NCBI RefSeq assembly: GCF_002214365.1
Contig: NZ_CP014854.1
Location: forward strand, 744,001 to 808,000
Direction of reading: 5' to 3'
Length of the DNA stretch: 64,000 bases
Origin: Thermococcus celer Vu 13 = JCM 8558
Lineage (GTDB): Archaea > Methanobacteriota_B > Thermococci > Thermococcales > Thermococcaceae
How positions within the stretch are numbered: the stretch's first letter is position 1; the number at the start of each line of letters is the position of its first letter. Of the stretch, positions 1-64,000 are shown one piece after another. The notes beneath the pieces were generated by a model. That model worked only from the letters and a program-made list of their open reading frames with translations, was not told where the DNA came from and searched no databases. The position numbers and the translations under genes were made by a program.

Positions 1-609
1 ACGGAATGGAGCGAGGAGGATCTGCTCGCCTTCGTCCGCGAGTTGAGGAAGGTGAACAAGCCCATCATCATCGCCGCCAACAAGGCGGACGCGGCCGCCG
101 ACGCCCAGATAGAGCGCCTCATCAGGAAGGGGAAGAGCAGGGGCTACATAGTGGTTCCAACCTCGGCGGCGGCCGAGCTCACCCTCAGAAAGGCCGCGAA
201 GGCAGGCTTCATAGACTACGTTCCCGGCTCGAGCGACTTCAGGATCCTGAAGCCGATGAGTGCCAAGCAGGAGAGGGCCCTGCAACTGATAAAGGAGAGG
301 GTTCTCGACAGGTTCGGCTCCACGGGCGTGCAGGAGGTCATAAACAGGGCCACCTTCGAGCTCCTCAACCTCATCCCGGTCTATCCTGTCGAGGACGAGC
401 ACAAGCTCACGGACCAGTTCGGCAACGTCCTGCCTCACGTTCACCTGCTCCCCAAGGGCTCTACGCCCCGCGATTTGGCCTACAAGGTCCACACGGACCT
501 CGGAAAGACGTTCCTCTACGCGGTCAACGCCAGAACCCACCGGCGCGTCGGGGAGGACTACGAGCTAAAGTTCAACGACATCATCAAGATCGTGGCTACC
601 GCAAGATGA
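1..609 (+). CDS. YchF/Obg-like GTPase, C-terminal part (5' end outside window)
   Basis: The reading frame is open from the first base, so the gene begins upstream of the window. The visible part starts inside the G domain: 'KPIIIAANKADAAAD' carries the altered G4 motif NKAD (normally NKxD). It then runs through the helical segment into a C-terminal TGS domain ('LPHVHLLPKGSTPRDLAYKVH'-type sequence, ending 'FNDIIKIVATAR'). Archaeal YchF/OLA1-type proteins (about 390-400 aa) have this order. The family binds nucleotide and ribosomes and may act in translation or stress. The 3' end overlaps the convergent secreted-protein gene by 14 bp. Confidence 0.9.
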   Translation, partial: TEWSEEDLLAFVRELRKVNKPIIIAANKADAAADAQIERLIRKGKSRGYIVVPTSAAAELTLRKAAKAGFIDYVPGSSDFRILKPMSAKQERALQLIKERVLDRFGSTGVQEVINRATFELLNLIPVYPVEDEHKLTDQFGNVLPHVHLLPKGSTPRDLAYKVHTDLGKTFLYAVNARTHRRVGEDYELKFNDIIKIVATAR

Positions 610-1534
610 AGCGGCCGAGCAGTATCAGCGGAAGGAAGAACGCCGGCCCGCAGACGGCCTTTCCGTTCTTACCTTTGGGGCTCTCCTGAGGTGTACGGTT
701 CACGGTACCGGTCGCGTGAGGTTCACAGGGGTCGAAGCCCATCCGCTGAAGGCTTAGGTCGGCGAGGTAAACCTCGGAGACGTTGTACTCCTTCGCGTAC
801 CCGCATATTAGCTTTGAGAACTCCTCAACCTGGGATTCGTCCGCCAGGTTGGCGTAACTCAGTGCGAGTATCGAGACGTTGAGGGATCTGAGCCTTTTAA
901 CCTGATCGAACTCCCATTGAAGGTCGCTCCCATCGAAAACCGCGTAGCGGCCGCTCGAAAAGTCGTAGTAGGTCACGAAGTCCTCGAAGAGGACGTGGTC
1001 AACGTACGGGGCTATCCCACTGGCTATCGAGAAGCCCCTGTTGGCGATTATCGTGATGTTCGGATAGCGCTCCCTGATGGCCCTCACGAGGTCGACCATT
1101 CCCTCCTTTTTGTCCGGGTACTGATCCACGTAGTCGAGGTTGTCGAGGAAGACGCCGTTAAAGCCCCTGGAGAGGATGTAAGGGACCGCCCTATCCAGGA
1201 TTACACGCCTCCATTCGGGCGACGAGAAGTCCACCACCCTCTCGTCCCAGTTCGAATCTTTTCCGATAATTAAGTTCTCAGAAACGTCCTTCGCCCACGG
1301 TTCCCAGCCGCCGATGGTGGCGAGGCTGACATAGCCGACGACGGTGTGGTTGCGGGAGAGCTTCGAAACGTAGGTTTCGTCCACGGTGGGGGAGAGGATT
1401 ATCACATCGAAGCTATTCAGTTTGGAGTACACCGACGAATTCATCTGACCGTAGTAGACCGCGAAGCTCGCCGAGGCGAGTGGCGTGAAAACCAAGGCGA
1501 AGAATAAAACGAAAAACCGGATCCGCTTCATCAT
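596..1534 (-). CDS. Secreted TIM-barrel glycosidase-like protein (GH114-like) with CGP-CTERM anchor
   Basis: This 312-aa protein has an N-terminal signal peptide (MMKRIRFFVLFFALVF...ASA). Its TIM-barrel-like body has 'VVGYVSLATIGGWEP', 'GVFLDNLDYVDQ' and 'ITIIANRGF', the pattern of the GH114/endo-alpha-1,4-polygalactosaminidase-like family. The D-N-L-D stretch probably holds the catalytic acids. The C-terminus is 'VCGPAFFLPLILLGRFILR': Cys-Gly-Pro, a hydrophobic stretch and a basic tail. This matches the CGP-CTERM surface-anchoring signal known from Thermococcales, and a Thr/Pro-rich spacer precedes it. The start overlaps the upstream stop (ATGA type), so translation is probably coupled. Substrate is unknown; cell-surface location is inferred from the signals. 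Confidence 0.82.
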   Translation of the reverse strand: MMKRIRFFVLFFALVFTPLASASFAVYYGQMNSSVYSKLNSFDVIILSPTVDETYVSKLSRNHTVVGYVSLATIGGWEPWAKDVSENLIIGKDSNWDERVVDFSSPEWRRVILDRAVPYILSRGFNGVFLDNLDYVDQYPDKKEGMVDLVRAIRERYPNITIIANRGFSIASGIAPYVDHVLFEDFVTYYDFSSGRYAVFDGSDLQWEFDQVKRLRSLNVSILALSYANLADESQVEEFSKLICGYAKEYNVSEVYLADLSLQRMGFDPCEPHATGTVNRTPQESPKGKNGKAVCGPAFFLPLILLGRFILR

Positions 1535-1989
1535 ATCAGCCTCGTCCAGACGGTAACCTCTATCCTGCAGGGAAATTCCTTCCTGTAAACGGGTGTCCAG
1601 TAGTTCGCCCAGTAATTCACCGGCTCCAACGAACCGTGCTCACCTGAAGCTGGGTTGGGGTGTGTAATCGGCCCCTTACCGGCAACGTCCTTTAAGGAGC
1701 CGAAGCAGACCAGCTCGACATTTGCTCGGGTAATGGGCTTCTTGAGGGCCCATATACGATACAGAACCTTGTACGTGCCGTCAGTGCTGTTCTCTTCAAC
1801 CCAGGCTTCAACCTTGAAATTTCCTCCATCATACACCACAGGGGTTCGGGTATCCGGAAAAACGGTAAGTATCATTGGATGAGATATAGATATGCCCCCC
1901 AGGGCCCGGAATACCATCAGGACTATCACCAGCACGGCCGCTATCATGAATAGGTACTCGAGGGAGCCCTGTCCTTTGTTGATCCCCAT
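1531..1989 (-). CDS. Class III (pilin-like) signal-peptide protein, unknown function
   Basis: The 152-aa product begins MGINKGQGSLEYLFM followed by a hydrophobic stretch. This is the archaeal type IV pilin/archaellin-like leader (QGSLEYL box), cleaved by the EppA/FlaK type of peptidase just before Q. The remaining roughly 120 residues are beta-rich with two late Cys and no family I recognise. An upstream in-frame start exists at 2019. The start at 1989 is preferred because GAGGGGTC lies just before it and it puts the leader in the usual position. The gene overlaps the next one (GH114-like) by 4 bp, so the two may work together at the surface. Confidence 0.78.
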   Translation of the reverse strand: MGINKGQGSLEYLFMIAAVLVIVLMVFRALGGISISHPMILTVFPDTRTPVVYDGGNFKVEAWVEENSTDGTYKVLYRIWALKKPITRANVELVCFGSLKDVAGKGPITHPNPASGEHGSLEPVNYWANYWTPVYRKEFPCRIEVTVWTRLI

Positions 1990-2024
1990 TTTGACCCCTC
2001 GTGATGTTTTGGAGCTCAAACTAT

Positions 2025-2546
2025 TTAGGTTTTGCTCCCTCTATTGGCCTCGCGGAGGAGCTCCCGGTACAGCCTCGGCTCGACGTCCCTCTCCGTGAGT
2101 CCGAGTTCCCGGGCCACCTCCCAGATCCTCCGCTTTGCATCCTTCACGTCGTCGGAGATGACCTCTACATCGAGGAAACCGCCGAGCCCCTCAACGTCGT
2201 TGAGCTCGAAGGTAATCCCTCCCAGCCTGTACACGAGGCGACGCTTTCTGACCCAGATGTCTTCTTCATACCCGAGGCACTTCATTATCTCGAGGGTTTT
2301 CTCGAAGTCCGAAACCTCGACCTCCACCTCGTCGAACTCCTCGTTCCTTCCGGGGTCCTCAATGCGCTTGTAGGTCAGAAAAGAGCGGTTCAGGTTGCGT
2401 ATCCGTCTTATCCTCAGGAGCTGTGGCAAAGGAATTGAGAGGTAGAGATCCTCCTGCACCTCCTCCCTCACGAACTCGGCCCCGATGGACTCTATCGCCC
2501 GCTTAGCCTTCCAAAAGTCGACGCGGAACTTGACCTCTATCTCCAT
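2025..2546 (-). CDS. CYTH-domain protein (class IV adenylate cyclase/ThTPase-like)
   Basis: This is a 173-aa protein that begins with the CYTH signature MEIEVKFRV (ExExK) and has 'LLRIRRIRN', 'FLTYKR', 'EFDEVEVEV' and 'LDVEVI', the charged strands that line the triphosphate tunnel. Family members hydrolyse inorganic or nucleoside triphosphates, or act as CyaB-type adenylate cyclases; the archaeal substrate cannot be read from sequence. The start codon directly abuts the stop of the Lrp gene, which makes an operon likely. Confidence 0.9.
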   Translation of the reverse strand: MEIEVKFRVDFWKAKRAIESIGAEFVREEVQEDLYLSIPLPQLLRIRRIRNLNRSFLTYKRIEDPGRNEEFDEVEVEVSDFEKTLEIMKCLGYEEDIWVRKRRLVYRLGGITFELNDVEGLGGFLDVEVISDDVKDAKRRIWEVARELGLTERDVEPRLYRELLREANRGSKT

Positions 2547-3029
2547 TTAGACCCCCACGAGGAAACCCGTGAGATCCTGCCCTTTTATGAACTGGTCCAC
2601 CGTGAATACCTCGACCCTTTTGAGGGTTGGGAGGCTCCTGATGGTGTCGTCAACGAAGCGGTTGAGCTTCTCAGGGGTGTCATCCCCGATGATGGCCACT
2701 ATACCATCCTTTCCACTTCTGGCAACGGCCAGCACGTTGGGGAGAAGGGAGAGCGTCTTCATTATGTGGCTAATGTACCTCTCGAGAAAATCCTCTATGA
2801 TAGGGGTCTCCGCCTGGATGTAGACGATGGCGAGGCTCTTTGGCTGGAGCTCCTCGCCCAGGATTATGGTGTATTTATCGATTACGTTTCGCTCCTGGAG
2901 TTTTTTAATCCTGAAATGAATGGTGGACTCGGGTCGGTTGAGTCTCTCCGCTATCTCTGAGATCGTTAACCTCGCATCCTCCTTTAGAATGCGGAGTATA
3001 GCCCTATCAAGGTCATCGAGCTGGGCCAT
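2547..3029 (-). CDS. Lrp/AsnC-family transcriptional regulator
   Basis: The protein is 160 aa from MAQLDDLDRAIL, with an N-terminal winged helix-turn-helix (about residues 5-55, 'LTISEIAERLNRPESTIHFRIKKL') followed by a RAM-like alpha/beta sensing domain. Start 3029 is chosen over the further upstream start at 3071 because GGAGGAGTT lies 5-6 nt before it and family proteins begin here. It is a DNA-binding regulator; the effector is unknown. It sits 1 nt downstream of ubiX and abuts the CYTH gene. Confidence 0.93.
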   Translation of the reverse strand: MAQLDDLDRAILRILKEDARLTISEIAERLNRPESTIHFRIKKLQERNVIDKYTIILGEELQPKSLAIVYIQAETPIIEDFLERYISHIMKTLSLLPNVLAVARSGKDGIVAIIGDDTPEKLNRFVDDTIRSLPTLKRVEVFTVDQFIKGQDLTGFLVGV

Positions 3030-3030
3030 G

Positions 3031-3564
3031 TTAACTCCTCCATCGGGGATATAACTGGTTCTCAATACCAAGAAGGTCTAAGATTTTTCCAATTATAAAG
3101 TTTACCATATCGTCCAAAGTTTTGGGTTTTATGTAAAATCCTGGGGAGGCTGGCATGACGATACCGCCCGCCTGCGTGACCCTCACCATGTTTTGAAGAT
3201 GTATCAGGTTCAGCGGCGTTTCCCTGACGAGCAGGATCAGCTTCCTGCGCTCCTTAAGCGCCACGTCGGCCGTTCTCGTTATCAGGTTGTCGGCGAGTCC
3301 GTTCGCTATGGCGGCGAGCGTCTTCATCGAGCAGGGGGCTATCACCATGGCATCGAAGGGGTTAGATCCGGAGGCTATCGGGGCGAAGAGGTTCTCCTCC
3401 GTGTAATCGGGGCGAAAATCCACTCCCGTCTCGTGCCTTGCAACCGCGAGCCCCGTCCTGGAGGCGACCGTGACGACCTCGTGGCCGAGCTCCCGAAGAA
3501 CCTCCACCAGCCTGAGACCGTAGATCGAACCGCTGGCACCGGTTATCGCAACTATTACCTTCAT
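3031..3564 (-). CDS. ubiX: UbiX/Pad1-family flavin prenyltransferase
   Basis: The 177-aa product starts [19 protein letters not shown], the FMN-binding glycine motif of UbiX. It also has '[16 protein letters not shown]' and '[13 protein letters not shown]', the dimethylallyl phosphate and flavin site motifs. UbiX makes prenylated FMN for UbiD-type decarboxylases. A longer open frame reaches 3885, but its extra 107 codons overlap dacZ antisense and do not look like protein. The start at 3564 matches the family. Divergent from dacZ with 85 bp between starts. Confidence 0.93.
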
Positions 3565-3649
3565 TCCCCACACCGGAAAACTTAAGGCCGACCGTATTTT
3601 AACGTTTTCCCAGGACGATAGATTTTTATACCGCAGGAATGATAGCCTT

Positions 3650-4465
3650 ATGGTTGATTGTATGGACAGGAAAACCCCCGATGTTCTAATCAAGGGTGCC
3701 GTTGACATCGTTAAGGAACTCAACTGTAAGGCCCTCGTTATTCTCGAGGATGTGAAGCCCGGGGTTATCCCCAAACTGGACGTTCCGGTCGTCATCGTCG
3801 GTTCATCCTTCGATGTGGAAGACGATAGGATAAAGAGGATCTCGATTCCACGGAACCTCGATATAAACAACGTCCTCAACCTCATCTCCGCGTTTTTAAT
3901 CGAGCACGAGATACTCGGGGAGGGGGACTCCTTCGTTTACGTTACCGATGAGCTCATCGGGGTCAAGACCGTCAAAAAAGGCATCTCAGCAATGAAGGGC
4001 TTCTTCGCTCAGAACCAGAGCGTCCTCCAGAGGCTCCTGGAGATAGCCATCGAGCTCAGCATAGAGGGGAGGGAGGGCACCCCCGTTGGGACGATCTTCG
4101 TCATAGGGGACACGAGACGGGTCCTCAGGCATTCCCGCCAGCTCATACCGAACCCCTTCAAGGGACACAGGATAAACGTCCTCGACAGGGACAGCAAGGA
4201 GATAATAAAGGAGTTCGCCCAGCTCGACGGGGCCTTCATAATCAGGGACGACGGCAAGATATCCGCCGCCGGTAGGTACCTCGAGGTCGAGCCGAAGGTG
4301 ATAGACCTGATGCTCCCGCCCGGTCTGGGAAGCAGGCACATAGCCGCCGCGGGGATAACGAGGCTGACCAGGGCCATCTCCATAACCCTCTCCGAGAGCG
4401 GCACGATAAGGATATTCAAGAACGGTCTCATGCTACTCGAATACAACCCTCGGATGAGGTATTGA
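3650..4465 (+). CDS. dacZ: Archaeal diadenylate cyclase (c-di-AMP synthase)
   Basis: The 271-aa protein has a C-terminal DAC domain with the two diagnostic motifs, D193-G-A and R229-H ('[13 protein letters not shown]'). The N-terminal half (about residues 1-110) is a small Rossmann-like domain typical of the archaeal DacZ group. It joins two ATP into cyclic di-AMP, a second messenger tied to osmotic and potassium balance in archaea. A TATA element (TTTTTATA at 3623-3630) lies about 25 bp upstream of the ATG with no Shine-Dalgarno, so a leaderless transcript is likely. ATG 3662 is an alternative start. Confidence 0.9.
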
Positions 4466-4500
4466 GGGGCCTAACATCCTCAAGGATGGAAAAGAAGGAA

Positions 4501-5742
4501 TCAGAAGAGCCACTGGTTCTCTATGCACTCGTCGCAGGGCGGCTTCTCCCCGGCTATCGCTTTGAACTTCTCGTAGATGCACTCGGGCAGGCCGAGCGGA
4601 CAGCGCTCCGGTGTGAGGCCCGGTCTGACCTTCGTCGGGTCGAGCTTTATCTTGATGTAAGCCTCGTACTCCTCAACCTTCTTCCAGGGCAGGACCTTTG
4701 CGCCGTATATGACCAGGTTGTCGTGTATCCTCGCGTAGTCGCCGATGACCGCGTTCTCCTTCAGGATGACGTTCTTTCCAACGACGACACCCTCTCCGAG
4801 GATGGTGTCCTTGAGCTCGGAGCGCTCCCTGATTACGTCGTTGCCTATCAGGATGGATCGCTTGAGGTACGCCTTATCCCCCATCACCGTGTTCGGGCCG
4901 ATGTAGGTGTAGGCCTTTATCTTGACGCCGTGGCCTATCTTGACCCCTTCGTCGATGTAAACGGGCCCCTGGATCTCGACGTCTTCCGGAACCTCGGCAC
5001 TCTCCTTGATGGTCACGTAGCCGTTGTTCCTGGCTATCTCGTCGAGGGCTATCTGGTGGGCGTAGAAGAGGTCGTCGGGGGTTCCGAGGTCAACCCAGTG
5101 GTACTCCCGCGGGATCTTGTAGGCGTACACCTCACCGCTGGAGACGTACTTAGGAAGGATCTCGCGCTCGAAGTACACCTCCTTCCCCTTCGGGATCCCC
5201 TCGAGCACCTTCTTGTTCACCACGTATATTCCAGCGTCCACGAGGTTGCTCCTTGGCCTGTGGGGCTTCTCCTCAAAGTAAACGATTCTGCCCTCGTCCT
5301 CGGTCTCCACGACACCGTAGCGCTCCGGGTCGTAGACCTTGGTAACGGCAACCGTCACGAGCCCGTCGTTCTTCCTGTGGGCCTCTATCAGCTCGCTGAA
5401 GTTGAAGTTCGTGAAGACATCCCCGTAGATCACGAGAAAGTCCTCGTCCACGTAATCCTCGACGTTCTTGAGCGCTCCACCCGTTTCGAGCGGCATGGGG
5501 TCGTTGACGAAGCGTATGTCCTTCGGGTAGTCCGCCATCTTCTCCTCCACGAACTCCCTTATCTCCCCGCGCATGTAGTGAACCGACAGGATGACCTCGT
5601 CTATCTCAGGTATCTTCTCCAAGCTTTCGAGCAAATACTGAAGGTTGGGCTTTCCGAGAACAGGGATCATGGGCTTGGGTCTGGTGGATGAGAGCGGCCT
5701 CAACCTCGTTCCAAAACCACCGGCAAGAATAACGGCCTTCAT
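4501..5742 (-). CDS. NDP-sugar synthase (sugar-1-phosphate nucleotidyltransferase with LbH domain)
   Basis: This 413-aa protein begins MKAVILAGGFGTRLRPLS followed by TRPKP, the nucleotide-binding signature of glucose/mannose-1-phosphate nucleotidyltransferases. The transferase domain covers about residues 1-230 ('VIYGDVF', 'VDAGIYV', 'WVDLGTP'). A left-handed beta-helix of hexapeptide repeats follows to about residue 365. The C-terminal 50 residues add four Cys (CPLGLPEC and CDEC), which may bind metal. The product feeds glycosylation or polysaccharide synthesis; the nucleotide and sugar cannot be fixed from sequence. A TATA-like AAATATATAAG lies upstream near 5780-5790. The open frame extends to 5976 but the conserved start is 5742. 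Confidence 0.88.
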   Translation of the reverse strand: MKAVILAGGFGTRLRPLSSTRPKPMIPVLGKPNLQYLLESLEKIPEIDEVILSVHYMRGEIREFVEEKMADYPKDIRFVNDPMPLETGGALKNVEDYVDEDFLVIYGDVFTNFNFSELIEAHRKNDGLVTVAVTKVYDPERYGVVETEDEGRIVYFEEKPHRPRSNLVDAGIYVVNKKVLEGIPKGKEVYFEREILPKYVSSGEVYAYKIPREYHWVDLGTPDDLFYAHQIALDEIARNNGYVTIKESAEVPEDVEIQGPVYIDEGVKIGHGVKIKAYTYIGPNTVMGDKAYLKRSILIGNDVIRERSELKDTILGEGVVVGKNVILKENAVIGDYARIHDNLVIYGAKVLPWKKVEEYEAYIKIKLDPTKVRPGLTPERCPLGLPECIYEKFKAIAGEKPPCDECIENQWLF

Positions 5743-5839
5743 GGTATCACCGTTTAATCCTCCGACCCGGAACTTATATATTTTACGGCCATTAAATATG
5801 CGGCGGTAGACCCAAAACCCAGAAGAATAAATAACGGAC

Positions 5840-6100
5840 TCATCCCTTTTTCTCTTTGTCCAGCTTGAAGTCAGTAACCGTGTAGGCGTTCCCCTTGAAC
5901 CTGTAGCACGAGCCCGGGCAGAAGTTCCTGAGCGGGCAGCTCTCGCAGGGAGAACTCCCCAGCTCCACCTTCTCAACGTACCCCATGCTCTCCAGGATCT
6001 TTAATGCCCCCTCCGCCTCCGCCTTTGGAATAGAGAGCTCTCTGGCTATCTCGTCGATGGTCTTTCCGGCTTTTACGAGTTCGAGTACCTTATCGAGCAT
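5840..6100 (-). CDS. FeoC-like winged-helix protein with Cys cluster
   Basis: The 86-aa product has a small helix-turn-helix (about residues 1-45, 'IDEIARELSIPKAEAEGALKIL'). A cysteine cluster follows, C-x2-C-P-x4-C-P-x2-C, as in FeoC-type proteins that may carry an Fe-S cluster. It lies 9 bp downstream of feoB on the same strand, the classic feoC position. It probably senses iron or redox state and modulates FeoB or its transcription. Assignment rests on fold pattern plus context. Confidence 0.75.
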   Translation of the reverse strand: MLDKVLELVKAGKTIDEIARELSIPKAEAEGALKILESMGYVEKVELGSSPCESCPLRNFCPGSCYRFKGNAYTVTDFKLDKEKKG

Positions 6101-6109
6101 GCTTCCACC

Positions 6110-8086
6110 TCAGTACCCTAACGCCAGACCGATGTGCCAGATTATTATTCCCACGATGCTCGCCAGGGCTATCATGTATGTGGTGGCAAAGGCCGCCCAT
6201 TTCCAGTTGCTCTCGGCCCTTATCGCCCCAATCGTCGCTATGCACGGCATGTAGAGGGTCGTGACGAGCGCCAGCACGTAAGCCTGGAGGGGGGTTATGG
6301 AGCTCACCATGGCCGCTGTGCTTCCGTAGATCACTCTGAACGTCGAGATAACGTTCTCCTTGGCTATGATTCCGAAGAGCAAACTAACCGCGGCCCTCCA
6401 GTCCAGTCCCATGAGCCTCATGTAGGGCTCGAAGAGGGCCCCGAGCCTCTCGGCGTAGCTCTGGCCCGTCCCCATCTGAACGGGGTAGGAACTCAGGTAC
6501 CAGATGATGACCGCACCGAGCAGTATCACCGTCCCGGCCTTTTTGACAAACTCCTTGCTCCGCTCCCATGAGTGGATGGTTACGGTCTTCCAGGAGGGTA
6601 TCAGGTACTCGGGTAGCTCTATGATGAACGGGCTCTCCTCGCCTTTTATCACGAACCTGCTCAGCACCCACGCCACGGCCAGTGCGAGCAGGATCGCGGT
6701 GGCGTAGATGCTCACCGCAACGAGGGCCTGGTTACTCTGGAAGAACGCGCCCGCGAGGAAGCCTATAACGGTCAGCCGGGCGCTACAGGGGATTAGGGGG
6801 TTAACCAGCATGGTGACGAGCCTCTCCTTCTCGTTGTCGAGCGTCCTCGTGGCCATGACCGCTGGGACGTTACAGCCGAAGCCGAGCACGAGGGGTATGA
6901 AGCTCTTTCCGGGCAGGCCGAACTTCCTCATTATGCGCTCCAGCACCGCCGACGCCCTCGCCATGTAGCCGACGTCCTCGAGGACGGCCAGCGCGAAGAA
7001 CATCAGGAAGACGAGCGGGAAGAAGCTGAGGACAGAACCGACACCGCCGATTATTCCGTCGACTATCAAACCCCGGAGCACCTCGTTGGCGATGTGGGGC
7101 GCCAGCCACTCGCCGAAGGCAGAGAACTCATCGTCCAGCCAGCCCTGGAGGGGAAGTCCAATCGCAAACACGAACTTGAAGACGACGTAGAATATCGCAA
7201 ACAGCGCCAGGAGACCGTAGACGGGGTGGGTTAAATACCTGTCGAGTTTGTCGCTGAAGGTCTCCCCCTGCTGGGGGGGATACTTGATGAAGCGATGCAT
7301 CAGGTTGTCTATGAACTCGTACTTCTGGCTGGCTATTACGAGGTCCATCGCCCGCTTGTAGCGTTCCTCGACCTCGGAGATGTGCCCCAGTATCTCGTCG
7401 AGTTTCTCCTTTCCGAGATGGCGGAGGACGAGCTTCATAACACCGTCGTCCCTCTGGAGGAGCTTTATAGCGAGCCAGCGGAGATGATACTTCTCTGCCA
7501 GCGATGTGCTCTCCAGGACCATTGTTATGTGCTCTATCTCCCTCTCGACCTCCTTATCGTAGGTTGGAACGACGGGGCGGGTTTTGATCAGACCACTCGC
7601 CATCCGCGATATCTTTTCCTTGAGCTCGTCGATGCCAACGCCGTCCTTGGCGTTGAGCGGAACGACGGGAACCCCGAGAACCTCCTCCATTCTCTTTACG
7701 TCTATCTTAATCCCTCTCTTTTCTGCGAGATCCATCTTGTTCAGGGCGATGATGACGTTCTTCAGCCCCATCTCGAGGATCTCCATGGTCAGAAAGAGGT
7801 TCCTCATCAGGGCGGTTGCGTCGACGACGTCCACAACTACATCGGCGTTTCCATTGAGGAGAAAGTCCCTGGCGACCAGCTCGTCGAGGGAGTGGGCGGT
7901 GAGGGAGTAGGTTCCGGGCAGGTCCACCACGAGAAACTTCTCACCCCGATACTCCATCACACCCTCCTTCTTCTCAACCGTCACGCCGGGCCAGTTGCCG
8001 ACGTGCTGTCGCATCCCGGTCAGCGCGTTGAAGAGCGTGGTCTTCCCCACGTTTGGATTTCCGGCGAGTGCAACCGTTTTCATCAT
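6110..8086 (-). CDS. feoB: Ferrous iron transporter FeoB
   Basis: The product is 658 aa. The N-terminal G domain has 'GNPNVGKTTLFN' (G1), 'DLPGTYSL' (G3) and 'NKMD' (G4). A GDI-like helical domain follows, then about 8-10 membrane segments with two gate-like regions ('GFGCNVPAVMATRT', 'KENVIST'). It moves Fe2+ into the cell. The frame opens at a GTG at 8095, but ATG 8086 is preferred because GAGGTG (8097-8092) sits about 5 nt upstream. The gene follows the end of feoA by a few bases, so the two are translationally linked. Confidence 0.96.
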   Translation of the reverse strand: MMKTVALAGNPNVGKTTLFNALTGMRQHVGNWPGVTVEKKEGVMEYRGEKFLVVDLPGTYSLTAHSLDELVARDFLLNGNADVVVDVVDATALMRNLFLTMEILEMGLKNVIIALNKMDLAEKRGIKIDVKRMEEVLGVPVVPLNAKDGVGIDELKEKISRMASGLIKTRPVVPTYDKEVEREIEHITMVLESTSLAEKYHLRWLAIKLLQRDDGVMKLVLRHLGKEKLDEILGHISEVEERYKRAMDLVIASQKYEFIDNLMHRFIKYPPQQGETFSDKLDRYLTHPVYGLLALFAIFYVVFKFVFAIGLPLQGWLDDEFSAFGEWLAPHIANEVLRGLIVDGIIGGVGSVLSFFPLVFLMFFALAVLEDVGYMARASAVLERIMRKFGLPGKSFIPLVLGFGCNVPAVMATRTLDNEKERLVTMLVNPLIPCSARLTVIGFLAGAFFQSNQALVAVSIYATAILLALAVAWVLSRFVIKGEESPFIIELPEYLIPSWKTVTIHSWERSKEFVKKAGTVILLGAVIIWYLSSYPVQMGTGQSYAERLGALFEPYMRLMGLDWRAAVSLLFGIIAKENVISTFRVIYGSTAAMVSSITPLQAYVLALVTTLYMPCIATIGAIRAESNWKWAAFATTYMIALASIVGIIIWHIGLALGY

Positions 8087-8096
8087 GAAGGACACC

Positions 8097-8325
8097 TCAT
8101 AGCTTCCTCACGACGACCTTGCCCGCGAGTCCCCTGCCCACGGCAAAGCGCACGCCACTGACGGAGATTATTATCGGCCCTATGGCGTACGATTCGAGCA
8201 CCTGAACCGTCGCCCCCGGGGGTCAACCCCATGGAGACGAGCTTCTGCCGGGCGCTTTCGCCGCCAAGAATGTCCACGACGATCCCCCTCTCCCCCGGCC
8301 TCATCTCATTTAAATGTACGATCAT
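8097..8325 (-). pseudogene. feoA: feoA, SH3-like Fe(II) transport accessory protein, frameshifted
   Basis: Read from ATG 8325 (after GGTGATG), the frame gives a good FeoA N-terminus: 'MIVHLNEMRPGERGIVVDIL', then 'SARQKLVSMGLTPG'. At the run of five C and five G (8213-8222) the frame is lost. Shifting by one base restores a clear FeoA C-terminus: 'ATVQVLESYAIGPI', then 'VSGVRFAVGRGLAGKVVVRKL', stop at 8097-8099. One extra base in the run explains everything, so this is either a real frameshift mutation or a sequencing or assembly error. FeoA normally binds FeoB and is needed for full iron uptake. Both halves are otherwise intact, with no further damage. Confidence 0.85.
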
Positions 8326-8336
8326 AGTCATCACCG

Positions 8337-8350
8337 TTAGGCTTTCCTAA
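8337..8350. promoter_or_regulatory. DtxR-type iron box upstream of feoA
   Basis: TTAGG-CTTT-CCTAA is a perfect inverted repeat (5-bp arms, 4-bp spacer). It has the same half-sites and spacing as the first 14 bp of the DtxR consensus TTAGGTTAGCCTAA. It lies 12 bp upstream of the feoA start and about 25-30 bp downstream of a TATA-like CTTTTTAAGG on the minus strand, so a bound repressor would cover the transcription start. A second half-site GTTAGGCC lies near 8391-8398. Regulation by an iron-dependent DtxR/IdeR protein is inferred. Confidence 0.6.
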
Positions 8351-8544
8351 TTCGATATCCGAATCCATCGAGAACCTTAAAAAGCTTTGGTGGGCCTAAC
8401 AAAACTCAGTGGTTCGAAATCAGAAAGCTTTAAGTTCAAAGAGCTTCCCCTTCATTCCCGGAGACGTTTCCGGGTTTTAGGTTTTAGAAAGGTATTTAAA
8501 GAATCGCGTAGAATACAACCGATTGAATTCGGAGGTGTACTGCC

Positions 8545-8907
8545 ATGGAGGGAACTCCACCTGAAGGACCGAAGAAAACATCTCTCGGACTGGACGAGAA
8601 CGTAGAGGGACTGCTCGCCTACCTGCTTTTTTGGGTTACAGGGATAATATTCCTGGTGCTTGAGAAGGAGAGCGATTTCGTCCGTTTCCACGCCATGCAG
8701 TCAACGATAACCTTCCTGGGGTTGATGGTGCTGAGCTACATCTTTGCCATCATACCCATCATCGGAGGCATTCTAAGCTATCTCCTATGGCTTCTCGGTC
8801 TGGTACTCTGGATACTCGGCATGCTCAAGGCCTACCAGGGCGAGCGCTACAAGTTCCCCCTCGTGGGCGACCTCGCCGAGCAGTGGCTCGAAAAGGTCAA
8901 CATCTGA
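8545..8907 (+). CDS. Small DUF4870-like membrane protein
   Basis: The 120-aa protein has a short soluble N-terminus, then three hydrophobic segments (about residues 25-40, 52-70, 74-95) and a soluble tail. The pattern 'ENVEGLLAYLLFWVTGIIFLVLEK' followed by 'VRFHAMQS' matches DUF4870-type (TMEM-like) small membrane proteins, whose role is unknown. Start ATG 8545 follows GGAGGTG at 8531-8537, and a TATA-like GTATTTAAAG lies around 8490. It appears to be a single-gene unit. Confidence 0.8.
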   Translation: MEGTPPEGPKKTSLGLDENVEGLLAYLLFWVTGIIFLVLEKESDFVRFHAMQSTITFLGLMVLSYIFAIIPIIGGILSYLLWLLGLVLWILGMLKAYQGERYKFPLVGDLAEQWLEKVNI

Positions 8908-8943
8908 GGCTCAGATTTTTAAGCCTCCCACCTATTTTTTCCT

Positions 8944-9738
8944 ATGATTGAGGATGCCATCGAGGACGTTCGGAGATTCTCAGAGGAAAACGGTCTCCAC
9001 GAGATGCAAATCCTCCTCCTTTTTTCCGGGGGCAAGGACAGCTCACTCGCCCTCTACCTTCTGAAAGAGGCTGGGCTCAACGTTTCGGCCCTGACCTTCT
9101 TCCACCGCTGGAGCTGGAGGGAGACGCTCAACTGGGCGATGGGGTTCACCAGGAGGCTCGGCGTTGAGCACTTCCTCGTGGACATAACGGACGGTCTTCT
9201 GCGCGAGGCCGTCGGACGGAAGGGACCCGTATGCATCAACTGCAAGAGGGTCATGCTGTGGAACGCGAAGTGGTTCGCCCTCAACGGCGGCTTCGACATC
9301 ATAGCTAAAGGGGACAACGCCAACGATAAGATCATAGGCGCCCTGCTGGACCAATGTAAAGGGGACATACGGCTCTGCGGGTTGCCAAAGATAGGCGTTC
9401 CGATCTTCAGGCCGCTCATAATGTACACGGCCGAAGAAGTCGAAGGACTCGCGCGGGAAGCGGGTATAAAACCCTACCGCATGTACGAGCACGCACGCAG
9501 GAGGCAGTGGCGCGAGGGCTGTCCGCTCCAGTACATAGACGAAGATGAAAGAGTAACGCCGGAACTCATGGACTTGGCCTACAGGGTCAACTACGAGGTG
9601 AGCAGGCTCGCCCGGCGGAGGAAGGTGAGGATGAGCGTCAGGGTTCCGAGCTTTGAGATAATCTGCTGGAACTGCGACGACGAAACGCTGAGGGAGGCGG
9701 AGGAGATCGTCTCCCGGTTTAAGGGGGGTGGAGAATGA
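8944..9738 (+). CDS. PP-loop ATP pyrophosphatase family protein (ExsB/NMN hydrolase-like fold)
   Basis: The 264-aa product carries the PP-loop 'LLFSGGKDSSLAL' near residue 27, which activates a substrate as an AMP adduct. Paired Cys occur at 'CINCKR', 'CKGDIRLC' and 'CWNC', suggesting a Zn or Fe-S site as in tRNA thiolases or related sulfur/amide transferases. The exact substrate is unknown. TATA-like GATTTTTAAG lies about 25 bp before ATG 8944 with no Shine-Dalgarno, so it is probably leaderless. It overlaps the AIR-synthase-like gene by 4 bp (ATGA), hence an operon. Confidence 0.8.
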   Translation: MIEDAIEDVRRFSEENGLHEMQILLLFSGGKDSSLALYLLKEAGLNVSALTFFHRWSWRETLNWAMGFTRRLGVEHFLVDITDGLLREAVGRKGPVCINCKRVMLWNAKWFALNGGFDIIAKGDNANDKIIGALLDQCKGDIRLCGLPKIGVPIFRPLIMYTAEEVEGLAREAGIKPYRMYEHARRRQWREGCPLQYIDEDERVTPELMDLAYRVNYEVSRLARRRKVRMSVRVPSFEIICWNCDDETLREAEEIVSRFKGGGE

Positions 9739-10745
9739 GGCTCCCGCCCGGAAAATTGAGGAACGAGCTTTTGAGGGAGGTGATCTTCCCCAACCTCGGG
9801 GTAGAGAACGGTAAGGTGCTCTACGGTCCGAAAGCGGGCTTTGACTCGGCGGTTCTCGAGTACGATGGGGAGCGTTACCTGGTAATCGCGACGGACCCAA
9901 CCTTGGGCGTCCCGGAGGAGACCTTCGGCTTCTTCACCTACCACTTCGCTTCCAGTGATGTGGCGGTCTTCGGGGCGAGGCCGAGATGGCTCGTCGTTGA
10001 TTTCGTCCTTCCACCCGGAACCTCGAGGGAGTTCCTGGAGGAAACGATGAGGACTTTAAACGCCGAGTGCCGGAGGTACGGGAGCTCGATAATAGGGGGC
10101 CACACGGGCGTCTATCCCTCGGTTGGAGAACCGACCGCAACGACCACCGCCATCGGGCTCGTGCGGAAGGACGAGCTCAAACTCCCCATCGCGAAACCCG
10201 GCGACAGGATAATCGTCACCGGCAAGGTGGCCCTCGAGTTCGCGGTCTCCGCCGCCCACTTCAGGGCCGACGAGCTTAAAAAAGTCCTGACTCCCACAGA
10301 GATCGCGGAGTTAAGGGCGATGTACAGGCTCGAGACCGCGGTTCCGGACGCTTTGACGGCGAGGCCCTTCGTGAGGGGCATGCACGACGCGACCGAGGGC
10401 GGTCTGACGGCCCTGCACGAGATAGCCGACAACTCGGGCCTTGGCTTCACCGTTTACGCCGGGAGACTCGAGCTGAACCCCCTCGTCCGGAAGGTTCTCG
10501 ACCTTTACGGGCTCGAACCCTGGGACGTCTCCTCAACGGGAACCCTGATAGCTGTAGCCCCTCCGAAAAAATCTGACCAACTGCTGGCCGAGTTTAGGGG
10601 GAATGGAATTAAAGCCTTTGAGCTCGGCGAGTTCACCGAGGAGAGGGAGAGGGTTTTGATCGAAAACGGTGGTGAGAGGGACTTCCCGACCTTCGAGGGC
10701 GACCCGTACGTAACTCTCTACGGCTCACCTGATCCTGAACCTTAG
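9735..10745 (+). CDS. AIR synthase (PurM/HypE/ThiL)-related protein
   Basis: The 336-aa protein follows the PurM-like two-domain plan: N-terminal 'GFDSAVLEYDGERYLVIATDPT' and 'IIGGHTGVYP', and C-terminal 'MHDATEGGLTALHEIADNSGLG', as in HypE/SelD/ThiL relatives that use ATP. It is not a clear HypE (no terminal Cys) nor classical ThiL, so the substrate is open. The start overlaps the end of the PP-loop gene, suggesting a joint pathway. The 3' end overlaps the convergent pelota gene by 21 bp. Confidence 0.82.
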   Translation: MRLPPGKLRNELLREVIFPNLGVENGKVLYGPKAGFDSAVLEYDGERYLVIATDPTLGVPEETFGFFTYHFASSDVAVFGARPRWLVVDFVLPPGTSREFLEETMRTLNAECRRYGSSIIGGHTGVYPSVGEPTATTTAIGLVRKDELKLPIAKPGDRIIVTGKVALEFAVSAAHFRADELKKVLTPTEIAELRAMYRLETAVPDALTARPFVRGMHDATEGGLTALHEIADNSGLGFTVYAGRLELNPLVRKVLDLYGLEPWDVSSTGTLIAVAPPKKSDQLLAEFRGNGIKAFELGEFTEERERVLIENGGERDFPTFEGDPYVTLYGSPDPEP

Positions 10746-11798
10746 GATCGCCGCCAGACCACCGAGGGCCCTCAGCTTCTCCCCGCCCTCGTGCTCGGAA
10801 CTAACCACCACGACCTCCCCCCTCGAGTGGCGAACGGTCTCCATGAGCTCCTCTATTCTCTCCCGGTTCTCGCCCTTGAGCAGTTCGTCCAGAACGAGCA
10901 GGGTCTCGACCGCGCCGTAGTTCACCGCCTCCTCGACCTCTTTGAGACCGTAGGCGGCGAGACCGTTGTTCCGCCCTATGTTCTCGAGCACCTTCTCGAC
11001 GAGCTCCACCTCCCTGGCAACGCGGTTCTCGCGGTAGACCTTCTCGACCGTCCCGCGTTTGATGACCTCGTATATCCCCGTCCTTCCGGTCACGCTCGTG
11101 TCCTCTACAACAACCCTTCCCGCCAGCTGGGGGTAGTTCTCGCGCAGGAACTTGTGGAAGTCCTCCTTGACGAAGCCGGGACCCGCCACTATAGCCTTCT
11201 CAACGCCCTCCCTGTTCATTACCTCCTCCATGCTCTTCGCCACGTCGTGGAAGAACCTCTTCTCCTCGCCCTCGCGGTCCGTGCTGTACCTCTTTCCCCC
11301 GAGGTTGTAGTGTATCCCCTTGAGGATCTCGACGCCGTACTCCCGAATAACCGCCATGTCCGCCTCGCCGTCGTCGATGACTACTATCATGACCTTCGCG
11401 CGCTTAGAGGCCTCGACCGCCTCCCTCAGCCTCTCAAGGTGGTGCTCCCTCCAGCGGGGCTTCTGGATCGTCACGACCTTTCCCGTCTCTATCGCGATGG
11501 TGTGGTACTTGCCGAGGGGGACGTCCTCCCGGGAGGCGTACACTATCGGGCCTGTGACCCTGAGCTGGTTGGCGAAGCGGTGGAAGTTTATCTTCTCCGC
11601 CCTCACCCCGAGGAAGACCGGAATGACCTCCACCTTCTCGGCCCTGAGGGAGTCGGAGCGCTGGGCCTGCTTCCGGAGGGTCTTCGCGTAGACGGTGTCG
11701 CCGGGGTCTATGATGTGGTAAAGGTGCCAGAGGTCGTCGAGGGTCTCGGCCTTGACCTTTACCTTGCCCTCCTTGACGTCCCGATGGATTATCTGCAT
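10725..11798 (-). CDS. pelA: mRNA surveillance protein pelota
   Basis: This 357-aa protein has the eRF1-like three-domain order: an Lsm-like N-terminal domain ('KVKAETLDDLWHLYHIIDPGDTVYAKTLRK'-type region), a central domain ('VMIVVIDDGEADMAVI') and a C-terminal domain ('YGLKEVEEAVNYGAVETLLVLDE'). It lacks the GGQ loop of release factors, as expected of pelota/Dom34. With aEF1A or ABCE1 it rescues stalled ribosomes. Length fits the archaeal family. Confidence 0.96.
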   Translation of the reverse strand: MQIIHRDVKEGKVKVKAETLDDLWHLYHIIDPGDTVYAKTLRKQAQRSDSLRAEKVEVIPVFLGVRAEKINFHRFANQLRVTGPIVYASREDVPLGKYHTIAIETGKVVTIQKPRWREHHLERLREAVEASKRAKVMIVVIDDGEADMAVIREYGVEILKGIHYNLGGKRYSTDREGEEKRFFHDVAKSMEEVMNREGVEKAIVAGPGFVKEDFHKFLRENYPQLAGRVVVEDTSVTGRTGIYEVIKRGTVEKVYRENRVAREVELVEKVLENIGRNNGLAAYGLKEVEEAVNYGAVETLLVLDELLKGENRERIEELMETVRHSRGEVVVVSSEHEGGEKLRALGGLAAILRFRIR

Positions 11799-11873
11799 CC
11801 CCTCACCTCCGGAGAAGGTTGGTGTTCCGGTTTAAAAAGTTGCTAAGGATTGTTGGGAAAGAACAGGAGAAGC

Positions 11874-12920
11874 TCAGATGAGCTCCCTCTCCGTCCTGGT
11901 CAGCCTGACCGCGCCGCCCTCAGTGATCAATATTGTGTCCTCGATCCTGACCCCTCCGAATCCCGGGATGTATATTCCTGGCTCTACCGTTATCACCATC
12001 CCCGGCCTGAGCTCGGTGTCGTCGGTCTGGCTGACCCTCGGCCACTCGTGGATCTCCAGCCCGACGCCGTGCCCGGTCGAGTGGATGAAGTAATCCCCGT
12101 AGCCGTACTCCGCTATGACGTCTCTAACGACCGTATCGAGCTCCTTCGCGGTCATCCCGGGTCTCGCCACCTCAACCCCCTTCCTCTGGGCCTCGAGGAC
12201 GGCGTAGTAGATGTCCTTCTGCTTCTCGTTGGGACTGCCGACGACGATGGTTCTGGTCATGTCGGAGTTGTAGTGCCTGTAGAGCGCCCCCTCGTCGATG
12301 ACCACCAGGTCGCCCCTCTCTATCCGCCTGTCGCTCGCTACCCCGTGGGGAAGGGCCGAGCGCGGGCCGCTCGCCACTATGGTGTCGAAGGCCGGCTTTT
12401 CTGCACCGTTCATCTTCATGACGTACTCCATTCGGGCGGCGACTTCCCTCTCCCTTTTACCCTCGCTCGCCTCCTCGAGCGCCGCCATCATGGCCATGTC
12501 CGCTATCCCGCAGGCGGCCTTTATCGCCTCGATCTCCCCGGCTTCCTTGATTATCCTCAGGTCCCTTATCACCTCGTCGATGGGGACAAAATCCTTCGCC
12601 CCGGCCTTCTCTTTGAGTGTCTGAACGGTTGAAAAGCTGGTCTTTCCTTCGATGCCGAGTTTTCTGGGCCTGAACGAGGAAAGCCTCTCGTAAAGCTCCT
12701 TCCCGGTTTTGAACTTCTCGACCGGGACCTTTGAATTCGCCTTGGCCTCCTCGTACTCGAGCTCGGGAACGATGAAGAGCGCATCGTCCGGGGTGACGAC
12801 AAGGTAACCGCCGAGGACGGGAGCGCTCCCCGTGAAGTAGAAGAGGTTTTCCCTCCGGGTTATCAGAGCGGCATCGAGTTCATGTTCATTTATAAACTCC
12901 TGGAGTCTTTTAATTCTCAT
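11874..12920 (-). CDS. pepQ: Xaa-Pro dipeptidase (prolidase)
   Basis: The 348-aa product equals the length of the Pyrococcus furiosus prolidase. The C-terminal pita-bread domain has the five metal ligands in their motifs: 'VIDEGALYRHYNSDMTRT' (two Asp), 'STGHGVGLEIHE' (His), 'VTVEPGIYI' (Glu) and 'VRIEDTILI' (Glu). It cleaves X-Pro dipeptides in the cytosol using Co/Mn/Zn. The frame is open to 13016, but ATG 12920 follows GGTGGTTGCCG and matches the family start. Divergent from the HAD gene. Confidence 0.96.
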   Translation of the reverse strand: MRIKRLQEFINEHELDAALITRRENLFYFTGSAPVLGGYLVVTPDDALFIVPELEYEEAKANSKVPVEKFKTGKELYERLSSFRPRKLGIEGKTSFSTVQTLKEKAGAKDFVPIDEVIRDLRIIKEAGEIEAIKAACGIADMAMMAALEEASEGKREREVAARMEYVMKMNGAEKPAFDTIVASGPRSALPHGVASDRRIERGDLVVIDEGALYRHYNSDMTRTIVVGSPNEKQKDIYYAVLEAQRKGVEVARPGMTAKELDTVVRDVIAEYGYGDYFIHSTGHGVGLEIHEWPRVSQTDDTELRPGMVITVEPGIYIPGFGGVRIEDTILITEGGAVRLTRTERELI

Positions 12921-13026
12921 CGGCAACCACCCGCTCTCTGTAACGGGTGAGGGAATAAAATCCTTTCGGGGGTCACACCTCGGAAGGAATATAAACCCCC
13001 GGAAGAAAACCTGCACGGGGATCGGA

Positions 13027-13695
13027 GTGACGGTTTACCTTTTCGATTTTGACGGCACCCTCGTGGACAGCACGGGAGCGGTCGAGAAGGCCCTGAGGAT
13101 AGCGATAGAGAAGACGATCCCGGCGGTGATAGAGAGCGACCTCTACGACGACTACTACAAGGCCCTGTTTCTATTCATCAAGGGCAAGCTCACATACCGC
13201 TATCTCGGGGTCATCCACGAGCTCGTCGCCCAGGGCACCATCCACGAGTACTACAAGCTCATGCCCGGCTACATCAAGGACCTCCCCTTCGCCAGGGAGG
13301 TTATCAGGGAGCTCAGAAAGCGCGGCAGGCGCGTGATAAGCTTCTCCGGCGAGCACACCTATCCGGGCGGGAAGGTAATCTTCATGAAGAAGACGAACTG
13401 GTACGACGAGTTCGACGAGGTCATAACGTTCAAGGGGACGAGGGACATGCTCACGAAGTTCGGGGCACTGAGGGAGCTCCATCCCGAGGAACCGTTCGTC
13501 TGGATCGACGACAGCCCGAGCAGGTTCACCTACGTCCTGGACGACAACACCCTCTTCGTCCAGAAGTTCTCCCCCCACAAGAGCGACGTTGCCCTCCTCT
13601 CCGAGAGGATGAACTTCATCAAGATAAAGAACCTCCGGGAAGTTCTGGATATAGACGATGGGCTGGGCCAGTTCCTCGGGGACGATAAACCTTAA
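13027..13695 (+). CDS. HAD-superfamily hydrolase
   Basis: The 222-aa protein starts (GTG) with 'TVYLFDFDGTLVDST', the HAD nucleophile motif I (D-x-D). It has a helical cap and later 'VWIDDSPSRF' as the acidic motif IV. Motif II is 'VISFSGEH'. Substrate unknown; a phosphatase role is likely. A GGAG lies a few bases upstream of the GTG. It ends 39 bp before the L35Ae start. Confidence 0.85.
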   Translation: MTVYLFDFDGTLVDSTGAVEKALRIAIEKTIPAVIESDLYDDYYKALFLFIKGKLTYRYLGVIHELVAQGTIHEYYKLMPGYIKDLPFAREVIRELRKRGRRVISFSGEHTYPGGKVIFMKKTNWYDEFDEVITFKGTRDMLTKFGALRELHPEEPFVWIDDSPSRFTYVLDDNTLFVQKFSPHKSDVALLSERMNFIKIKNLREVLDIDDGLGQFLGDDKP

Positions 13696-13734
13696 AAATC
13701 CCCTCCCGCTTAACCACGGGTGGAGGTGGGGACG

Positions 13735-14001
13735 ATGGTCAGGGGAAAGGCTCTCGTCCTCGCCTACGCAGGTACCAAGGAGCACCAGGACAACCACCAC
13801 ATGATTCTCAAGCCCCTCGGGATCGACGAGAGGGGAAGCGCCGCCCGGCTGATCGGCAGGAAGGTTCTCTGGAAAACGCCGACCGGGAAGAAGATGTACG
13901 GCAAAATTCTTAGAACGCATGGCAACGGCGGAGAGGTGGTGGCCTACTTCAAGCCCGGACTTCCGGGGCAGGCCCTTGGAGACCACGTCGATATCCTTTA
14001 G
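13735..14001 (+). CDS. rpl35ae: 50S ribosomal protein L35Ae
   Basis: The 88-aa product from [14 protein letters not shown] matches archaeal L35Ae (about 87 aa), with '[20 protein letters not shown]' and '[25 protein letters not shown]'. It is a component of the large ribosomal subunit. The start at ATG 13735 follows GGAGGTGGGG; the upstream in-frame GTG at 13720 is part of that region and is not favoured. Confidence 0.95.
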
Positions 14002-14046
14002 ATAAACCCTTTAAACCCTCCGTCCTTTTCTTCCTTCGGTGAGAGA

Positions 14047-15183
14047 ATGGAGTTCGTTGAGATGAGGGAGGGCCTCGCGAGGATCCTCGTTCCGAAGGCG
14101 GAGAGAATCTACGACGCCCCGGTCTTTTACAACCCGGTGATGGCCCTGAACCGGGATTTGAGCGTCCTTGCAGTTGATATTCTAAAACCCCGGAAGGTTC
14201 TCGATGCCCTCTCCGCCACGGGGATAAGGGGCGTCCGCTACGCCCTCGAGACCCCAGCGGGAGAGGTCTGGCTCAACGACATAAGCGAGGAAGCCTTCAA
14301 CCTCATCCTGAAGAACGTCCGGCTGAACCTCGGCGTCGAGGGGGTTAGGATAGGGGATGGAAGGGTTTCCTTCCGCAACGGTAAAGAGGTCGTGGCCAAC
14401 CGCGACGACGCCAACAGGCTCATGGCCGAGAAGTTCAGGTACTTCGACTTCCTTGACCTGGACCCCTTTGGCTCGCCGGTGGGGTTCCTCGACACGGCCT
14501 TGAGGAGCGTGAGGAGAAAAGGAGTTCTGGCCGTTACCGCGACCGACACCGGGGTTCTGTGCGGGGCCTACAGGAACGCCTGCCTGAGGAAGTACCTCGC
14601 CGAGCCGCTCAGGGGTGAACTCTGCCACGAAGCCGGCCTCAGGATCCTTATCGGGACGGTCGTGAGGTACGCGGCGAAGTACGACCTCGGGGTTGAGGTG
14701 TTACTTGCCTACCACCGCGACCACTACTTCCGCGCCTTTCTGAGGCTGAAGAGCGGCGCGAGGAATGCCGATGAGAGCCTCTCCAACCTCGGCTACCTCT
14801 GGCAGAAGAAAAACGGGGAGTTCGGGTACGAAAGGGCGGTTCTACCCAAAAAACCGGGTGCCCACGGCCCCCTCTGGCTCGGGCCCCTTAAGGATGAGGA
14901 CTTCGCCCGCAGGATGCTGACACTGGCGGGTGAGAAAACCCTCGCCCACGGGAAGACCCTCCTGTTCCTCGAGCTCCTCGCCGGGGAACTTGACGTGCCG
15001 TTCTTCTACGACACCCACGCCCTCGCGAGGAGGAACGGCCTCGGGGTTATGAAGGTGTCGCGCCTCATAGAAGCTTTGGAGGAACTGGGCTACCGCGCCA
15101 CGAGGACGCATTTCTCGCCCACCGCGGTGAAGACGGACGCGCCGTTTCAGGAGGTCGTTGGAGTTCTGAAGTCCACTCGGTGA
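14047..15183 (+). CDS. trm1: tRNA (guanine(26)-N2)-dimethyltransferase Trm1
   Basis: The 378-aa enzyme has the Trm1 pattern: '[16 protein letters not shown]' near the N-terminus, the SAM-site stretch '[18 protein letters not shown]', then '[18 protein letters not shown]' (catalytic D-P-F-G) and '[17 protein letters not shown]'. It adds one or two methyl groups to G26 (or G10) of tRNA. Length is normal for archaeal Trm1 (about 380 aa). Confidence 0.96.
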
Positions 15184-15236
15184 GCCCCTCGACATCTATT
15201 TAATCCCTTGCGATAACTTGGATGGGGTGTGGGATA

Positions 15237-16331
15237 ATGGACGGGATGGTAAAACTCGCCGAGAACTTCTACAGGGACGAGTACTCCGATTCAGTGCTGT
15301 ACGCCCGTCTCGCAAAAGGTGAGGGGGACGGGGAGATAAAGAAAGAGCTCCTCCGGCTCTCGAAGATAGAGGCCAAGCACGCCAGGTTCTGGTACGAGTT
15401 CGTAAAGAAACGCGGGGGGAAGACCCCGAAACCCTCTGTGGGGAAGCTCAAGGTTTTTAGTGTTAAACTCCTCAGGAAGGTTTTTGGGCCGGCATTGGTG
15501 GTCTCCCTGCTCGAGATGGGCGAGAACAGCGCGATACAGAAGTACTTCAGGTACCTCACGACCTACGCGGGGAACCTCAGCGAAGAGGAAATAGGGGCCA
15601 TGAAGGAGGTCATCCTGGACGAGCTCGAGCACGAGAGGTTCTTCAGGGAGGAGGAGAAGCGCTTCCACGTCGAGAACATCCGGGACCTCATCTTGGGCAT
15701 GAACGACGGCCTGGTCGAGCTCCTCGGTGCCGTAACGGGTCTCTCCGCGGTCTATCCGAACAATCCCCAAATCGTTGGGATAAGCGGACTCATAGTGGGC
15801 GTCGCGGGGGCGCTCTCCATGTCCATCGGAACCTTCGTCTCCGTCCGCTCCCAGAGACAGGTGAAGGAGTCGATTCGGGAGAGGATGGAGGTTCTCTTCA
15901 GGGTCTCTCCGGAGAAAGTCTCTGGAGAGCTCATCGACAGGCTCGTCGAGGGTGGGATGCCCGAGGAGGTGGCGAGGGACGTGGCCGAGAAGCTCGCCGG
16001 CAGGGGTGAGGCGATAATGAAACTCCTCCTTCCCGAGGCCGAGGAGAACGAGGTGAGGGCGGCGCTCTACACCGGCCTCTCCTATCTGCTCGGCGTCGTC
16101 TTCCCCGTCACGCCCTACTTCCTCACGTCAAGCTCCCTGGTGGCCCTTCCGGTGTCAGTACTGCTGGCCGGCTCCGCCCTCGCGGTGGTGGCGACGCTCA
16201 TCTCACTGCTCTCGGGTATCTCAATCCGGAAAAAGGTAGCCGAGATGGTTGCCACGGGTCTCGGCGCGGCTTTCCTGAGTTACCTCTTCGGTCGCCTGAT
16301 GGAGGCGTTCTTCCACGTCTCGGCGCTTTAA
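15237..16331 (+). CDS. Rubrerythrin-like domain fused to VIT1/CCC1 iron/manganese transporter
   Basis: The 364-aa protein has an N-terminal ferritin-like four-helix domain (about residues 1-140) with 'LSKIEAKHARFWYEF' and 'DELEHERFF', where E-x2-H motifs could bind a di-iron centre. A VIT1/CCC1 domain follows ('LILGMNDGLVELLGAVTGLSAVY', 'GALSMSIGTFVSVRSQ') with about five membrane segments. The architecture resembles bacterial MbfA, an iron exporter. ATG 15237 is preferred over 15222, which would put the start inside the GGGGTGTGG ribosome-binding region. It probably exports or stores Fe/Mn. Confidence 0.88.
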   Translation: MDGMVKLAENFYRDEYSDSVLYARLAKGEGDGEIKKELLRLSKIEAKHARFWYEFVKKRGGKTPKPSVGKLKVFSVKLLRKVFGPALVVSLLEMGENSAIQKYFRYLTTYAGNLSEEEIGAMKEVILDELEHERFFREEEKRFHVENIRDLILGMNDGLVELLGAVTGLSAVYPNNPQIVGISGLIVGVAGALSMSIGTFVSVRSQRQVKESIRERMEVLFRVSPEKVSGELIDRLVEGGMPEEVARDVAEKLAGRGEAIMKLLLPEAEENEVRAALYTGLSYLLGVVFPVTPYFLTSSSLVALPVSVLLAGSALAVVATLISLLSGISIRKKVAEMVATGLGAAFLSYLFGRLMEAFFHVSAL

Positions 16332-16416
16332 ACGGGGGCATGTCTTCTCCCCTGCTATTTTCTTGATTTATTGCCCCCATTTACCCAGATTTTAGAAACG
16401 GTCGGGAAAGGCATCT

Positions 16417-17787
16417 TCATACCTTCACGTACTTCCACTTCCCCCTCCTGAAGGCCCACCAGAAGAGGGCCGCCGTGGCGAAGGTCTCGAGGCTCATGGC
16501 TATCCAGGCCGCCACAACACCGAGGCCAGCGAAGTGGAGGGCCCCGAGGGTGAAGCCGAACCCGAGAAGGTATGCGGGGATTATGCGGAAGAGGAGCTTG
16601 CTGACGGCGGTGATGTACATGGGCGTTTTCGTATCTCCCGCACCCCTCAGCGCCCCGCTGAGGACGAAGAGCCATCCGAGGGGGACCTCACTTATACCGA
16701 CGATTATCAGGTAGATGCTCGCGAGCCTCATGACCTCCAAGCGATGAGGGTCGCTCGTGCTTATGAAGGGCATGACGAGGTAACGCGGGAAGGCTATCAG
16801 GATGAAGGCCATAACGGCCATGAAGAGGCCGACCATCTTGAGGGCCTCGTGGACGATTCTCTCCGCCTTTTCGGGCCTTCCCTCACCGAGGCTCTGACCG
16901 ACGAGGGCCGAAGTAGCTACGTTGAAGCCGAAGGCTGGCATGTAGGCTATGCTCTCAACGCGGAGGCCCACCTGGTGGGCGGCCAGGGCCACCGTTCCGA
17001 AGCGGGTCACTATGCTCATGTAGAGGAAGTTGTAGAAGCTGAAGAGGCCGCGCTCCACCATCGTCGGCACGCCGATGCGGAGGATCCGCGTGGCCATCTC
17101 GGGATGGAAGCTCCAGCTCGGTTTAAAACGGAGTACGAGCCTTCCGCTCCAGAGGAGGTAGAGGCCCATGATGAAGGAGACGGTTATCCCCATCCCCGAG
17201 GCCCATGCGGCGCCGACCGGACCGAGCCTGGGAAAGCCGAACTTCCCGAACACGAGAAGGTAATCGAGAACCGCGTTGATAACGTTCATCAGGATGCCGA
17301 GCTTCATGGGGGTTTTTGTGTCCCCCGCACCTCTCAGGGCGGAGAAGGCCGTGAAACCCGCGAACCGGAGGGGGTAGAAGGCGAACACCACCTTGATGTA
17401 CTCGTAACCCAGGGCGACCACATCCGGTTTTGCGCCCATTATCCTGAGGACGTCGTCTCCAAAGAACCATCCGAAGAGGGTAACCGGAATCCCGAGGAGG
17501 AACGCCAGGTAGAGGCTCTGCTCCAGAGTCAGCGTGGCGTTAATCTCGTCCCGGGCGCCCGTGAACCTCGCGACGAGGGCGAGGGTTCCGGTCGCGACCG
17601 CCGCCATGATGGGCATCATGAACCAGCTAACCTGACCGCCGAGGCCGACGGAGGCGAGGGCGAGGGCGCCGAGCTGGCCGACTATCATCATGTCCACTAA
17701 GTTGAGCAGGGTCTGGGAGATGTTGCCGGTTATGGCCGGCCAGGCAAGGCTCCAGAGGCGGCGCTGCTCCTCGTTCAGGCGAACCAT
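16417..17787 (-). CDS. MATE-family efflux transporter
   Basis: The 456-aa protein has about 12 hydrophobic segments in two similar halves and the MATE signatures 'LAWPAITGNISQTLLNLVDMMIVGQLG' and 'GDTKTPM' in each half (twice: 'RGAGDTKTPMKLG' and 'RGAGDTKTPMYIT'). These proteins expel drugs or metabolites using Na+ or H+. It stands alone between convergent and tandem neighbours, with no regulator beside it. Confidence 0.92.
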   Translation of the reverse strand: MVRLNEEQRRLWSLAWPAITGNISQTLLNLVDMMIVGQLGALALASVGLGGQVSWFMMPIMAAVATGTLALVARFTGARDEINATLTLEQSLYLAFLLGIPVTLFGWFFGDDVLRIMGAKPDVVALGYEYIKVVFAFYPLRFAGFTAFSALRGAGDTKTPMKLGILMNVINAVLDYLLVFGKFGFPRLGPVGAAWASGMGITVSFIMGLYLLWSGRLVLRFKPSWSFHPEMATRILRIGVPTMVERGLFSFYNFLYMSIVTRFGTVALAAHQVGLRVESIAYMPAFGFNVATSALVGQSLGEGRPEKAERIVHEALKMVGLFMAVMAFILIAFPRYLVMPFISTSDPHRLEVMRLASIYLIIVGISEVPLGWLFVLSGALRGAGDTKTPMYITAVSKLLFRIIPAYLLGFGFTLGALHFAGLGVVAAWIAMSLETFATAALFWWAFRRGKWKYVKV

Positions 17788-17902
17788 TAAGACGTCCCTC
17801 TAAACGGGGAGAATAACATTTGAGTTAATAAGGGTTGTGGTGAACGAACTTCCGCTGGATAACTCGATGAAGAACCCGCCGGGTGAGGGTTAAAAAGAAA
17901 GG

Positions 17903-18094
17903 TCAGTAGCGGAGGTTCCTCTTCTTCCTCCAGCTGTGGGACCAGCTGTACTTCCTCATGCGTCTACTCCTTCCGAAGCCGCACGCGGCGCAATAGCCCT
18001 TCTTGACGTTGTAGGCGCGCTTTCCGCAGCGCCTGCACTTGATGTGAGTTGGAGTGTGATTTCTCCTGCCCTTCGGTGCAGTCCCGCTTCCCAT
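17903..18094 (-). CDS. rpl37e: 50S ribosomal protein L37e
   Basis: The 63-aa basic protein '[20 protein letters not shown]' has a C-x2-C...C-x2-C zinc finger (CRRCG, CAACG) and a basic tail, as in L37e. ATG 18094 follows GGGGTGAT. It sits 24 bp downstream of the LSm gene, the usual archaeal lsm-L37e operon. Confidence 0.97.
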
Positions 18095-18118
18095 CCTATC
18101 ACCCCGCTATCTCTCGCT

Positions 18119-18349
18119 TCACTCAATCTCGACCGGGGAGATGGCCAGGACGTTGTCTCCCCTGATGACGATTTTACCGTAACTCTTAACGGCCTCGCCG
18201 TCCTGTATGAGGGACGCGTCGGCGAGGACGATGTTCAGATGGATGTCATAACCGATGAGCCTGCCCCTGAACTCGGAACCCCTCTTCAGGAGCACGAGCA
18301 CGTCCTTGTCGAGCGACCTGTGAATAACGTCGAGTGGTCTTTCCGCCAT
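18119..18349 (-). CDS. LSm (Sm-like archaeal) RNA-binding protein
   Basis: The 76-aa product has Sm1 ('DKDVLVLLKRGSEFRGRLIGYDIHLNIVLADA'-type region) and Sm2 ('IVIRGDNVLAISP', with the R-G-D/N loop that binds uridine). It forms a ring binding U-rich RNA. ATG 18349 follows GGAGGTGCGTG, so the longer open frame to 18433 is not used. First gene of the lsm-rpl37e pair. Confidence 0.95.
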   Translation of the reverse strand: MAERPLDVIHRSLDKDVLVLLKRGSEFRGRLIGYDIHLNIVLADASLIQDGEAVKSYGKIVIRGDNVLAISPVEIE

Positions 18350-18463
18350 TTTCACGCACCTCCAAATAATCAAAGCTCGTAACGATAACGAGGGAAACGG
18401 TTTATAACTCTTTCCCTGCGCTTTGTGTGCCACCGAACCTCACGGGAAAACGCTATAACCGTG

Positions 18464-18480
18464 TATCACCAACGGTGAGC
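18464..18480 (+). promoter_or_regulatory. TGM-like Tgr/TrmBL1 operator before the pullulan hydrolase gene
   Basis: TATCAC-CAACG-GTGAGC matches the Thermococcales glycolytic motif TATCAC-N5-GTGATA in 10 of 12 arm positions with correct spacing. It lies just downstream of a TATA-like CTATAACC (18453-18460), overlapping the expected transcription start. This is the arrangement in which Tgr represses sugar-uptake and glycolytic genes when maltooligosaccharide is absent. Role inferred from position. Confidence 0.65.
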
Positions 18481-18490
18481 AGGTGGTATC

Positions 18491-20824
18491 ATGAAGAAGA
18501 CGGCATTACTACTTGTGGTGCTCGTTCTCACCGCCCTGGTAAGCGGGTGCATCTCGGCGGGCACCTCCACTCCAACGTCAACAACAGCGCGGAATTCCTC
18601 CCTTTCTCCCGCCTCCACAGTCTCTACCGCCCCATCCACTGTCCCCACTTCCACAGCCGCTCCAACTTCCACGGCATCCCACACGCCCACGCACTCCCCC
18701 CCGCAGGGAGGGCTTGAACTGCCGTCCGGCAACTACACGCCCATCTACACCGGCTCCGGCGGGGCTTACTCAACCGGGAAGGTTCCCGTCAGGTTCACCT
18801 ATCACCCCGGAAACGGGACCGTGAAGTCCGTCAGCCTGCGCGGGAGCTTCAACAACTGGGCCGAGTTACCGATGAAGGAGGAGAACGGAACCTGGAGCGT
18901 CACGGTTTTCCTGAAGCCTGGAAAGTACGAGTACAAGTACTTCATCAACGGTCAGTGGGTCAAGGATATGTCGGACGACGGCACGGGAAGGCCCTACGAC
19001 CCCGATGCCGATGGCTACGCGGACGACGGCTACGGCGGAAAGAACGCGGTTAGGATAGTGAAGGGGAACTCCACTTTCTCTGTAGAGTTCGACCCCGGCG
19101 ACCCGGCCTACCTCAGCGTTGCCGACAACCGGACGGTCATCAGGTTTAAGGCGGAGAGAAAGGGCGTGAGCTCGGCCGTTCTCGTAACGGAGAAGGGGAA
19201 CTACACAATGAGACTTCAGGTCTGGTGGGACTCGGGGGAAATGTGGCGGGCCGAGGTGCCGTCCGTTGAGCCCACGAGGTACTACATCGTTCTGAACTCC
19301 ACCGACGGGGAGGGCTTCGTAATCCTCAACACGAGCGAGAACCCCCTCTTCAGCTTCGACGGCGTTGACCGCTTCCCCCAGGTGGAATGGGTGAGCAACG
19401 GGATAGCCTACCAGATATTCCCGGAGAGATTCAACAACGGCAACGAGAGCAACGACGCCCTGGCTTTGGACCACGACGAGCTCCTCCTCAACCAGGTCCA
19501 TTCGGGAAAACCGATACTCTCCAACTGGAGCGACCCGATAACCCCCCTCCACTGCTGCCACCAGTACTTCGGCGGGGACATAAGGGGAATAACCGAGAAG
19601 CTCGACTACCTCAGGAGCCTGGGAGTTACGATAATCTACCTCAACCCGGTCTTCCTCTCTGGGAGTGCCCACGGCTACGACCCCTACGACTACTACAAAC
19701 TGGACCCAAAGTTCGGAACCGAGGAAGACCTCAGGGAGTTCCTCGAGGAGGCCCACAGGCGCGGCATGAGGGTAATCTTCGACTTCGTGCCCGACCACTG
19801 CGGCATCGGGAATCCGATGTTCCAGGACGTCTGGAAGAGGGGAACTCAGAGCCCCTACTGGGACTGGTTCTTCGTCAAAGAATGGCCGTTCAAGTTGGGA
19901 GATGGGAACGCGTACGTCGGCTGGTGGGGGCTCGGCAGTCTTCCAAAGCTCAACACGGCCAACCCGGAGGTGAGGGAGTACCTCATAGGCTCGGCCCTTC
20001 ACTGGCTCGACTTCGGGTTCGACGGGATAAGGGTCGACACCCCGGGCGATGTTTTGGATCCGGGAACCTTCTTCGGCGAGCTGAGGGAGAGGGTGAAGGA
20101 GAAGCATCCGGACGCGTATCTGCTCGGCGAGATATGGACGCTGTCGCCGGAGTGGGTTAGAGGGGACCGCTTCGACTCCCTCATGAACTACGCCCTCGGG
20201 AGGGACATCCTGCTGAACTACGCGAGGGGTTACCTGAGCGGGGAGGCCGCTATGAAGATGATGGGGCAGTACTACGCTTCCTACGGGGAGAACGTCGCCG
20301 CAATGGGCTTCAACCTCGTTGACTCCCACGATACCTCCAGGGTCCTCACGGACCTCGGCGGTGGAAGCCTCGGCGATAGACCGGGCAACGAATCCATCCA
20401 GCGGCTCAAACTGCTCTCCACTCTCCTCTACACCCTCCCCGGAACCCCGGTGACCTTCCAGGGGGACGAGAGGGGCCTGCTGGGCGATAAGAGCCACTAC
20501 GACGAGCAGCGCTATCCGATACAGTGGGACCACGCGAACGAGGACGTGTTGAACCACTACAGGGCCCTGGCGAGGCTCAGGGAGAGCGTTCCCGCCCTAA
20601 GGAGCAGTGCCATCAGGTTCTACACCGCGAAGGACGGCGTTATGGCGTTCTTCAGGGGGCACGACGATGAGGTTCTGGTGGTGGCCAACGCCTGGAAGAA
20701 GCCCGCGGAACTGGAGCTTCCGGCAGGGGAATGGAGGGTCGTCTGGCCCGAGAACTCCACGCGCCGGCTCTCCGGAACCTTAGAGGTGCCACCCATCGGC
20801 GTCCTCGTGCTGGAGCGGGGTTGA
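18491..20824 (+). CDS. Lipid-anchored GH13 enzyme (type III pullulan hydrolase/cyclomaltodextrinase-like)
   Basis: The 777-aa protein has a lipoprotein signal ending in the lipobox L-V-S-G-C20, then a Ser/Thr/Pro-rich linker (about 22-75). An AMPK/CBM48-like domain follows (about 80-165, 'SLRGSFNNWAELPM'), then a second beta N-domain (about 205-300) and the GH13 barrel. Catalytic residues are D516 ('GIRVDTPGD'), E547 ('LLGEIWT') and D614 ('DSHDTSR'). This layout is that of Thermococcus type III pullulan hydrolases, which cut alpha-1,4 and alpha-1,6 links outside the cell. Two adjacent Cys ('LHCCHQ') occur in the barrel. A TGM-like site controls the promoter. Confidence 0.88.
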   Translation: MKKTALLLVVLVLTALVSGCISAGTSTPTSTTARNSSLSPASTVSTAPSTVPTSTAAPTSTASHTPTHSPPQGGLELPSGNYTPIYTGSGGAYSTGKVPVRFTYHPGNGTVKSVSLRGSFNNWAELPMKEENGTWSVTVFLKPGKYEYKYFINGQWVKDMSDDGTGRPYDPDADGYADDGYGGKNAVRIVKGNSTFSVEFDPGDPAYLSVADNRTVIRFKAERKGVSSAVLVTEKGNYTMRLQVWWDSGEMWRAEVPSVEPTRYYIVLNSTDGEGFVILNTSENPLFSFDGVDRFPQVEWVSNGIAYQIFPERFNNGNESNDALALDHDELLLNQVHSGKPILSNWSDPITPLHCCHQYFGGDIRGITEKLDYLRSLGVTIIYLNPVFLSGSAHGYDPYDYYKLDPKFGTEEDLREFLEEAHRRGMRVIFDFVPDHCGIGNPMFQDVWKRGTQSPYWDWFFVKEWPFKLGDGNAYVGWWGLGSLPKLNTANPEVREYLIGSALHWLDFGFDGIRVDTPGDVLDPGTFFGELRERVKEKHPDAYLLGEIWTLSPEWVRGDRFDSLMNYALGRDILLNYARGYLSGEAAMKMMGQYYASYGENVAAMGFNLVDSHDTSRVLTDLGGGSLGDRPGNESIQRLKLLSTLLYTLPGTPVTFQGDERGLLGDKSHYDEQRYPIQWDHANEDVLNHYRALARLRESVPALRSSAIRFYTAKDGVMAFFRGHDDEVLVVANAWKKPAELELPAGEWRVVWPENSTRRLSGTLEVPPIGVLVLERG

Positions 20825-20920
20825 AGCTGAAGCCATCCTCTCTCATTTTTTGACGTCCCGACGACTCCCTCTCCAAAAGCTTTTTATGAAATGGCCTTAC
20901 TCCAGTTTCAGGTGGTGAGA

Positions 20921-22624
20921 ATGGCGGATAAGTACGGGATTCTTCAGGATTTGATGAGGAGGAGGGGCTTCGCCTGGGGGAGCTTTGAAATCTACGGCGG
21001 TGCGAGGGGCTTTTACGATTACGGCCCGCTGGGGGCCACGATAAAGAGGAAGATCGAGCGGAAGATAAGGGAGGCCTTTCGGAGGGAGGGCTTCTTCGAG
21101 CTCGAGACCCCGGACATAACCCCCGAGAGGGTCTTCATAGCGAGCGGCCACGTTGAGAAGTTCGTTGACCCGCTCGTGGAGTGCAGGAAGTGCGGGGCGA
21201 GGTTCAGGGCCGACCACCTCGTCGAGGAGGCCCTCGGGATAGACGCGGAGGGTATGAGCGCGGAACACCTCACCCAGCTGATAAGGGAGCACGACATCCG
21301 CTGTCCGGAGTGCGGCGGTGAGCTCTCGGACGTGTGGTACTTCAACCTGATGTTCGAGACCAAAATAGGGCCCTACGGCGACCAGAAGGGCTACCTGCGG
21401 CCCGAGACGGCCCAGGGCATCTTCGTGAACTTCAAGCGCCTGAACGCCTTCGCGAGGAACAGGCTCCCCTTCGGCGTCTTCCAGATAGGCAAAGCTTACA
21501 GGAACGAGATATCGCCGAGGCAGGGGATGCTCCGTCTGAGGGAGTTCACGCAGGCCGAGGCGGAGATATTCTTCAATCCCAACGAGACCGAACATCCTCA
21601 CTTCGACGAAGTCAAACACGAAGTCCTAAGGCTCTACCCGATAGAGCACCAGCTCAAGAACCTCGGTATGATCGAGATAACGGCGGAAGAGGCCGTAAAG
21701 AAGGGCTACATAATGAACACCCTCTTCGCCTACTACATGGTCATGGTCAAGAGGGTTCTCCTCGACATCGGCATCCCCGAGGAGAAGATCAGGTTCCGCC
21801 AGCAGCTCCCGGAGGAGAGGGCCCACTATTCAAGGGACACCTGGGACGCTGAAATCCACAGCGAGCGCTTCGGCTGGGTCGAGTGCGTTGGAATAGCGAA
21901 CAGGGGCGACTACGACCTGAGCAGGCACATGAAGATGAGCGGCGCCGACTTGACAGTCCTCATTCACTACGACGAGCCGAAGATCGTGAAGAAGCTTGAG
22001 GTAAGCCTCAACATGAAGAGGGTCGGACCGAAGCTGAAGAAGGACGCCAAGAGAATAAACGAGCTGATCAAGGACTGGGACGAGGAGAAGAAGCGCGGAC
22101 TCGTTGAGCTCCTCGAAAAGGACGGGAAAGTTACCATCGAGGGCTACGAGCTTGAGAAGGACGACTTCATAATCAGCGAGGTCGAGGAGAAGATAACCGG
22201 TGAGAAGATCGTCCCGCACGTCCTCGAGCCGAGCTTTGGTATAGACAGGCCGTTCTACCTGCTCCTTGAGAACAGCCTCGTCATCGAGGAGGACAGAACC
22301 TACCTGAGGATCAAGAAGGACATGGCGCCGATTGAGGTAGCAGTGCTTCCCCTTGTTGCCAAAGAACCTCTCAAGAGCATAGCCTACGATATCTTCAGGA
22401 CGCTCCAGAAGGAGGGCTTCATAGTCGTCTACGACGAGAAGGACACAATTGGGAGGAGGTACCTCCGCTACGACGAGATTGGAACTCCCTACTGCGTAAC
22501 CGTCGACAACCAGACGCCCGAGGACGGGACCGTGACGATCAGGGACCGCGACACTAGGGAGCAGGTCAGGGTGAAGATCGAAGAACTGCCGGGGAAGTTG
22601 AAGGAACTTATTTTTGGAGGTTAG
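20921..22624 (+). CDS. glyS: Glycyl-tRNA synthetase
   Basis: The 567-aa class II synthetase has motif 1 region 'FAWGSFEIYGGARGFYDYGPLG', a Zn-ribbon-like insertion (CRKCG...CPECG), motif 2 'GKAYRNEISPRQGMLRLREFTQAE' and motif 3 'VLEPSFGIDRPFY', then an anticodon-binding domain from about residue 465 ('EVAVLPLVAKEPLKSIAYDI'). It charges tRNA-Gly (one tRNA-Gly is at the right end of this window). ATG 20921 follows GGTGGTGAG; an upstream ATG at 20891 is less likely. Its stop overlaps the end of hepT by 4 bp. Confidence 0.97.
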   Translation: MADKYGILQDLMRRRGFAWGSFEIYGGARGFYDYGPLGATIKRKIERKIREAFRREGFFELETPDITPERVFIASGHVEKFVDPLVECRKCGARFRADHLVEEALGIDAEGMSAEHLTQLIREHDIRCPECGGELSDVWYFNLMFETKIGPYGDQKGYLRPETAQGIFVNFKRLNAFARNRLPFGVFQIGKAYRNEISPRQGMLRLREFTQAEAEIFFNPNETEHPHFDEVKHEVLRLYPIEHQLKNLGMIEITAEEAVKKGYIMNTLFAYYMVMVKRVLLDIGIPEEKIRFRQQLPEERAHYSRDTWDAEIHSERFGWVECVGIANRGDYDLSRHMKMSGADLTVLIHYDEPKIVKKLEVSLNMKRVGPKLKKDAKRINELIKDWDEEKKRGLVELLEKDGKVTIEGYELEKDDFIISEVEEKITGEKIVPHVLEPSFGIDRPFYLLLENSLVIEEDRTYLRIKKDMAPIEVAVLPLVAKEPLKSIAYDIFRTLQKEGFIVVYDEKDTIGRRYLRYDEIGTPYCVTVDNQTPEDGTVTIRDRDTREQVRVKIEELPGKLKELIFGG

Positions 22625-22965
22625 CACTCCCCCTGGATTATCCGTTCTACTTCCTCTTTTAGTTCTCCAATCTGAGAGCTGACGATGACCCATACTACCG
22701 AAAGGTCAACGCCGAAATAGTGATGGACAACAACGTTTCTCAGGCCAACCACCCTTCTCCAGGGAATGGACGAATATTTCTCCCGGATACTCTCTGGGAT
22801 GTTCTTCGCAGCTTCTCCGATTATTTCAAGGTTTCTCAGAACTGCGTCAACAGTTTTTCTATCCTTTACGAAGGTTTCAAAATCATAGCCCTCGGTATAT
22901 TCTTCGATTCTCTCGATGGCCTCCAGGATATCGGTAAGGAAGAGACACGGATCACGCTTAGACAT
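22621..22965 (-). CDS. hepT: HepT-like RNase toxin (DUF86)
   Basis: The 114-aa helical HEPN protein has the R-x4-H-x-Y active motif in 'LRNVVVHHYFGVD' and the DUF86 pattern 'RNLEIIGEAAKNIPESI'. HepT toxins are RNases silenced by AMPylation of the motif Tyr by MntA. It starts 8 bp inside the end of mntA (ATGTCTAA), so the two are co-translated antitoxin first. The frame opens from a TTG at 22971; ATG 22965 is the better start. Its 3' end abuts glyS. Confidence 0.9.
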   Translation of the reverse strand: MSKRDPCLFLTDILEAIERIEEYTEGYDFETFVKDRKTVDAVLRNLEIIGEAAKNIPESIREKYSSIPWRRVVGLRNVVVHHYFGVDLSVVWVIVSSQIGELKEEVERIIQGEC

Positions 22966-23260
22966 AGACAAGTTCCCCCTTTATATGCTCCCAGAACTTC
23001 TTCCGGCTCATTGCGGCGTTCTTTGTTATGAGATCAACCTTTACCCCCAGCAGGGACTCGAGGTAGTCCTTTAAATCTACTATCTCCCAGCCTATCGGCC
23101 TCTCAAATTCGACGAGAATATCAAGGTCGCTGAGCTCGCCCTCCTCGCCCCGTGCGTAGGAGCCGAATATGGCTATACTACTGACCCCGAAACGCGTGCG
23201 GAGCTCATGTTTGTGTTCCTCCAAAGTCCTCTTGATGTCTTCCAATTTCCGCTTCATCAT
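22958..23260 (-). CDS. mntA: MntA-like minimal nucleotidyltransferase antitoxin
   Basis: The 100-aa protein has the nucleotidyltransferase motif G-S-x10-D-x-D ('GSYARGEEGELSDLDILVEF'), which binds metal and ATP. MntA AMPylates the partner HepT. A TATA-like TTTTTATT (minus strand, about 23281-23288) lies about 25 bp before the ATG pair 23260/23257 with no Shine-Dalgarno, so the message is probably leaderless. The longer frame to 23302 would cover the promoter. Confidence 0.9.
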   Translation of the reverse strand: MMKRKLEDIKRTLEEHKHELRTRFGVSSIAIFGSYARGEEGELSDLDILVEFERPIGWEIVDLKDYLESLLGVKVDLITKNAAMSRKKFWEHIKGELVYV

Positions 23261-23339
23261 TTTAACGTATAGGCCTTCATAATAAAAATGCTTTGCCAAC
23301 ACCCAACAACCCTTTAAGGGCTTTCACCAACTTGGGCAT

Positions 23340-24077
23340 ATGAGAACCCTGGTGCTCGCCATCGTATCCCTCTCCGCGGGCTTCATAGGCTCCCTCATGA
23401 GTGGCGGGAGCATCGTGATATTCTCCCTGCTGACCTTTCTCGGAATTCCCGTGCAGAGCGCCGTTGGAACGCTAAAGGTGGCTATAGCGGCGTTAACCCT
23501 TGTCTCTGCTCTGACTTACTACCGCGGCGGTGCCGTTGAGGTGAGAACCGCCCCGTACCTTGCTATCTTCTCTATAGCAGGCGCCCTTGCCGGCAGCTAC
23601 TTCTTTGCATCAATCCCTGAGAAAACAGCGGGAATCGTGGTGCTTCCCCTTCTCTTTGTCGGCATCTACCTCTCTATCCGGGGCGAGCCGGAAGAAATGC
23701 CACCCAAAAGCGGGAGCGCGAGCTGGATGCACGTTTCGGGAGTGGGCTTCATCATAGGTGCCTACATCGGGATCCTCGGCATAGCGTCCACGCTCGTAGT
23801 GATAGCCGCTTTGAGGGCCTTTTTCGGAATGGACATGCTTAGGGCCAACGGAACGGCCAAGGCGATAATATTCGCCAACAATCTCGTTGCTGCCATCGTC
23901 TACGGGCTGGGAGGGAAAATCAATGGCGAACTGCTTCTCCCGATACTCATCCCGGTATGCCTGGGGGCGTGGCTCGGCGCCAGGGTCGCCCTAAAGCTTG
24001 GAAGCGAGAGGCTCCGGTGGGTTTATCTTATCCTCGGTTCCGTAACTGCCTTAAAGCTTCTGGGTGAACTCGTTTGA
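23340..24077 (+). CDS. TauE/SafE-family anion transporter (paralogue 1)
   Basis: The 245-aa membrane protein has about 7-8 hydrophobic segments and the two family repeats 'AGFIGSLMSGGSIVIFSLLTFLGIP' and 'GAYIGILGIASTLVVIAALR'. The family exports sulfite, sulfoacetate or related anions. ATG 23340 lies about 25 bp after CTTTAAGG with no ribosome site, suggesting a leaderless transcript. A close paralogue lies at 62401-63129. The next gene starts 8 bp downstream, so they may be cotranscribed. Confidence 0.88.
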   Translation: MRTLVLAIVSLSAGFIGSLMSGGSIVIFSLLTFLGIPVQSAVGTLKVAIAALTLVSALTYYRGGAVEVRTAPYLAIFSIAGALAGSYFFASIPEKTAGIVVLPLLFVGIYLSIRGEPEEMPPKSGSASWMHVSGVGFIIGAYIGILGIASTLVVIAALRAFFGMDMLRANGTAKAIIFANNLVAAIVYGLGGKINGELLLPILIPVCLGAWLGARVALKLGSERLRWVYLILGSVTALKLLGELV

Positions 24078-24085
24078 GGGGGAGA

Positions 24086-24589
24086 ATGAGGAGGGTTCGC
24101 CTCATATACAAACGCATTCCGAACAGGGTTCTTGAGCGTGAAGACGAGGTCATAGCAGATTTTGGAAACATCGTTGTTGCAAAGTCGGAGTTTTCGGGCA
24201 TGCTTGCCCCCCTTCTTGTGAACGGAGTTAAGGTCATAGACAATGGCTATAGGATGGTGTACTTCGCCTTCATTGGGGAGAACTATGACATCCTCAAGGT
24301 TTACGATAAGAATGGAAACTTTAAGGGGCTTTACATGGACGTTTTAGCTTACACGAAGCGGTACGGGAACACGATTGAGATGCTTGACCTGTTCCTGGAC
24401 ATCTTCGTCTTCCCCAATGGAGAGGCCTTCCTCCTCGACGAGGACGAGCTTGAGATGGCGCTCAACTACAGGCTGATAGACAAGGAGACCATCGACTTCG
24501 CCTACTCTGTTGCAAATGAGATACTCGAAAAGCTTAAACGGAAGGAGTTCCCGCCGGAAATAGTCTGGAAGTACGAGTGGGGGGACTGA
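24086..24589 (+). CDS. DUF402 (FomD-like) protein
   Basis: The 167-aa product matches the DUF402 fold: 'LIYKRIPNRVLEREDEVIADFGN', then 'DNGYRMVYFAFIGENYDILKVYD' and the acidic signature 'LDLFLDIFVFPNGEAFLLDEDELEMAL', where Asp/Glu bind divalent metal. Relatives include FomD phosphodiester hydrolase and nucleoside-diphosphate phosphatases. The cellular role here is unknown. ATG 24086 follows GAGGGGGAG. Confidence 0.82.
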   Translation: MRRVRLIYKRIPNRVLEREDEVIADFGNIVVAKSEFSGMLAPLLVNGVKVIDNGYRMVYFAFIGENYDILKVYDKNGNFKGLYMDVLAYTKRYGNTIEMLDLFLDIFVFPNGEAFLLDEDELEMALNYRLIDKETIDFAYSVANEILEKLKRKEFPPEIVWKYEWGD

Positions 24590-24590
24590 G

Positions 24591-24875
24591 ATGAAGTTCA
24601 TCAAGGAGACCAAGGATGGAGTTCTGCTCCTGATCCACGTCCAGCCGAAGGCTAAGAAGAACGCGATTGAAGGGGTAGATGAGTGGCGCGGGAGGCTGAA
24701 AGTTAGAATAGCGGCTCCGCCAGTGGAGGGCAAAGCCAACAAGGAAGTTGTGAAGTTCTTCTCGAAGCTCCTCGGAGCCGAGGTCAGCATAGTGAAGGGA
24801 GAGACGAGCAGGGAGAAGGACCTCCTCGTTAGGGGGCTGAGTGGGGAGGAAGTGAAGAGAAGGCTGGGGACCTAG
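24591..24875 (+). CDS. DUF167 (YggU-like) protein
   Basis: The 94-aa protein has the conserved DUF167 core 'LIHVQPKAKKNAIEG', 'LKVRIAAPPVEGKANKEVVKFF' and 'VSIVKGETSREKDLLV'. The family is widespread with no known activity. It begins 1 bp after the DUF402 stop (TGAG-ATG), so translation is coupled. Confidence 0.93.
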   Translation: MKFIKETKDGVLLLIHVQPKAKKNAIEGVDEWRGRLKVRIAAPPVEGKANKEVVKFFSKLLGAEVSIVKGETSREKDLLVRGLSGEEVKRRLGT

Positions 24876-25123
24876 CTTTTTCGGCCCTCAGCCCTCCCTT
24901 AAGGTGGAGTGCTCCCCTCTTGATAAGGGAAAGGTCTTCGACGACTTGAGGAGGGAGTTGATGAGCTTAACCTGCTCGCTCTCTGATTCATCAGAACCAC
25001 ACAATTGTAATTAATTACAACCCTTATTTCCCAGTTTTATATGCGCCAAGTTCTAATAATACCAACATAAAAAGAAAAAGCTTATAAGGTTAAACTACCA
25101 CAACAATATGCCCATCCACCGTA
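24876..25123. other. Boundary of AT-rich accessory cluster, with palindrome and promoter
   Basis: This 248-bp stretch has no intact gene. A GC-rich coding-like fragment (24904-25014, plus strand, 36 codons, includes 'KVFDDLRRELMSL') fades into AT-rich DNA near 24985. A perfect 16-bp palindrome TTGTAATTAATTACAA lies at 25005-25020. A TATA-like CTTATAAGG at 25081-25089, preceded by an A-rich BRE-like stretch, is about 60 bp upstream of the secreted-protein start and probably drives the cluster. Confidence 0.55.
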
Positions 25124-25125
25124 AT

Positions 25126-25138
25126 GGGGGGGGGGGGG
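25126..25138 (+). repeat. Homopolymer run of 13 G at the start region of the secreted-protein gene
   Basis: Thirteen consecutive G follow an ATG (25124-25126) and precede a second in-frame ATG (25142) by 3 bases. The run can act as an over-long Shine-Dalgarno for ATG 25142. If ATG 25124 is used it encodes four Gly, and any change not divisible by three would break the frame. Such tracts are prone to slippage during replication, and also to base-calling error. Confidence 0.9.
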
Positions 25139-25141
25139 CAA

Positions 25142-25693
25142 ATGGAGATAAGCAGAAAATACCTGATGGGGTTGTTTGTTGGGCTTGTCGTACTAGGGCT
25201 TTTGAGCCCGGCAGTATCCGCAGGAATTCCTGGAAGCGTGACTCTGAAGATAAAGCAGGAAACCTGGTGGGCTGAAGCAGATGTATACACCACTATATAC
25301 TACCGTGTTGAGACTGGATCCTATGGAATGGTCAAATTCTCCCCATTAGGGCCCCCGTATAACTATATCCACTTTGGAAGCCACTCGGGAACAGGCAGTG
25401 ATGCATATTGGAGATCCATGACAGCGGCTACTTCAGAGTACAAACACTATGCATCAGGCAACTGGCATGTTGAAGCATTGTGGAATTCTGCAGATGGAAC
25501 CATGGAAATGTGGCTATGGATCGAATACTCCGAAGCAAGCATTATGGGCACTAAGGACTTTGGGATAGAGTCTCTTGGAGAGCCATATTTAGCAGTAAGA
25601 TACACTGTTGATAGCAGTGGGGGAAATACCCTTGCAGATGAGATAAAGAACATCGCAATAGGAGTTGTCACGAGCTATGTTGTTTCAGCGTGA
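25142..25693 (+). CDS. Small secreted protein of unknown family, linked to an ABC transporter
   Basis: The 183-aa product has a clear signal peptide (basic MEISRKYL, hydrophobic core, cleavage near 'SPAVSAG'). The mature part of about 158 aa is rich in aromatic residues and predicted beta strands ('TTIYYRVETGSYGMVKFSP', 'YIHFGSHSGTGSD'), with no Cys. I recognise no family. Base composition is more AT-rich than the surrounding genes, suggesting transfer. Start ATG 25142 is used because signal peptides begin with a basic segment; ATG 25124 would add MGGGGQ. The downstream membrane protein and ABC transporter suggest it is their substrate or partner. Confidence 0.75.
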   Translation: MEISRKYLMGLFVGLVVLGLLSPAVSAGIPGSVTLKIKQETWWAEADVYTTIYYRVETGSYGMVKFSPLGPPYNYIHFGSHSGTGSDAYWRSMTAATSEYKHYASGNWHVEALWNSADGTMEMWLWIEYSEASIMGTKDFGIESLGEPYLAVRYTVDSSGGNTLADEIKNIAIGVVTSYVVSA

Positions 25694-25743
25694 TATTTTT
25701 CTATCTCTTTACTTTATAACATCAATCAAAGGGGGTATATGAG

Positions 25744-26643
25744 ATGGAGAAACGGAGGACATATCTAATCTCCGGCCTTATTTTCATCCTGCTGGCGTTT
25801 GGAATCGTTCTCTATCCCATAGCAACGTACTTCTTTGGCATCTACCTCGGCTCAAATCACGATATTCACAAACCCGGAGCGTATTTCACATACGCTGGGG
25901 CACTGCTCACCGAGCAGTACGTTTACCATTTTGAAGTTCTGGAAAACGGCAGCTACAACTTCACAGCTATCCTCTACAAAGGTTTGAAACTCCCAGGGTA
26001 CGGGTACAGCCAGGACAGAAGCCCTCCGAAGGACTGGAGGTGGCCATTCTTTGGCTCAAAGCCTTCAACAGTTACCAAAGTTTGTGAAGTCCACAGAGTA
26101 CTGCCAGAAAACGACAGCCTCGTCCAGTTCCTCTTCCCGGAGAAGACCGTCTACGTACTCAATGAGAGTCGCGAAATCGTGCCCCTGGTTGGACTTGATG
26201 AAGATGGCGGATATGTGAACTGGTACTTCCTGCCCCGCTATTTGGGATTTCCAAGGCTTTATGCCCCAAAAGGCCTCGAACGCTTTAACCGAACCTTGGC
26301 CATAAAATTGAATTCCTCGGTATATTTCCCAGTAGTGAGATATTTGAAAGGAGAAAATGGATACTATGCAATTGCAGTTCATCCCAAACTTCCTGAAGTT
26401 CTTGATCGTCTTGGACTTAGAAGGTTCTTCAACGAGTCGTGTCTTACCCGCGATCTCGATAGGTACTCTAGCCCAGGAGGCTTCCCCCAGGTCATGCTAG
26501 TCCGTACGAACGTCCAGCCCTTCTCCCAGGACTGGGGAGAGGCCTTCAAGTACAGCTTCACCCACTATGCGGCACCGGTGGACTATGTGCTTCTCCTTGC
26601 GGGCATAATACTCCTGATCCTCGCGGGGAGGGCAAACGGATGA
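25744..26643 (+). CDS. Membrane protein of unknown function in ABC cluster
   Basis: The 299-aa protein has one N-terminal membrane segment (about residues 8-36) and one at the C-terminus (about 278-295). About 240 residues lie between them, probably outside the cell, with several N-x-S/T sites and only two Cys. I recognise no family. ATG 25744 follows GGGGG at 25731-25735. It overlaps the ABC ATPase start (ATGA at 26640-26643), so it is part of the same operon. It could be an accessory or immunity component, but this is inference. Confidence 0.75.
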   Translation: MEKRRTYLISGLIFILLAFGIVLYPIATYFFGIYLGSNHDIHKPGAYFTYAGALLTEQYVYHFEVLENGSYNFTAILYKGLKLPGYGYSQDRSPPKDWRWPFFGSKPSTVTKVCEVHRVLPENDSLVQFLFPEKTVYVLNESREIVPLVGLDEDGGYVNWYFLPRYLGFPRLYAPKGLERFNRTLAIKLNSSVYFPVVRYLKGENGYYAIAVHPKLPEVLDRLGLRRFFNESCLTRDLDRYSSPGGFPQVMLVRTNVQPFSQDWGEAFKYSFTHYAAPVDYVLLLAGIILLILAGRANG

Positions 26644-27461
26644 GGGTGGAGGCAGAGAACCTAAAGGTCAGCTACGGGAGGGTCTGGGGGCTAAAAGGAG
26701 TCAGCTTCAATGCCAAGGCCGAGAGAATAGCCGTCGTGGGGCACAATGGAAGCGGAAAAACGACTCTGCTTTCAGTTCTTTCTGGTCTGAGAAAGCCAAC
26801 GGAGGGGAGGGCCACTATAAACGGTGAGGAACCCTACAGCAGAAAAGACAAATGGGTCGCCATAAGGTACTCCTTTGAGAAGCCTCAGTTTTCTATTCCC
26901 ATTAAGGTCAAGGACTTAGTCGAGACTCTGAGAGTAAACGACAGGTGCTCTCTTGTTGACGAACTCGTCGAAGAGCTTGGAATAAAAGAGTTCATCGATC
27001 AGCGCCTCGACGGTCTCTCCAGCGGTCAGGCACAGCTGTGCAACCTTCTCATGGCCCTTTCCTGCGATGCAGAGGTGGTCATTCTGGACGAGCCTACAGC
27101 CCATCTTGACTCATACAGGGCAGGGATAATAGATGATCTGCTTTCCAAGAGGAAGGGGCTCATAATAGCGACCCACGACCCGGAGGAAGGAGAAGCGGTG
27201 GCGGAGCACTTCCTCATACTGAAGGAGGGAAGGCTCGTATGGGAAGGTAGCAGGAGGAAGCTTTTTGCAGAGGGGGTCTATGAAATAACCCTGGCCGAAA
27301 ACGGGGGCAAACTCCCGGAGGAGGTTCAAGTCGTCCACAGCTTTGGGGCAATAGTAGTAGCCCGGGCTGATGAGGAGCTTTTAAGTGAACTCTTTAGAAA
27401 GGGAATAATAGCGGGCTTCAAACGGGCGGGGTTGCGCTATGCTTACGCGGAAAGCCGTTAA
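26640..27461 (+). CDS. ABC transporter ATP-binding protein
   Basis: The 273-aa ATPase has Walker A 'VVGHNGSGKTTLLS', Q-loop region 'YSFEKPQFSIP', signature 'LDGLSSGQAQL', Walker B 'AEVVILDEPTAHLDS' and switch His 'IATHDPEE'. The C-terminal 70 residues form a small added domain. It powers the permease that starts 23 bp before its end. Both face the same way as the secreted-protein gene. Confidence 0.92.
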   Translation: MRVEAENLKVSYGRVWGLKGVSFNAKAERIAVVGHNGSGKTTLLSVLSGLRKPTEGRATINGEEPYSRKDKWVAIRYSFEKPQFSIPIKVKDLVETLRVNDRCSLVDELVEELGIKEFIDQRLDGLSSGQAQLCNLLMALSCDAEVVILDEPTAHLDSYRAGIIDDLLSKRKGLIIATHDPEEGEAVAEHFLILKEGRLVWEGSRRKLFAEGVYEITLAENGGKLPEEVQVVHSFGAIVVARADEELLSELFRKGIIAGFKRAGLRYAYAESR

Positions 27462-28122
27462 ATGGTACCTGAAGGGGCTCTTTCCTCCTGCCGCAACTTC
27501 TGTTCTCCTACTGCTCACCTTCATTGCCGCAGATTCATCCCTGAAGGCGATAAAGACCTACGGGCCGGGCCAGTTCATCTCCCTCATGGAGTATATCTTT
27601 TTTCCGATCTATGCCCTCCTCATAGGTTCCCATGTGTTCCGGGACTCTAGGACAACGATATTCGAGCTCTCAGTGTTCAACGGTCCAAAAAGGGTGTTCA
27701 TCGGCAGACTTACATCAGTGACCATCGGCCTTCTACCGGGGATTGCAGGTGTTGCACTCTTGGCCTGGTGGAGGGGATATACCTACTTCGTTTCGCCCCT
27801 GCTCCTCAAAATCCCCATCTACATTGCATTCATAGCCGTGCTCATGACCTACCTCGACTCCCTAGCCGGAACGCTTATACTCTTCGTCCTCACCTCCGCC
27901 GTTCCTATGTCCTTCAGCGTGCTCCTTGGAAAGCCCAACGGGGACACCGTGAACACTCTCATGAGCGGCCTCGCATACCTTTTTGCACCTATTACAGCAA
28001 CAAAATATGAACCCTTGTTGAGCATCGGAAACTCCACCGGCTACAGCCTGGCGATAATTCTCTCAATATTGCTGATTTTATGGGCATACACCGCCTTTTC
28101 AAGAAGGGAGTTTGTTCCCTGA
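27439..28122 (+). CDS. ABC-2-type transporter permease
   Basis: The 227-aa protein has six hydrophobic segments (from about residues 12-30, 48-66, 92-108, 120-138, 142-160 and 200-218) and no soluble domain, fitting an ABC-2-type exporter subunit. It overlaps the ATPase gene by 23 bp, so translation is coupled. With one ATPase and one permease gene it would form a homodimeric exporter. Substrate unknown; the secreted product or its processed form is the simplest guess. Confidence 0.82.
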   Translation: MLTRKAVKWYLKGLFPPAATSVLLLLTFIAADSSLKAIKTYGPGQFISLMEYIFFPIYALLIGSHVFRDSRTTIFELSVFNGPKRVFIGRLTSVTIGLLPGIAGVALLAWWRGYTYFVSPLLLKIPIYIAFIAVLMTYLDSLAGTLILFVLTSAVPMSFSVLLGKPNGDTVNTLMSGLAYLFAPITATKYEPLLSIGNSTGYSLAIILSILLILWAYTAFSRREFVP

Positions 28123-28146
28123 TCTTTTCTTTTTATACCCACAAGC

Positions 28147-28509
28147 TCAGTGGTACTTCAGAAAGGCCATGTAGAAGAAGGCCCCGCCAGCAAGGGCAAG
28201 CCCGCCGGCGAAAACGTAGAGAAAGCCCTGCCCTTTGTACCTGATTTTGACGGTGTAACATCCGCTGTCAGGCGAATACGAGTAATCAAGAGGAACCCTG
28301 CGCAGGATAACGTTCTGCCTGTAGGCGACGAAGGCATCACCGCTCTCCCCAGAAACCCGGAGGAAACCGTCCGAGACGCTGACGTAGTAGTCCCCCAGCT
28401 TTCCGTGGGATCCCTCGCAGAATTCACCACTTAACGTCTGCCCGGGATAAACGAGGGCAAGAACCGCCAGTGCCAGCCCGAGCAGGAGAAGGTACTCTTC
28501 GGCTTCCAT
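28147..28509 (-). CDS. Small two-pass membrane protein, unknown
   Basis: The 120-aa product has a hydrophobic N-terminal segment (about residues 5-25), an extracytoplasmic-looking middle with two Cys ('GEFCEG', 'DSGCYTV') that could form a disulfide, and a C-terminal membrane segment (about 95-115). No family is recognised. It is convergent with the ABC permease and lies 45 bp upstream of the gap stop in the neighbouring unit. The opposite-strand frame here is an antisense shadow. Confidence 0.6.
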   Translation of the reverse strand: MEAEEYLLLLGLALAVLALVYPGQTLSGEFCEGSHGKLGDYYVSVSDGFLRVSGESGDAFVAYRQNVILRRVPLDYSYSPDSGCYTVKIRYKGQGFLYVFAGGLALAGGAFFYMAFLKYH

Positions 28510-28554
28510 CTTCCATCAAAAAGGAATTGGGAGCGAGTTTAAAGACATTTCTGC

Positions 28555-29559
28555 TCACTTCAGAATTCCAAGGCTCTTGTTCGTCTTCTTTATGCTCTCC
28601 CACTTGCCGGCCATCTCGAACATCGCCCTTATGGCATCCACGTTCTCCGGAACGACGTCGCTCTCCTGGTGGACGGCCTGGATGTAGAAGAGCCTGTTGC
28701 CCTTCACGCTTATGCTCTCCTTCCAGACTGCTATCTCGTAGAGGTTGTTCCACTCGCGGTGGAGATCCCTTGCGAACTCTATGAGCTGGGCGGTGCTCTC
28801 AAAGCCCCTCTCCTTCTCGAAGAGGAGCACGCGAGTTGTATCTTCAAAGATATCGATGACGTCCTCCCTCGTGAGGGGCTCCTTCAGCTCGACCATCACG
28901 CTGTGGACGTGCATGAGCGTCGTCGGAACCACGAAGGCCGTCGTCTCTATATTAACTGGAATAACCGTCTGGACGTCCGGCCCGTGGTGCGACGGCACCT
29001 CTACGGTCGGCTTTATGGCGTTGACCGGGCCGCGCCTGCTGTCGTCAGGGTCGGCGGCCCTCCGTATCATGACGGCGTAGGCGTAGTCGATGTAATCCTT
29101 TATGGCGTTCAGCGTCCTCGTTAGGCCCGTCGTGTTGCAGGAGACGACCCTGACGTAGTCCCTTCCGAGAGCTTTTTCGTAGTTTGCCTGGGCCACGAAG
29201 GAGACCTCGGCGGTGCTCGCCTTCTCGCCGCCTTCAAAGACCGCCTTGACGCCGGCCTTTTCGTAGAGGGGCCTGTTCTTCGCCCCCATGCCGCCCGGGG
29301 TGGCATCGATCACAACATCGACCTCCTCGAGGAGATCACCGAGAGTTCCCGCGACCTCAAAGCCTGCTTTCTCGAACCTCGGCAGGAACTCTTCGCTCGC
29401 GGCGTAAACCGGGATCCCGAGTTCCTTCGCGCGGTAGGCCTCGAAGTCCGGCTTCGTCTTCGTCACGCCCATGAGCCTCATATCTTTCTGCCTCATGACC
29501 GCGTAGGCCACGCGCTTCCCTATCGTTCCGTAACCGTTGACCCCGACCTTCACCTTCAC
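28555..29559 (-). CDS. gap: Archaeal glyceraldehyde-3-phosphate dehydrogenase (phosphorylating, NAD(P))
   Basis: The 334-aa protein is the archaeal GAPDH: '[20 protein letters not shown]' (Rossmann), '[13 protein letters not shown]' with the catalytic Cys, and '[14 protein letters not shown]'. In Thermococcales this enzyme mainly serves gluconeogenesis, while GAPOR and GAPN run glycolysis. The start is GTG 29559 after GGTGGTACC. Upstream elements (palindrome and TGM-like site) suggest sugar control. Confidence 0.96.
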
Positions 29560-29572
29560 GGTACCACCGGGG

Positions 29573-29590
29573 ATTTTATGATCATAAAAT
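29573..29590. promoter_or_regulatory. 18-bp perfect palindrome at the gap promoter
   Basis: ATTTTATGATCATAAAAT is self-complementary over all 18 bases. On the minus strand its first half supplies the TATA-like ATTTTATG about 25-30 bp before the GTG start of gap. It may simply be a symmetric TATA region, or an operator overlapping the promoter. Confidence 0.6.
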
Positions 29591-29602
29591 ACTTAAGCCT
29601 TG

Positions 29603-29621
29603 TTTTCACTCCCGGTGAAAA
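29603..29621 (-). promoter_or_regulatory. TGM-like site upstream of the gap TATA box
   Basis: TTTTCAC-TCCCG-GTGAAAA is an inverted repeat with the N5 spacing of the glycolytic motif TATCAC-N5-GTGATA; each arm differs from the consensus at one base (T for A). It lies upstream of the gap TATA element, the position from which Tgr activates gluconeogenic genes. Role inferred from match and position. Confidence 0.6.
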
Positions 29622-29673
29622 GTCGCCGGTGGGATTATAAGGCCCCACGCCGAAAGAGCCCCGGGTGGTGAAG

Positions 29674-30432
29674 GTGTTCGCCGAGGTGCTCACGATAGGC
29701 GACGAACTGCTGACCGGGAACACCGTGGACAGCAACTCCGCGTTCATCGCGAAGAAGCTCACGGAGAGGGGCTACTGGGTGAGGAGGAAGACGACCGTTG
29801 GAGACGACGTCGGGGAGATAGAGGGCGTCATCCGGGAGATCCTCGAGAGGAAACCCGAGGTTTTGGTGATCTCCGGCGGTCTCGGGCCGACACACGACGA
29901 CGTCACGATGCTCGCGGTTGCCGAGGCCCTCGGAAGGAAACTCGTTCTCTGCGAGCCGTGCCTCGAGAGACTGAGGGAGTTCTACAGGGAACTCCACGAG
30001 AGGGGCATGATAGACGACCCCAACCTGAACGAGGCCCGGAAGAAGATGGCCTACCTTCCGGAGGGCGCGGAGCCCCTTGAGAACACCGAGGGGGCCGCAC
30101 CCGGCGCTTACATCGAGCACAGCGGTGTTAAGATATTCGTGCTCCCTGGAATGCCCCGCGAGATGAAGGCCATGCTCGAAAACGAGGTGCTCCCGAGGAT
30201 CGGGGAGAGGAGGTTCATCCAGAGGAAGCTCCTGGCGGAGATAACGGACGAGAGCAAGCTCGCGCCGATACTCAGCGAGGCCCTAAGGCGCTTTGAGGTC
30301 AGGATACACTCCTCACCCAAGGGATTCGGCAGGTACATCGGGATAATACTCTTCGGCGAGAACGAGGGGGAGATAGAGAGGGCTAAGACGTTCATGGAAT
30401 CGCGGGGAATCCGCTTTGAGGAAGGCTGGTAA
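29674..30432 (+). CDS. CinA-type molybdopterin-binding domain protein (NMN deamidase-related)
   Basis: The 252-aa protein begins 'VFAEVLTIGDELLTGNTVDSN' and has 'VISGGLGPTHDDVTMLAVAEALGR' and 'VFVLPGMPREMKAM'-type motifs (here 'KIFVLPGMPREMKAML') of the CinA/MoaB fold. Bacterial CinA has an added C-terminal NMN deamidase domain, which is absent here. GTG 29674 is preferred since GGTGGTGAAG precedes it exactly as at glyS; GTG 29665 and 29668 lie within that site. Divergent from gap. Confidence 0.9.
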   Translation: MFAEVLTIGDELLTGNTVDSNSAFIAKKLTERGYWVRRKTTVGDDVGEIEGVIREILERKPEVLVISGGLGPTHDDVTMLAVAEALGRKLVLCEPCLERLREFYRELHERGMIDDPNLNEARKKMAYLPEGAEPLENTEGAAPGAYIEHSGVKIFVLPGMPREMKAMLENEVLPRIGERRFIQRKLLAEITDESKLAPILSEALRRFEVRIHSSPKGFGRYIGIILFGENEGEIERAKTFMESRGIRFEEGW

Positions 30433-30498
30433 CGAAAGGGTGATAAGGAGAAACGTCTGGATTTTCATCCTTCCCTCCAACAGGACGCGGTGATAACC

Positions 30499-31326
30499 AT
30501 GCTTCCGGCGGAGGTTCGCTCTATACTCGAGGAGATGCGCGCCGAGCGCGTAAGGGGGGCAAGCTGGCTCGCCAGAAGGGGCGCTGAGGCGTACATCGTC
30601 CTCTCCGGGTTGCTCGAGGGGGAAGAACTCAGAAGGGCGCTCGAAGAGATGAGGAAGGAGATCCCGGACGTCAACAGGACGATGGCGTCCCTCTACAACC
30701 TCTCACGCTTCATGCCGGTAACCGGAGATCCAGAAGTGGTGAGGGCAAAAGCGGAGGAGTTCATTCGCCTGAGTGAGGAGGCGAAGCGCGAGATAGGCAA
30801 CATAGGGAGCGAGCTGATAGACGACAACGAGGTTGTAATCACTCACTCCTTCTCATCGGCGGTCCTCGAGATCTTCAGGGTTGCGAAGCGGAAGGGCAAG
30901 CACTTCAGGGTTATACTGACGGAGAGCTCGCCGGACTTCGAGGGGCTCGCCCTCGCGCGTGAACTTGAGTCCCTCGGCGTTCCCTTCGAGATCATAACCG
31001 ACGCTCAGCTCGGCCTCTTCGCAGGTAAGGCCACGCTCGCCTTGGTCGGGGCGGACAGCGTGACGCGCGACGGGGCGGTCGTTAACAAGGCCGGGACCTA
31101 CCCCCTCTCCCTCTCCTGCCACGACAACCGGGTCCCGTTCTACGTCGCGGCCGAGGGCTTCAAGCTCCATCCGGAGCTGAGCTCCGATGGGGTTGAGATA
31201 GTCGAGAGGCCCTACGCGAGGAGGGGCTACCGCGTCAGGAACTACCTCTTCGACGTTACACCCTGGAGGTACATCCGCGGAATAATCACCGAACTCGGAA
31301 TCCTCGTGCCCCCGAAGGAGATTTGA
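30499..31326 (+). CDS. Translation initiation factor eIF-2B alpha-like protein
   Basis: The 275-aa product belongs to the eIF2B/MtnA/R15P-isomerase superfamily: 'VVITHSFSSAVLEIF', 'VILTESSPDFEG', 'LVGADSVTRDGAVVNKAGTYPLSL' and a final 'YLFDVTPWRYIRGIITE'. It lacks the Cys of ribose-1,5-bisphosphate isomerase ('THCHS' becomes 'THSFS'), so it is probably the aIF2B-like branch, of uncertain substrate. ATG 30499 follows GGTGATAACC. Confidence 0.85.
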   Translation: MLPAEVRSILEEMRAERVRGASWLARRGAEAYIVLSGLLEGEELRRALEEMRKEIPDVNRTMASLYNLSRFMPVTGDPEVVRAKAEEFIRLSEEAKREIGNIGSELIDDNEVVITHSFSSAVLEIFRVAKRKGKHFRVILTESSPDFEGLALARELESLGVPFEIITDAQLGLFAGKATLALVGADSVTRDGAVVNKAGTYPLSLSCHDNRVPFYVAAEGFKLHPELSSDGVEIVERPYARRGYRVRNYLFDVTPWRYIRGIITELGILVPPKEI

Positions 31327-31422
31327 GGTTATTCCATTGCCCTTTCATGGCTCCCCTCTGCTCTTCCGATTCGGTGACGGTGTCAAAGAACAGAAAAGAT
31401 GAAACCGAAGGAAAGAAAAGGA

Positions 31423-34400
31423 TCAGATCTCGCGGGCGAGCCATAGGAGGGCGCCCTTAACGAACGGCCAGTTGCTGTTTATGTACTTGCTGTAGTAGGT
31501 GTCGCTCAGGGCCTTGCTCGAGCCGTAGGCTATTATTCTGCCCTTTCCGACCTCTACGGCGGCCGCGACCACGGGGTTGGTGCCCTTGGCGTTGACCACG
31601 TTTCCGTCGGCATCAACCGAGTAGGAGGTATCGTATGCCTTGATCAGCCACCTGGCCTCGCCGCCGATGGTAAGGGTCTGGCCGTTGTAGTAGATCTTCC
31701 AGTCCTCCGGAACGAACTTCATCGCCGGGTGGGCGGTGTTGTAGAGCCCGACGAACGGATAGTATGGCCTTCCGCTGTTCACATCGTCGTCCATAAGTTC
31801 ATCGGCGTTGAACTTGATGCCGTACTTCTCAGTCAAGGCGTTGAGGCTCTCGATGTTGGAGTACTTGTACCAGTCCCCGGCTATGAAGAGTCCGCCACCG
31901 TTCTCGACGTACTCCTGAAGCGCCGCAATCTCGCCCTGCGTCAGGTCGTCCTTCGGGTTGAGGATCATCACGACATCGTAGTCTTTAAGCAGGTCGTAGG
32001 TGAGCGGTAGCGTGTTTACCTCCACCTCCCAGCCGAGCTCGTCCTTGATCTTCTCGACGAGCCCGCTGACGCCGACCTGCTCCACGTAGTACTGCCCGTG
32101 GGATGCGTCGATGAGGACTTTGGTTATCTTAATCGTTATGTTGGTCGACGGGGTGACGTTCGTCTGGTTCGTGGGGACTCCACCGGTTTCGTTTCCGGGT
32201 GTTGTTTCGTTTTCCGGTGCCGGCGGGTGGCAGAGGGGCTCCACCTGAGAGTAGGTCTTCTGAAGGATGGGAAGCACGTACTCGAGCTCACCCTTCACTT
32301 CCCTGCTCATCAGCGCGGCCCTTCTGATGTGCACCATGACGGGGTAGTAGTGGAACTTCCTGTATGGGTTCTGTTGGACGAGCAGGCCCTTGAGGGCCTC
32401 GTATATGGAGTACTCCTTCTCTATCTCCTCCATGGTGGCGTTGATCCACTCCACGCTGGACTCGAGGTCTCCAAGGTTAACGCCGCAGGAGGCGAGCTCG
32501 TTGACAAGTCCCGTGAAGTTCTCGTAGAGCGGGGTCACTTTCTCCATTTCCCTGCTGTAGAGCATCTCGTAGTAGGGTGTCAGGCCGTAGGCGATCTGGT
32601 ACGGGTTGGGGACGACCAGGTAATGGTAGTACCTCTCGTCCGCTATCTCGCCGGTTCCATCGAGGACGCGAACGGTTACGGTAAGGTCGCCCGTGAAGTC
32701 CGGAGTGTACGTGAACTCGTAAACAGCGGTCCCGTTGACCTCGATAACCTGAGTCTCCCGGCCTATTTCCTTTCCGTTGGCGAGTATAACAACTGTAACG
32801 TTGTCCTCGAGGGTTCCGTGGTTGTAAACCTTGACACTCAGCTCCCGTGGAATCCCCCTGAGCATGGGGCCCGAGACCTCGAAGGTCTCCACACCTATCT
32901 TCGGGACGTAGGGTTTCACGTCATCGGGGGAGCGAGGCTCTATCTTGTAGTCCCCGTAGGAGTACCACAGGATCCCCCCGATGTACTCGTACCTCGCGTG
33001 GTCCGGGGCATAGTCATAGAATTTGTCGTCTATCCTGACCGGGCCGCTTCCATCATCGACGAGCCACTCGCCGTAGCCGAGGTCGGGGTCGACGACCCTA
33101 ACGTCCCTGACCTCAACGAGTACCCCTTCCCACTTCTCCTGCGAGACGTTACCAGTTGGGAGAACCACGGGGTCGGGAACATCGGCGGTCCCCATGACTT
33201 TTATCTCTCTCTGGCCTTCATCCGTACCCGCATAGTTGAGCTCCGTGAAACCATAATACTCGTTGACCTTCGCCCGAACCAGTACGTAATCTCCAACGCT
33301 GACGTCAACCCCGGATTGGCTTCCGGTGTAGACCCAGATTCCGCTCCACGGCCCCGTGCCGTTCTGGATGGCAAAGCCGCTGGAAGTAACGAAGGTCACC
33401 ACACCCACCGTACTCACGACCTGACCCTCGTAGGCCGAGGCGTCCCCGTCGGTGGTGTTGCCCTGGATCTCCTGAATCGGGACTACCGGCAGGATATCGT
33501 TTTCGTCCCTCGGTTCGATCTTGAAGTTGCCGTACGAGTAATACAGCACACCCGTGATGTAATCGAACATCTGTCCCTCACTGGGGGTGTAGTGATACAT
33601 CAGGTCATCGACCCTGACGGGACCGCTGCCGTCGTCAACCTCCCACTCGCCGTAGCCAAGGTCGGGGTTGGTAACGATGACGTTCTCGATCCTGACGAGG
33701 ACGCTCTCCCACTTCTCCTGGGAGACGTTACCAGTTGGAAGAACGACTGGATCCGGAACCTCGGCGGTTCCAAGGACGGTTACACTTGGATCCGTTATCT
33801 CGGTTAAGCCATATGACTCCGAGACCGTCCCGGTCACCCTGACGTAGTCGCCGATGTCCACGCTTGGAGAAGTCCCAAGATAGACGTAGATTGCACTCCA
33901 TGGCCCCGTGCCGTTCTGGATGAAGAAGCCTTTTGAGGTGGTTGCGGTAACGACCCCCTCGGTGGTGACGGTCTGACCCTCGTAGGCCGAGGCGTCCCCG
34001 TCGGTGGTGTTGCCCTGGATCTCCTGGATAGGAACCAAAGTTCCCGAAGATCCGGAGACTTCATAAACCACTTCGAGGTAAGGATGATTTCCATAACTGC
34101 TCTCCTTGGAGTTATAACCTATGCTCTCCGTGACCGACCCTTCACCGTCTGAGATTAGAACAAAGCTGATGATCTTGTCGCCCGAGAACTCCGCCTTGAC
34201 GAAGTCCGTGACGTTCCACGCAGACCAGTGCCTGCCATCTGTATCAACAAGGTCCTTATCGAGGAGCTCCCCGGCGGGAGGCTTATTGTTCCAGGTTATT
34301 GTGTCCTCGCTCCATGAATCGTCGGAGACCGCGTATGCACTGATGTTAACTGGGGTGGAGTACGCCCCACTGTATGTGTACGCGTAGAGGGTCGCGTTGA

Positions 34401-34671
34401 TTATAACGGCGTTTTCGGGGAGACCTGAGAGATCGAATTTTAGATACGCCCTTTCGTTGGAATTGTCCCGAGAGTACGTGCCAACGTACAGGGAGTCGTA
34501 GGAGCCGTAGTTTGAGTCGGGGGTCGAATCCTTGACGTACACGTCGTCGCTGGGGGCTATCTGAGTGGTCTGGATGTTCGTCCCCGAGTCCGCGTGGACC
34601 GCATGGAACGCTGTTGGGGGCACTATGCTCAGTATCAAAATCAGCGCTATTATCATCCCTGCCTTTCTCAT
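31423..34671 (-). CDS. Large secreted modular protein (DNRLRE, two OB-fold repeats, CARDB-like, GATase-like domain)
   Basis: The 1082-aa product has a signal peptide (about 1-27), then a DNRLRE/CBM96-like domain (about 30-185, 'AYLKFDLSGLP'). Two YhcR-type OB-fold repeats follow (about 190-380 and 380-595), each opening with 'VPIQEIQGNTTDGDASAYEGQ'-type sequence. A CARDB-like Ig domain (about 600-670), a helical region (about 690-810), an Asn/Thr/Pro linker and a C-terminal DUF4350-like alpha/beta domain ('VLIDASHGQYY', 'GGGLFIAGDW') complete it. No membrane anchor is seen. It probably binds polymers or nucleic acid outside the cell. ATG 34671 follows GGTGATCCC, with TATA TTATTTATAC at 34710-34701. 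Confidence 0.85.
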   Translation of the reverse strand: MRKAGMIIALILILSIVPPTAFHAVHADSGTNIQTTQIAPSDDVYVKDSTPDSNYGSYDSLYVGTYSRDNSNERAYLKFDLSGLPENAVIINATLYAYTYSGAYSTPVNISAYAVSDDSWSEDTITWNNKPPAGELLDKDLVDTDGRHWSAWNVTDFVKAEFSGDKIISFVLISDGEGSVTESIGYNSKESSYGNHPYLEVVYEVSGSSGTLVPIQEIQGNTTDGDASAYEGQTVTTEGVVTATTSKGFFIQNGTGPWSAIYVYLGTSPSVDIGDYVRVTGTVSESYGLTEITDPSVTVLGTAEVPDPVVLPTGNVSQEKWESVLVRIENVIVTNPDLGYGEWEVDDGSGPVRVDDLMYHYTPSEGQMFDYITGVLYYSYGNFKIEPRDENDILPVVPIQEIQGNTTDGDASAYEGQVVSTVGVVTFVTSSGFAIQNGTGPWSGIWVYTGSQSGVDVSVGDYVLVRAKVNEYYGFTELNYAGTDEGQREIKVMGTADVPDPVVLPTGNVSQEKWEGVLVEVRDVRVVDPDLGYGEWLVDDGSGPVRIDDKFYDYAPDHARYEYIGGILWYSYGDYKIEPRSPDDVKPYVPKIGVETFEVSGPMLRGIPRELSVKVYNHGTLEDNVTVVILANGKEIGRETQVIEVNGTAVYEFTYTPDFTGDLTVTVRVLDGTGEIADERYYHYLVVPNPYQIAYGLTPYYEMLYSREMEKVTPLYENFTGLVNELASCGVNLGDLESSVEWINATMEEIEKEYSIYEALKGLLVQQNPYRKFHYYPVMVHIRRAALMSREVKGELEYVLPILQKTYSQVEPLCHPPAPENETTPGNETGGVPTNQTNVTPSTNITIKITKVLIDASHGQYYVEQVGVSGLVEKIKDELGWEVEVNTLPLTYDLLKDYDVVMILNPKDDLTQGEIAALQEYVENGGGLFIAGDWYKYSNIESLNALTEKYGIKFNADELMDDDVNSGRPYYPFVGLYNTAHPAMKFVPEDWKIYYNGQTLTIGGEARWLIKAYDTSYSVDADGNVVNAKGTNPVVAAAVEVGKGRIIAYGSSKALSDTYYSKYINSNWPFVKGALLWLAREI
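33421..34027. repeat. Intragenic duplication in the large secreted-protein gene (copies at 33421 and 33973)
   Basis: The 54 bases from 33421 recur without a mismatch from 33973, 552 bp away. Shorter near-identical matches flank them (for example CACTTCTCCTG near 33130 and 33711). These encode the beginnings and ends of the two OB-fold repeats, so the second OB domain arose by a fairly recent duplication or is kept alike by gene conversion. Confidence 0.85.
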
Positions 34672-34808
34672 GGGATCACCCAAAAAAAGAAGGCGTTGGG
34701 GTATAAATAAGTTTTGCCATCCCTCCCAGCCCTGTTTTGCCATCTATAGTGCGCCATATAGCCCAAAAAAGATAAAACCCTTGACCTCGATGCGTTTCCG
34801 GTGATACC

Positions 34809-35333
34809 ATGTCGATAACGACCAAAACTGGAGACAAAGGTTTGACCGGCCTCTTCACGGGCGAGCGGGTGGCGAAGTACTCACCGGTTATGGAGGCCAA
34901 CGGCACGATAGACGAGCTGGACAGCTTCATCGGGGAGGCCAAGCACTACGTTCCCGAGGACATGGCCGGGACCCTCGAAAGAATCCAGGTTCACCTCTAC
35001 GACCTGATGGCCGAGCTGGCGAGCAAGGGAAAGTACTCCAAGATAGGGGATGAGGAGGTGAGGTGGCTCGAAGGCCTCATCGAGAAATACGAGGCGGAGT
35101 TCCAGTTCAAGGCCTTCGTCCTCCCCGGCTCCACCGTTGCGAGCGCCAAGCTCGACGTCTGCAGAACGGTGGCGAGGAGGGCCGAGAGGAGGGTCGCGAG
35201 GCTCGTCCTCGACTACGGCTTCGGAGATACCGCCCTGGTGTACCTCAACAGGCTCAGCGACCTCCTCTTCCTGATGGCCAGGACGATAGAGAAGAGGGAG
35301 GGAAAGCTGAAGGAGGTCAAGGAAGTTCAGTGA
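34809..35333 (+). CDS. Cob(I)alamin adenosyltransferase, PduO type
   Basis: The 174-aa protein starts 'MSITTKTGDKGLTGLFTGERVAK', the ATP-binding N-terminus of PduO/MMAB. It then has 'ANGTIDELDSFIGEAK', 'VLPGSTVASAKLDVCRTVARRAERR' and 'YLNRLSDLLFLMAR'. It transfers adenosyl from ATP to cob(I)alamin. The RBS GGTGATACC is directly upstream. Its 3' end overlaps the convergent MFS gene by 17 bp. Confidence 0.95.
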   Translation: MSITTKTGDKGLTGLFTGERVAKYSPVMEANGTIDELDSFIGEAKHYVPEDMAGTLERIQVHLYDLMAELASKGKYSKIGDEEVRWLEGLIEKYEAEFQFKAFVLPGSTVASAKLDVCRTVARRAERRVARLVLDYGFGDTALVYLNRLSDLLFLMARTIEKREGKLKEVKEVQ

Positions 35334-36576
35334 CGGTTTTCGCCTCTTCCCTTTCCCCGCCGAGCAGGACCTCCCTGTGACGGACGTAGTAGTGGACCAC
35401 CACGACGGCCTGGGCCACCCATATTCCGAGGGAGACCCCCCAGGCGGAGTAGCGATCTACCAGCGGTCCGACCACAACAAGGCCCAGGGGTGCCGAGGCG
35501 TTCACGAGGAGGGCCAACGCAGAGAAGACCCTGCCCCTGAGCTCCGTCGGAACCGCCCTCTGGATCTTCGAGTTGAGGGGGACGTTTATTATCGCACTGC
35601 TCGCTCCAAGGAACACCGCGGTAACGGCCAGCGTCACGAACGCCGAATCCCTTGAGACGCCGGCCAGGGGGGAGACGACCCAGACGAAGATCAGCATCAG
35701 GAGGCCGTTGACGGCCATGGCCTTGAAGAGGTACCTCCCCGCTCTCCTCCCGAGCTTTATCGCCACTATGAGGTTTCCAAAGAGCATACCGCCCATGAAG
35801 GCGCTCTCGAGTAGTCCGAACTGTTCGCTCGTGAACTTTAGGACCTCCCTGAATGCGTAGGGCATTACGACCGCGTTGAAGGGCTGGCCGAGCGCGTTCA
35901 TGAAGAGGGCGAAGCTCATAAGCACCACGAGGTAGCGGCTGGAGCGCAGAAACACCAGGCCTTCCTTAATGTCCTCGATGACCTGCCCGACGCTCTCGAG
36001 CTCCCTCGTCTTCCATTCGTACCGTATCAGGACCTCGAAGAGGCCGGAACCGAAGAAGCTGACCGCGTTTATTAGAATCGCCAGTTTTATCCCGCCGAGG
36101 GCGTAGATAACTCCGCCGAGGGCCGGACCGACGAGCCGGGCCACCACGGTGAACGAGCTGACGGTCGAGTTGGCCCTCTCAAGCTCGTCGGGTTCGACGA
36201 GATCCGGAAACATCGCGCTCGTTGCCGCGCCGAAGAACGCCCCCATGACCGCCATGACGACCTGAACGGTAAGGAGCTGGTAGATACCGAGGAAGTTGAA
36301 CGCGATGACGCCGAACAGGAGAAGTCCCCTCGCGAGGTCGAAGCCAACCATGAGCCCCTTCCTGTTGTAGCGGTCACCGACCACGCCGGCGAAGGGCATG
36401 ATTATCAGGGAAGGGATCACGTCCGCCAGAACGAAGAGGGTCATCATCGAGCCGCTGTGGGTCTTGTCGAGAACGTAGAGGGGCAGCGCAACCTCCTGCA
36501 CCGCCCAGCCGAGCTGGCTGACGAATCTTCCAAAGGCGAAGAGCCAGAAGTTTCTGTTGAGCCCCCTCTCGAGCAT
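35317..36576 (-). CDS. Major facilitator superfamily transporter
   Basis: The 419-aa protein has about 12 hydrophobic segments, 'AFGRFVSQLGWAVQEVALPLYVLDKT' at the start and the A-motif-like 'GVVGDRYNRKGLM'. It resembles the enterobactin-exporter/macrolide-efflux group (MFS_3). Substrate unknown. ATG 36576 is chosen after GGGGGTTG; the frame extends to 36609. It lies 60 bp downstream of the DUF4097 unit on the opposite... same minus strand, with its own promoter likely. Confidence 0.88.
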   Translation of the reverse strand: MLERGLNRNFWLFAFGRFVSQLGWAVQEVALPLYVLDKTHSGSMMTLFVLADVIPSLIIMPFAGVVGDRYNRKGLMVGFDLARGLLLFGVIAFNFLGIYQLLTVQVVMAVMGAFFGAATSAMFPDLVEPDELERANSTVSSFTVVARLVGPALGGVIYALGGIKLAILINAVSFFGSGLFEVLIRYEWKTRELESVGQVIEDIKEGLVFLRSSRYLVVLMSFALFMNALGQPFNAVVMPYAFREVLKFTSEQFGLLESAFMGGMLFGNLIVAIKLGRRAGRYLFKAMAVNGLLMLIFVWVVSPLAGVSRDSAFVTLAVTAVFLGASSAIINVPLNSKIQRAVPTELRGRVFSALALLVNASAPLGLVVVGPLVDRYSAWGVSLGIWVAQAVVVVHYYVRHREVLLGGEREEAKTVTELP

Positions 36577-36636
36577 TTTGAGCAACCCCCATCTTCCCCG
36601 CCGGTTCACGCGTAGTTGTCGGATTAAAGAGAAAAG

Positions 36637-37290
36637 TTAAACCAGCTCCACGCTCACCCCGCCGTTAACGGTGCTCACCCTCACGGTGTACGTTCCGGCG
36701 CCGATGACCGGCTCCTCCGGGTCGATGCCGACGAACCTCACCGTCCCGTTGAACCTGCTGACAGCTACCCTCGCGTCGCAGAAGTCGGAGAGTCTAACCA
36801 CGAGGTTTCCGTTCACGCTCGCGACCTCAACATCGCCCTCCAGCTCCTCTATCTCAAGCACCATTCTCCCGTTAACGGTGGTGGCCTTCAGCGGGCCGGC
36901 GGTGGAGAGGTCCGCCTTCGCCCTGCCGTTGACCGTCGTTATCAGCTTCGCCTCGCAGTCCTTCAGGTCGAGCTCGCCGTTAACGGTCGTGGCCTCAGCG
37001 AAGCGGACGTTCTCGGCGCGAAGCTCTCCGTTGACGGTCTCGGCGCTTACCACGACCGCTTTAGGAACGCTGACCTCTATTTCGGCCCACCCTTCCTTCC
37101 GGAGCAGGTTCAGGAACCTCTTCTTCGGCTCTTCCCTGATGATGAGTTTCCCATCCTTCTCCTCAACTTCAACGTCCACCTCACCGTGAGGGGTGTAATC
37201 CACTTCCACGTGCTCTCTTTCCCAGCCCTTAAGCCTGATGTGGCCGTTAACGGCCCTTACCTCCACTTCCCTGACGTTTTCGAAGATCAT
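36637..37290 (-). CDS. DUF4097 beta-strand repeat protein
   Basis: The 217-aa product is built of short repeats with the recurring T-V-N-G ('AETVNGELRAENV', 'ATTVNGELDLKDC', 'ITTVNGRAKADLS', 'ATTVNGRMVLEIE', 'STVNGGVSVELV'), a right-handed beta-helix-like DUF4097 fold. No signal peptide. In bacteria such domains sit beside membrane and regulatory proteins of envelope stress units. ATG 37290 follows GGTGATGCCG, and the upstream stop overlaps that site. Third gene of the ArsR-membrane-DUF4097 operon. Confidence 0.85.
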   Translation of the reverse strand: MIFENVREVEVRAVNGHIRLKGWEREHVEVDYTPHGEVDVEVEEKDGKLIIREEPKKRFLNLLRKEGWAEIEVSVPKAVVVSAETVNGELRAENVRFAEATTVNGELDLKDCEAKLITTVNGRAKADLSTAGPLKATTVNGRMVLEIEELEGDVEVASVNGNLVVRLSDFCDARVAVSRFNGTVRFVGIDPEEPVIGAGTYTVRVSTVNGGVSVELV

Positions 37291-37295
37291 CGGCA

Positions 37296-38591
37296 TCACC
37301 CGATGTACCCCGTCAGTTCATCGAGGAGCTCCTTCACCCGTTTGTTGAGGAGCGCCCTGTCCACCCCGAGGCCCTCTATCAGCCCGGCGCTCTGCTCCTC
37401 GACGATTTCCTTGGCCTTTTTCACCACGAGCTTGAATGCGTCGGGGTTCTCAATCGTGTAGGTTTTTCCGCCGGCCCTTATCTTTACCTTGCCGTCCCTC
37501 GCCGAGATGACAGCGTCCTCTATCCTTATCCTGGCCCTTCCCCTGCCGACGCCTACCGAGACGTCGCCCGAGCGCAGGGACACTGTCTCGCCGAGGCTCA
37601 GGGTCTCGTTTCCGCTCCTGTAGGTTACCCTCTCACCTTCGACCTCGATGGAGTACTCCTCCGTCCGGATCTTCAGCCTCTCGCCGACCTTCGTCAGCTG
37701 GAAGCCGTTGCGGAGCTCCCTGATGGTCAGCATCTCCTCCGGAGGCATTCCGGGGTTGCCCTCGTGAATCCTTATGGGGCCGACCCTGACTTCCTCACCG
37801 GTCGGGGTCTGCATGACCTCAAGGAAGGGCAGCCTGACGTACTCGAAGTCCTCGCCCTCGTAGACCTTGATGAAGCCAAGATCGACGGTGCTCCCCTTCC
37901 CCCTGTACATCCTCTCGGGGTTCAGGAGCCTGTTAACGCTCCCCACGAAAGCAGGATCGGCCGGAACCTTTTTTCCGGCTACGTTCTCCTCCGTCCAGAC
38001 CACGACGGGGCTCAGGAGTTTCTTCGTTATTTCTCCGAGGGGTGTCCTGGCCTTCACCATCGCCTCGCCGTCCAGCACCCATCCTACCCTCTTCCGTCCG
38101 AACTTCACGGGGTAGGCCTTTCCCTTCCCCTCAAGCTTCACGTCGCCGAAGTCCGCCCCCTTGAATTCGTAGGCCTTCCCTTCAACTTTGAGGTCGAGCC
38201 TCCTCTCGTCGAACTTCGCCAGCAGGAGCCCCGCAATGGTTAAAACCACCGCGTAGGCGAAGGCGGTCCCGGCGTATCCGGTTAGGGCCTTTGACATGCC
38301 GAGCCACTTCCCGAAGAACAGGAAGACGCTCGTCCAGAAGAAGCCCCTGGCGAGTGCAAAGACCACCCCGCTTACCGTTACCCCGAACCACTTCCCGACG
38401 CCCAACAGTTCGAAGGCGAAGAGGAACGCCACTATCGCGTAAACCAGCCAGTCGTTGTAGGGTTCGAGCCTCAGCGGCCCCTTGAACAGCCAGACGATGA
38501 GCAGTACCGCGGTTAGTGCCTTAAGGTACTCCGCGAGCCTGAACCTCGGGCCTTCGCGGTGAAGGGCCCGGTGCCTCCATCCAGACCTCAT
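37296..38591 (-). CDS. Membrane protein with large cytoplasmic beta-rich domain, unknown
   Basis: The 431-aa protein has four hydrophobic segments in the first 130 residues ('LKALTAVLLIVWLF', 'WLVYAIVAFLFAFELLGV', 'GVVFALARGFFWTSVFLFF', 'AFAYAVVLTIAGLLLA'). A soluble domain of about 300 residues full of short beta strands follows ('EGERVTYRSGNETLSLGETVSLRSGDVSV'). No family recognised. It overlaps the ArsR gene by 4 bp and the DUF4097 ribosome site, so the three are one unit. Confidence 0.8.
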   Translation of the reverse strand: MRSGWRHRALHREGPRFRLAEYLKALTAVLLIVWLFKGPLRLEPYNDWLVYAIVAFLFAFELLGVGKWFGVTVSGVVFALARGFFWTSVFLFFGKWLGMSKALTGYAGTAFAYAVVLTIAGLLLAKFDERRLDLKVEGKAYEFKGADFGDVKLEGKGKAYPVKFGRKRVGWVLDGEAMVKARTPLGEITKKLLSPVVVWTEENVAGKKVPADPAFVGSVNRLLNPERMYRGKGSTVDLGFIKVYEGEDFEYVRLPFLEVMQTPTGEEVRVGPIRIHEGNPGMPPEEMLTIRELRNGFQLTKVGERLKIRTEEYSIEVEGERVTYRSGNETLSLGETVSLRSGDVSVGVGRGRARIRIEDAVISARDGKVKIRAGGKTYTIENPDAFKLVVKKAKEIVEEQSAGLIEGLGVDRALLNKRVKELLDELTGYIG

Positions 38592-39001
38592 TCTTCCACC
38601 TCCTCCAGGGCGGTTATTATCTCAAGCAGGCGCAAAAACAAACGTCCATCGGGCGATATCTCGTACCTCTCGCCTTTCCTTACCATCCGGGTTTTCACGA
38701 GGAGCTTCAGGTGATGGGAAACGGTGGGGCTCTCGACACCTAAAGCATCCTTTATCTCCTTGAAGCCCATCGGTTTCTCGGAGAGCATCCTGAGTATCCT
38801 TATCCTGTCGGGGTTGGCGAGGGCCTTGAGGGTCTTCGCCGCCTTTTCCTCATCGACCTCCGGAAGGGCCCCACCCTCGAGTTTTCGCCTGAGACGCGCC
38901 TTTACGGAGAGCATTACCTCGTCCACGGGATCGATGCTCTCCTCCAGCACTTCCAGGCGCTTCTTCAGCTCCTCAAGCTGAACCCTAAGGTCGTTCTCCA
39001 T
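38588..39001 (-). CDS. ArsR-family winged-helix regulator
   Basis: The 137-aa protein starts with a coiled-coil (about residues 5-25, 'VQLEELKKRLEVLEESID'), then the ArsR-type HTH 'LKALANPDRIRILRMLSEKPMGFKEIKDALGVESPTVSHHLKLL' (split here for reading) and wing 'GERYEISPDGRLF'. No metal-binding Cys motif is present, so it is probably not an arsenic sensor. The promoter holds a candidate operator (39027-39044). Confidence 0.9.
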   Translation of the reverse strand: MENDLRVQLEELKKRLEVLEESIDPVDEVMLSVKARLRRKLEGGALPEVDEEKAAKTLKALANPDRIRILRMLSEKPMGFKEIKDALGVESPTVSHHLKLLVKTRMVRKGERYEISPDGRLFLRLLEIITALEEVEE

Positions 39002-39026
39002 GCTACCACCGGGTACAGATTTTTGT

Positions 39027-39044
39027 AGTACATTTTTCTGTACT
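39027..39044. promoter_or_regulatory. Candidate operator of the ArsR-membrane-DUF4097 operon
   Basis: AGTACA-TTTTTC-TGTACT is a perfect inverted repeat (6-bp arms, 6-bp spacer). A further GTACAG half-site lies at 39013-39018. A TATA element (TTATATATA, minus strand, about 39060-39069) lies about 25 bp upstream of the repeat, so it covers the likely transcription start. Autorepression by the ArsR protein is inferred. Confidence 0.6.
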
Positions 39045-39154
39045 TAACTGGCACCGTAGGTATATATAAGTTTATCGGTCAAGGTTCAAAAAGGGATGTT
39101 CACCACCGTTCGATTCGATCAGTGGAACAACAATGATGAAACGGGAAAAAGAAA

Positions 39155-39598
39155 TCAGTTAGTCGCCGAAAGTTCGGCCTCAATGGCCCGTATCTCCTCA
39201 TCGAGTATGCCCCTTATCTTTTTGAGGAGTTCGAGGTAGGCCTTAACGGTCTCCGGGTCCATGTTCCTCTCGAGGTTCATCTCCTCGAGCTTTCTCTTCA
39301 GGGCCTCGTGGTACCTGATCGAGGTGTACAGGATCCTGAGGGCGAGGTCGTTCGAGGTCCGCAGGTAGTTCCACCCCCTGTCCGTGAGGCTGTACTTAAC
39401 CCGCCTGACCTTCCCTCGATACTCCTCCCTGGGTTCAAGAAGGCCCTCCTCAACCATCTTGCCAAGGATCGTATAGAGGTTGCTGTGGCTGGGCTTCCAC
39501 AGGCCGATCGCCAGCTTCTCAAGCTCCTTGAGTATTTCGTAGCCGTGTGCTTCACCCTTAAGCCCGACTATGACCAGTATTAGGTTCTTCAGGGGCAC
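39155..39598 (-). CDS. PadR-family transcriptional regulator
   Basis: The 147-aa protein has the PadR winged helix 'LILVIVGLKGEAHGYEILKELEK' with 'KPSHSNLYTILGKMVEEGLL' and a C-terminal helical dimerisation region (about 95-147). The start is a GTG at 39598. PadR proteins usually repress adjacent transporters; the divergent AEC transporter starts 55 bp away and is a plausible target. Confidence 0.88.
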   Translation of the reverse strand: MPLKNLILVIVGLKGEAHGYEILKELEKLAIGLWKPSHSNLYTILGKMVEEGLLEPREEYRGKVRRVKYSLTDRGWNYLRTSNDLALRILYTSIRYHEALKRKLEEMNLERNMDPETVKAYLELLKKIRGILDEEIRAIEAELSATN

Positions 39599-39652
39599 GG
39601 TGAACAGCCCCTTGCTCGACAGACTTTTAAGCGTTAAACTGAAGTTCTCACC

Positions 39653-40531
39653 ATGGACGTCTATCGGATGCTCGCCCTCATAGCCCTCGGCTACGTTCTC
39701 AAAATGCTCGTGAGAAGGGATACCTTATTCAGATGGCTCAACCTCTTCTCAACCCGGGTTCTCCTCACGCTCTTCGTCTTCGGCAACGTGGCGGGCAAGG
39801 ACCTGGAGTACCTCGTCAGCATAAGACTGGTTTTCCTCTACGTTTTCCTCATAATCGGGCTCAGCCTCGGCCTCTCCTATCTCTACGCCCGCCTTCGCGT
39901 TGAGGACGAGGACTGGGCAGGGGCGCTCATGATACTCTCCACGTATCCGAACACGGCTGCCATGGGCTTCCCGATAGCGAGCCTCTTCCTCAAGGACATA
40001 ACCCCCGCCATACTCTACTCGACTACCAACAGCCTCGTCGTCCTCCCGCTGGCGACATTCATAGCGGCCCACTACTCCAGCGGAAAGGCCTCGATAAGGA
40101 GGAGCGTCCTCAGGGCCCTGAAGTTCCCTCCAACGGCCGCCAACCTCCTGGCGCTCGCCCTCGTCCTGCTTGGAGTAAGGTTGCCGGGATGGATCATCGA
40201 ACCGATAAAGTCCATCGGCTGGTGGAGCATACCCCTGCTCCTCATCTACTTTGGCTCCATAATGAACCTTAGGGAGTTCAGGTGGAGGCACTTAGCCGAG
40301 GTCGGCCTTTTCAGGAGCGTCATCCCGTTCCTCTTCGTCTTCCTGACGCTGAGGGGAGCAGGAAATATCTACTACGCGGTCCTCGTAGAGGCCTCGATGC
40401 CACCGGCGATAATGGCGAACGTGATACTCGCCCACTACCGCCTGAAGGCCGAGGAGGCCATCGGCGTGACGGTGATTCAAACGCTCCTCGTTCTGGCGTT
40501 TTTCCTCGCCTTCGCCGCTTTCGTTACCTGA
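39653..40531 (+). CDS. AEC-family (auxin efflux carrier-like) transporter
   Basis: The 292-aa membrane protein has about 9-10 hydrophobic segments and AEC motifs 'LIALGYVLKMLVRRD', 'ILSTYPNTAAMGFPIASLF' and 'MPPAIMANVILAHYRL'. AEC proteins move organic anions such as malate, or small hydrophobic molecules. Divergent from the PadR gene, so probably its target. Substrate not determined by sequence. Confidence 0.88.
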   Translation: MDVYRMLALIALGYVLKMLVRRDTLFRWLNLFSTRVLLTLFVFGNVAGKDLEYLVSIRLVFLYVFLIIGLSLGLSYLYARLRVEDEDWAGALMILSTYPNTAAMGFPIASLFLKDITPAILYSTTNSLVVLPLATFIAAHYSSGKASIRRSVLRALKFPPTAANLLALALVLLGVRLPGWIIEPIKSIGWWSIPLLLIYFGSIMNLREFRWRHLAEVGLFRSVIPFLFVFLTLRGAGNIYYAVLVEASMPPAIMANVILAHYRLKAEEAIGVTVIQTLLVLAFFLAFAAFVT

Positions 40532-40580
40532 GACCGATGGCCTTTTCAACCCTTCGACCCTTCTTTTAACGGTGGTTTCG

Positions 40581-41600
40581 ATGGAGAGAGTGATCGAGAT
40601 TCTGAGGGAGATCCTTGAGATACCGTCCCCGACGGGCTACACGAGGGAGGTTATGGAACACATCGAAGGGAAACTTAACGAAGCTGGCATAAAAACGCGC
40701 TACACCAACAAGGGCGCCCTGATCGCCCACAACCATCCGGAGCCGGAGCTCGTGATCGCGGCCCACGTCGACACGCTCGGGGCGATGGTGAAGGGAATTC
40801 TCCCGGACGGGCACCTGAGCTTCACGAGGGTGGGTGGACTGAACCTTCCCGCCTTCGAGGGCGAGTACTGCACGGTAATCACCCGCTCGGGCAGGCGCTA
40901 CCGAGGGACGCTTCTGCTCAAGAACCCGAGCGTTCACGTGAACAAAGATGCCGGGAAGAAGGAGCGCAAGGAAGAGAACATGTACATCCGCCTGGACGAG
41001 CCCGTGGAGAAGAGGGAGGACACGGAGAAGCTCGGCATTCGGCCCGGCGACTTCATAGCCTTCGACCCGAAGTTCGAGTACGTCAACGGCTTCGTCAAGG
41101 CCCACTTTTTGGACGACAAAGCGAGCGCCGCGATCCTCATAGATTTGATGCTCGACATGGGAGCGGAAACCCTCGAAAGGCTCCCGGTGGCTTTCTTCTT
41201 CTCCCCCTACGAGGAAGTCGGACACGGCGGCTCGGCGGGTTATCCCGAAAGCATGAGGGAGCTTCTCGTCGTTGATATGGGCGTCGTCGGTGAGGGCGTC
41301 GCGGGAAAGGAGACGGCGGTCTCGATAGCGGCCAAGGACTCGAGCGGCCCCTACGACTACGAGATGACGACCAAGCTCATAGAGCTGGCGGAGAAGCGCG
41401 ACATCCCGTACGTCGTCGACGTGTTCCCCTACTACGGCTCCGACGGTTCCGCCGCCTTGAGGGCTGGCTGGGATGTGAGGGTTGCACTTATAGGCCAGGG
41501 CGTCCACGCGAGCCACGGAATGGAGAGAACGCACATAAAGGGCATCCTCGCGACGAAGGAGCTGATAAGGGCTTATATCGAGGAGAGGTTCGAGGGTTGA
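40581..41600 (+). CDS. M42-family metallopeptidase (TET aminopeptidase)
   Basis: The 339-aa enzyme has the M42 ligands in order: 'VIAAHVDTLG' (His, Asp), 'FLDDKASAA' (bridging Asp), 'YEEVGHGG' (catalytic Glu pair), 'LVVDMGV' (Asp) and 'GVHASHGMERTH' (His). TET particles are dodecameric cytosolic aminopeptidases. ATG 40581 follows GGTGGTTTCG. Possibly cotranscribed with the AEC gene 49 bp upstream. Confidence 0.93.
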   Translation: MERVIEILREILEIPSPTGYTREVMEHIEGKLNEAGIKTRYTNKGALIAHNHPEPELVIAAHVDTLGAMVKGILPDGHLSFTRVGGLNLPAFEGEYCTVITRSGRRYRGTLLLKNPSVHVNKDAGKKERKEENMYIRLDEPVEKREDTEKLGIRPGDFIAFDPKFEYVNGFVKAHFLDDKASAAILIDLMLDMGAETLERLPVAFFFSPYEEVGHGGSAGYPESMRELLVVDMGVVGEGVAGKETAVSIAAKDSSGPYDYEMTTKLIELAEKRDIPYVVDVFPYYGSDGSAALRAGWDVRVALIGQGVHASHGMERTHIKGILATKELIRAYIEERFEG

Positions 41601-42033
41601 TCCCCTCTACCTCTATTATCCCATTTCTCACGCTCCCTCGTCTTCGGGATACGGAATATCCGAAAACCTAACCTAAGAGTTCGTGCTATCTTCCCATAGG
41701 GCGCACCCCCAAATAAACCTCTCTGGGACTTCTTTGTATACCTATCGTTCGAAATGTTTACTAAAAATATTATAACCTTATTTTTGGTAAACCTAACCCA
41801 GACAGTAGACACAGCCCAGTGTGGATCATTGGTACGGAAAACAAGCGAGAGTGTCCAAAACCCGAAACCAAATGTTTAAAAATCAAACTTTCGTTATTAA
41901 GAATATAAAAAGAGATTGGATTCGGAGGTGTGTGGGATTGCTTGCAAAAAGTGTGGTTCCGGCGGTTCGGAGCATCCAGTGGGGAGTCACCCCCCTGGAA
42001 GTTATATACTCCGCGTGGGGTACTATAAGCGCC
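41601..42033. other. 433-bp region without a clear gene; inverted repeat and two promoters
   Basis: An imperfect inverted repeat (arms 41756-41768 and 41780-41792, one mismatch in 13, 11-nt loop) lies in AT-rich DNA. A TATA-like GAATATAAAA is at 41901-41910 and a second, TTATATAC, at 42002-42009, 25-30 bp before ATG 42034. After a GGAGGTG (41924-41930) there are two short frames: a TTG start at 41938 continuing into the 42034 frame, and a Cys-rich 38-codon frame at 41928-42044. I cannot show either is translated. Confidence 0.55.
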
Positions 42034-42252
42034 ATGAGCGATAACAGGGCAAAGCTTCACCTGGGAGGAAGGATGAAGCTCAGAGACAACACGGTGGTCG
42101 AACTCGAACTGTGACCAGCCCTCTATGAGGGAGAGCTCGAGCTGACGTTCAGCGATGGGAACGAGGTGTTCTTCCTCCGCCCGTTCGACGTGAATACGGG
42201 CGTTGAAGGGGCATACCTTAAACTCCTCGAGGTTCTGGGTGAGCTGAGATGA
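42034..42252 (+). pseudogene. Small ORF of about 72 codons broken by an in-frame TGA
   Basis: From ATG 42034 the frame reads 'MSDNRAKLHLGGRMKLRD', then 'NTVVELEL', then TGA at 42112-42114. The same frame continues as 'PALYEGELELTFSDG', then 'NEVFFLRPFDVNTG', to a stop at 42250-42252 that overlaps the next ATG (42249). Both halves look like one protein, so a single base change is the simplest reading (for example CGA or TGG to TGA) or a sequencing error. Selenocysteine is unlikely in Thermococcales and I see no SECIS element. TATA at 42002 makes a leaderless start likely. Family unknown. Confidence 0.7.
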
Positions 42253-43043
42253 AGCGCAAGAGTGTAACGGTCGAGGTAGAGGCTCCCCTGGATTCCATCA
42301 GGGAGGTCCTATCGGACCCGCCCCAGTTCATAATGAACTGGCCGTACGTGGTGAAGATAAACACGAAGAACGGAATCTCCGCGGAGATAAGGCTACCGCG
42401 TTTCTTCCTCAAATTAGGGGACGTGTACACCTTCACATCCCACGGAGACTCGTCGAGCTTCATCTACGATGGGACAGGCAGAAGGAGCAATCTAATCGTG
42501 ACGGTAACGTTAAAGGGATGGCGGAAGAGCGTAACGGCCGACGTTGAAGTTGCGTATAATGGTAGGGGTGAACATTTTCTGGGAAAAACCCTGGAGCGTT
42601 TTGCCGAGGGCATAGGGAAGACACTCAAAGGGCTGGCCGAGAGTTATTCGCCGCCCAAGCCCGTGAAAAGCTCCGGCGAGGTTATCCTCCAGGTTGACTT
42701 CTCCGACCCGATGAGCGTTGCCAACTTTCTGGCGAAGGCCAAGATGGTCCACAGCGGTCTTCACATGATAGAGGGCGGAAAGTTCTTCGACGTCCTCATG
42801 GAGCTCAGGAAAACCGCCAACAACGATGTCCTTTACGTCTCCGGGGTGACTTCAGACGGCGCCAGGTCGTTTAAGGCCCTTCTCCAGGGCAGTCGGATAC
42901 TCGCGATTGAATACAGGGAGGGAGCCGATGGCCAGGTGGTAAAAGTTGAGGACGAGGAGACGGCGGCGGAGGCCCTTAGGCTCGCCTCAAGTATTGAAGG
43001 TGTGTACATGATCAACGTCTGGGTGCCAGTTGGAGGTGTTTGA
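42249..43043 (+). CDS. START/DUF3211-like protein, unknown function
   Basis: The 264-aa protein has an N-terminal SRPBCC/START-like half (about 1-135, 'KSVTVEVEAPLDSIREVLSDPPQFIMNWPYV') of the kind that binds hydrophobic ligands, and a second alpha/beta half (about 145-264, 'GEVILQVDFSDPMSVANFLAKAKMV'). Assignment to the archaeal DUF3211 group is tentative. The start overlaps the stop of the upstream broken ORF (ATGA). It is followed after 1 bp by the diiron-type protein. Confidence 0.72.
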   Translation: MKRKSVTVEVEAPLDSIREVLSDPPQFIMNWPYVVKINTKNGISAEIRLPRFFLKLGDVYTFTSHGDSSSFIYDGTGRRSNLIVTVTLKGWRKSVTADVEVAYNGRGEHFLGKTLERFAEGIGKTLKGLAESYSPPKPVKSSGEVILQVDFSDPMSVANFLAKAKMVHSGLHMIEGGKFFDVLMELRKTANNDVLYVSGVTSDGARSFKALLQGSRILAIEYREGADGQVVKVEDEETAAEALRLASSIEGVYMINVWVPVGGV

Positions 43044-43044
43044 G

Positions 43045-43818
43045 ATGATAAGGAACATGAACAGCTACCCGCTCTACGACGATGGAGAGCACAAGGTTTA
43101 CTGGCTCGGGATCGAGGAGGCCGAGGACGAGAAGGGCATACTCACCAATCAGTACCTCGTAATCGACGGAAAAGAGGCCGCCCTGATAGAGCCGGGCGGG
43201 TTCTTCGTCTTTTCGCGTGTCCTGAAGAACGTCTCATCGCTTGTCCCGCCGACCCAGATAAAGTACCTCATGTACTCCCACCAGGATCCGGACGTCATCG
43301 CCGGATTGAACCTGTGGTTCGAGTACGCACCGCTCGCCAAGGTTGTTATCTCAAACCTCTGGGTTCGATTCCTTCCGCACCTGGCCGTCCTGAGCGCGGG
43401 TAGAGCGATAGGAATCCCAGATAAGGGGACGGACTTTAAGATCGGCAACTCCGTGATAAAGGCCGTCCCAAGCCACTACCTCCACAGTCCCGGAAACTTC
43501 AGTTTCTACGATGAGAAGAGCGGGATCCTCTTCAGCACGGACATCGGGGCGGCGGCGTTCCCTGAGGGGGAGTGGTATCTCTTCGTCGAGGACTTCGAGG
43601 ACCATGTAAAGTTCATGGAGGGCTTCCACAGGAGGTACATGAGCTCAACGAAGGCCCTTAGGGCGTGGGTTCGCTCCGTCAGGCGACTCAATCCCAAAAT
43701 CGTAGCACCCCAGCACGGCGCCATCTTCAGGGACGAGAACGTCGGGAAGTTCCTCGACTGGCTCGAGGGCCTTGAGGTTGGGATAGATATCTTTGAGAAG
43801 GAGTTCTACGGGGACTGA
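43045..43818 (+). CDS. Flavodiiron-type metallo-beta-lactamase-fold protein (ODP-like, no flavodoxin)
   Basis: The 257-aa protein has the MBL fold of FprA/flavodiiron proteins: 'ILTNQYLVIDGKEAALIEPGG', 'YLMYSHQDPDVIAGL' (ligand loop H-x-D-x-D-V, where classical FprA has H-x-E-x-D-H), 'SHYLHSPGNFSFY', 'LFSTDIGAAAF' and 'APQHGAIF'. The C-terminal flavodoxin domain is missing, as in the bacterial oxygen-binding diiron protein ODP. It probably binds or reduces O2 or senses it. ATG 43045 follows GGAGGTGTTTGAG. Convergent with the HAD gene (13-bp overlap). Confidence 0.85.
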   Translation: MIRNMNSYPLYDDGEHKVYWLGIEEAEDEKGILTNQYLVIDGKEAALIEPGGFFVFSRVLKNVSSLVPPTQIKYLMYSHQDPDVIAGLNLWFEYAPLAKVVISNLWVRFLPHLAVLSAGRAIGIPDKGTDFKIGNSVIKAVPSHYLHSPGNFSFYDEKSGILFSTDIGAAAFPEGEWYLFVEDFEDHVKFMEGFHRRYMSSTKALRAWVRSVRRLNPKIVAPQHGAIFRDENVGKFLDWLEGLEVGIDIFEKEFYGD

Positions 43819-44480
43819 GCCCCTGTCCCCAGCATTCCCTTTACAAGCCCGACCAGTTCCTTCAAGTTTTTAACGTAGTAGTCCGCCCCCTCGCTCCTTC
43901 CGAAGCGGGTGACGTTGACCACCCTGACTCCGGCCCTCTTTCCGGCCAGCACGTCGTGGTAGCTGTCGCCCACCACCATGGCCTCATCGGGCTCCAGCCT
44001 TAGGGCCTTCAGGGCCTTCCGGACGAGGTAGGGGCTGGGCTTGACCCCGTCGAGGTTCGAGTAGTCCTTACCGAAGACCGCCTCGAAGTGCTTCCTCAGG
44101 TCGAACAACCCCAAAACGAACTCCACGCACTCCTGGGAGGCGTTGCTAACGGCGGCGAGTTTCAGGCCCATGTCCCTGAGCTCCTTTAAGGCATCGACGT
44201 CGGGAAACACCTTTATCCTTCCCCTCCGGGCCATCTCCTCGCGGTAGCGGAGGTTCACCTCGTCGACGAGTTTCCAGAACTCGATGGCGTTCACGCCGAA
44301 CCGCTCAACGTACGTCCTCGGGAGTTCGCCGGTCACGGTCTTTCTGTAAGTCTCGTAGTCGAGCTCGATGCCGCGCCTCATCAGCTCGGGAAGAACCCAC
44401 CCCTCGTACCACTCTCGATGATCGTAGCCCTCGTAGTAAATTAGAGTTTCGTCGACGTCGAATATCAGACCTTTGAGCAT
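43806..44480 (-). CDS. HAD-superfamily hydrolase
   Basis: The 224-aa protein starts 'MLKGLIFDVDETLIYYEGYDH' (motif I D-x-D), with 'AAVSNASQE' (motif II), Lys in 'LDGVKPSPYLVRKAL' (motif III) and 'MVVGDSYHDVLAGKRAG' (motif IV), typical of phosphoglycolate-phosphatase-like HADs. ATG 44480 follows GGAGGCCGAGG; the longer frame to 44507 is not used. Confidence 0.9.
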   Translation of the reverse strand: MLKGLIFDVDETLIYYEGYDHREWYEGWVLPELMRRGIELDYETYRKTVTGELPRTYVERFGVNAIEFWKLVDEVNLRYREEMARRGRIKVFPDVDALKELRDMGLKLAAVSNASQECVEFVLGLFDLRKHFEAVFGKDYSNLDGVKPSPYLVRKALKALRLEPDEAMVVGDSYHDVLAGKRAGVRVVNVTRFGRSEGADYYVKNLKELVGLVKGMLGTGAQSP

Positions 44481-44568
44481 GCCTCGGCCTCCTGGACTGG
44501 TCATCACCCATCAGCCGGTTGATCCCTCGTCATCGGCGTGGAAAGTAGGGAGAAGGGGTTAAAAACCT

Positions 44569-45297
44569 TCAGAAGAGCTCCTCGAGCTTGACGTCTATCT
44601 TGTCAGGGTTGAAGGGCAGGACGTGCCTGGTGGTCTTCGGGGAGTAGACCTCGCCGCGCCTGACGAGCTCCATGACCTCCTCCTTGGTCGGGGCCTTCCT
44701 GATGAAGACGTAGTCTATCTCGCCCTTCGCCATGTCCTCCCTCGCGTCCTCCTTGAGACCGTAGTAGATGAGCTCGATGCTCCCCTCAACGCTCATCTCG
44801 TCGAGAACCTTGCTGACCTTCTTCTGCTCCTCCAGCCCGCCGGGTATGGCAAAGCTCCTCTCTCCGACGAGGGCGAAGGCTATCTCTCCCCTCTCGGCCT
44901 TATCCTCCGCCTCCGGGTCCTCTATAACCTCGAGGCCCTCCGCCTTGAGTCTCTCGATGACCTCCTCGAGGTTTCCCTTGAACGCCGGATACCAGGTGTA
45001 GACCTTGACGTCGTCGCTGAAGTAGTCGAGGATAACCGAAGGGGCGCGCTTGGCGCCGAGCTTCTGGAGACCGGCCCAGCGGTGGTGGCCGTCAACGATG
45101 AGGTATAGATCCTCACCCGGGACCTTGGCGAGGAGCATAGGCTTCCAGAAGATTCCGGAGCCCGTAACGCTCTCGATGAACGCCTCGAGCTCCTTCTGGA
45201 CGAGCTGTTCGTGGGGCTTCATCTTGTCGAGCTCGATAAAAACGTAGTCAACCTTCCTGGTCGGGATATCGTACTTTGGGACCTTCTCAACTCCCAT
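44569..45297 (-). CDS. serK: ADP-dependent L-serine kinase (SerK, ParB/Srx fold)
   Basis: The 242-aa protein closely matches the Thermococcus kodakarensis serine kinase in the ParB/sulfiredoxin fold. 'MKPHEQLVQ' places Glu30 at the known catalytic position when counted from ATG 45297, and 'VDGHHRWAGLQKLGA' is the ParB-like nucleotide motif. It makes O-phosphoserine from serine and ADP for cysteine synthesis. GGAGGT lies 6 nt before ATG 45297; the upstream ATG 45303 directly abuts it and is less likely. Confidence 0.92.
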   Translation of the reverse strand: MGVEKVPKYDIPTRKVDYVFIELDKMKPHEQLVQKELEAFIESVTGSGIFWKPMLLAKVPGEDLYLIVDGHHRWAGLQKLGAKRAPSVILDYFSDDVKVYTWYPAFKGNLEEVIERLKAEGLEVIEDPEAEDKAERGEIAFALVGERSFAIPGGLEEQKKVSKVLDEMSVEGSIELIYYGLKEDAREDMAKGEIDYVFIRKAPTKEEVMELVRRGEVYSPKTTRHVLPFNPDKIDVKLEELF

Positions 45298-45400
45298 GAG
45301 CATACCTCCCGTGGGTTTACGATGGGGTAAACGTCGCGGGGGATAAAAAGCTTGTGGCAAAGGTTAAATCGTTTTGATGCGAACACAAGGTGATGGGAAG

Positions 45401-46546
45401 ATGAGGAACATCGCTGATTTACCTCTTCACGGCGGTCACGTTCCGGCGTGGCTGGCCCGGAGGATGAGAAGGCTCACGCGGTTAGTGCTACTTCTGGCGG
45501 TCGAGGAGTACGGAACGAAGGGTCTCCTGGAGAGGCTCTCGGACCCGGTGTGGTTTCAGGCCTTCAACAACGTCATCGGGATGGACTGGGACTCCTCCGG
45601 CTCAACCACCGTGACGGCGGGAATGATAAAGGACGCCCTCTGGAGGGAGGAATTAGGAATCAAAGCCGCCGGAGGGAAGGGGAAGAAGAGCAGGAGGACT
45701 CCGGATGAGCTTAGGAGGATAGCGGAATTATACGAACTCGATCCGGAAGCCTACATCAGAACCTCCAGGCTGGTCGCGAAGGTGGACACGGTGGCGCTCC
45801 AGACGGGCTATCAGCTCTACCACCACGTTTTCTTCCTTGATGAGGATGGCAACTGGGCGGTTATACAGCAGGGAATGAACGAGACCGAGAGAATGGCGAG
45901 GCGCTTCCACTGGTTCGACGCCGAGACCTTCACCATCAACCCGCACAAGGCCATCTCCGGGCTCAGGAGGGATTTTGCCCTTAACACTGTCTCGAAGGAA
46001 TCGAGGGAGTACCAGAAGACGCTCGTGGATACCGTTCAGGATGGGCCGGGAAGGATAGAGCGCGAGCTGGAGAGCCTGAAGGCCATAGCGAAAGGCTATC
46101 GCCCGCTGGTTTACTACAAACCGAGAGACGTCGACGAGGTTTCAATTATAAGGCGCTACGAGAGCCTCGGGAGGCTTGAGCTTAACAGGAGGGCCCTGGA
46201 ATTCGCCAGGGAGCTGAGCGTGAGCAACTACGAGGAGTTCCTTCTCCTGAAGGGCCTCGGGCCGAGCACCCTGAGGGCGCTTTCCCTCGTCCTCGAGCTT
46301 GTCTACGACGTCCACCCGAGCTGGAAGGACCCGGTGACCCACCCCCCTGACCCGTTCAAGTTCACCTACGCGGTCGGCGGAAAGGATAGGGTTCCCTTCC
46401 CTGTAGAGGGGCAGGCCTACGACGAACTCATCTCCTTCCTCGAGGAGCTCGTCTTTAGGCATCCCGAGGAAAGGGCCCTCGTTAGAAACGTGACCAGGAT
46501 AACCCGGAACTGGAGGTTCCCGGAGGGAGAGAAGAGGGCGACGTGA
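45401..46546 (+). CDS. DUF763 protein
   Basis: The 381-aa product starts 'MRNIADLPLHGGHVPAWLARRM' and has 'TPDELRRIAELYELDPEAYIRTSRLVAKVD', 'QLYHHVFFLDEDGNWAVIQQGMN' and a late HhH-like 'LLLKGLGPSTLRALSLVLELVYD', all typical of DUF763. The helix-hairpin-helix suggests nucleic-acid binding. Function unknown. ATG 45401 follows GGTGATGGGAAG. Divergent from serK. Confidence 0.9.
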   Translation: MRNIADLPLHGGHVPAWLARRMRRLTRLVLLLAVEEYGTKGLLERLSDPVWFQAFNNVIGMDWDSSGSTTVTAGMIKDALWREELGIKAAGGKGKKSRRTPDELRRIAELYELDPEAYIRTSRLVAKVDTVALQTGYQLYHHVFFLDEDGNWAVIQQGMNETERMARRFHWFDAETFTINPHKAISGLRRDFALNTVSKESREYQKTLVDTVQDGPGRIERELESLKAIAKGYRPLVYYKPRDVDEVSIIRRYESLGRLELNRRALEFARELSVSNYEEFLLLKGLGPSTLRALSLVLELVYDVHPSWKDPVTHPPDPFKFTYAVGGKDRVPFPVEGQAYDELISFLEELVFRHPEERALVRNVTRITRNWRFPEGEKRAT

Positions 46547-46577
46547 AAGGCACTCTTTTAACTATCGGGGTGGTAGT

Positions 46578-46715
46578 TTGTACTTCGATGAGAGACCGAA
46601 GTCCAAAAGGGAGGACCTTTACGACAGGGAAAAAGAGCTGGAGGAGCTCCTGAGCGCCATCGATTCGAGGAGGCCCCGGGTACTGCTCAAGGGGATACGC
46701 AGGCTCGGAGCTTGA
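46578..46715 (+). pseudogene. N-terminal remnant of an archaeal AAA ATPase
   Basis: Forty-five codons from TTG 46578 read 'LYFDERPKSKREDLYDREKELEE', then 'LLSAIDSRRPRVLLKGIRRLGA', then stop. This matches the start of the Thermococcales ATPase family (PF01637-type), where 'LLxGIRRxGKTSLL' is the Walker A. Here the sequence stops just before G-K-T. No downstream continuation is found in any frame, so it is a deletion scar. Confidence 0.65.
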
Positions 46716-47359
46716 CCAACAAACTTTGCTTCGCAAAGTTTGATCAAAGACGGTAGCTCGCTCTCAATTAGCCTGAAAACGAGTGGGTTTCACTTTGCAA
46801 TTAACCTTCACACGGGAGAACACTTTAAGATAACCCACTGACCCCTGGTTTGACGTAGTTAGACGCCCTTCGGGCGCCTTTCAGCCTTTTGGGAAAAGGC
46901 TGGCGAAAAGGGTGTTTTCTTTTGAAAATTCAAAGAATGATAAGCGTGCGCTTTAAAGTTGGAACATGGAAGGAGGGATTAACGTTAAGACCTGCTATTA
47001 AACTGGTTTCACTTTTTATTCTGGCGCCCGAAGGGCGCCTTGCAGCCTTTTGGGAAAAGGCTGGCGAAAAATGGTGATTCCTTTTAACTGCCCTCCCGTG
47101 AGTGTTTGCACCCTCAAACGGCCATTGAACCCCGAATTCAAGATTAAAAAGGCCAAATCCAAGGGGTTTGCAATCTCCCGCGCTCCAAAGGAGCGCCATC
47201 CAAAAGCAAACCCCATCATAAAAGCTTTCTTAAGAAGGGTGAATTCAAAACCCAAGAGCAGTCTTTATCTTTAGCAAACACCCTTAAACTGCTCCTTGAA
47301 AAAAGAATCACCCTTTTCCGTCAACGCTTTGAGAAACAAGAACCTGTTCCGGGGGGTGT

Positions 47360-47374
47360 GGGGGCGGAGCCCCC
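47360..47374 (-). terminator. GC hairpin downstream of tRNA-Val
   Basis: GGGGGC-TCC-GCCCCC (minus-strand sense) begins 13 bases after the CCA of tRNA-Val. It could stop or process the tRNA transcript. Archaeal termination mostly relies on T-runs, which are absent here, so this is tentative. Confidence 0.35.
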
Positions 47375-47387
47375 TTGTCTTTCGTTA

Positions 47388-47465
47388 TGGTGGGCCCGCG
47401 GGGCTTCGAACCCCGGACCTTCGCCGCGTGAGGGCGACGTCATAACCAGGCTAGACCACGGGCCC
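47388..47465 (-). tRNA. tRNA-Val (anticodon CAC)
   Basis: The minus strand folds as a full cloverleaf: acceptor GGGCCCG pairing with CGGGCCC, anticodon stem UCGCC/GGCGA around loop CUCACGC (anticodon CAC, reads GUG), and T arm CGGGG-UUCGAAG-CCCCG. The 3' CCA is encoded (47388-47390). No intron. It borders the hairpin-rich region and could have served as an integration site. Confidence 0.95.
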
Positions 47466-47506
47466 ATCCGGGATTAGTGGAGGGGGGAGGAAATATAAAT
47501 CTTTCG

Positions 47507-48301
47507 CTAAACCTCTTTGAGTATCTCCTCTGGAGCCCCGGCGAAGGCCACCAGGTACTCCGCTTCAACGATGTGGAGCCTCCCGGGGACGACCATGACG
47601 TGCGGCTGTTTTCCGAAGTCCTCCTTAAGCATGTCCCGGACGTAGCCCGCTTTGAGCGTGGGGTTGAGCGACCCTGCCCTCGCCAGGACGACCACCAGCG
47701 TGTCCCCCGTAAAGACGTTCTCCTTTTTCATATCCTCAACCCGAAGGAGTATCTCCATGGCCTCGTTGGCGGTCATGTAACGGTTCTGCTCCGCCTTCAC
47801 GTCGAGGAATAGCATCGTGTGGAGACCCCTCTCCCGGTTCTCTCTTATCACGTCGTAGTGGCTCGTCGGGAACCAGTTCTTCTCGGGGTAGGCGACGGTC
47901 GCGCTCTTGCCGAACTTGTATATCTGCAATCCGGTTATCGCTACCGCCGAGTAGATGCTCGGGGCGTGGATGACGTAGCTCTCGATTCCAAGCTTCTTGG
48001 CCCTTATCCTGAGGTCGGAGTGGGTCGTCGCGACCATCGGGTCGCCGGCCGTCAGGAAGGCCACGTCCTTATCCCTGGCCTCGCTCAGGACTATCTCCTC
48101 GAAGTTGAGCTCAACGTCCTCCCTGCTCAGCCTCCTGATGGGTTTTCCTATGAGTTCCTCAATCCTCTCCAGCGTTGTTCCGGCCATTAAGGACGTGTAG
48201 AACTCCGCGAAGACCTTTTCGCACTTCCTGGCCGTCTCGAGGCCCTTGAGGGTAACATCCCTCTCATCGTAAAGACCGAGACCTATGAAGTATATCGCCA
48301 T
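47507..48301 (-). CDS. dphB: Diphthine synthase
   Basis: The 264-aa SAM methyltransferase starts 'MAIYFIGLGLYDERDVTLKGLE' and has 'VAFLTAGDPMVATTHSDLRIRAKK' and 'GDTLVVVLARAGSLNPTLKAG', typical of DphB. It methylates the modified His of elongation factor 2 on the way to diphthamide. ATG 48301 follows GGTGATGCTC; the frame extends to 48310. Confidence 0.96.
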   Translation of the reverse strand: MAIYFIGLGLYDERDVTLKGLETARKCEKVFAEFYTSLMAGTTLERIEELIGKPIRRLSREDVELNFEEIVLSEARDKDVAFLTAGDPMVATTHSDLRIRAKKLGIESYVIHAPSIYSAVAITGLQIYKFGKSATVAYPEKNWFPTSHYDVIRENRERGLHTMLFLDVKAEQNRYMTANEAMEILLRVEDMKKENVFTGDTLVVVLARAGSLNPTLKAGYVRDMLKEDFGKQPHVMVVPGRLHIVEAEYLVAFAGAPEEILKEV

Positions 48302-48403
48302 GAGCATCACCGGGGAGCATAGGGTGGAAGGCTTTTAAGCTTGCGCTCACGGCGATTAGGCGATTGCCGAAAAGCTTATAATGATTGACGAATACTTGTG
48401 AGC

Positions 48404-49135
48404 ATGCTTGAAAAGGAGAAAGAAGCCCTCGCCAAGAGGATAGCGGGGGAGATAACCCTCTCCTCCGACCCGGGAAAGACCATGCGCAAATGGCGCGAGA
48501 TCTTCGGCATCAGCCAGACCGAGCTCGCCGATTACCTTGGGGTATCCTCCTCGGTCATAAGCGACTACGAAGGCGGAAGGAGGAAGAGCCCCGGTGCCTC
48601 GACCATAAGGAAGTTCGTGGAGGCCCTGCTCGAGATCGACGAACGTCGCGGTGGAAACGTCATCAGGGCCTTCAGCAAGACCCTCGGAAGCGAGCTCCCC
48701 ACGAGCGCCATACTCGATATCAGGGAGTTCGCCCTTCCCCTCACAATTAGGGATGTTGTAAACGCCGTTAAAGGGGACGTTGTGGCAAACATACACCTCC
48801 TGGACAGGAAGATCTACGGCTACACAGTAATCGACAGCATAAGGGCCATCCTCGAGATGAGCAGCGAGGAGTTCCTCAAGCTCTACGGCTGGACCACGGA
48901 GCGGGCGCTCGTGTTCACCAAGGTAACGACCGGCAGGAGCCCCATGATAGCGGTTCGCGTCCAGGGGTTAAAACCGGCCGTCGTTGTTCTCCACGGCGTT
49001 AAGAAGCTCGACGAACTTGCAGTAAAGCTGGCCGAGCGCGAGAGGGTCCCGCTGGTTGTCTCCCGCGCTTCCAGCGAGGCAGAGCTCATAACGGGCCTCA
49101 GAACGCTCGTGGAAAAAACCGAGAAGGAGCTATGA
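48404..49135 (+). CDS. XRE-type HTH transcriptional regulator, archaeal conserved family
   Basis: The 243-aa protein has an N-terminal cro/C1-type HTH (about 28-80, 'ISQTELADYLGVSSSVISDYEGGRRKSPG') and a conserved C-terminal alpha/beta domain ('YGYTVIDSIRAILEMSSEEFLKLYGWTTERALVF') found in archaeal 'putative HTH-type regulatory proteins'. A TATA CTTATAATG at 48374-48382 is about 25 bp before the start and no ribosome site is present, so it is leaderless. GTG 48398 is the alternative start. Confidence 0.85.
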   Translation: MLEKEKEALAKRIAGEITLSSDPGKTMRKWREIFGISQTELADYLGVSSSVISDYEGGRRKSPGASTIRKFVEALLEIDERRGGNVIRAFSKTLGSELPTSAILDIREFALPLTIRDVVNAVKGDVVANIHLLDRKIYGYTVIDSIRAILEMSSEEFLKLYGWTTERALVFTKVTTGRSPMIAVRVQGLKPAVVVLHGVKKLDELAVKLAERERVPLVVSRASSEAELITGLRTLVEKTEKEL

Positions 49136-49137
49136 GC

Positions 49138-49920
49138 TCAATCGAGCTTCTTCCTCCTCCACACCCCTTCCTCGGCGAGTCTGGTTAGCCTGTCCCTAAT
49201 ATGGAGGAGCACGTCGCTCAGGGTCTTTCCGTTCTCGTAATCGGCGATTATCCTGAGGAGCTCCTCCCTGCTGTAATCCTTCATCTCCCTCGCCAGCTCG
49301 GTCATTCTGGGGTAAGCGCGGACCACGTTGTCTACGATGGTTACATCCGCCATCCTCGCGCTCCTCGAGAGCGGGTTGAGGTCGACGGTCACCACGAACT
49401 TGCCCATCCTCACCAGCGCCTCCGTCCTGTCGCCGTCCTCCAGCGGGACCAGCACGACGTCCGCCTTCCATATTCCGTTCTCATCAACCCTTCCCCTCTC
49501 GTGCTCCAGGCCCGGAATGCGCTTCGTGGGGTTTAATCCGAGGAGCTCATCCGCCCCGTACTTTCTCAGCTCCTCCGCTATCGCCCTCACCCTCTCCTCC
49601 GTGCGGTAGAAGAGGTTCACCTCGAGTCTGGCATCCAACGCCTTCGCCAGCTCGACCGTCTCCTTCGGGACGAGGGCGGCGACGTTCCCGTTGACCGAGA
49701 TGACGGGGTGCTCCGCCAGCAGGAACTTCGCCACGGCCGCCCGCATAGCCCTCTCCGCGGGCTCTATGGTTCTCTCTCCGATCAAGTAGTCGAAGGCCTC
49801 TCCGCGGCCATGGGCTATGAGGCCGGCTTTGGCGGTCATGCCCATCTCCATGCCCTCAATGATCCTCTCCCTGTAGTACAGACTCCAGTATCGGGGATGA
49901 CTCCTCGGTATCTCCACCAT
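49138..49920 (-). CDS. 4-phosphopantoate--beta-alanine ligase (phosphopantothenate synthetase)
   Basis: The 260-aa protein matches the archaeal phosphopantothenate synthetase (DUF137), with 'VEIPRSHPRYWSLYYRERIIEG', 'GLIAHGRGEAFDYLIGE', 'ISVNGNVAALVP' and 'VTVDLNPLSRSARMADVTIVDN'. It joins phosphopantoate and beta-alanine using ATP in archaeal coenzyme A synthesis. ATG 49920 follows CCGGTGTTG; the frame extends to 49929. It ends 2 bp from the convergent HTH gene. Confidence 0.94.
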   Translation of the reverse strand: MVEIPRSHPRYWSLYYRERIIEGMEMGMTAKAGLIAHGRGEAFDYLIGERTIEPAERAMRAAVAKFLLAEHPVISVNGNVAALVPKETVELAKALDARLEVNLFYRTEERVRAIAEELRKYGADELLGLNPTKRIPGLEHERGRVDENGIWKADVVLVPLEDGDRTEALVRMGKFVVTVDLNPLSRSARMADVTIVDNVVRAYPRMTELAREMKDYSREELLRIIADYENGKTLSDVLLHIRDRLTRLAEEGVWRRKKLD

Positions 49921-50073
49921 CTTCAACACCGGAGGGGGTACACTTCAACCGATAAAAAACCTTCGCGCTCTCGAGCTATGGGGTTCTCAACCTTCGGTTT
50001 AAAAAACGGTTATAACTCAAAAGTTCAGAACATTAAGTGAACAACTTTGATCGCGTGAACAGGGTGATGCATC

Positions 50074-50922
50074 ATGGGATACCCGATAACGAAGAAGGAG
50101 AACCTGAGCGCCATCGACTTCTTTATGGAAGTCGAGGCGCCACACGTGGCCCGCTCGTGGAAACCGGGCCAGTTCGTTGTGCTGATTCTGGATGAGAAGG
50201 GTGAACGGGTTCCGATGTCTGTATACTACGCCGAAAACGGTAAAGTTGGCATGTTCATCAGGAGGCACGGAAAGACGACCCTCAAGCTCTGGTACGAGTT
50301 CGACGTTGGTGACGAGCTCCTCAGCGTTACCGGCCCCCTGGGGAGGCCCATCAAGGTGAAACACTACGGGAACGTTGTCTTTGTCTCCGATGCCGTCTGC
50401 GCCCAGGCCGAGAGCTACGCCACTCTGAAGGCTATGAAGGAGGCCGGCAACTACACCATAGCCATCCAGAGCTTCGAGAACAAAGCCAACGTCTATCCCG
50501 AGAGGTACCTCGCAAAGCCCGTCGCGGACGAGCACTACCTCACCACCGAGGACGGGAGCGTCGGGATCAAGGGGCACTACCTGGACGTTCTGAAGGAGCT
50601 CATAGAGAAGGACAGGGTCGATATCGTCTTCGGCGGCGGAAAACTGGGCTCGTTGAAGAAGCTCGCCGAGCTCACGAGACCCTACGGGATCCCGACCATC
50701 GTAACCGTCAGGCAGATAATGGTGGACGGAACCGGGATGTGCGGCTCGTGCAGGGTTCTCTACGGTGGGGAGATAAAGTTCGCCTGCAGGGACGGACCGA
50801 TGCTCGATGCCCACAAGATAGACTGGGACGACGCGATAAAGAGGAACGCACGCTTCACAGAGCAGGAGAAACTCGCCAAAGAAAGGTACATAGAGGAGCT
50901 CAAAGCCCGGGGGGTGATCTGA
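50074..50922 (+). CDS. NfnA/sulfide dehydrogenase beta subunit (ferredoxin:NADP oxidoreductase)
   Basis: The 282-aa protein has an FAD domain ('PGQFVVLILDEKGERVPMS'), an NAD(P) domain ('VSDAVCAQAESYATLKAM') and a C-terminal [2Fe-2S] site 'MVDGTGMCGSCRV...FACRDGP'. Three Cys plus the Asp of D-G-T-G match the unusual Asp-ligated cluster of Pyrococcus sulfide dehydrogenase. It pairs with the next gene (0 bp gap) to move electrons between NADH, NADPH and ferredoxin. Start follows GGTGATGCATC. Confidence 0.92.
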   Translation: MGYPITKKENLSAIDFFMEVEAPHVARSWKPGQFVVLILDEKGERVPMSVYYAENGKVGMFIRRHGKTTLKLWYEFDVGDELLSVTGPLGRPIKVKHYGNVVFVSDAVCAQAESYATLKAMKEAGNYTIAIQSFENKANVYPERYLAKPVADEHYLTTEDGSVGIKGHYLDVLKELIEKDRVDIVFGGGKLGSLKKLAELTRPYGIPTIVTVRQIMVDGTGMCGSCRVLYGGEIKFACRDGPMLDAHKIDWDDAIKRNARFTEQEKLAKERYIEELKARGVI

Positions 50923-52368
<1,446 letters not shown>

Positions 52369-52404
52369 GCCATCCACCTTTACCCTTTTTCCGTCTTCGG
52401 GTAA

Positions 52405-52869
52405 CTACCATCCCTTCTTCCTGTCCCCCCAGAAGAACTTCATGAAGCCCGAGAAGTCCTCGCCGCGGAAGGCCGCGTAGAGGCTCTGGGTCTCCTCGGG
52501 GGTCAGCCATTCGATGTACTCTGGGATCCCCTCCTCGAAGTTGTAGAGTACTTCATCGTCCTTTTTCGCCACGTCGAGGGTGTAGATCTTCTTTCCCTGC
52601 TTTCTGGCTATCTCAATTTCCCTGACGACGAGGGAGGTGAACTTTCCGAGCACGGCTATCGCCACGAATATCTCGGCCTCGGGGATCAGGTGATCCGTTG
52701 TTTTAAGGCCGTAATCGGAGGGAACCACGAAGTTGTTGGAGTTGAGCCTTTCCTCGAGTATTTTCAGTATCGCCCTCTCGGTTCGGGTGTGGTAGAGTAT
52801 CGTGGGCTCGCTCAGATAAACGAGAGGGCCGTACTTTTCTTTCTTCTTTCTCCGGAGGAACCCGAGCAT
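52405..52869 (-). CDS. Conserved-looking protein with nucleotide-hydrolase-like alpha/beta fold, unknown
   Basis: The 154-aa protein is alpha/beta. 'PTILYHTRTERAILKILEERL', 'FVVPSDYGLKTTDHLIPEAEIFVAIAVLGKFT' and 'VVREIEIARKQGKKIYTLDV' recall a nucleoside deoxyribosyltransferase or TIR-like layout (a strand-loop with acidic residue, then a 'VREIEIARKQGK' helix). No firm family. ATG 52869 follows GAGGTGGTTCG. Convergent with nfnB. Confidence 0.65.
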   Translation of the reverse strand: MLGFLRRKKKEKYGPLVYLSEPTILYHTRTERAILKILEERLNSNNFVVPSDYGLKTTDHLIPEAEIFVAIAVLGKFTSLVVREIEIARKQGKKIYTLDVAKKDDEVLYNFEEGIPEYIEWLTPEETQSLYAAFRGEDFSGFMKFFWGDRKKGW

Positions 52870-52995
52870 CGAACCACCTCAGGTGGGGATAATGTCATCA
52901 TCCATCAGGAGGGATGACACTCATCATCGGCCGGCTTTCCTTAACAGGGCAGAACTTATTAAGGTTTGGCCCCGAGGGTTTACGGGGGAAATAAC

Positions 52996-53898
52996 ATGCG
53001 GATCATCCCCTTGGCCTCCGAGAGCCTCGGGGTCAGGAGCCTTGCCACCTTCGTCGAAGCGGGAGGGATAAGGGTCCTCATCGACCCTGGCGTGGCGCTG
53101 GGGCCGAAGAGGTACGGCCTTCCACCGGCGGGGGTCGAGCTTGAAACTCTGAGAAGGATGAGGCGGAAGCTCCAGGGCTACGCGCGGAGGGCTGACGTGG
53201 TAACGGTCTCCCACTACCACTACGACCACCACACGCCCTTCTTCGAGGGCCTCTACGAGAGCTCGAGCGAGGAGTTTGCACGGGAGATATACGCGGGTAA
53301 GCTCCTGTTCGTAAAGCACCCGCGCGAGAACATCAACTTCAGCCAGAGGAAGCGGGCCTGGGCCTTTCTCAAGAGGGCCGGGCCAATAGCCAGGGGTATC
53401 GAGTTCGCCGACGGGAGGAGTTTCGACCTCGGAGGCGTTACCCTCGAGGCCTCGCCCGCGGTTCCCCACGGCAGGGAGGGCTCGAAGCTCGGCTTCGTCG
53501 TGATGGTTCTCATAGACGACGGCTCCAGAAGGCTGATCCACGCGAGCGACATCCAGCTCCTCAACAGGAGATCCGTGGAATGGATAATCGATAAGGTTCC
53601 CGACGTTCTCATAACCGGCGGGCCGCCGACCTACCTCGGCAAGAGGGCCGAGGGGAGCTGGGAGACCGGGATCAAAAACCTAAACGAGATAATCCGCGAG
53701 ACGAATGCCGAGATAATCCTCGACCACCACATCGTCAGGGACAGGAGGTACCCGGAATTCTTCGAGGGGCTGGAGAAGAGGCCGGAGACCTTCGCGGGCT
53801 ATCTGAAGGTTGAGGACAGGCCCCTCGAGGCCTACAGAAGGGAGCTCCACGACATGGAGAGAGGGAAAGGGGTGGAACTGCCGTTCAGGCTACGTTGA
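52996..53898 (+). CDS. UPF0282 metallo-beta-lactamase-fold protein
   Basis: The 300-aa product has the MBL motif 'VTVSHYHYDHHTPFF' (H-x-H-x-D-H), later His in 'AVPHGREGSKLG', 'LIHASDIQ' and 'ILDHHIVRD', in the order of the UPF0282 archaeal family. It is probably a metal-dependent hydrolase of unknown substrate. ATG 52996 follows GGGGGAAATAAC; the frame opens at 52966. Confidence 0.9.
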   Translation: MRIIPLASESLGVRSLATFVEAGGIRVLIDPGVALGPKRYGLPPAGVELETLRRMRRKLQGYARRADVVTVSHYHYDHHTPFFEGLYESSSEEFAREIYAGKLLFVKHPRENINFSQRKRAWAFLKRAGPIARGIEFADGRSFDLGGVTLEASPAVPHGREGSKLGFVVMVLIDDGSRRLIHASDIQLLNRRSVEWIIDKVPDVLITGGPPTYLGKRAEGSWETGIKNLNEIIRETNAEIILDHHIVRDRRYPEFFEGLEKRPETFAGYLKVEDRPLEAYRRELHDMERGKGVELPFRLR

Positions 53899-54007
53899 CC
53901 TCGTGCCGTCATCTTCCGGAATCGTCCGGAGACCCACACCCTCTAACCGTCAAAATGAAGAAACCCTTAAATCGAGGGAATGAGAGGTTGTCTCAGGTGA
54001 GGGGGAA

Positions 54008-55180
54008 ATGCGGGACTTCTACATCGCCCACGAGGACGATATCAAAGCCGGAAAGACCACGGACGTTTACTTCATCAGAACGAGGAAGGTACTCGAGGAG
54101 AAGGGGATACACAGGAGGGTCTTCGCGGACGTGACGACCACGTCCCTTCCGCACGGCTGGAGATGGGGGGTCTTAGCCGGGATCGAGGAGGTCGCGAGGC
54201 TCCTCGAGGGACTGCCCGTAAACGTCTACGCCATGCCCGAGGGGACGGTATTCCACCCCTACGAGCCGGTTCTCCAGATTGAGGGTTACTACGAGGACTT
54301 CGGCATCTACGAGACGGCCTTACTCGGAATGCTCAGCCAGGCGAGCGGCATAGCGACGGCCGCCCTCAGAACCAAGATAGCCGCGAAGTTCAAGCCCGTC
54401 TACTCCTTCGGCATACGGCACATGCACCCGGCGATAGCGCCGATGATAGACCGCTCCGCTTTCATAGGCGGTTGCGACGGCGTTTCTGGAGTCTTGGGTG
54501 CTGAGATGATGGGGGAAAAGCCCGTTGGGACGATGCCCCACGCGCTCGTCCTCGTGGTCGGCGACCAGGTGAAGGCCTGGAGGTACTTCGACGAGGTCAT
54601 CGAACCCGAGGTCCCACGGACCGCCCTCGTTGACACCCTCTGCGACGAGAAGTTCGAGGCTTTAATGGCGGTTGAGGCGCTCGGTGAGAGGCTCAACGCG
54701 ATAAGGCTCGACACGCCAAGTTCAAGGAGGGGCAACTTCAGGCGCATAGTTGAGGAAGTCAGGTGGGAGCTTGATTTAAGGGGCTACGAGCACGTCAAAA
54801 TATTCCTCAGCGGGGGACTTGACGAGGAGAGCTTAAAGGAGCTTGCTGACGTTGCGGATGCCTTCGGCGTTGGAGGGAGCATAGCGTCGGCAAAGCCCGT
54901 TGACTTCTCGTTGGATATAGTCGAGGTCGAGGGGCAACCGATAACCAAACGTGGGAAGCTGAGCGGGCGGAAGCAGGTATACCGCTGCGAGAACGGCCAC
55001 TACCACCGAGTCCCCGCTGACAAAAAGCTCGAGCGCTGTCCGGTCTGCGGTGCGAGGGTCGAGCCCCTCTTAAAACCGCTCATTGAGAACGGTGAGATAG
55101 TGGCCGAACTCCCGAAGGCGCGGGAGATAAGGGGATACGTCCTCGAGCAGGCCGAGAAGTTCGGGTTGAGTCTGGAGTGA
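54008..55180 (+). CDS. pncB: Nicotinate phosphoribosyltransferase with C-terminal zinc ribbon
   Basis: The 390-aa protein starts 'MRDFYIAHEDDIKAGKTTDVYF' and has the phosphoribosyltransferase features 'FGIRHMHPAIAPMIDRSAFIGGCDG', 'IRLDTPSSRRGNFRRI' and 'IFLSGGLDEESLKELAD' and 'AFGVGGSIASAKPVDF'. The last 70 residues hold a Zn ribbon (C-x-N-G-H...C-x2-C). It salvages nicotinate to NaMN for NAD. Start follows GGTGAGGGGGAA. Confidence 0.93.
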   Translation: MRDFYIAHEDDIKAGKTTDVYFIRTRKVLEEKGIHRRVFADVTTTSLPHGWRWGVLAGIEEVARLLEGLPVNVYAMPEGTVFHPYEPVLQIEGYYEDFGIYETALLGMLSQASGIATAALRTKIAAKFKPVYSFGIRHMHPAIAPMIDRSAFIGGCDGVSGVLGAEMMGEKPVGTMPHALVLVVGDQVKAWRYFDEVIEPEVPRTALVDTLCDEKFEALMAVEALGERLNAIRLDTPSSRRGNFRRIVEEVRWELDLRGYEHVKIFLSGGLDEESLKELADVADAFGVGGSIASAKPVDFSLDIVEVEGQPITKRGKLSGRKQVYRCENGHYHRVPADKKLERCPVCGARVEPLLKPLIENGEIVAELPKAREIRGYVLEQAEKFGLSLE

Positions 55181-55297
55181 GAACCGCGGGGATTCTTTTT
55201 CACTTATTCTTAAATGTTCTTACGGGGTGCTCACGTTTATAGAGAAGGTTCGCGAAGGATTACGGGAGAAGATGAGAAAGGAAACCGAAAAAGGCCA

Positions 55298-55507
<210 letters not shown>

Positions 55508-55631
55508 TCACCGGATTTAGATGAACCCAGGGGAATATAAACTTTTCGTCGGAAAAAGAGCCCTATAGGGTGAAGATCCGGGTAAGAAGGAAGGACGTGG
55601 CCCCTTGATGAACAAAAATCGACAGGATGGG

Positions 55632-56165
55632 TCAGAGAAGCCCCAGCTTCTTTTTGTACTCCTCGCTTACCATGTCCGGGTTCCAGGGTGGGTCGAAGGT
55701 CAGCTCTATCTCCGCGTCCTTAACCCCTGGGATCTCGAGTATCTTGTCCTCCACCGCCCTGAGGATCCACATGGTGAGCGGGCAACCGGGGGTGGTCATG
55801 GTCATCTTTATGTAGACCGTGTTGTCCGGCCTTATCTTGAGCTCGTATATAAGCCCCAGGTTGACGACGTCGATCCCTATCTCGGGGTCTATGACCTCCT
55901 TGAGCTTTTCAAGTATCATCTCCTCCGTGAGCTGAACGTTTTCCTCGTTTCCTTCCCTCCGCCTCTCGCGGTCTATGGTTATCATGCCGACCCCTTCGAG
56001 TTTCCCTATCTCCGAATGGAGCTTTATGAGCACGTCGTCGATGTTGGGGGTGTCCTTTGCGAGCGTTACCCTCACGTTGCCCTCCCCATCAACCTCAACG
56101 GATTTCACGAACTTCTCGTCAACGGTCTCCCTGATGACCCTCTCAACTTCCTCCTTTGTTACCAT
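55632..56165 (-). CDS. Iron-sulfur assembly MIP18/SufT-family protein
   Basis: The 177-aa protein has the DUF59 core 'LKEVIDPEIGIDVVNLGLIYELKI' and 'MTMTTPGCPLTMWILRAVEDKI' with the conserved Cys. An extra N-terminal region of about 75 residues ('VTKEEVERVIRETVDEKFVKSVEVDGEGNVRV') looks like a second alpha/beta module. It helps Fe-S cluster maturation. ATG 56165 follows GGTGGTGATT; the frame extends to 56174. Confidence 0.9.
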   Translation of the reverse strand: MVTKEEVERVIRETVDEKFVKSVEVDGEGNVRVTLAKDTPNIDDVLIKLHSEIGKLEGVGMITIDRERRREGNEENVQLTEEMILEKLKEVIDPEIGIDVVNLGLIYELKIRPDNTVYIKMTMTTPGCPLTMWILRAVEDKILEIPGVKDAEIELTFDPPWNPDMVSEEYKKKLGLL

Positions 56166-56226
56166 AATCACCACCCGAGTGGAGTTCAGGGAGACACATT
56201 TAAACCTTTTGGGTCAGAAATGAGTA

Positions 56227-56967
56227 TCAATCGGAGAGGATATCGAGTATCAGCCTCTCCGCCATCTCGGGGGTTAAAGCCCTCGCGCGGAGCTCCCTGA
56301 GGACGCGCTGAATGCCGAACCTCTTTATGGAAGGCGCCTCCCTCGCGGCCCTCCTCAACAGGGGACAGCCAAAGTGGAGGTCGTATTTTCCCCCGATGAT
56401 ACCTATCGCCTCCCCCTTGTCCATCGCCAGAAACGCGGGAAGGTTGAGGGTTACCAGATCGTTCTTTTGGTATATCGAGATGAGGCCCGAGCTCAGCAGG
56501 TCGCCCGAGGCGACAATCTTCACCCCCTTCTCTCTTGCGTAGTCCTCAACGGCCCGCATAACCATCGCATGGCAGCGGCCGCAGATCGGCGCCTTCTTCC
56601 TTATCTGGGCCTCCATTTCGTCCATGTAACCGGGCACATCAACGAGAACCGCCCCCCACTCCTTCGCCCTGGCTAGAACATCTTCCCCCATCTGGGGGAG
56701 CTTCGCCATAATCGGAATCGCATCGAAACCGGCCCAGCGGAGAATTTTGAGCGTCGCGGTGCTGTCGGAGCCGGCCGAGAAGGCCACGACCACCTTAACA
56801 CCAACCGGCGAGCGGTCGAACTCCTTTCCACTGAGACGGTACTCCAGGAGGCTCCTCAGGCGGGAGTAGGCTTTCTCGCCGATGTCTTCCCTAACCCCCT
56901 CGAGGGCCTCGAGGTTGTACTCGAGCCTGTACCTCTTGACGAAGTCGTCTCCAACGGGGGCTATCAT
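56227..56967 (-). CDS. PP-loop ATP pyrophosphatase family protein
   Basis: The 246-aa product has a PP-loop variant 'VVAFSAGSDSTATLKIL' (S-A-G-S-D-S for S-G-G-x-D-S), 'ICGRCHAMVMRAVEDYAREKG' with a C-x2-C pair, 'VASGDLLSSGL' and a late 'FGCPLLRRA'. It is an adenine-nucleotide alpha hydrolase that adenylates a substrate before sulfur or amide transfer; the substrate is unknown. Divergent from bpsA. Confidence 0.85.
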   Translation of the reverse strand: MIAPVGDDFVKRYRLEYNLEALEGVREDIGEKAYSRLRSLLEYRLSGKEFDRSPVGVKVVVAFSAGSDSTATLKILRWAGFDAIPIMAKLPQMGEDVLARAKEWGAVLVDVPGYMDEMEAQIRKKAPICGRCHAMVMRAVEDYAREKGVKIVASGDLLSSGLISIYQKNDLVTLNLPAFLAMDKGEAIGIIGGKYDLHFGCPLLRRAAREAPSIKRFGIQRVLRELRARALTPEMAERLILDILSD

Positions 56968-57072
56968 GGGGGTCGGGAGGAAAGCCAGCCTATTAAACCT
57001 TCCGCCGGGAAAACCTTAAAAGAGGCCCGTCCTAACCCCGTTCACGAACGAATACTTCTGGAGGTGCTTGCG

Positions 57073-58128
57073 ATGAGGGGGATAGTTGAGAGGGTCAGGG
57101 AGAAGACGAGCATTCCGGTTTACGAGAGAACCGTTGAGAACGTTTTGAGCGCGATTCTGGCGAGCGGCGACGTCTGGCGCATCGTCGACCTCAGTGAGGA
57201 GCCCCTTCCCCTCGTGGTCGCGGTCATCACGGCGCTCCACGAGATGGGTTACGTGGCCTTCGAGGGCTCCAGCGTCGTTCTCACTCAGAGCGGTAAGAAG
57301 CTGGTGGAGAAGTACGGAATCGGGGCGAGGAGGGACTACACCTGCGCCCACTGCAGGGGCAAGACCGTTGAGCTTGACGCCTTCAGGGACCTGCTCGAGG
57401 AGTTCAGGGAGATAGTTAAGGACAGGCCGCAACCGAAGCACGACTTCGACCAGGCCTACGTCACCCCGGAGACGACCGTGGCGAGGATAGCGCTGATGCA
57501 CACCCGTGGCGACCTCGAGAACAGGGAGATCTTCGTCCTCGGCGACGACGACCTGACGAGCGTGGCGCTCATGCTCTCCGGTTTGCCGAAGAGGATAGCC
57601 GTCCTCGACATAGACGAGCGCCTCGTGAGGTTCATCGAGAGAACCGCCGACGAGCTCGGTTACTCCAACATAGAGACCTTCACCTTCGACCTCAGGGAGC
57701 CGCTCCCGGACTACGCGCTCCACAGGTTCGACACCTTCATCACCGACCCGCCTGAGACGGTCGAGGCCATAAGGGCCTTCATCGGAAGGGGGATAGCGAC
57801 GCTCAAGGGACCGGGTTGCGCGGGCTACTTCGGGATAACGAGGCGCGAGAGCTCGCTCGACAAGTGGCGGGAGATTCAGAGGCTCCTCCTCAACGAGTTT
57901 GGCGTCGTCATCACCGACATCATCCGGAACTTCAACGAGTACGTCAACTGGGGTTACGAGGAGGAGACGAGGGCCTGGAGGCTTCTGCCTGTCAAGGTCA
58001 AGCCATCGTACAACTGGTACAAGAGCTACATGTTCAGGATCCAGACGCTTGAAGGCTCGAAGGGCTTCGAGGACAGGATAACCGTCGGCGACGAGCTCTA
58101 CAACGACGAAGAGGCCTCAACCACATGA
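57073..58128 (+). CDS. bpsA: N4-bis(aminopropyl)spermidine synthase
   Basis: The 351-aa enzyme has an N-terminal winged helix, a C-x2-C zinc-like pair ('CAHC'), the signature 'FVLGDDDLTSVALM' (G-D-D-D) and 'TFITDPPETVEAI' (D-P-P-E). These are hallmarks of branched-chain polyamine synthase. It adds aminopropyl groups to spermidine to make the thermophile-specific branched polyamine. ATG 57073 follows GGAGGTGCTTGCG. Confidence 0.95.
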   Translation: MRGIVERVREKTSIPVYERTVENVLSAILASGDVWRIVDLSEEPLPLVVAVITALHEMGYVAFEGSSVVLTQSGKKLVEKYGIGARRDYTCAHCRGKTVELDAFRDLLEEFREIVKDRPQPKHDFDQAYVTPETTVARIALMHTRGDLENREIFVLGDDDLTSVALMLSGLPKRIAVLDIDERLVRFIERTADELGYSNIETFTFDLREPLPDYALHRFDTFITDPPETVEAIRAFIGRGIATLKGPGCAGYFGITRRESSLDKWREIQRLLLNEFGVVITDIIRNFNEYVNWGYEEETRAWRLLPVKVKPSYNWYKSYMFRIQTLEGSKGFEDRITVGDELYNDEEASTT

Positions 58129-58168
58129 GAGATGTAAAACCTAAAAACTCAAAAAGCTGAAACGAGGG

Positions 58169-59941
58169 TTACCTCCGCTTTTTCTTCTTCCCGCGTTCCC
58201 TTTCCCTCACTACGAAGGCCACCAGCGCTATGAGGGCAATCCCTGCACCGATGTAAACGTAAGCGGTCCCATCGTTACCTTCGGTGCTTTTCACCGCCTC
58301 AAAGCCCTTCACGGCACGGGCCTCTATCGCTAAGGCATTCTTTCCCGGATAGAGCACCACGTAGCCGTCGAGGTTTTCGATTTCCGCGGTGTCGTTCGAG
58401 CTTCCCACGTACCTCGAACCCTTAATCAGCAGGAACGTCGCGTTGGCGAGTTCAACTCCGCCACCGCTCACCCTCGGCTCGGGGATGTCCGCGTAGAGGA
58501 CGCTCCTGAGGAAAGAGACGCCCTTGGAGTAGGGGGTGGTGTTCGTCAGTCCCGCTTCCTCCAGCGCCCAGACCGCCTTCGCAGTCGAGGTCAACCCGGC
58601 GATCGAGCCCTGGGTGTAGGGGAAGGCACCGTTCGGGTACTGCCTTTCGCCGAGGAGCCGGAGGGTCTCGTTGAGCTCCCTTTCCATGCCGAAGTCCTTG
58701 AAGACGAGGAGGGCGTAGGCGAGGTAGTAGGTCGGGACGTTGTAGTAAACAGGATTGCCGGTCTTCGGGTCCTTCGTTGAGGTCATCCAGGTGAGGTTCC
58801 CGGAGAGGTAGCCCAGCGAGGCGTCGTAGTCGTATGTAACGTTCAGGCTCCTGAGAACCCACACCACGTACTCCGTGTTGTAGAAGTCCCCCCAGACGCC
58901 GTCCCGCGAGACCTTCAGGAGGTAGGCCACCTCGCCCGAGTAGTCCTTCCCGAGGGAGGCCTTCACCCGGGCGAGCTCGGCGACCTGCCAGGGGAGCATC
59001 CCGGAGTAGTTGGAGGGGAGCCGGGGCGTTTCGTTGCAGAGGAGGTAATAGTCAGCCAGAACGGCCTTCTCCCAGTTCGTCCCCGGGGTTATCCTGTCGA
59101 GGTACGGGCAGGCGATGGCCCTCAGGCCCTCGAAACCGTTTATCTGGGAAACGCTCAGCAGGTCGAGGACGCGGTAGTGGAGGGTCCCCCAGAAACCGAA
59201 GTGCTCCCTCTCAAGCAGTTCCCTCCGGTAATCCTCCTTCCCGGTTGCGTAGAGGGCCATCGCCGTGGCCACCGTGGAGTTGAAGTCCCCGCTGAGCTCG
59301 ACCCTCTCCCCGAGGTAGGCAAGTGCAAAGGCGCGGTAGGCCTTCAGGTCACCGGAAGGGTTCATCTTTTTGAGTTCGTCCTTTTTACCGAGGGCGAGGT
59401 AGCCGAATATTCTATCCGCGTCCGTTTTTGGCTCCGCATCCATCAGCCAGCCTTCCCCGCGGTTTACGGCCTCTTTAACCTGCTTTTTGAAGCCGGTCAG
59501 GTTCGCGTTGATGTACCCGCCCTTAAGGAACTCCCCGAGCGCGATGACGGCCAGCGCCGTTCCGGTGTAGTCCTCCCACGAGCCGTCCGGGTTCTGTTTG
59601 TATATTAACCAGTACGCGGCGTCGTTGAGAACATCCCTGTAACGCCCCCTCGCCACGTTCTCGCCGCGCATGAGGGCCAGCATCGCCATTGCCGTGTACT
59701 TGGCCATGTGCGTTTCCCCGCGGGAAACCCCCCACGAATCGAAGGGAGTCCTCATCTGGAGGAGCCACTCGCATCCCTCGAGAACCCGGGCGTAGTCCCC
59801 GGTCCTGTACAGGGCGAGAACCGCGAAGGCGGTATCCGGAACGGTGGGGCTGTAAACGTAGGGCTCGATTTTAGCACTTCCGGCAGGGAATGATAATCCG
59901 ATGAGCATGATTACAAGGATCGCCGCAAGAACCCGCTTCAT
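58169..59941 (-). CDS. Membrane-anchored secreted alpha/alpha-toroid repeat protein
   Basis: The 590-aa protein has a signal peptide (about 1-24), then many alpha/alpha repeats of the terpene-cyclase/prenyltransferase type ('YKQNPDGSWEDYTGTALAVIALGEFL', 'QYPNGAFPYTQGSIAGLTSTAKAVWALEEAG'). A small beta domain follows, then a C-terminal membrane segment ('YVYIGAGIALIALVAFVV') and a basic tail. The DCTAE/DxDD cyclase motif is not seen. It is probably a surface binding or scaffolding protein. ATG 59941 follows GAGGTGGTTGGG. It lies 43 bp downstream of the protease gene on the same strand. Confidence 0.78.
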   Translation of the reverse strand: MKRVLAAILVIMLIGLSFPAGSAKIEPYVYSPTVPDTAFAVLALYRTGDYARVLEGCEWLLQMRTPFDSWGVSRGETHMAKYTAMAMLALMRGENVARGRYRDVLNDAAYWLIYKQNPDGSWEDYTGTALAVIALGEFLKGGYINANLTGFKKQVKEAVNRGEGWLMDAEPKTDADRIFGYLALGKKDELKKMNPSGDLKAYRAFALAYLGERVELSGDFNSTVATAMALYATGKEDYRRELLEREHFGFWGTLHYRVLDLLSVSQINGFEGLRAIACPYLDRITPGTNWEKAVLADYYLLCNETPRLPSNYSGMLPWQVAELARVKASLGKDYSGEVAYLLKVSRDGVWGDFYNTEYVVWVLRSLNVTYDYDASLGYLSGNLTWMTSTKDPKTGNPVYYNVPTYYLAYALLVFKDFGMERELNETLRLLGERQYPNGAFPYTQGSIAGLTSTAKAVWALEEAGLTNTTPYSKGVSFLRSVLYADIPEPRVSGGGVELANATFLLIKGSRYVGSSNDTAEIENLDGYVVLYPGKNALAIEARAVKGFEAVKSTEGNDGTAYVYIGAGIALIALVAFVVRERERGKKKKRR

Positions 59942-59984
59942 CCCAACCACCTCAAAAGGGGAAAGAAAAGGGGATTAAAAACCT

Positions 59985-61964
59985 TCAGCCGTAGTAGACG
60001 ACGGCCTTGAGCTGGTAGTCCGCCCAGCCGTAGGTGCTGTAGGCGTAGACGAGGAACGTCCAGGTTCCCGGGGCGGGGTTGGCGTACTCGACGTGCTCGT
60101 AGCTGTTGCTCGACGTGGACCTGTCAACGAGGTTGCCGTTGGGGTCGTAGAGGTAGAGGTCGAGGTCGTTGTAGGAAGTATCGAAGGTCAGGTCACCGGT
60201 TATCTTGGTGGCACCGCTGTTGACGTTCATGGTGAAGGTGTCGCTGGTGTCCCAGTAGTCGTTAACGGAGCCGGTGAAGGTCTGGGTGTCGGTGGTCGGG
60301 GTTGGGTTCGGGTTGGGGTTTGGATTCGGGTTGCCGCCGCCGGACTGGCTGAGGCTCCCGTCGCTGACGACGTCGACCTGGTAGTTCGCCGCGCCCTTGT
60401 AGCTGACGACCTTGACCGTCCAGGTTCCGGCGGTCGGGTTGTAGTAGCCGACCTTCTCGAAGCCGTAGTAGGCGGTGTAGGAGTAGTCAACCTCGTTCCC
60501 GTTGGGGTCGTAGAGGTAGAGGTCGATGTCGCTCGAGCCCGTGTCCCAGTAGAGGGTGGCGGTCACGAAGGTGGCGCCGCTGACGTCGAAGGTGTGGGTG
60601 GCGCTTCCCTTGTCGGCGACGGAGCCGGTGAAGGTGAGCTTGGCGTAGTCGTCGTACTTGATGGCCTTGTAGACGTTCACCCTACCCGCACCGTAGGCGA
60701 TGTCCGCTATCTCCTTGGGGGCGACTATGTCGGCGGTCTCGATGAGGGCGGTCTTCACCTTGTCCGGGGTCCAGCTCGGGTGGGCCTGGAGGATGAGCGC
60801 GGCAACGCCCGAAACGTGCGGGGTGGCCATGCTGGTTCCAGAGGCCTTGGTGTAGTAGTCGTTTATCGGGGTGCCCATGCTGGTTCCGCTGGCGCGCGGG
60901 GCTATGATGTCAACGCCGGGGGCGACGACTTCCGGCTTGAGCCTTCCGTCCGCGGTCGGTCCCCTGCTGGAGAAGCTGGCGATGTTGTCGTTGCTGTCAA
61001 CTGCACCGACGGTTATGACCTTGCTCGCGGCGGCGGGTGAGCCGACGGTGTAGGTGTTCGGCCCGCTGTTGCCGGCGGCGACGCAGACTACTATACCGGC
61101 GTCCCAGGCGTTGTTGACGGCCTGACTGAGGGAGTCGGTTCCGTCGGAGCTCTGGGAGGAGCCGAGGGAGAGGTTGATGACCCTTATCCCGTACTTGTCC
61201 TTGTTCTGGACGACCCAGTCAACACCCGCGATGATGGTGGAGACGCTTCCCGAACCGTCGGCACCGAGAACCTTGACGCCGACGAGCTTCGCGCCGGGGG
61301 CGACGCCTATGTACTGGGAGTTAACGCTGCCGGTTCCGGCAACGATACCCGCAACGTGGGTTCCGTGTCCCTGGTCATCGTAGGGGGTCGACCTGCCGTT
61401 GACGGCGTCGTACCAGCCTATGACCTTGCCCTTCAGATCGGGGTGGTTCGCGTCTATACCCGTATCGACGATGGCAACCACCACACCGCTTCCGTCGTAG
61501 CCGAGGGAGTTCCAGACGGTATCGGCCCCTATCTGGGAGACGGAAGTGGCGTCGTCAACCTGAACCTTGTAATCCTCCTGTATGAACTTTATGCCCGAGA
61601 CCCTTGTGTTACCGAAGTAACCCGTGTCTATCATGCCCGCGATCAGCAGAAGGTCCCTGGCCTTTATTTTAACCGCGACAGCAGGGATTATCTTGTAGGA
61701 GTACTTGACCTGGGCGCCCATGAGCCTCAGTACCTTAACCGCCCTGTCCCTGTCTCCGTAGCTCCCGAACATTATGACGGTGTCCACTTCCTGGTTCCAG
61801 TTCATCCTCTGGACTTTCTTGAACAGTCCCGGGGTCAGCAGTCCGTAGTTCTTCTGCTGAACCGCGTTGTTCCTGACAACCGGTTTTACGGGTGCCGCAA
61901 GGGCCGTTCCGGCCAGAAGACCCACGAGCACCAGTGCCAGCACCACAGCACCTAACCTCTTCAT
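59985..61964 (-). CDS. Secreted subtilisin-like serine protease (Tk-SP type)
   Basis: The 659-aa precursor has a signal peptide (1-23), an N-propeptide with a beta-alpha I9-like fold (about 45-135), then the S8 domain with D167 ('AIVDTGID'), H203 ('GHGTHVAG'), oxyanion N299 ('AAGNSGP') and S378 ('GTSMATPHV'). Two bacterial pre-peptidase C-terminal-type domains follow (about 440-535 and 555-659), split by an N-P repeat linker. Length and order match Tk-SP (663 aa) of T. kodakarensis. Three inverted repeats lie upstream. Confidence 0.96.
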
Positions 61965-61985
61965 TCCAGTACCCTCCTATCCAAC

Positions 61986-62004
61986 ATGTCCCATATCGGG
62001 ACAT
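61986..62004. promoter_or_regulatory. Inverted repeat at the protease promoter
   Basis: ATGTCCC-ATATC-GGGACAT is a perfect repeat (7-bp arms, 5-bp spacer), framed by outer arms TATCCAA (61978-61984) and TTGGATA (62018-62024). A TATA-like TTTTTAATG (minus strand, about 62033-62025) lies 25 bp upstream, so the repeat sits on the expected start site. A repressor operator is inferred. Confidence 0.55.
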
Positions 62005-62063
62005 CGAAGTACTGATATTGGATACATTAAAAAGTTTACGCAACAGTGTTTCTTCCATTTATA

Positions 62064-62101
62064 TACATTACAGTAATGTACATCTTTATGTAACATAAAG
62101 A
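62064..62101. repeat. Two further inverted repeats upstream of the protease gene
   Basis: TACATTAC-A-GTAATGTA (62064-62080) is a perfect repeat around one base. Two bases later TCTTTATG-TAA-CATAAAGA (62083-62101) is a second perfect repeat. Both lie upstream of the protease TATA element, where an activator could bind. Confidence 0.5.
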
Positions 62102-62400
62102 AGCCAACTCCGTTTCATAAATTTCAGCAAACGACACAATTCCTTAATGCCCGGTCACCCAAAACCATCAACGATGAACGATAAGCGCCCGTTTCAGCAG
62201 TTAATTAGGACGATAAAAATATAACGTAGGGTAATGTTTGAAACCCACAAAGTTGGGGATAAGATGGTGAATATCGACATAATGGACATCAACCCGTGGC
62301 TCGGAGGGGTCCAATTAACCCCATCCCTAAACGCGAAATTGTCATGAGGAGGTGTAACATTAAGCGGAAAAGCATTAAATACCAAAACATAGCATGGAAC
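62102..62400. other. Intergenic region before the TauE paralogue, with a possible short remnant
   Basis: No intact gene. A 27-codon frame at 62264-62347 ('MVNIDIMDINPWLGG' onward) recalls the N-terminus of an archaeal AAA-ATPase family ('INPWW'), but stops after 27 codons, so it may be a remnant. A TATA-like AAAATATAA at 62215-62223 precedes it and CATTAAATACC (62373-62383) precedes the TauE gene. Confidence 0.4.
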
Positions 62401-63129
62401 ATGAGGACGCTCCTTATAGCACTTCTCTCTTTTGGAGGGGGATTCATAGGCTCCATGATGAGCGGAGGGAGTATGGTAATCCTTTCAATTCTCACCTTCG
62501 CCGGGCTCCCCATAAAAGAAGCCGTTGGGATCCTGAAGGTCGTCATAGCGGCCCTAACCTTCGTATCCACACTCACCTACTTTAGAGGTGGAGCGCTCGA
62601 TGTTAAGCTTGCGCCACTCTTGACGATCTCGTCAATTTTTGGCGCATTTATCGGGACCTCACTTTTTCTATCCCTTTCTCAGGAACTGGCTAATTTCATA
62701 GCTGCTGCACTCCTGCTGGCGGGGATGTACTTCACCGTAAGATTCAAGCCGGGAAGTGAGGGCAAGCATGGAAGGAAGAGTAAAGCGGAGATCTCAATAG
62801 TGGGGCTGCTCATAGGGGCCTACATTGGGATCCTCGGAATAGCATCCACCCTGGTGGTTATCTCAGCCCTGGAGATATTCTTCAGGCTGGACATACTCAA
62901 GGCAAATGGAACCGCGAAAATGATAATCTTCCTGAATAATACAATGGCGGCACTCAACTATGGACTGAAGGGAAGCCTGGATTACTCCATGATGTGGCCC
63001 ATTCTGATCCCCGTGATGGTGGGTTCGTGGCTGGGGGCCAAAAGCGCTTTAAGGATGGGGAGCGAGAAGCTCAGGATCGTTTTTATCGCGATAGGAGCTC
63101 TAACGCTTTTGAGGATACTCTTTGGATGA
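62401..63129 (+). CDS. TauE/SafE-family anion transporter (paralogue 2)
   Basis: The 242-aa membrane protein aligns along its length with the product at 23340-24077 ('GGGFIGSMMSGGSMVILSILTFAGLP', 'GAYIGILGIASTLVVISALE'). The frame opens at 62296, but ATG 62401 matches the paralogue's start and lies about 25 bp after CATTAAATAC with no ribosome site, so it is probably leaderless. Function: likely export of sulfite or a related anion. Confidence 0.85.
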   Translation: MRTLLIALLSFGGGFIGSMMSGGSMVILSILTFAGLPIKEAVGILKVVIAALTFVSTLTYFRGGALDVKLAPLLTISSIFGAFIGTSLFLSLSQELANFIAAALLLAGMYFTVRFKPGSEGKHGRKSKAEISIVGLLIGAYIGILGIASTLVVISALEIFFRLDILKANGTAKMIIFLNNTMAALNYGLKGSLDYSMMWPILIPVMVGSWLGAKSALRMGSEKLRIVFIAIGALTLLRILFG

Positions 63130-63223
63130 GGGAGGGTTTGAACCGGATTATCCGCCTAAAATCTTAAGTTTCACCGTCCCCCTCATGGGGTCGGCTGGAA
63201 GTTTAACCTGTCTTTCCCATGGT

Positions 63224-63682
63224 TTAACCAACGAGCTTTTTCAGACCCTCCGCGAACTCGCGTGCATCCCTCTCGAGGGACTTAACGTAAAAGATGCCCT
63301 CCTTCATCGGTTCCTTCCCGAGAATTTCCCTCATCTGGGCGAGACATCTTCTGGATCTCCCGGCACAGGTGGTGAAAAATGCGGCCCTCCCAATCTTCTC
63401 CCTGTTCTTTAGCAGGTACGTTCTGACCGCCGGAGTCACCCTGCCGTTCCACGTGGGCGTGCCTATCACGACGAGGTCGTATCCAGAGGGATCTTTATGA
63501 AACTCTATCTCCGTGGTCTTCCCGCGGGTGGCGTCGTAGCCGGCCCTGAGAAAGCCCAAAATCCCCCTCCGGTTCTTTTTATCGATTATCTCGTCCATTT
63601 CGGCGCCCAGGGTTTTGGCTATTATCCCGGCCGCCCTTTTGGTGTTGCCGCTACGCGAGTAAAAGGCCACGAGGATTTTCAT
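63224..63682 (-). CDS. Flavodoxin-like protein
   Basis: The 152-aa protein starts 'MKILVAFYSRSGNTKRAAGII' (FMN phosphate loop S-x-S-G-N-T) and has 'VVIGTPTWNGRVTPAVRTYL' and 'FFTTCAGRSRRCLAQM'. It is a flavodoxin/WrbA-like or FMN-dependent reductase domain that carries electrons. Two Cys are present in the 3' half. It is convergent with TauE paralogue 2. Confidence 0.9.
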   Translation of the reverse strand: MKILVAFYSRSGNTKRAAGIIAKTLGAEMDEIIDKKNRRGILGFLRAGYDATRGKTTEIEFHKDPSGYDLVVIGTPTWNGRVTPAVRTYLLKNREKIGRAAFFTTCAGRSRRCLAQMREILGKEPMKEGIFYVKSLERDAREFAEGLKKLVG

Positions 63683-63919
63683 TTGACCACCCCCCTATAA
63701 CCGTGTGCCCTCCATAGGTAACTTCTATTATCTCCATAAAGACACCTACAATAAGTTTTTGACTGGAAAATATCAACTTTGCGATGCAGTTTTTGGGTCC
63801 ACTGCCAACCGGTAGGCCAAGACGGGCCACCATATGTTTTGGTGGCTCTATAATCAGAATCATCAACGCGTGCATAAAACTATAGGAGTCGGCTGAAGTA
63901 GCACTCCACCATATTAAAT

Positions 63920-63997
63920 TGGTGCGGTGGCCGGGATTCGAACCCGGGTCACCGGCTTGGAAGGCCGGTGTCCTAGACCAGGCTAGACTACCACCGC
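63920..63997 (-). tRNA. tRNA-Gly (anticodon UCC)
   Basis: The minus strand folds with acceptor GCGGUGG pairing with CCACCGC, anticodon stem CCGGC/GCCGG around CUUCCAA (anticodon UCC, reads GGA) and T arm CCGGG-UUCGAAU-CCCGG. The 3' CCA is encoded (63920-63922). No intron is seen. The region 63683-63919 upstream holds no other gene that I can support. Confidence 0.95.
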
Positions 63998-64000
63998 AGA

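Follow-up and report, generated by a model that had tools for sequence, protein, structure and literature searches.

Why would a small secreted protein stand at the head of an operon that otherwise encodes a membrane protein and an ABC transporter? This question is raised by four consecutive genes, designated here A to D (Table 1), in a 64-kb window that corresponds to positions G000:C1:744001-808000 of a complete 1.87-Mb genome, whose related public records come from Thermococcus. The original prediction, based on this stretch of DNA, described an AT-rich cluster of secreted-effector and protection genes that included an ABC exporter for the secreted product. The ORFs are arranged as it described, on the same strand, with a gap of 50 nt between A and B and overlaps of 4 nt between B and C and of 23 nt between C and D. 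The AT-richness resides mostly in the leader, A, and B (GC content of 0.44 to 0.47; 0.44 for A and 0.47 for B), as C and D are near 0.54, compared to ∼0.58 for most of the window. Another AT-rich stretch is found in the same window at positions 61500-63000 (GC content of 0.46 to 0.48). Given the presence of orthologues in 14 genomes and dN/dS ratios far below 1, the cassette is not a chance assembly of ORFs.

Table 1. Features of the cassette and of its second version (positions are those of the window unless a locus is named)
Feature	Position	Strand	Description
Perfect 16-bp palindrome TTGTAATTAATTACAA, candidate operator	25005..25020	.	One site per genome
TATA box-like element TTATAAGG	25082..25089	+	∼60 nt before the A start codon; read from the sequence
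5' leader, potential hairpin TGCCC...ATGGGGGGGGGGGGGCA	25108..25141	+	Ends just before the A start
Gene A	25142..25693	+	183-aa secreted protein, putative toxin/effector; from the ORF listing
Gene B	25744..26643	+	299-aa membrane protein, putative immunity/sensor subunit
Gene C	26640..27461	+	ABC ATPase; PF00005, E=1.5e-25, and motifs
Gene D	27439..28122	+	Six-TM permease, ABC-2-like by size and topology
Second version, A'-B'-C'-D'	L071:7340-9800 and L072:6440-9284		Different conserved neighborhood

Protein A starts, as had been claimed, with a signal peptide, a hydrophobic segment ending in AVSA↓G that has been assigned by inspection to the Sec type with an A-x-A site (signal peptides were called by eye throughout). 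The mature protein would comprise ∼155 amino acid residues (about 28-183), contains no cysteines, and is nearly devoid of N-x-S/T sequons. Wherever it is present, A is under purifying selection (dN/dS of 0.08 to 0.16). Its AlphaFold2 model is all-beta but unreliable (pLDDT of 43), its quality being insufficient for fold searches, and A has no recognizable toxin fold. Searches for a known, unrelated family to which the 183-aa product might belong yielded none in Pfam or NCBIfam (up to E=1), PHROGs, PADLOC, or PDB sequence profiles; B likewise had no match among the PDB profiles, and neither the homologues of A nor the A' protein discussed below matched Pfam up to E=5. Beyond the phylum, the coverage consisted of pattern-based scans of public contigs with A, so distant relatives may exist: the sequence of A alone had no match, and a profile of A retrieved Thermococcus records only.

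Protein B has exactly two transmembrane (TM) segments, at residues 8-26 and 276-294, with a beta-rich domain between them. All 7 N-x-S/T sequons of the window protein are located between these two segments, and in ten B proteins taken together sequons occur at 4.3 times the shuffled expectation. The two-TM topology and the placement and enrichment of the sequons support an extracellular location of this domain, consistent with the predicted membrane protein with a large outer domain. AlphaFold2 modeled B with confidence (pLDDT of 85), and a Foldseek search of the PDB and viral models with this structure returned no match at E<0.1. Protein C retains the complete set of Walker A, LSSGQ, Walker B, and H-loop motifs, and D contains six hydrophobic or TM segments, so that the two combine the features of an ABC-2-like transporter, an ATPase with both Walker motifs and the signature paired with a six-TM permease. 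Neither B nor D matched any Pfam or NCBIfam family, including the permease families and bacteriocin-immunity models. Across Pfam, NCBIfam, PHROGs, and PADLOC, the ATPase domain of C was the sole match for the cassette, with nothing found for A, B, D, or A'; the PADLOC defense models recognized C as a generic ATPase only. The suggestion that A belongs to no recognizable family thus holds and applies to B and D as well.

The genomic distribution of these genes was examined in 94 genomes of the family for A and in 115 genomes of the phylum for B and D; most of the carrier genomes are draft or metagenome assemblies. B and D co-occur in the same 14 of the 115 genomes, all of them from Thermococcus, whereas A is found in 8 of the 94, directly upstream of B-C-D in all 8. 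In no genome scanned was A encountered without adjacent B-C-D, so the four genes do travel together and the ABC genes are not confined to loci without A. Of the 20 loci that encode D, 13 belong to the window's type and the other 7 to a second, divergent one. Among the 13, A is intact in 7 (G000, G041, G055, G047, G058, G060, and G054), interrupted by an internal TGA in G056, reduced to the leader and a signal-peptide stub in G050 and to the leader alone in G045, and absent from G020 and G032; the G064 locus is cut by the contig end. Thus, at least 4 events of loss or disruption of A are seen in this version, and B-C-D are intact at every locus affected, although the G050 copy spans two contigs. 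In the A-less pair G020 and G032, the dN/dS values of 0.04 to 0.12 for both B genes, C, and D indicate purifying selection. Two B genes are present in every A-deleted locus of the window's type and in none of those with an intact A. According to the B tree, a second B was gained three times independently, always at A-less loci: by one duplication in G020/G032, by another in G045, and, in G050, as a more divergent copy of separate origin. The cassette therefore displays the pattern expected of a toxin gene that is never alone and immunity genes that sometimes are, with the caveat of a discordant locus in G054, which combines an intact A with a frameshifted B; the neighboring DUF167 gene is intact and thus gives no sign of a general assembly fault.

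In the second version of the cassette (7 loci), wherever it is intact, the position of A is occupied by an unrelated secreted protein, A'. In G055 and G050, A' comprises ∼160 aa with a signal peptide and, like A, contains no cysteine; in the second-type locus of G054 it is frameshifted. A common origin of A and A' was considered and is unsupported by sequence (hhalign probability of 2%). A weak match to A' in G004 (E of 0.0095, with stops) was dropped, as no cassette protein was detectable in the surrounding 12 kb. In the second-type locus of G041 (L042:4515-7684), the ABC pair is flanked on either side by B-like genes, and A' is missing.

The slot that the cassette occupies in most carriers is bordered by the DUF167 and GAPDH genes (positions 24876-28150 of the window). 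The same slot is empty in G013, G026, G034, and G072, and G020, G032, G045, G060, and G056 carry the cassette at other sites. Between G047 and G058, identity is 0.83 to 0.91 across the cassette, including the leader, and drops to 0.72 to 0.80 immediately outside it on both sides (farther off, in the better conserved glyS region, it is 0.77 to 0.89). The dS values of the cassette genes in this pair (0.37 to 0.60) are a third to half of that of GAPDH (1.14); in the pair G055 and G050, they are 0.07 to 0.13 versus 0.33. The drop in identity and the low dS of the cassette indicate its horizontal replacement between Thermococcus species by recombination. With regard to mobile elements, B was not found in plasmids, phages, or viral contigs, nor was A in plasmids or viral contigs.

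Neither the 5' leader of A nor the second version with its different secreted protein had been recognized in the original prediction. A pattern derived from the palindrome, TTGTAANNANTTACWA, has a single site each in G000, G041, G055, and G050, always upstream of this operon; in these four genomes, the TTGTAATnAATTACAA-like palindrome precedes the TATA element, and no other site is found in any of them. TATA-like elements similar to that of the window precede most of the homologous A leaders. Every A gene is preceded by a TGCCC-like stretch, a short spacer, and a G-run ending in GCA or similar, followed by the start codon. A strict form of this leader pattern has 9 matches in the 94 genomes, 7 of which precede A or a remnant of A; the other two lie elsewhere in their genomes and were judged to be due to chance. 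The window leader escapes the strict pattern only because its G-run (25126-25138) consists of 13 G, compared to 7 to 9 G in its relatives; the G-run is degraded as well in G056, with its dead copy of A. The palindrome and the poly-G leader are, each, essentially unique to this operon, and the 13-G homopolymer is the only run of at least 8 G on either strand of the window. Loci of the second type have TGCCCCTTATGGGGCA at the leader position, and a short GCCCC-TTAT-GGGGC hairpin precedes A' in L071 and L072. Folding z-scores are modest, from -0.2 to -1.7 for the A leaders (about -1.4 in the window), -2.8 in G045, and -2.3 before A', which makes a hairpin over the ribosome-binding region plausible, not proven. 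One might speculate that the length of the G-run affects translation by slippage; its variation might also make expression variable. An upstream ORF in the leader was rejected as coding, since neither its frame nor its initial ATG is conserved, and Rfam provided no credible match.

The maintenance of B-C-D without A, the lack of A without B-C-D, and the second B at A-less loci favor a toxin accompanied by membrane immunity. The unrelated A' at the position of A, the horizontal replacement of the cassette, and the outward-facing domain of B also speak for this view, as does the pneumococcal parallel described below. We therefore lean, if only slightly, toward viewing this locus as a horizontally exchanged antagonism and self-protection cassette of Thermococcus, with a secreted A and membrane immunity provided by B-C-D; the layout of secreted effector and protection genes proposed originally is supported, as are the linkage of the four genes and the absence of known families. 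A would leave the cell by the general Sec route, fold outside, and act at the surface of its competitors, which are probably related archaea. B, a membrane-anchored protein with an outward-facing domain, could meet A or A-like proteins at the surface of the producer itself, and the ATP-powered C-D pair could work with B to clear or neutralize A, as LanI/LanFEG-type immunity does for lantibiotics. Loss of A would then turn a producer into a protected nonproducer, and a second B might widen its protection. Several observations count against reading A as a weapon: selection on A is purifying, not diversifying (dN/dS of about 0.1), no toxin fold is recognizable in its poorly modeled structure, and the intact A next to a frameshifted B in G054 speaks against an obligatory antidote, unless it reflects an assembly error. 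B-C-D could also serve another function that outlives A.

Such a function might be general efflux in response to envelope stress or toxic compounds, with A and A' as accessory secreted binding or decoy proteins. The maintenance of B-C-D without A and the purifying selection on A would both fit this explanation, and the single-site operator suggests induction by a signal. However, it does not easily explain why A is never found alone, why an unrelated A' occupies the same position, or why the cassette is patchily distributed and horizontally replaced, so that we consider it unlikely. Still slightly less credit can be given to the possibility that B-C-D form a dedicated exporter or assembly machine with A as its substrate, a surface or matrix protein, even though the strict linkage and the order A-B-C-D speak for it. 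The Sec-type signal of A itself and the purifying selection that still acts on B-C-D after the deletion of A both make C-D less likely as the exporter of A and go against the ABC exporter of the original prediction, immunity or self-protection being the better role for B-C-D; moreover, duplicated B genes are found exactly at the loci that lack A. A signaling or recognition unit, with A as the secreted signal and B-C-D as the receptor through which nonproducers listen, would account for the extracellular domain of B and for the common A-less receivers but is improbable, as no regulator is encoded in or beside the cassette (ORF listing and Pfam) and an ABC-2-like permease would be an unusual signal receptor.

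Taken further, the cassette may represent a new class of archaeal killing systems, with Sec-secreted proteins outside all known families (at least two unrelated types, A and A'), a two-TM surface protein of its own, and an immunity pump of the ABC type, spread among Thermococcus species by recombination and equipped with its own palindromic operator and poly-G hairpin leader; this broader proposal is tentative, and we rate it slightly below an even chance. By analogy, its closest counterparts are the lactococcin 972-type loci, in which the gene for a Sec-secreted bacteriocin with a beta-sandwich fold precedes two genes whose presumed role in immunity and transport is not yet verified experimentally (PMC11796350). 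The logic is the same, with no sequence relation: here, too, the operon opens with a Sec-secreted, cysteine-free protein that is followed by membrane and transporter proteins. Cassettes that lack the structural gene are also common in both; in pneumococcus, 27.5% of the genomes keep scbBC of the streptococcin B locus (scbABC) without the bacteriocin gene (PMC11796350). Lcn972 forms a beta sandwich, and A is only predicted to be beta-rich (from a model with pLDDT of 43). At about 155 aa in its mature form, A is larger. A and A' match no Pfam family, that of Lcn972 included, and hence fall outside that family by sequence; B and D are without a match to any known immunity family in Pfam or NCBIfam. 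The target of Lcn972 is lipid II, which archaea do not make.

The pairing of a putative immunity protein with an ABC transporter also resembles that of LanI and LanFE(G), which can act alone or together (PMC8538875). B, with its two TM helices and no family match, differs from the LanI proteins, and no lanthipeptide precursors or modification enzymes were found in or beside the cassette in the ORF listing or by Pfam. LanI proteins are typically lipoproteins. Within the Thermococcales, the VARTIG modules are variable loci in which secreted or surface proteins, centered on large Ig-domain proteins with hypervariable C termini, are followed by membrane proteins suspected of immunity (PMC8416519). 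In contrast, A is small and not hypervariable, and the cassette includes an ABC transporter, a term that PMC8416519 never uses.

Sulfolobicins and halocins (archaeocins) are likewise secreted antimicrobial proteins of archaea, but A and A' match no database family. Very few antimicrobial proteins have been described from archaea, and, to our knowledge, none from Thermococcus has been characterized. If A inhibits other members of Thermococcus, the cassette would supply a heat-stable antimicrobial protein together with the system that confers immunity to it. As some members of the genus are transformable, the toxin, the immunity, and the target would then be directly testable, and the recurrent losses of A and additions of another B would give access to the dynamics of producer, resistant, and sensitive strains among vent archaea.

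The slot of the cassette is variable across Thermococcus. In other species, it may hold an amino acid transporter, a PhzF-like isomerase, a VapBC-like pair, or ATPases (by inspection). Just downstream of D, on the opposite strand (28147-28509), is a gene for a protein of 120 aa with TM segments at both termini, two cysteines, and no Pfam or NCBIfam family; since it is also present at the cassette-free sites of G026, G072, and G034, it is not part of the cassette. On the other side, a HepT-like/nucleotidyltransferase (MntA-type) toxin-antitoxin pair (22621-23302, minus strand) adjoins glyS and is kept beside the slot in many relatives.
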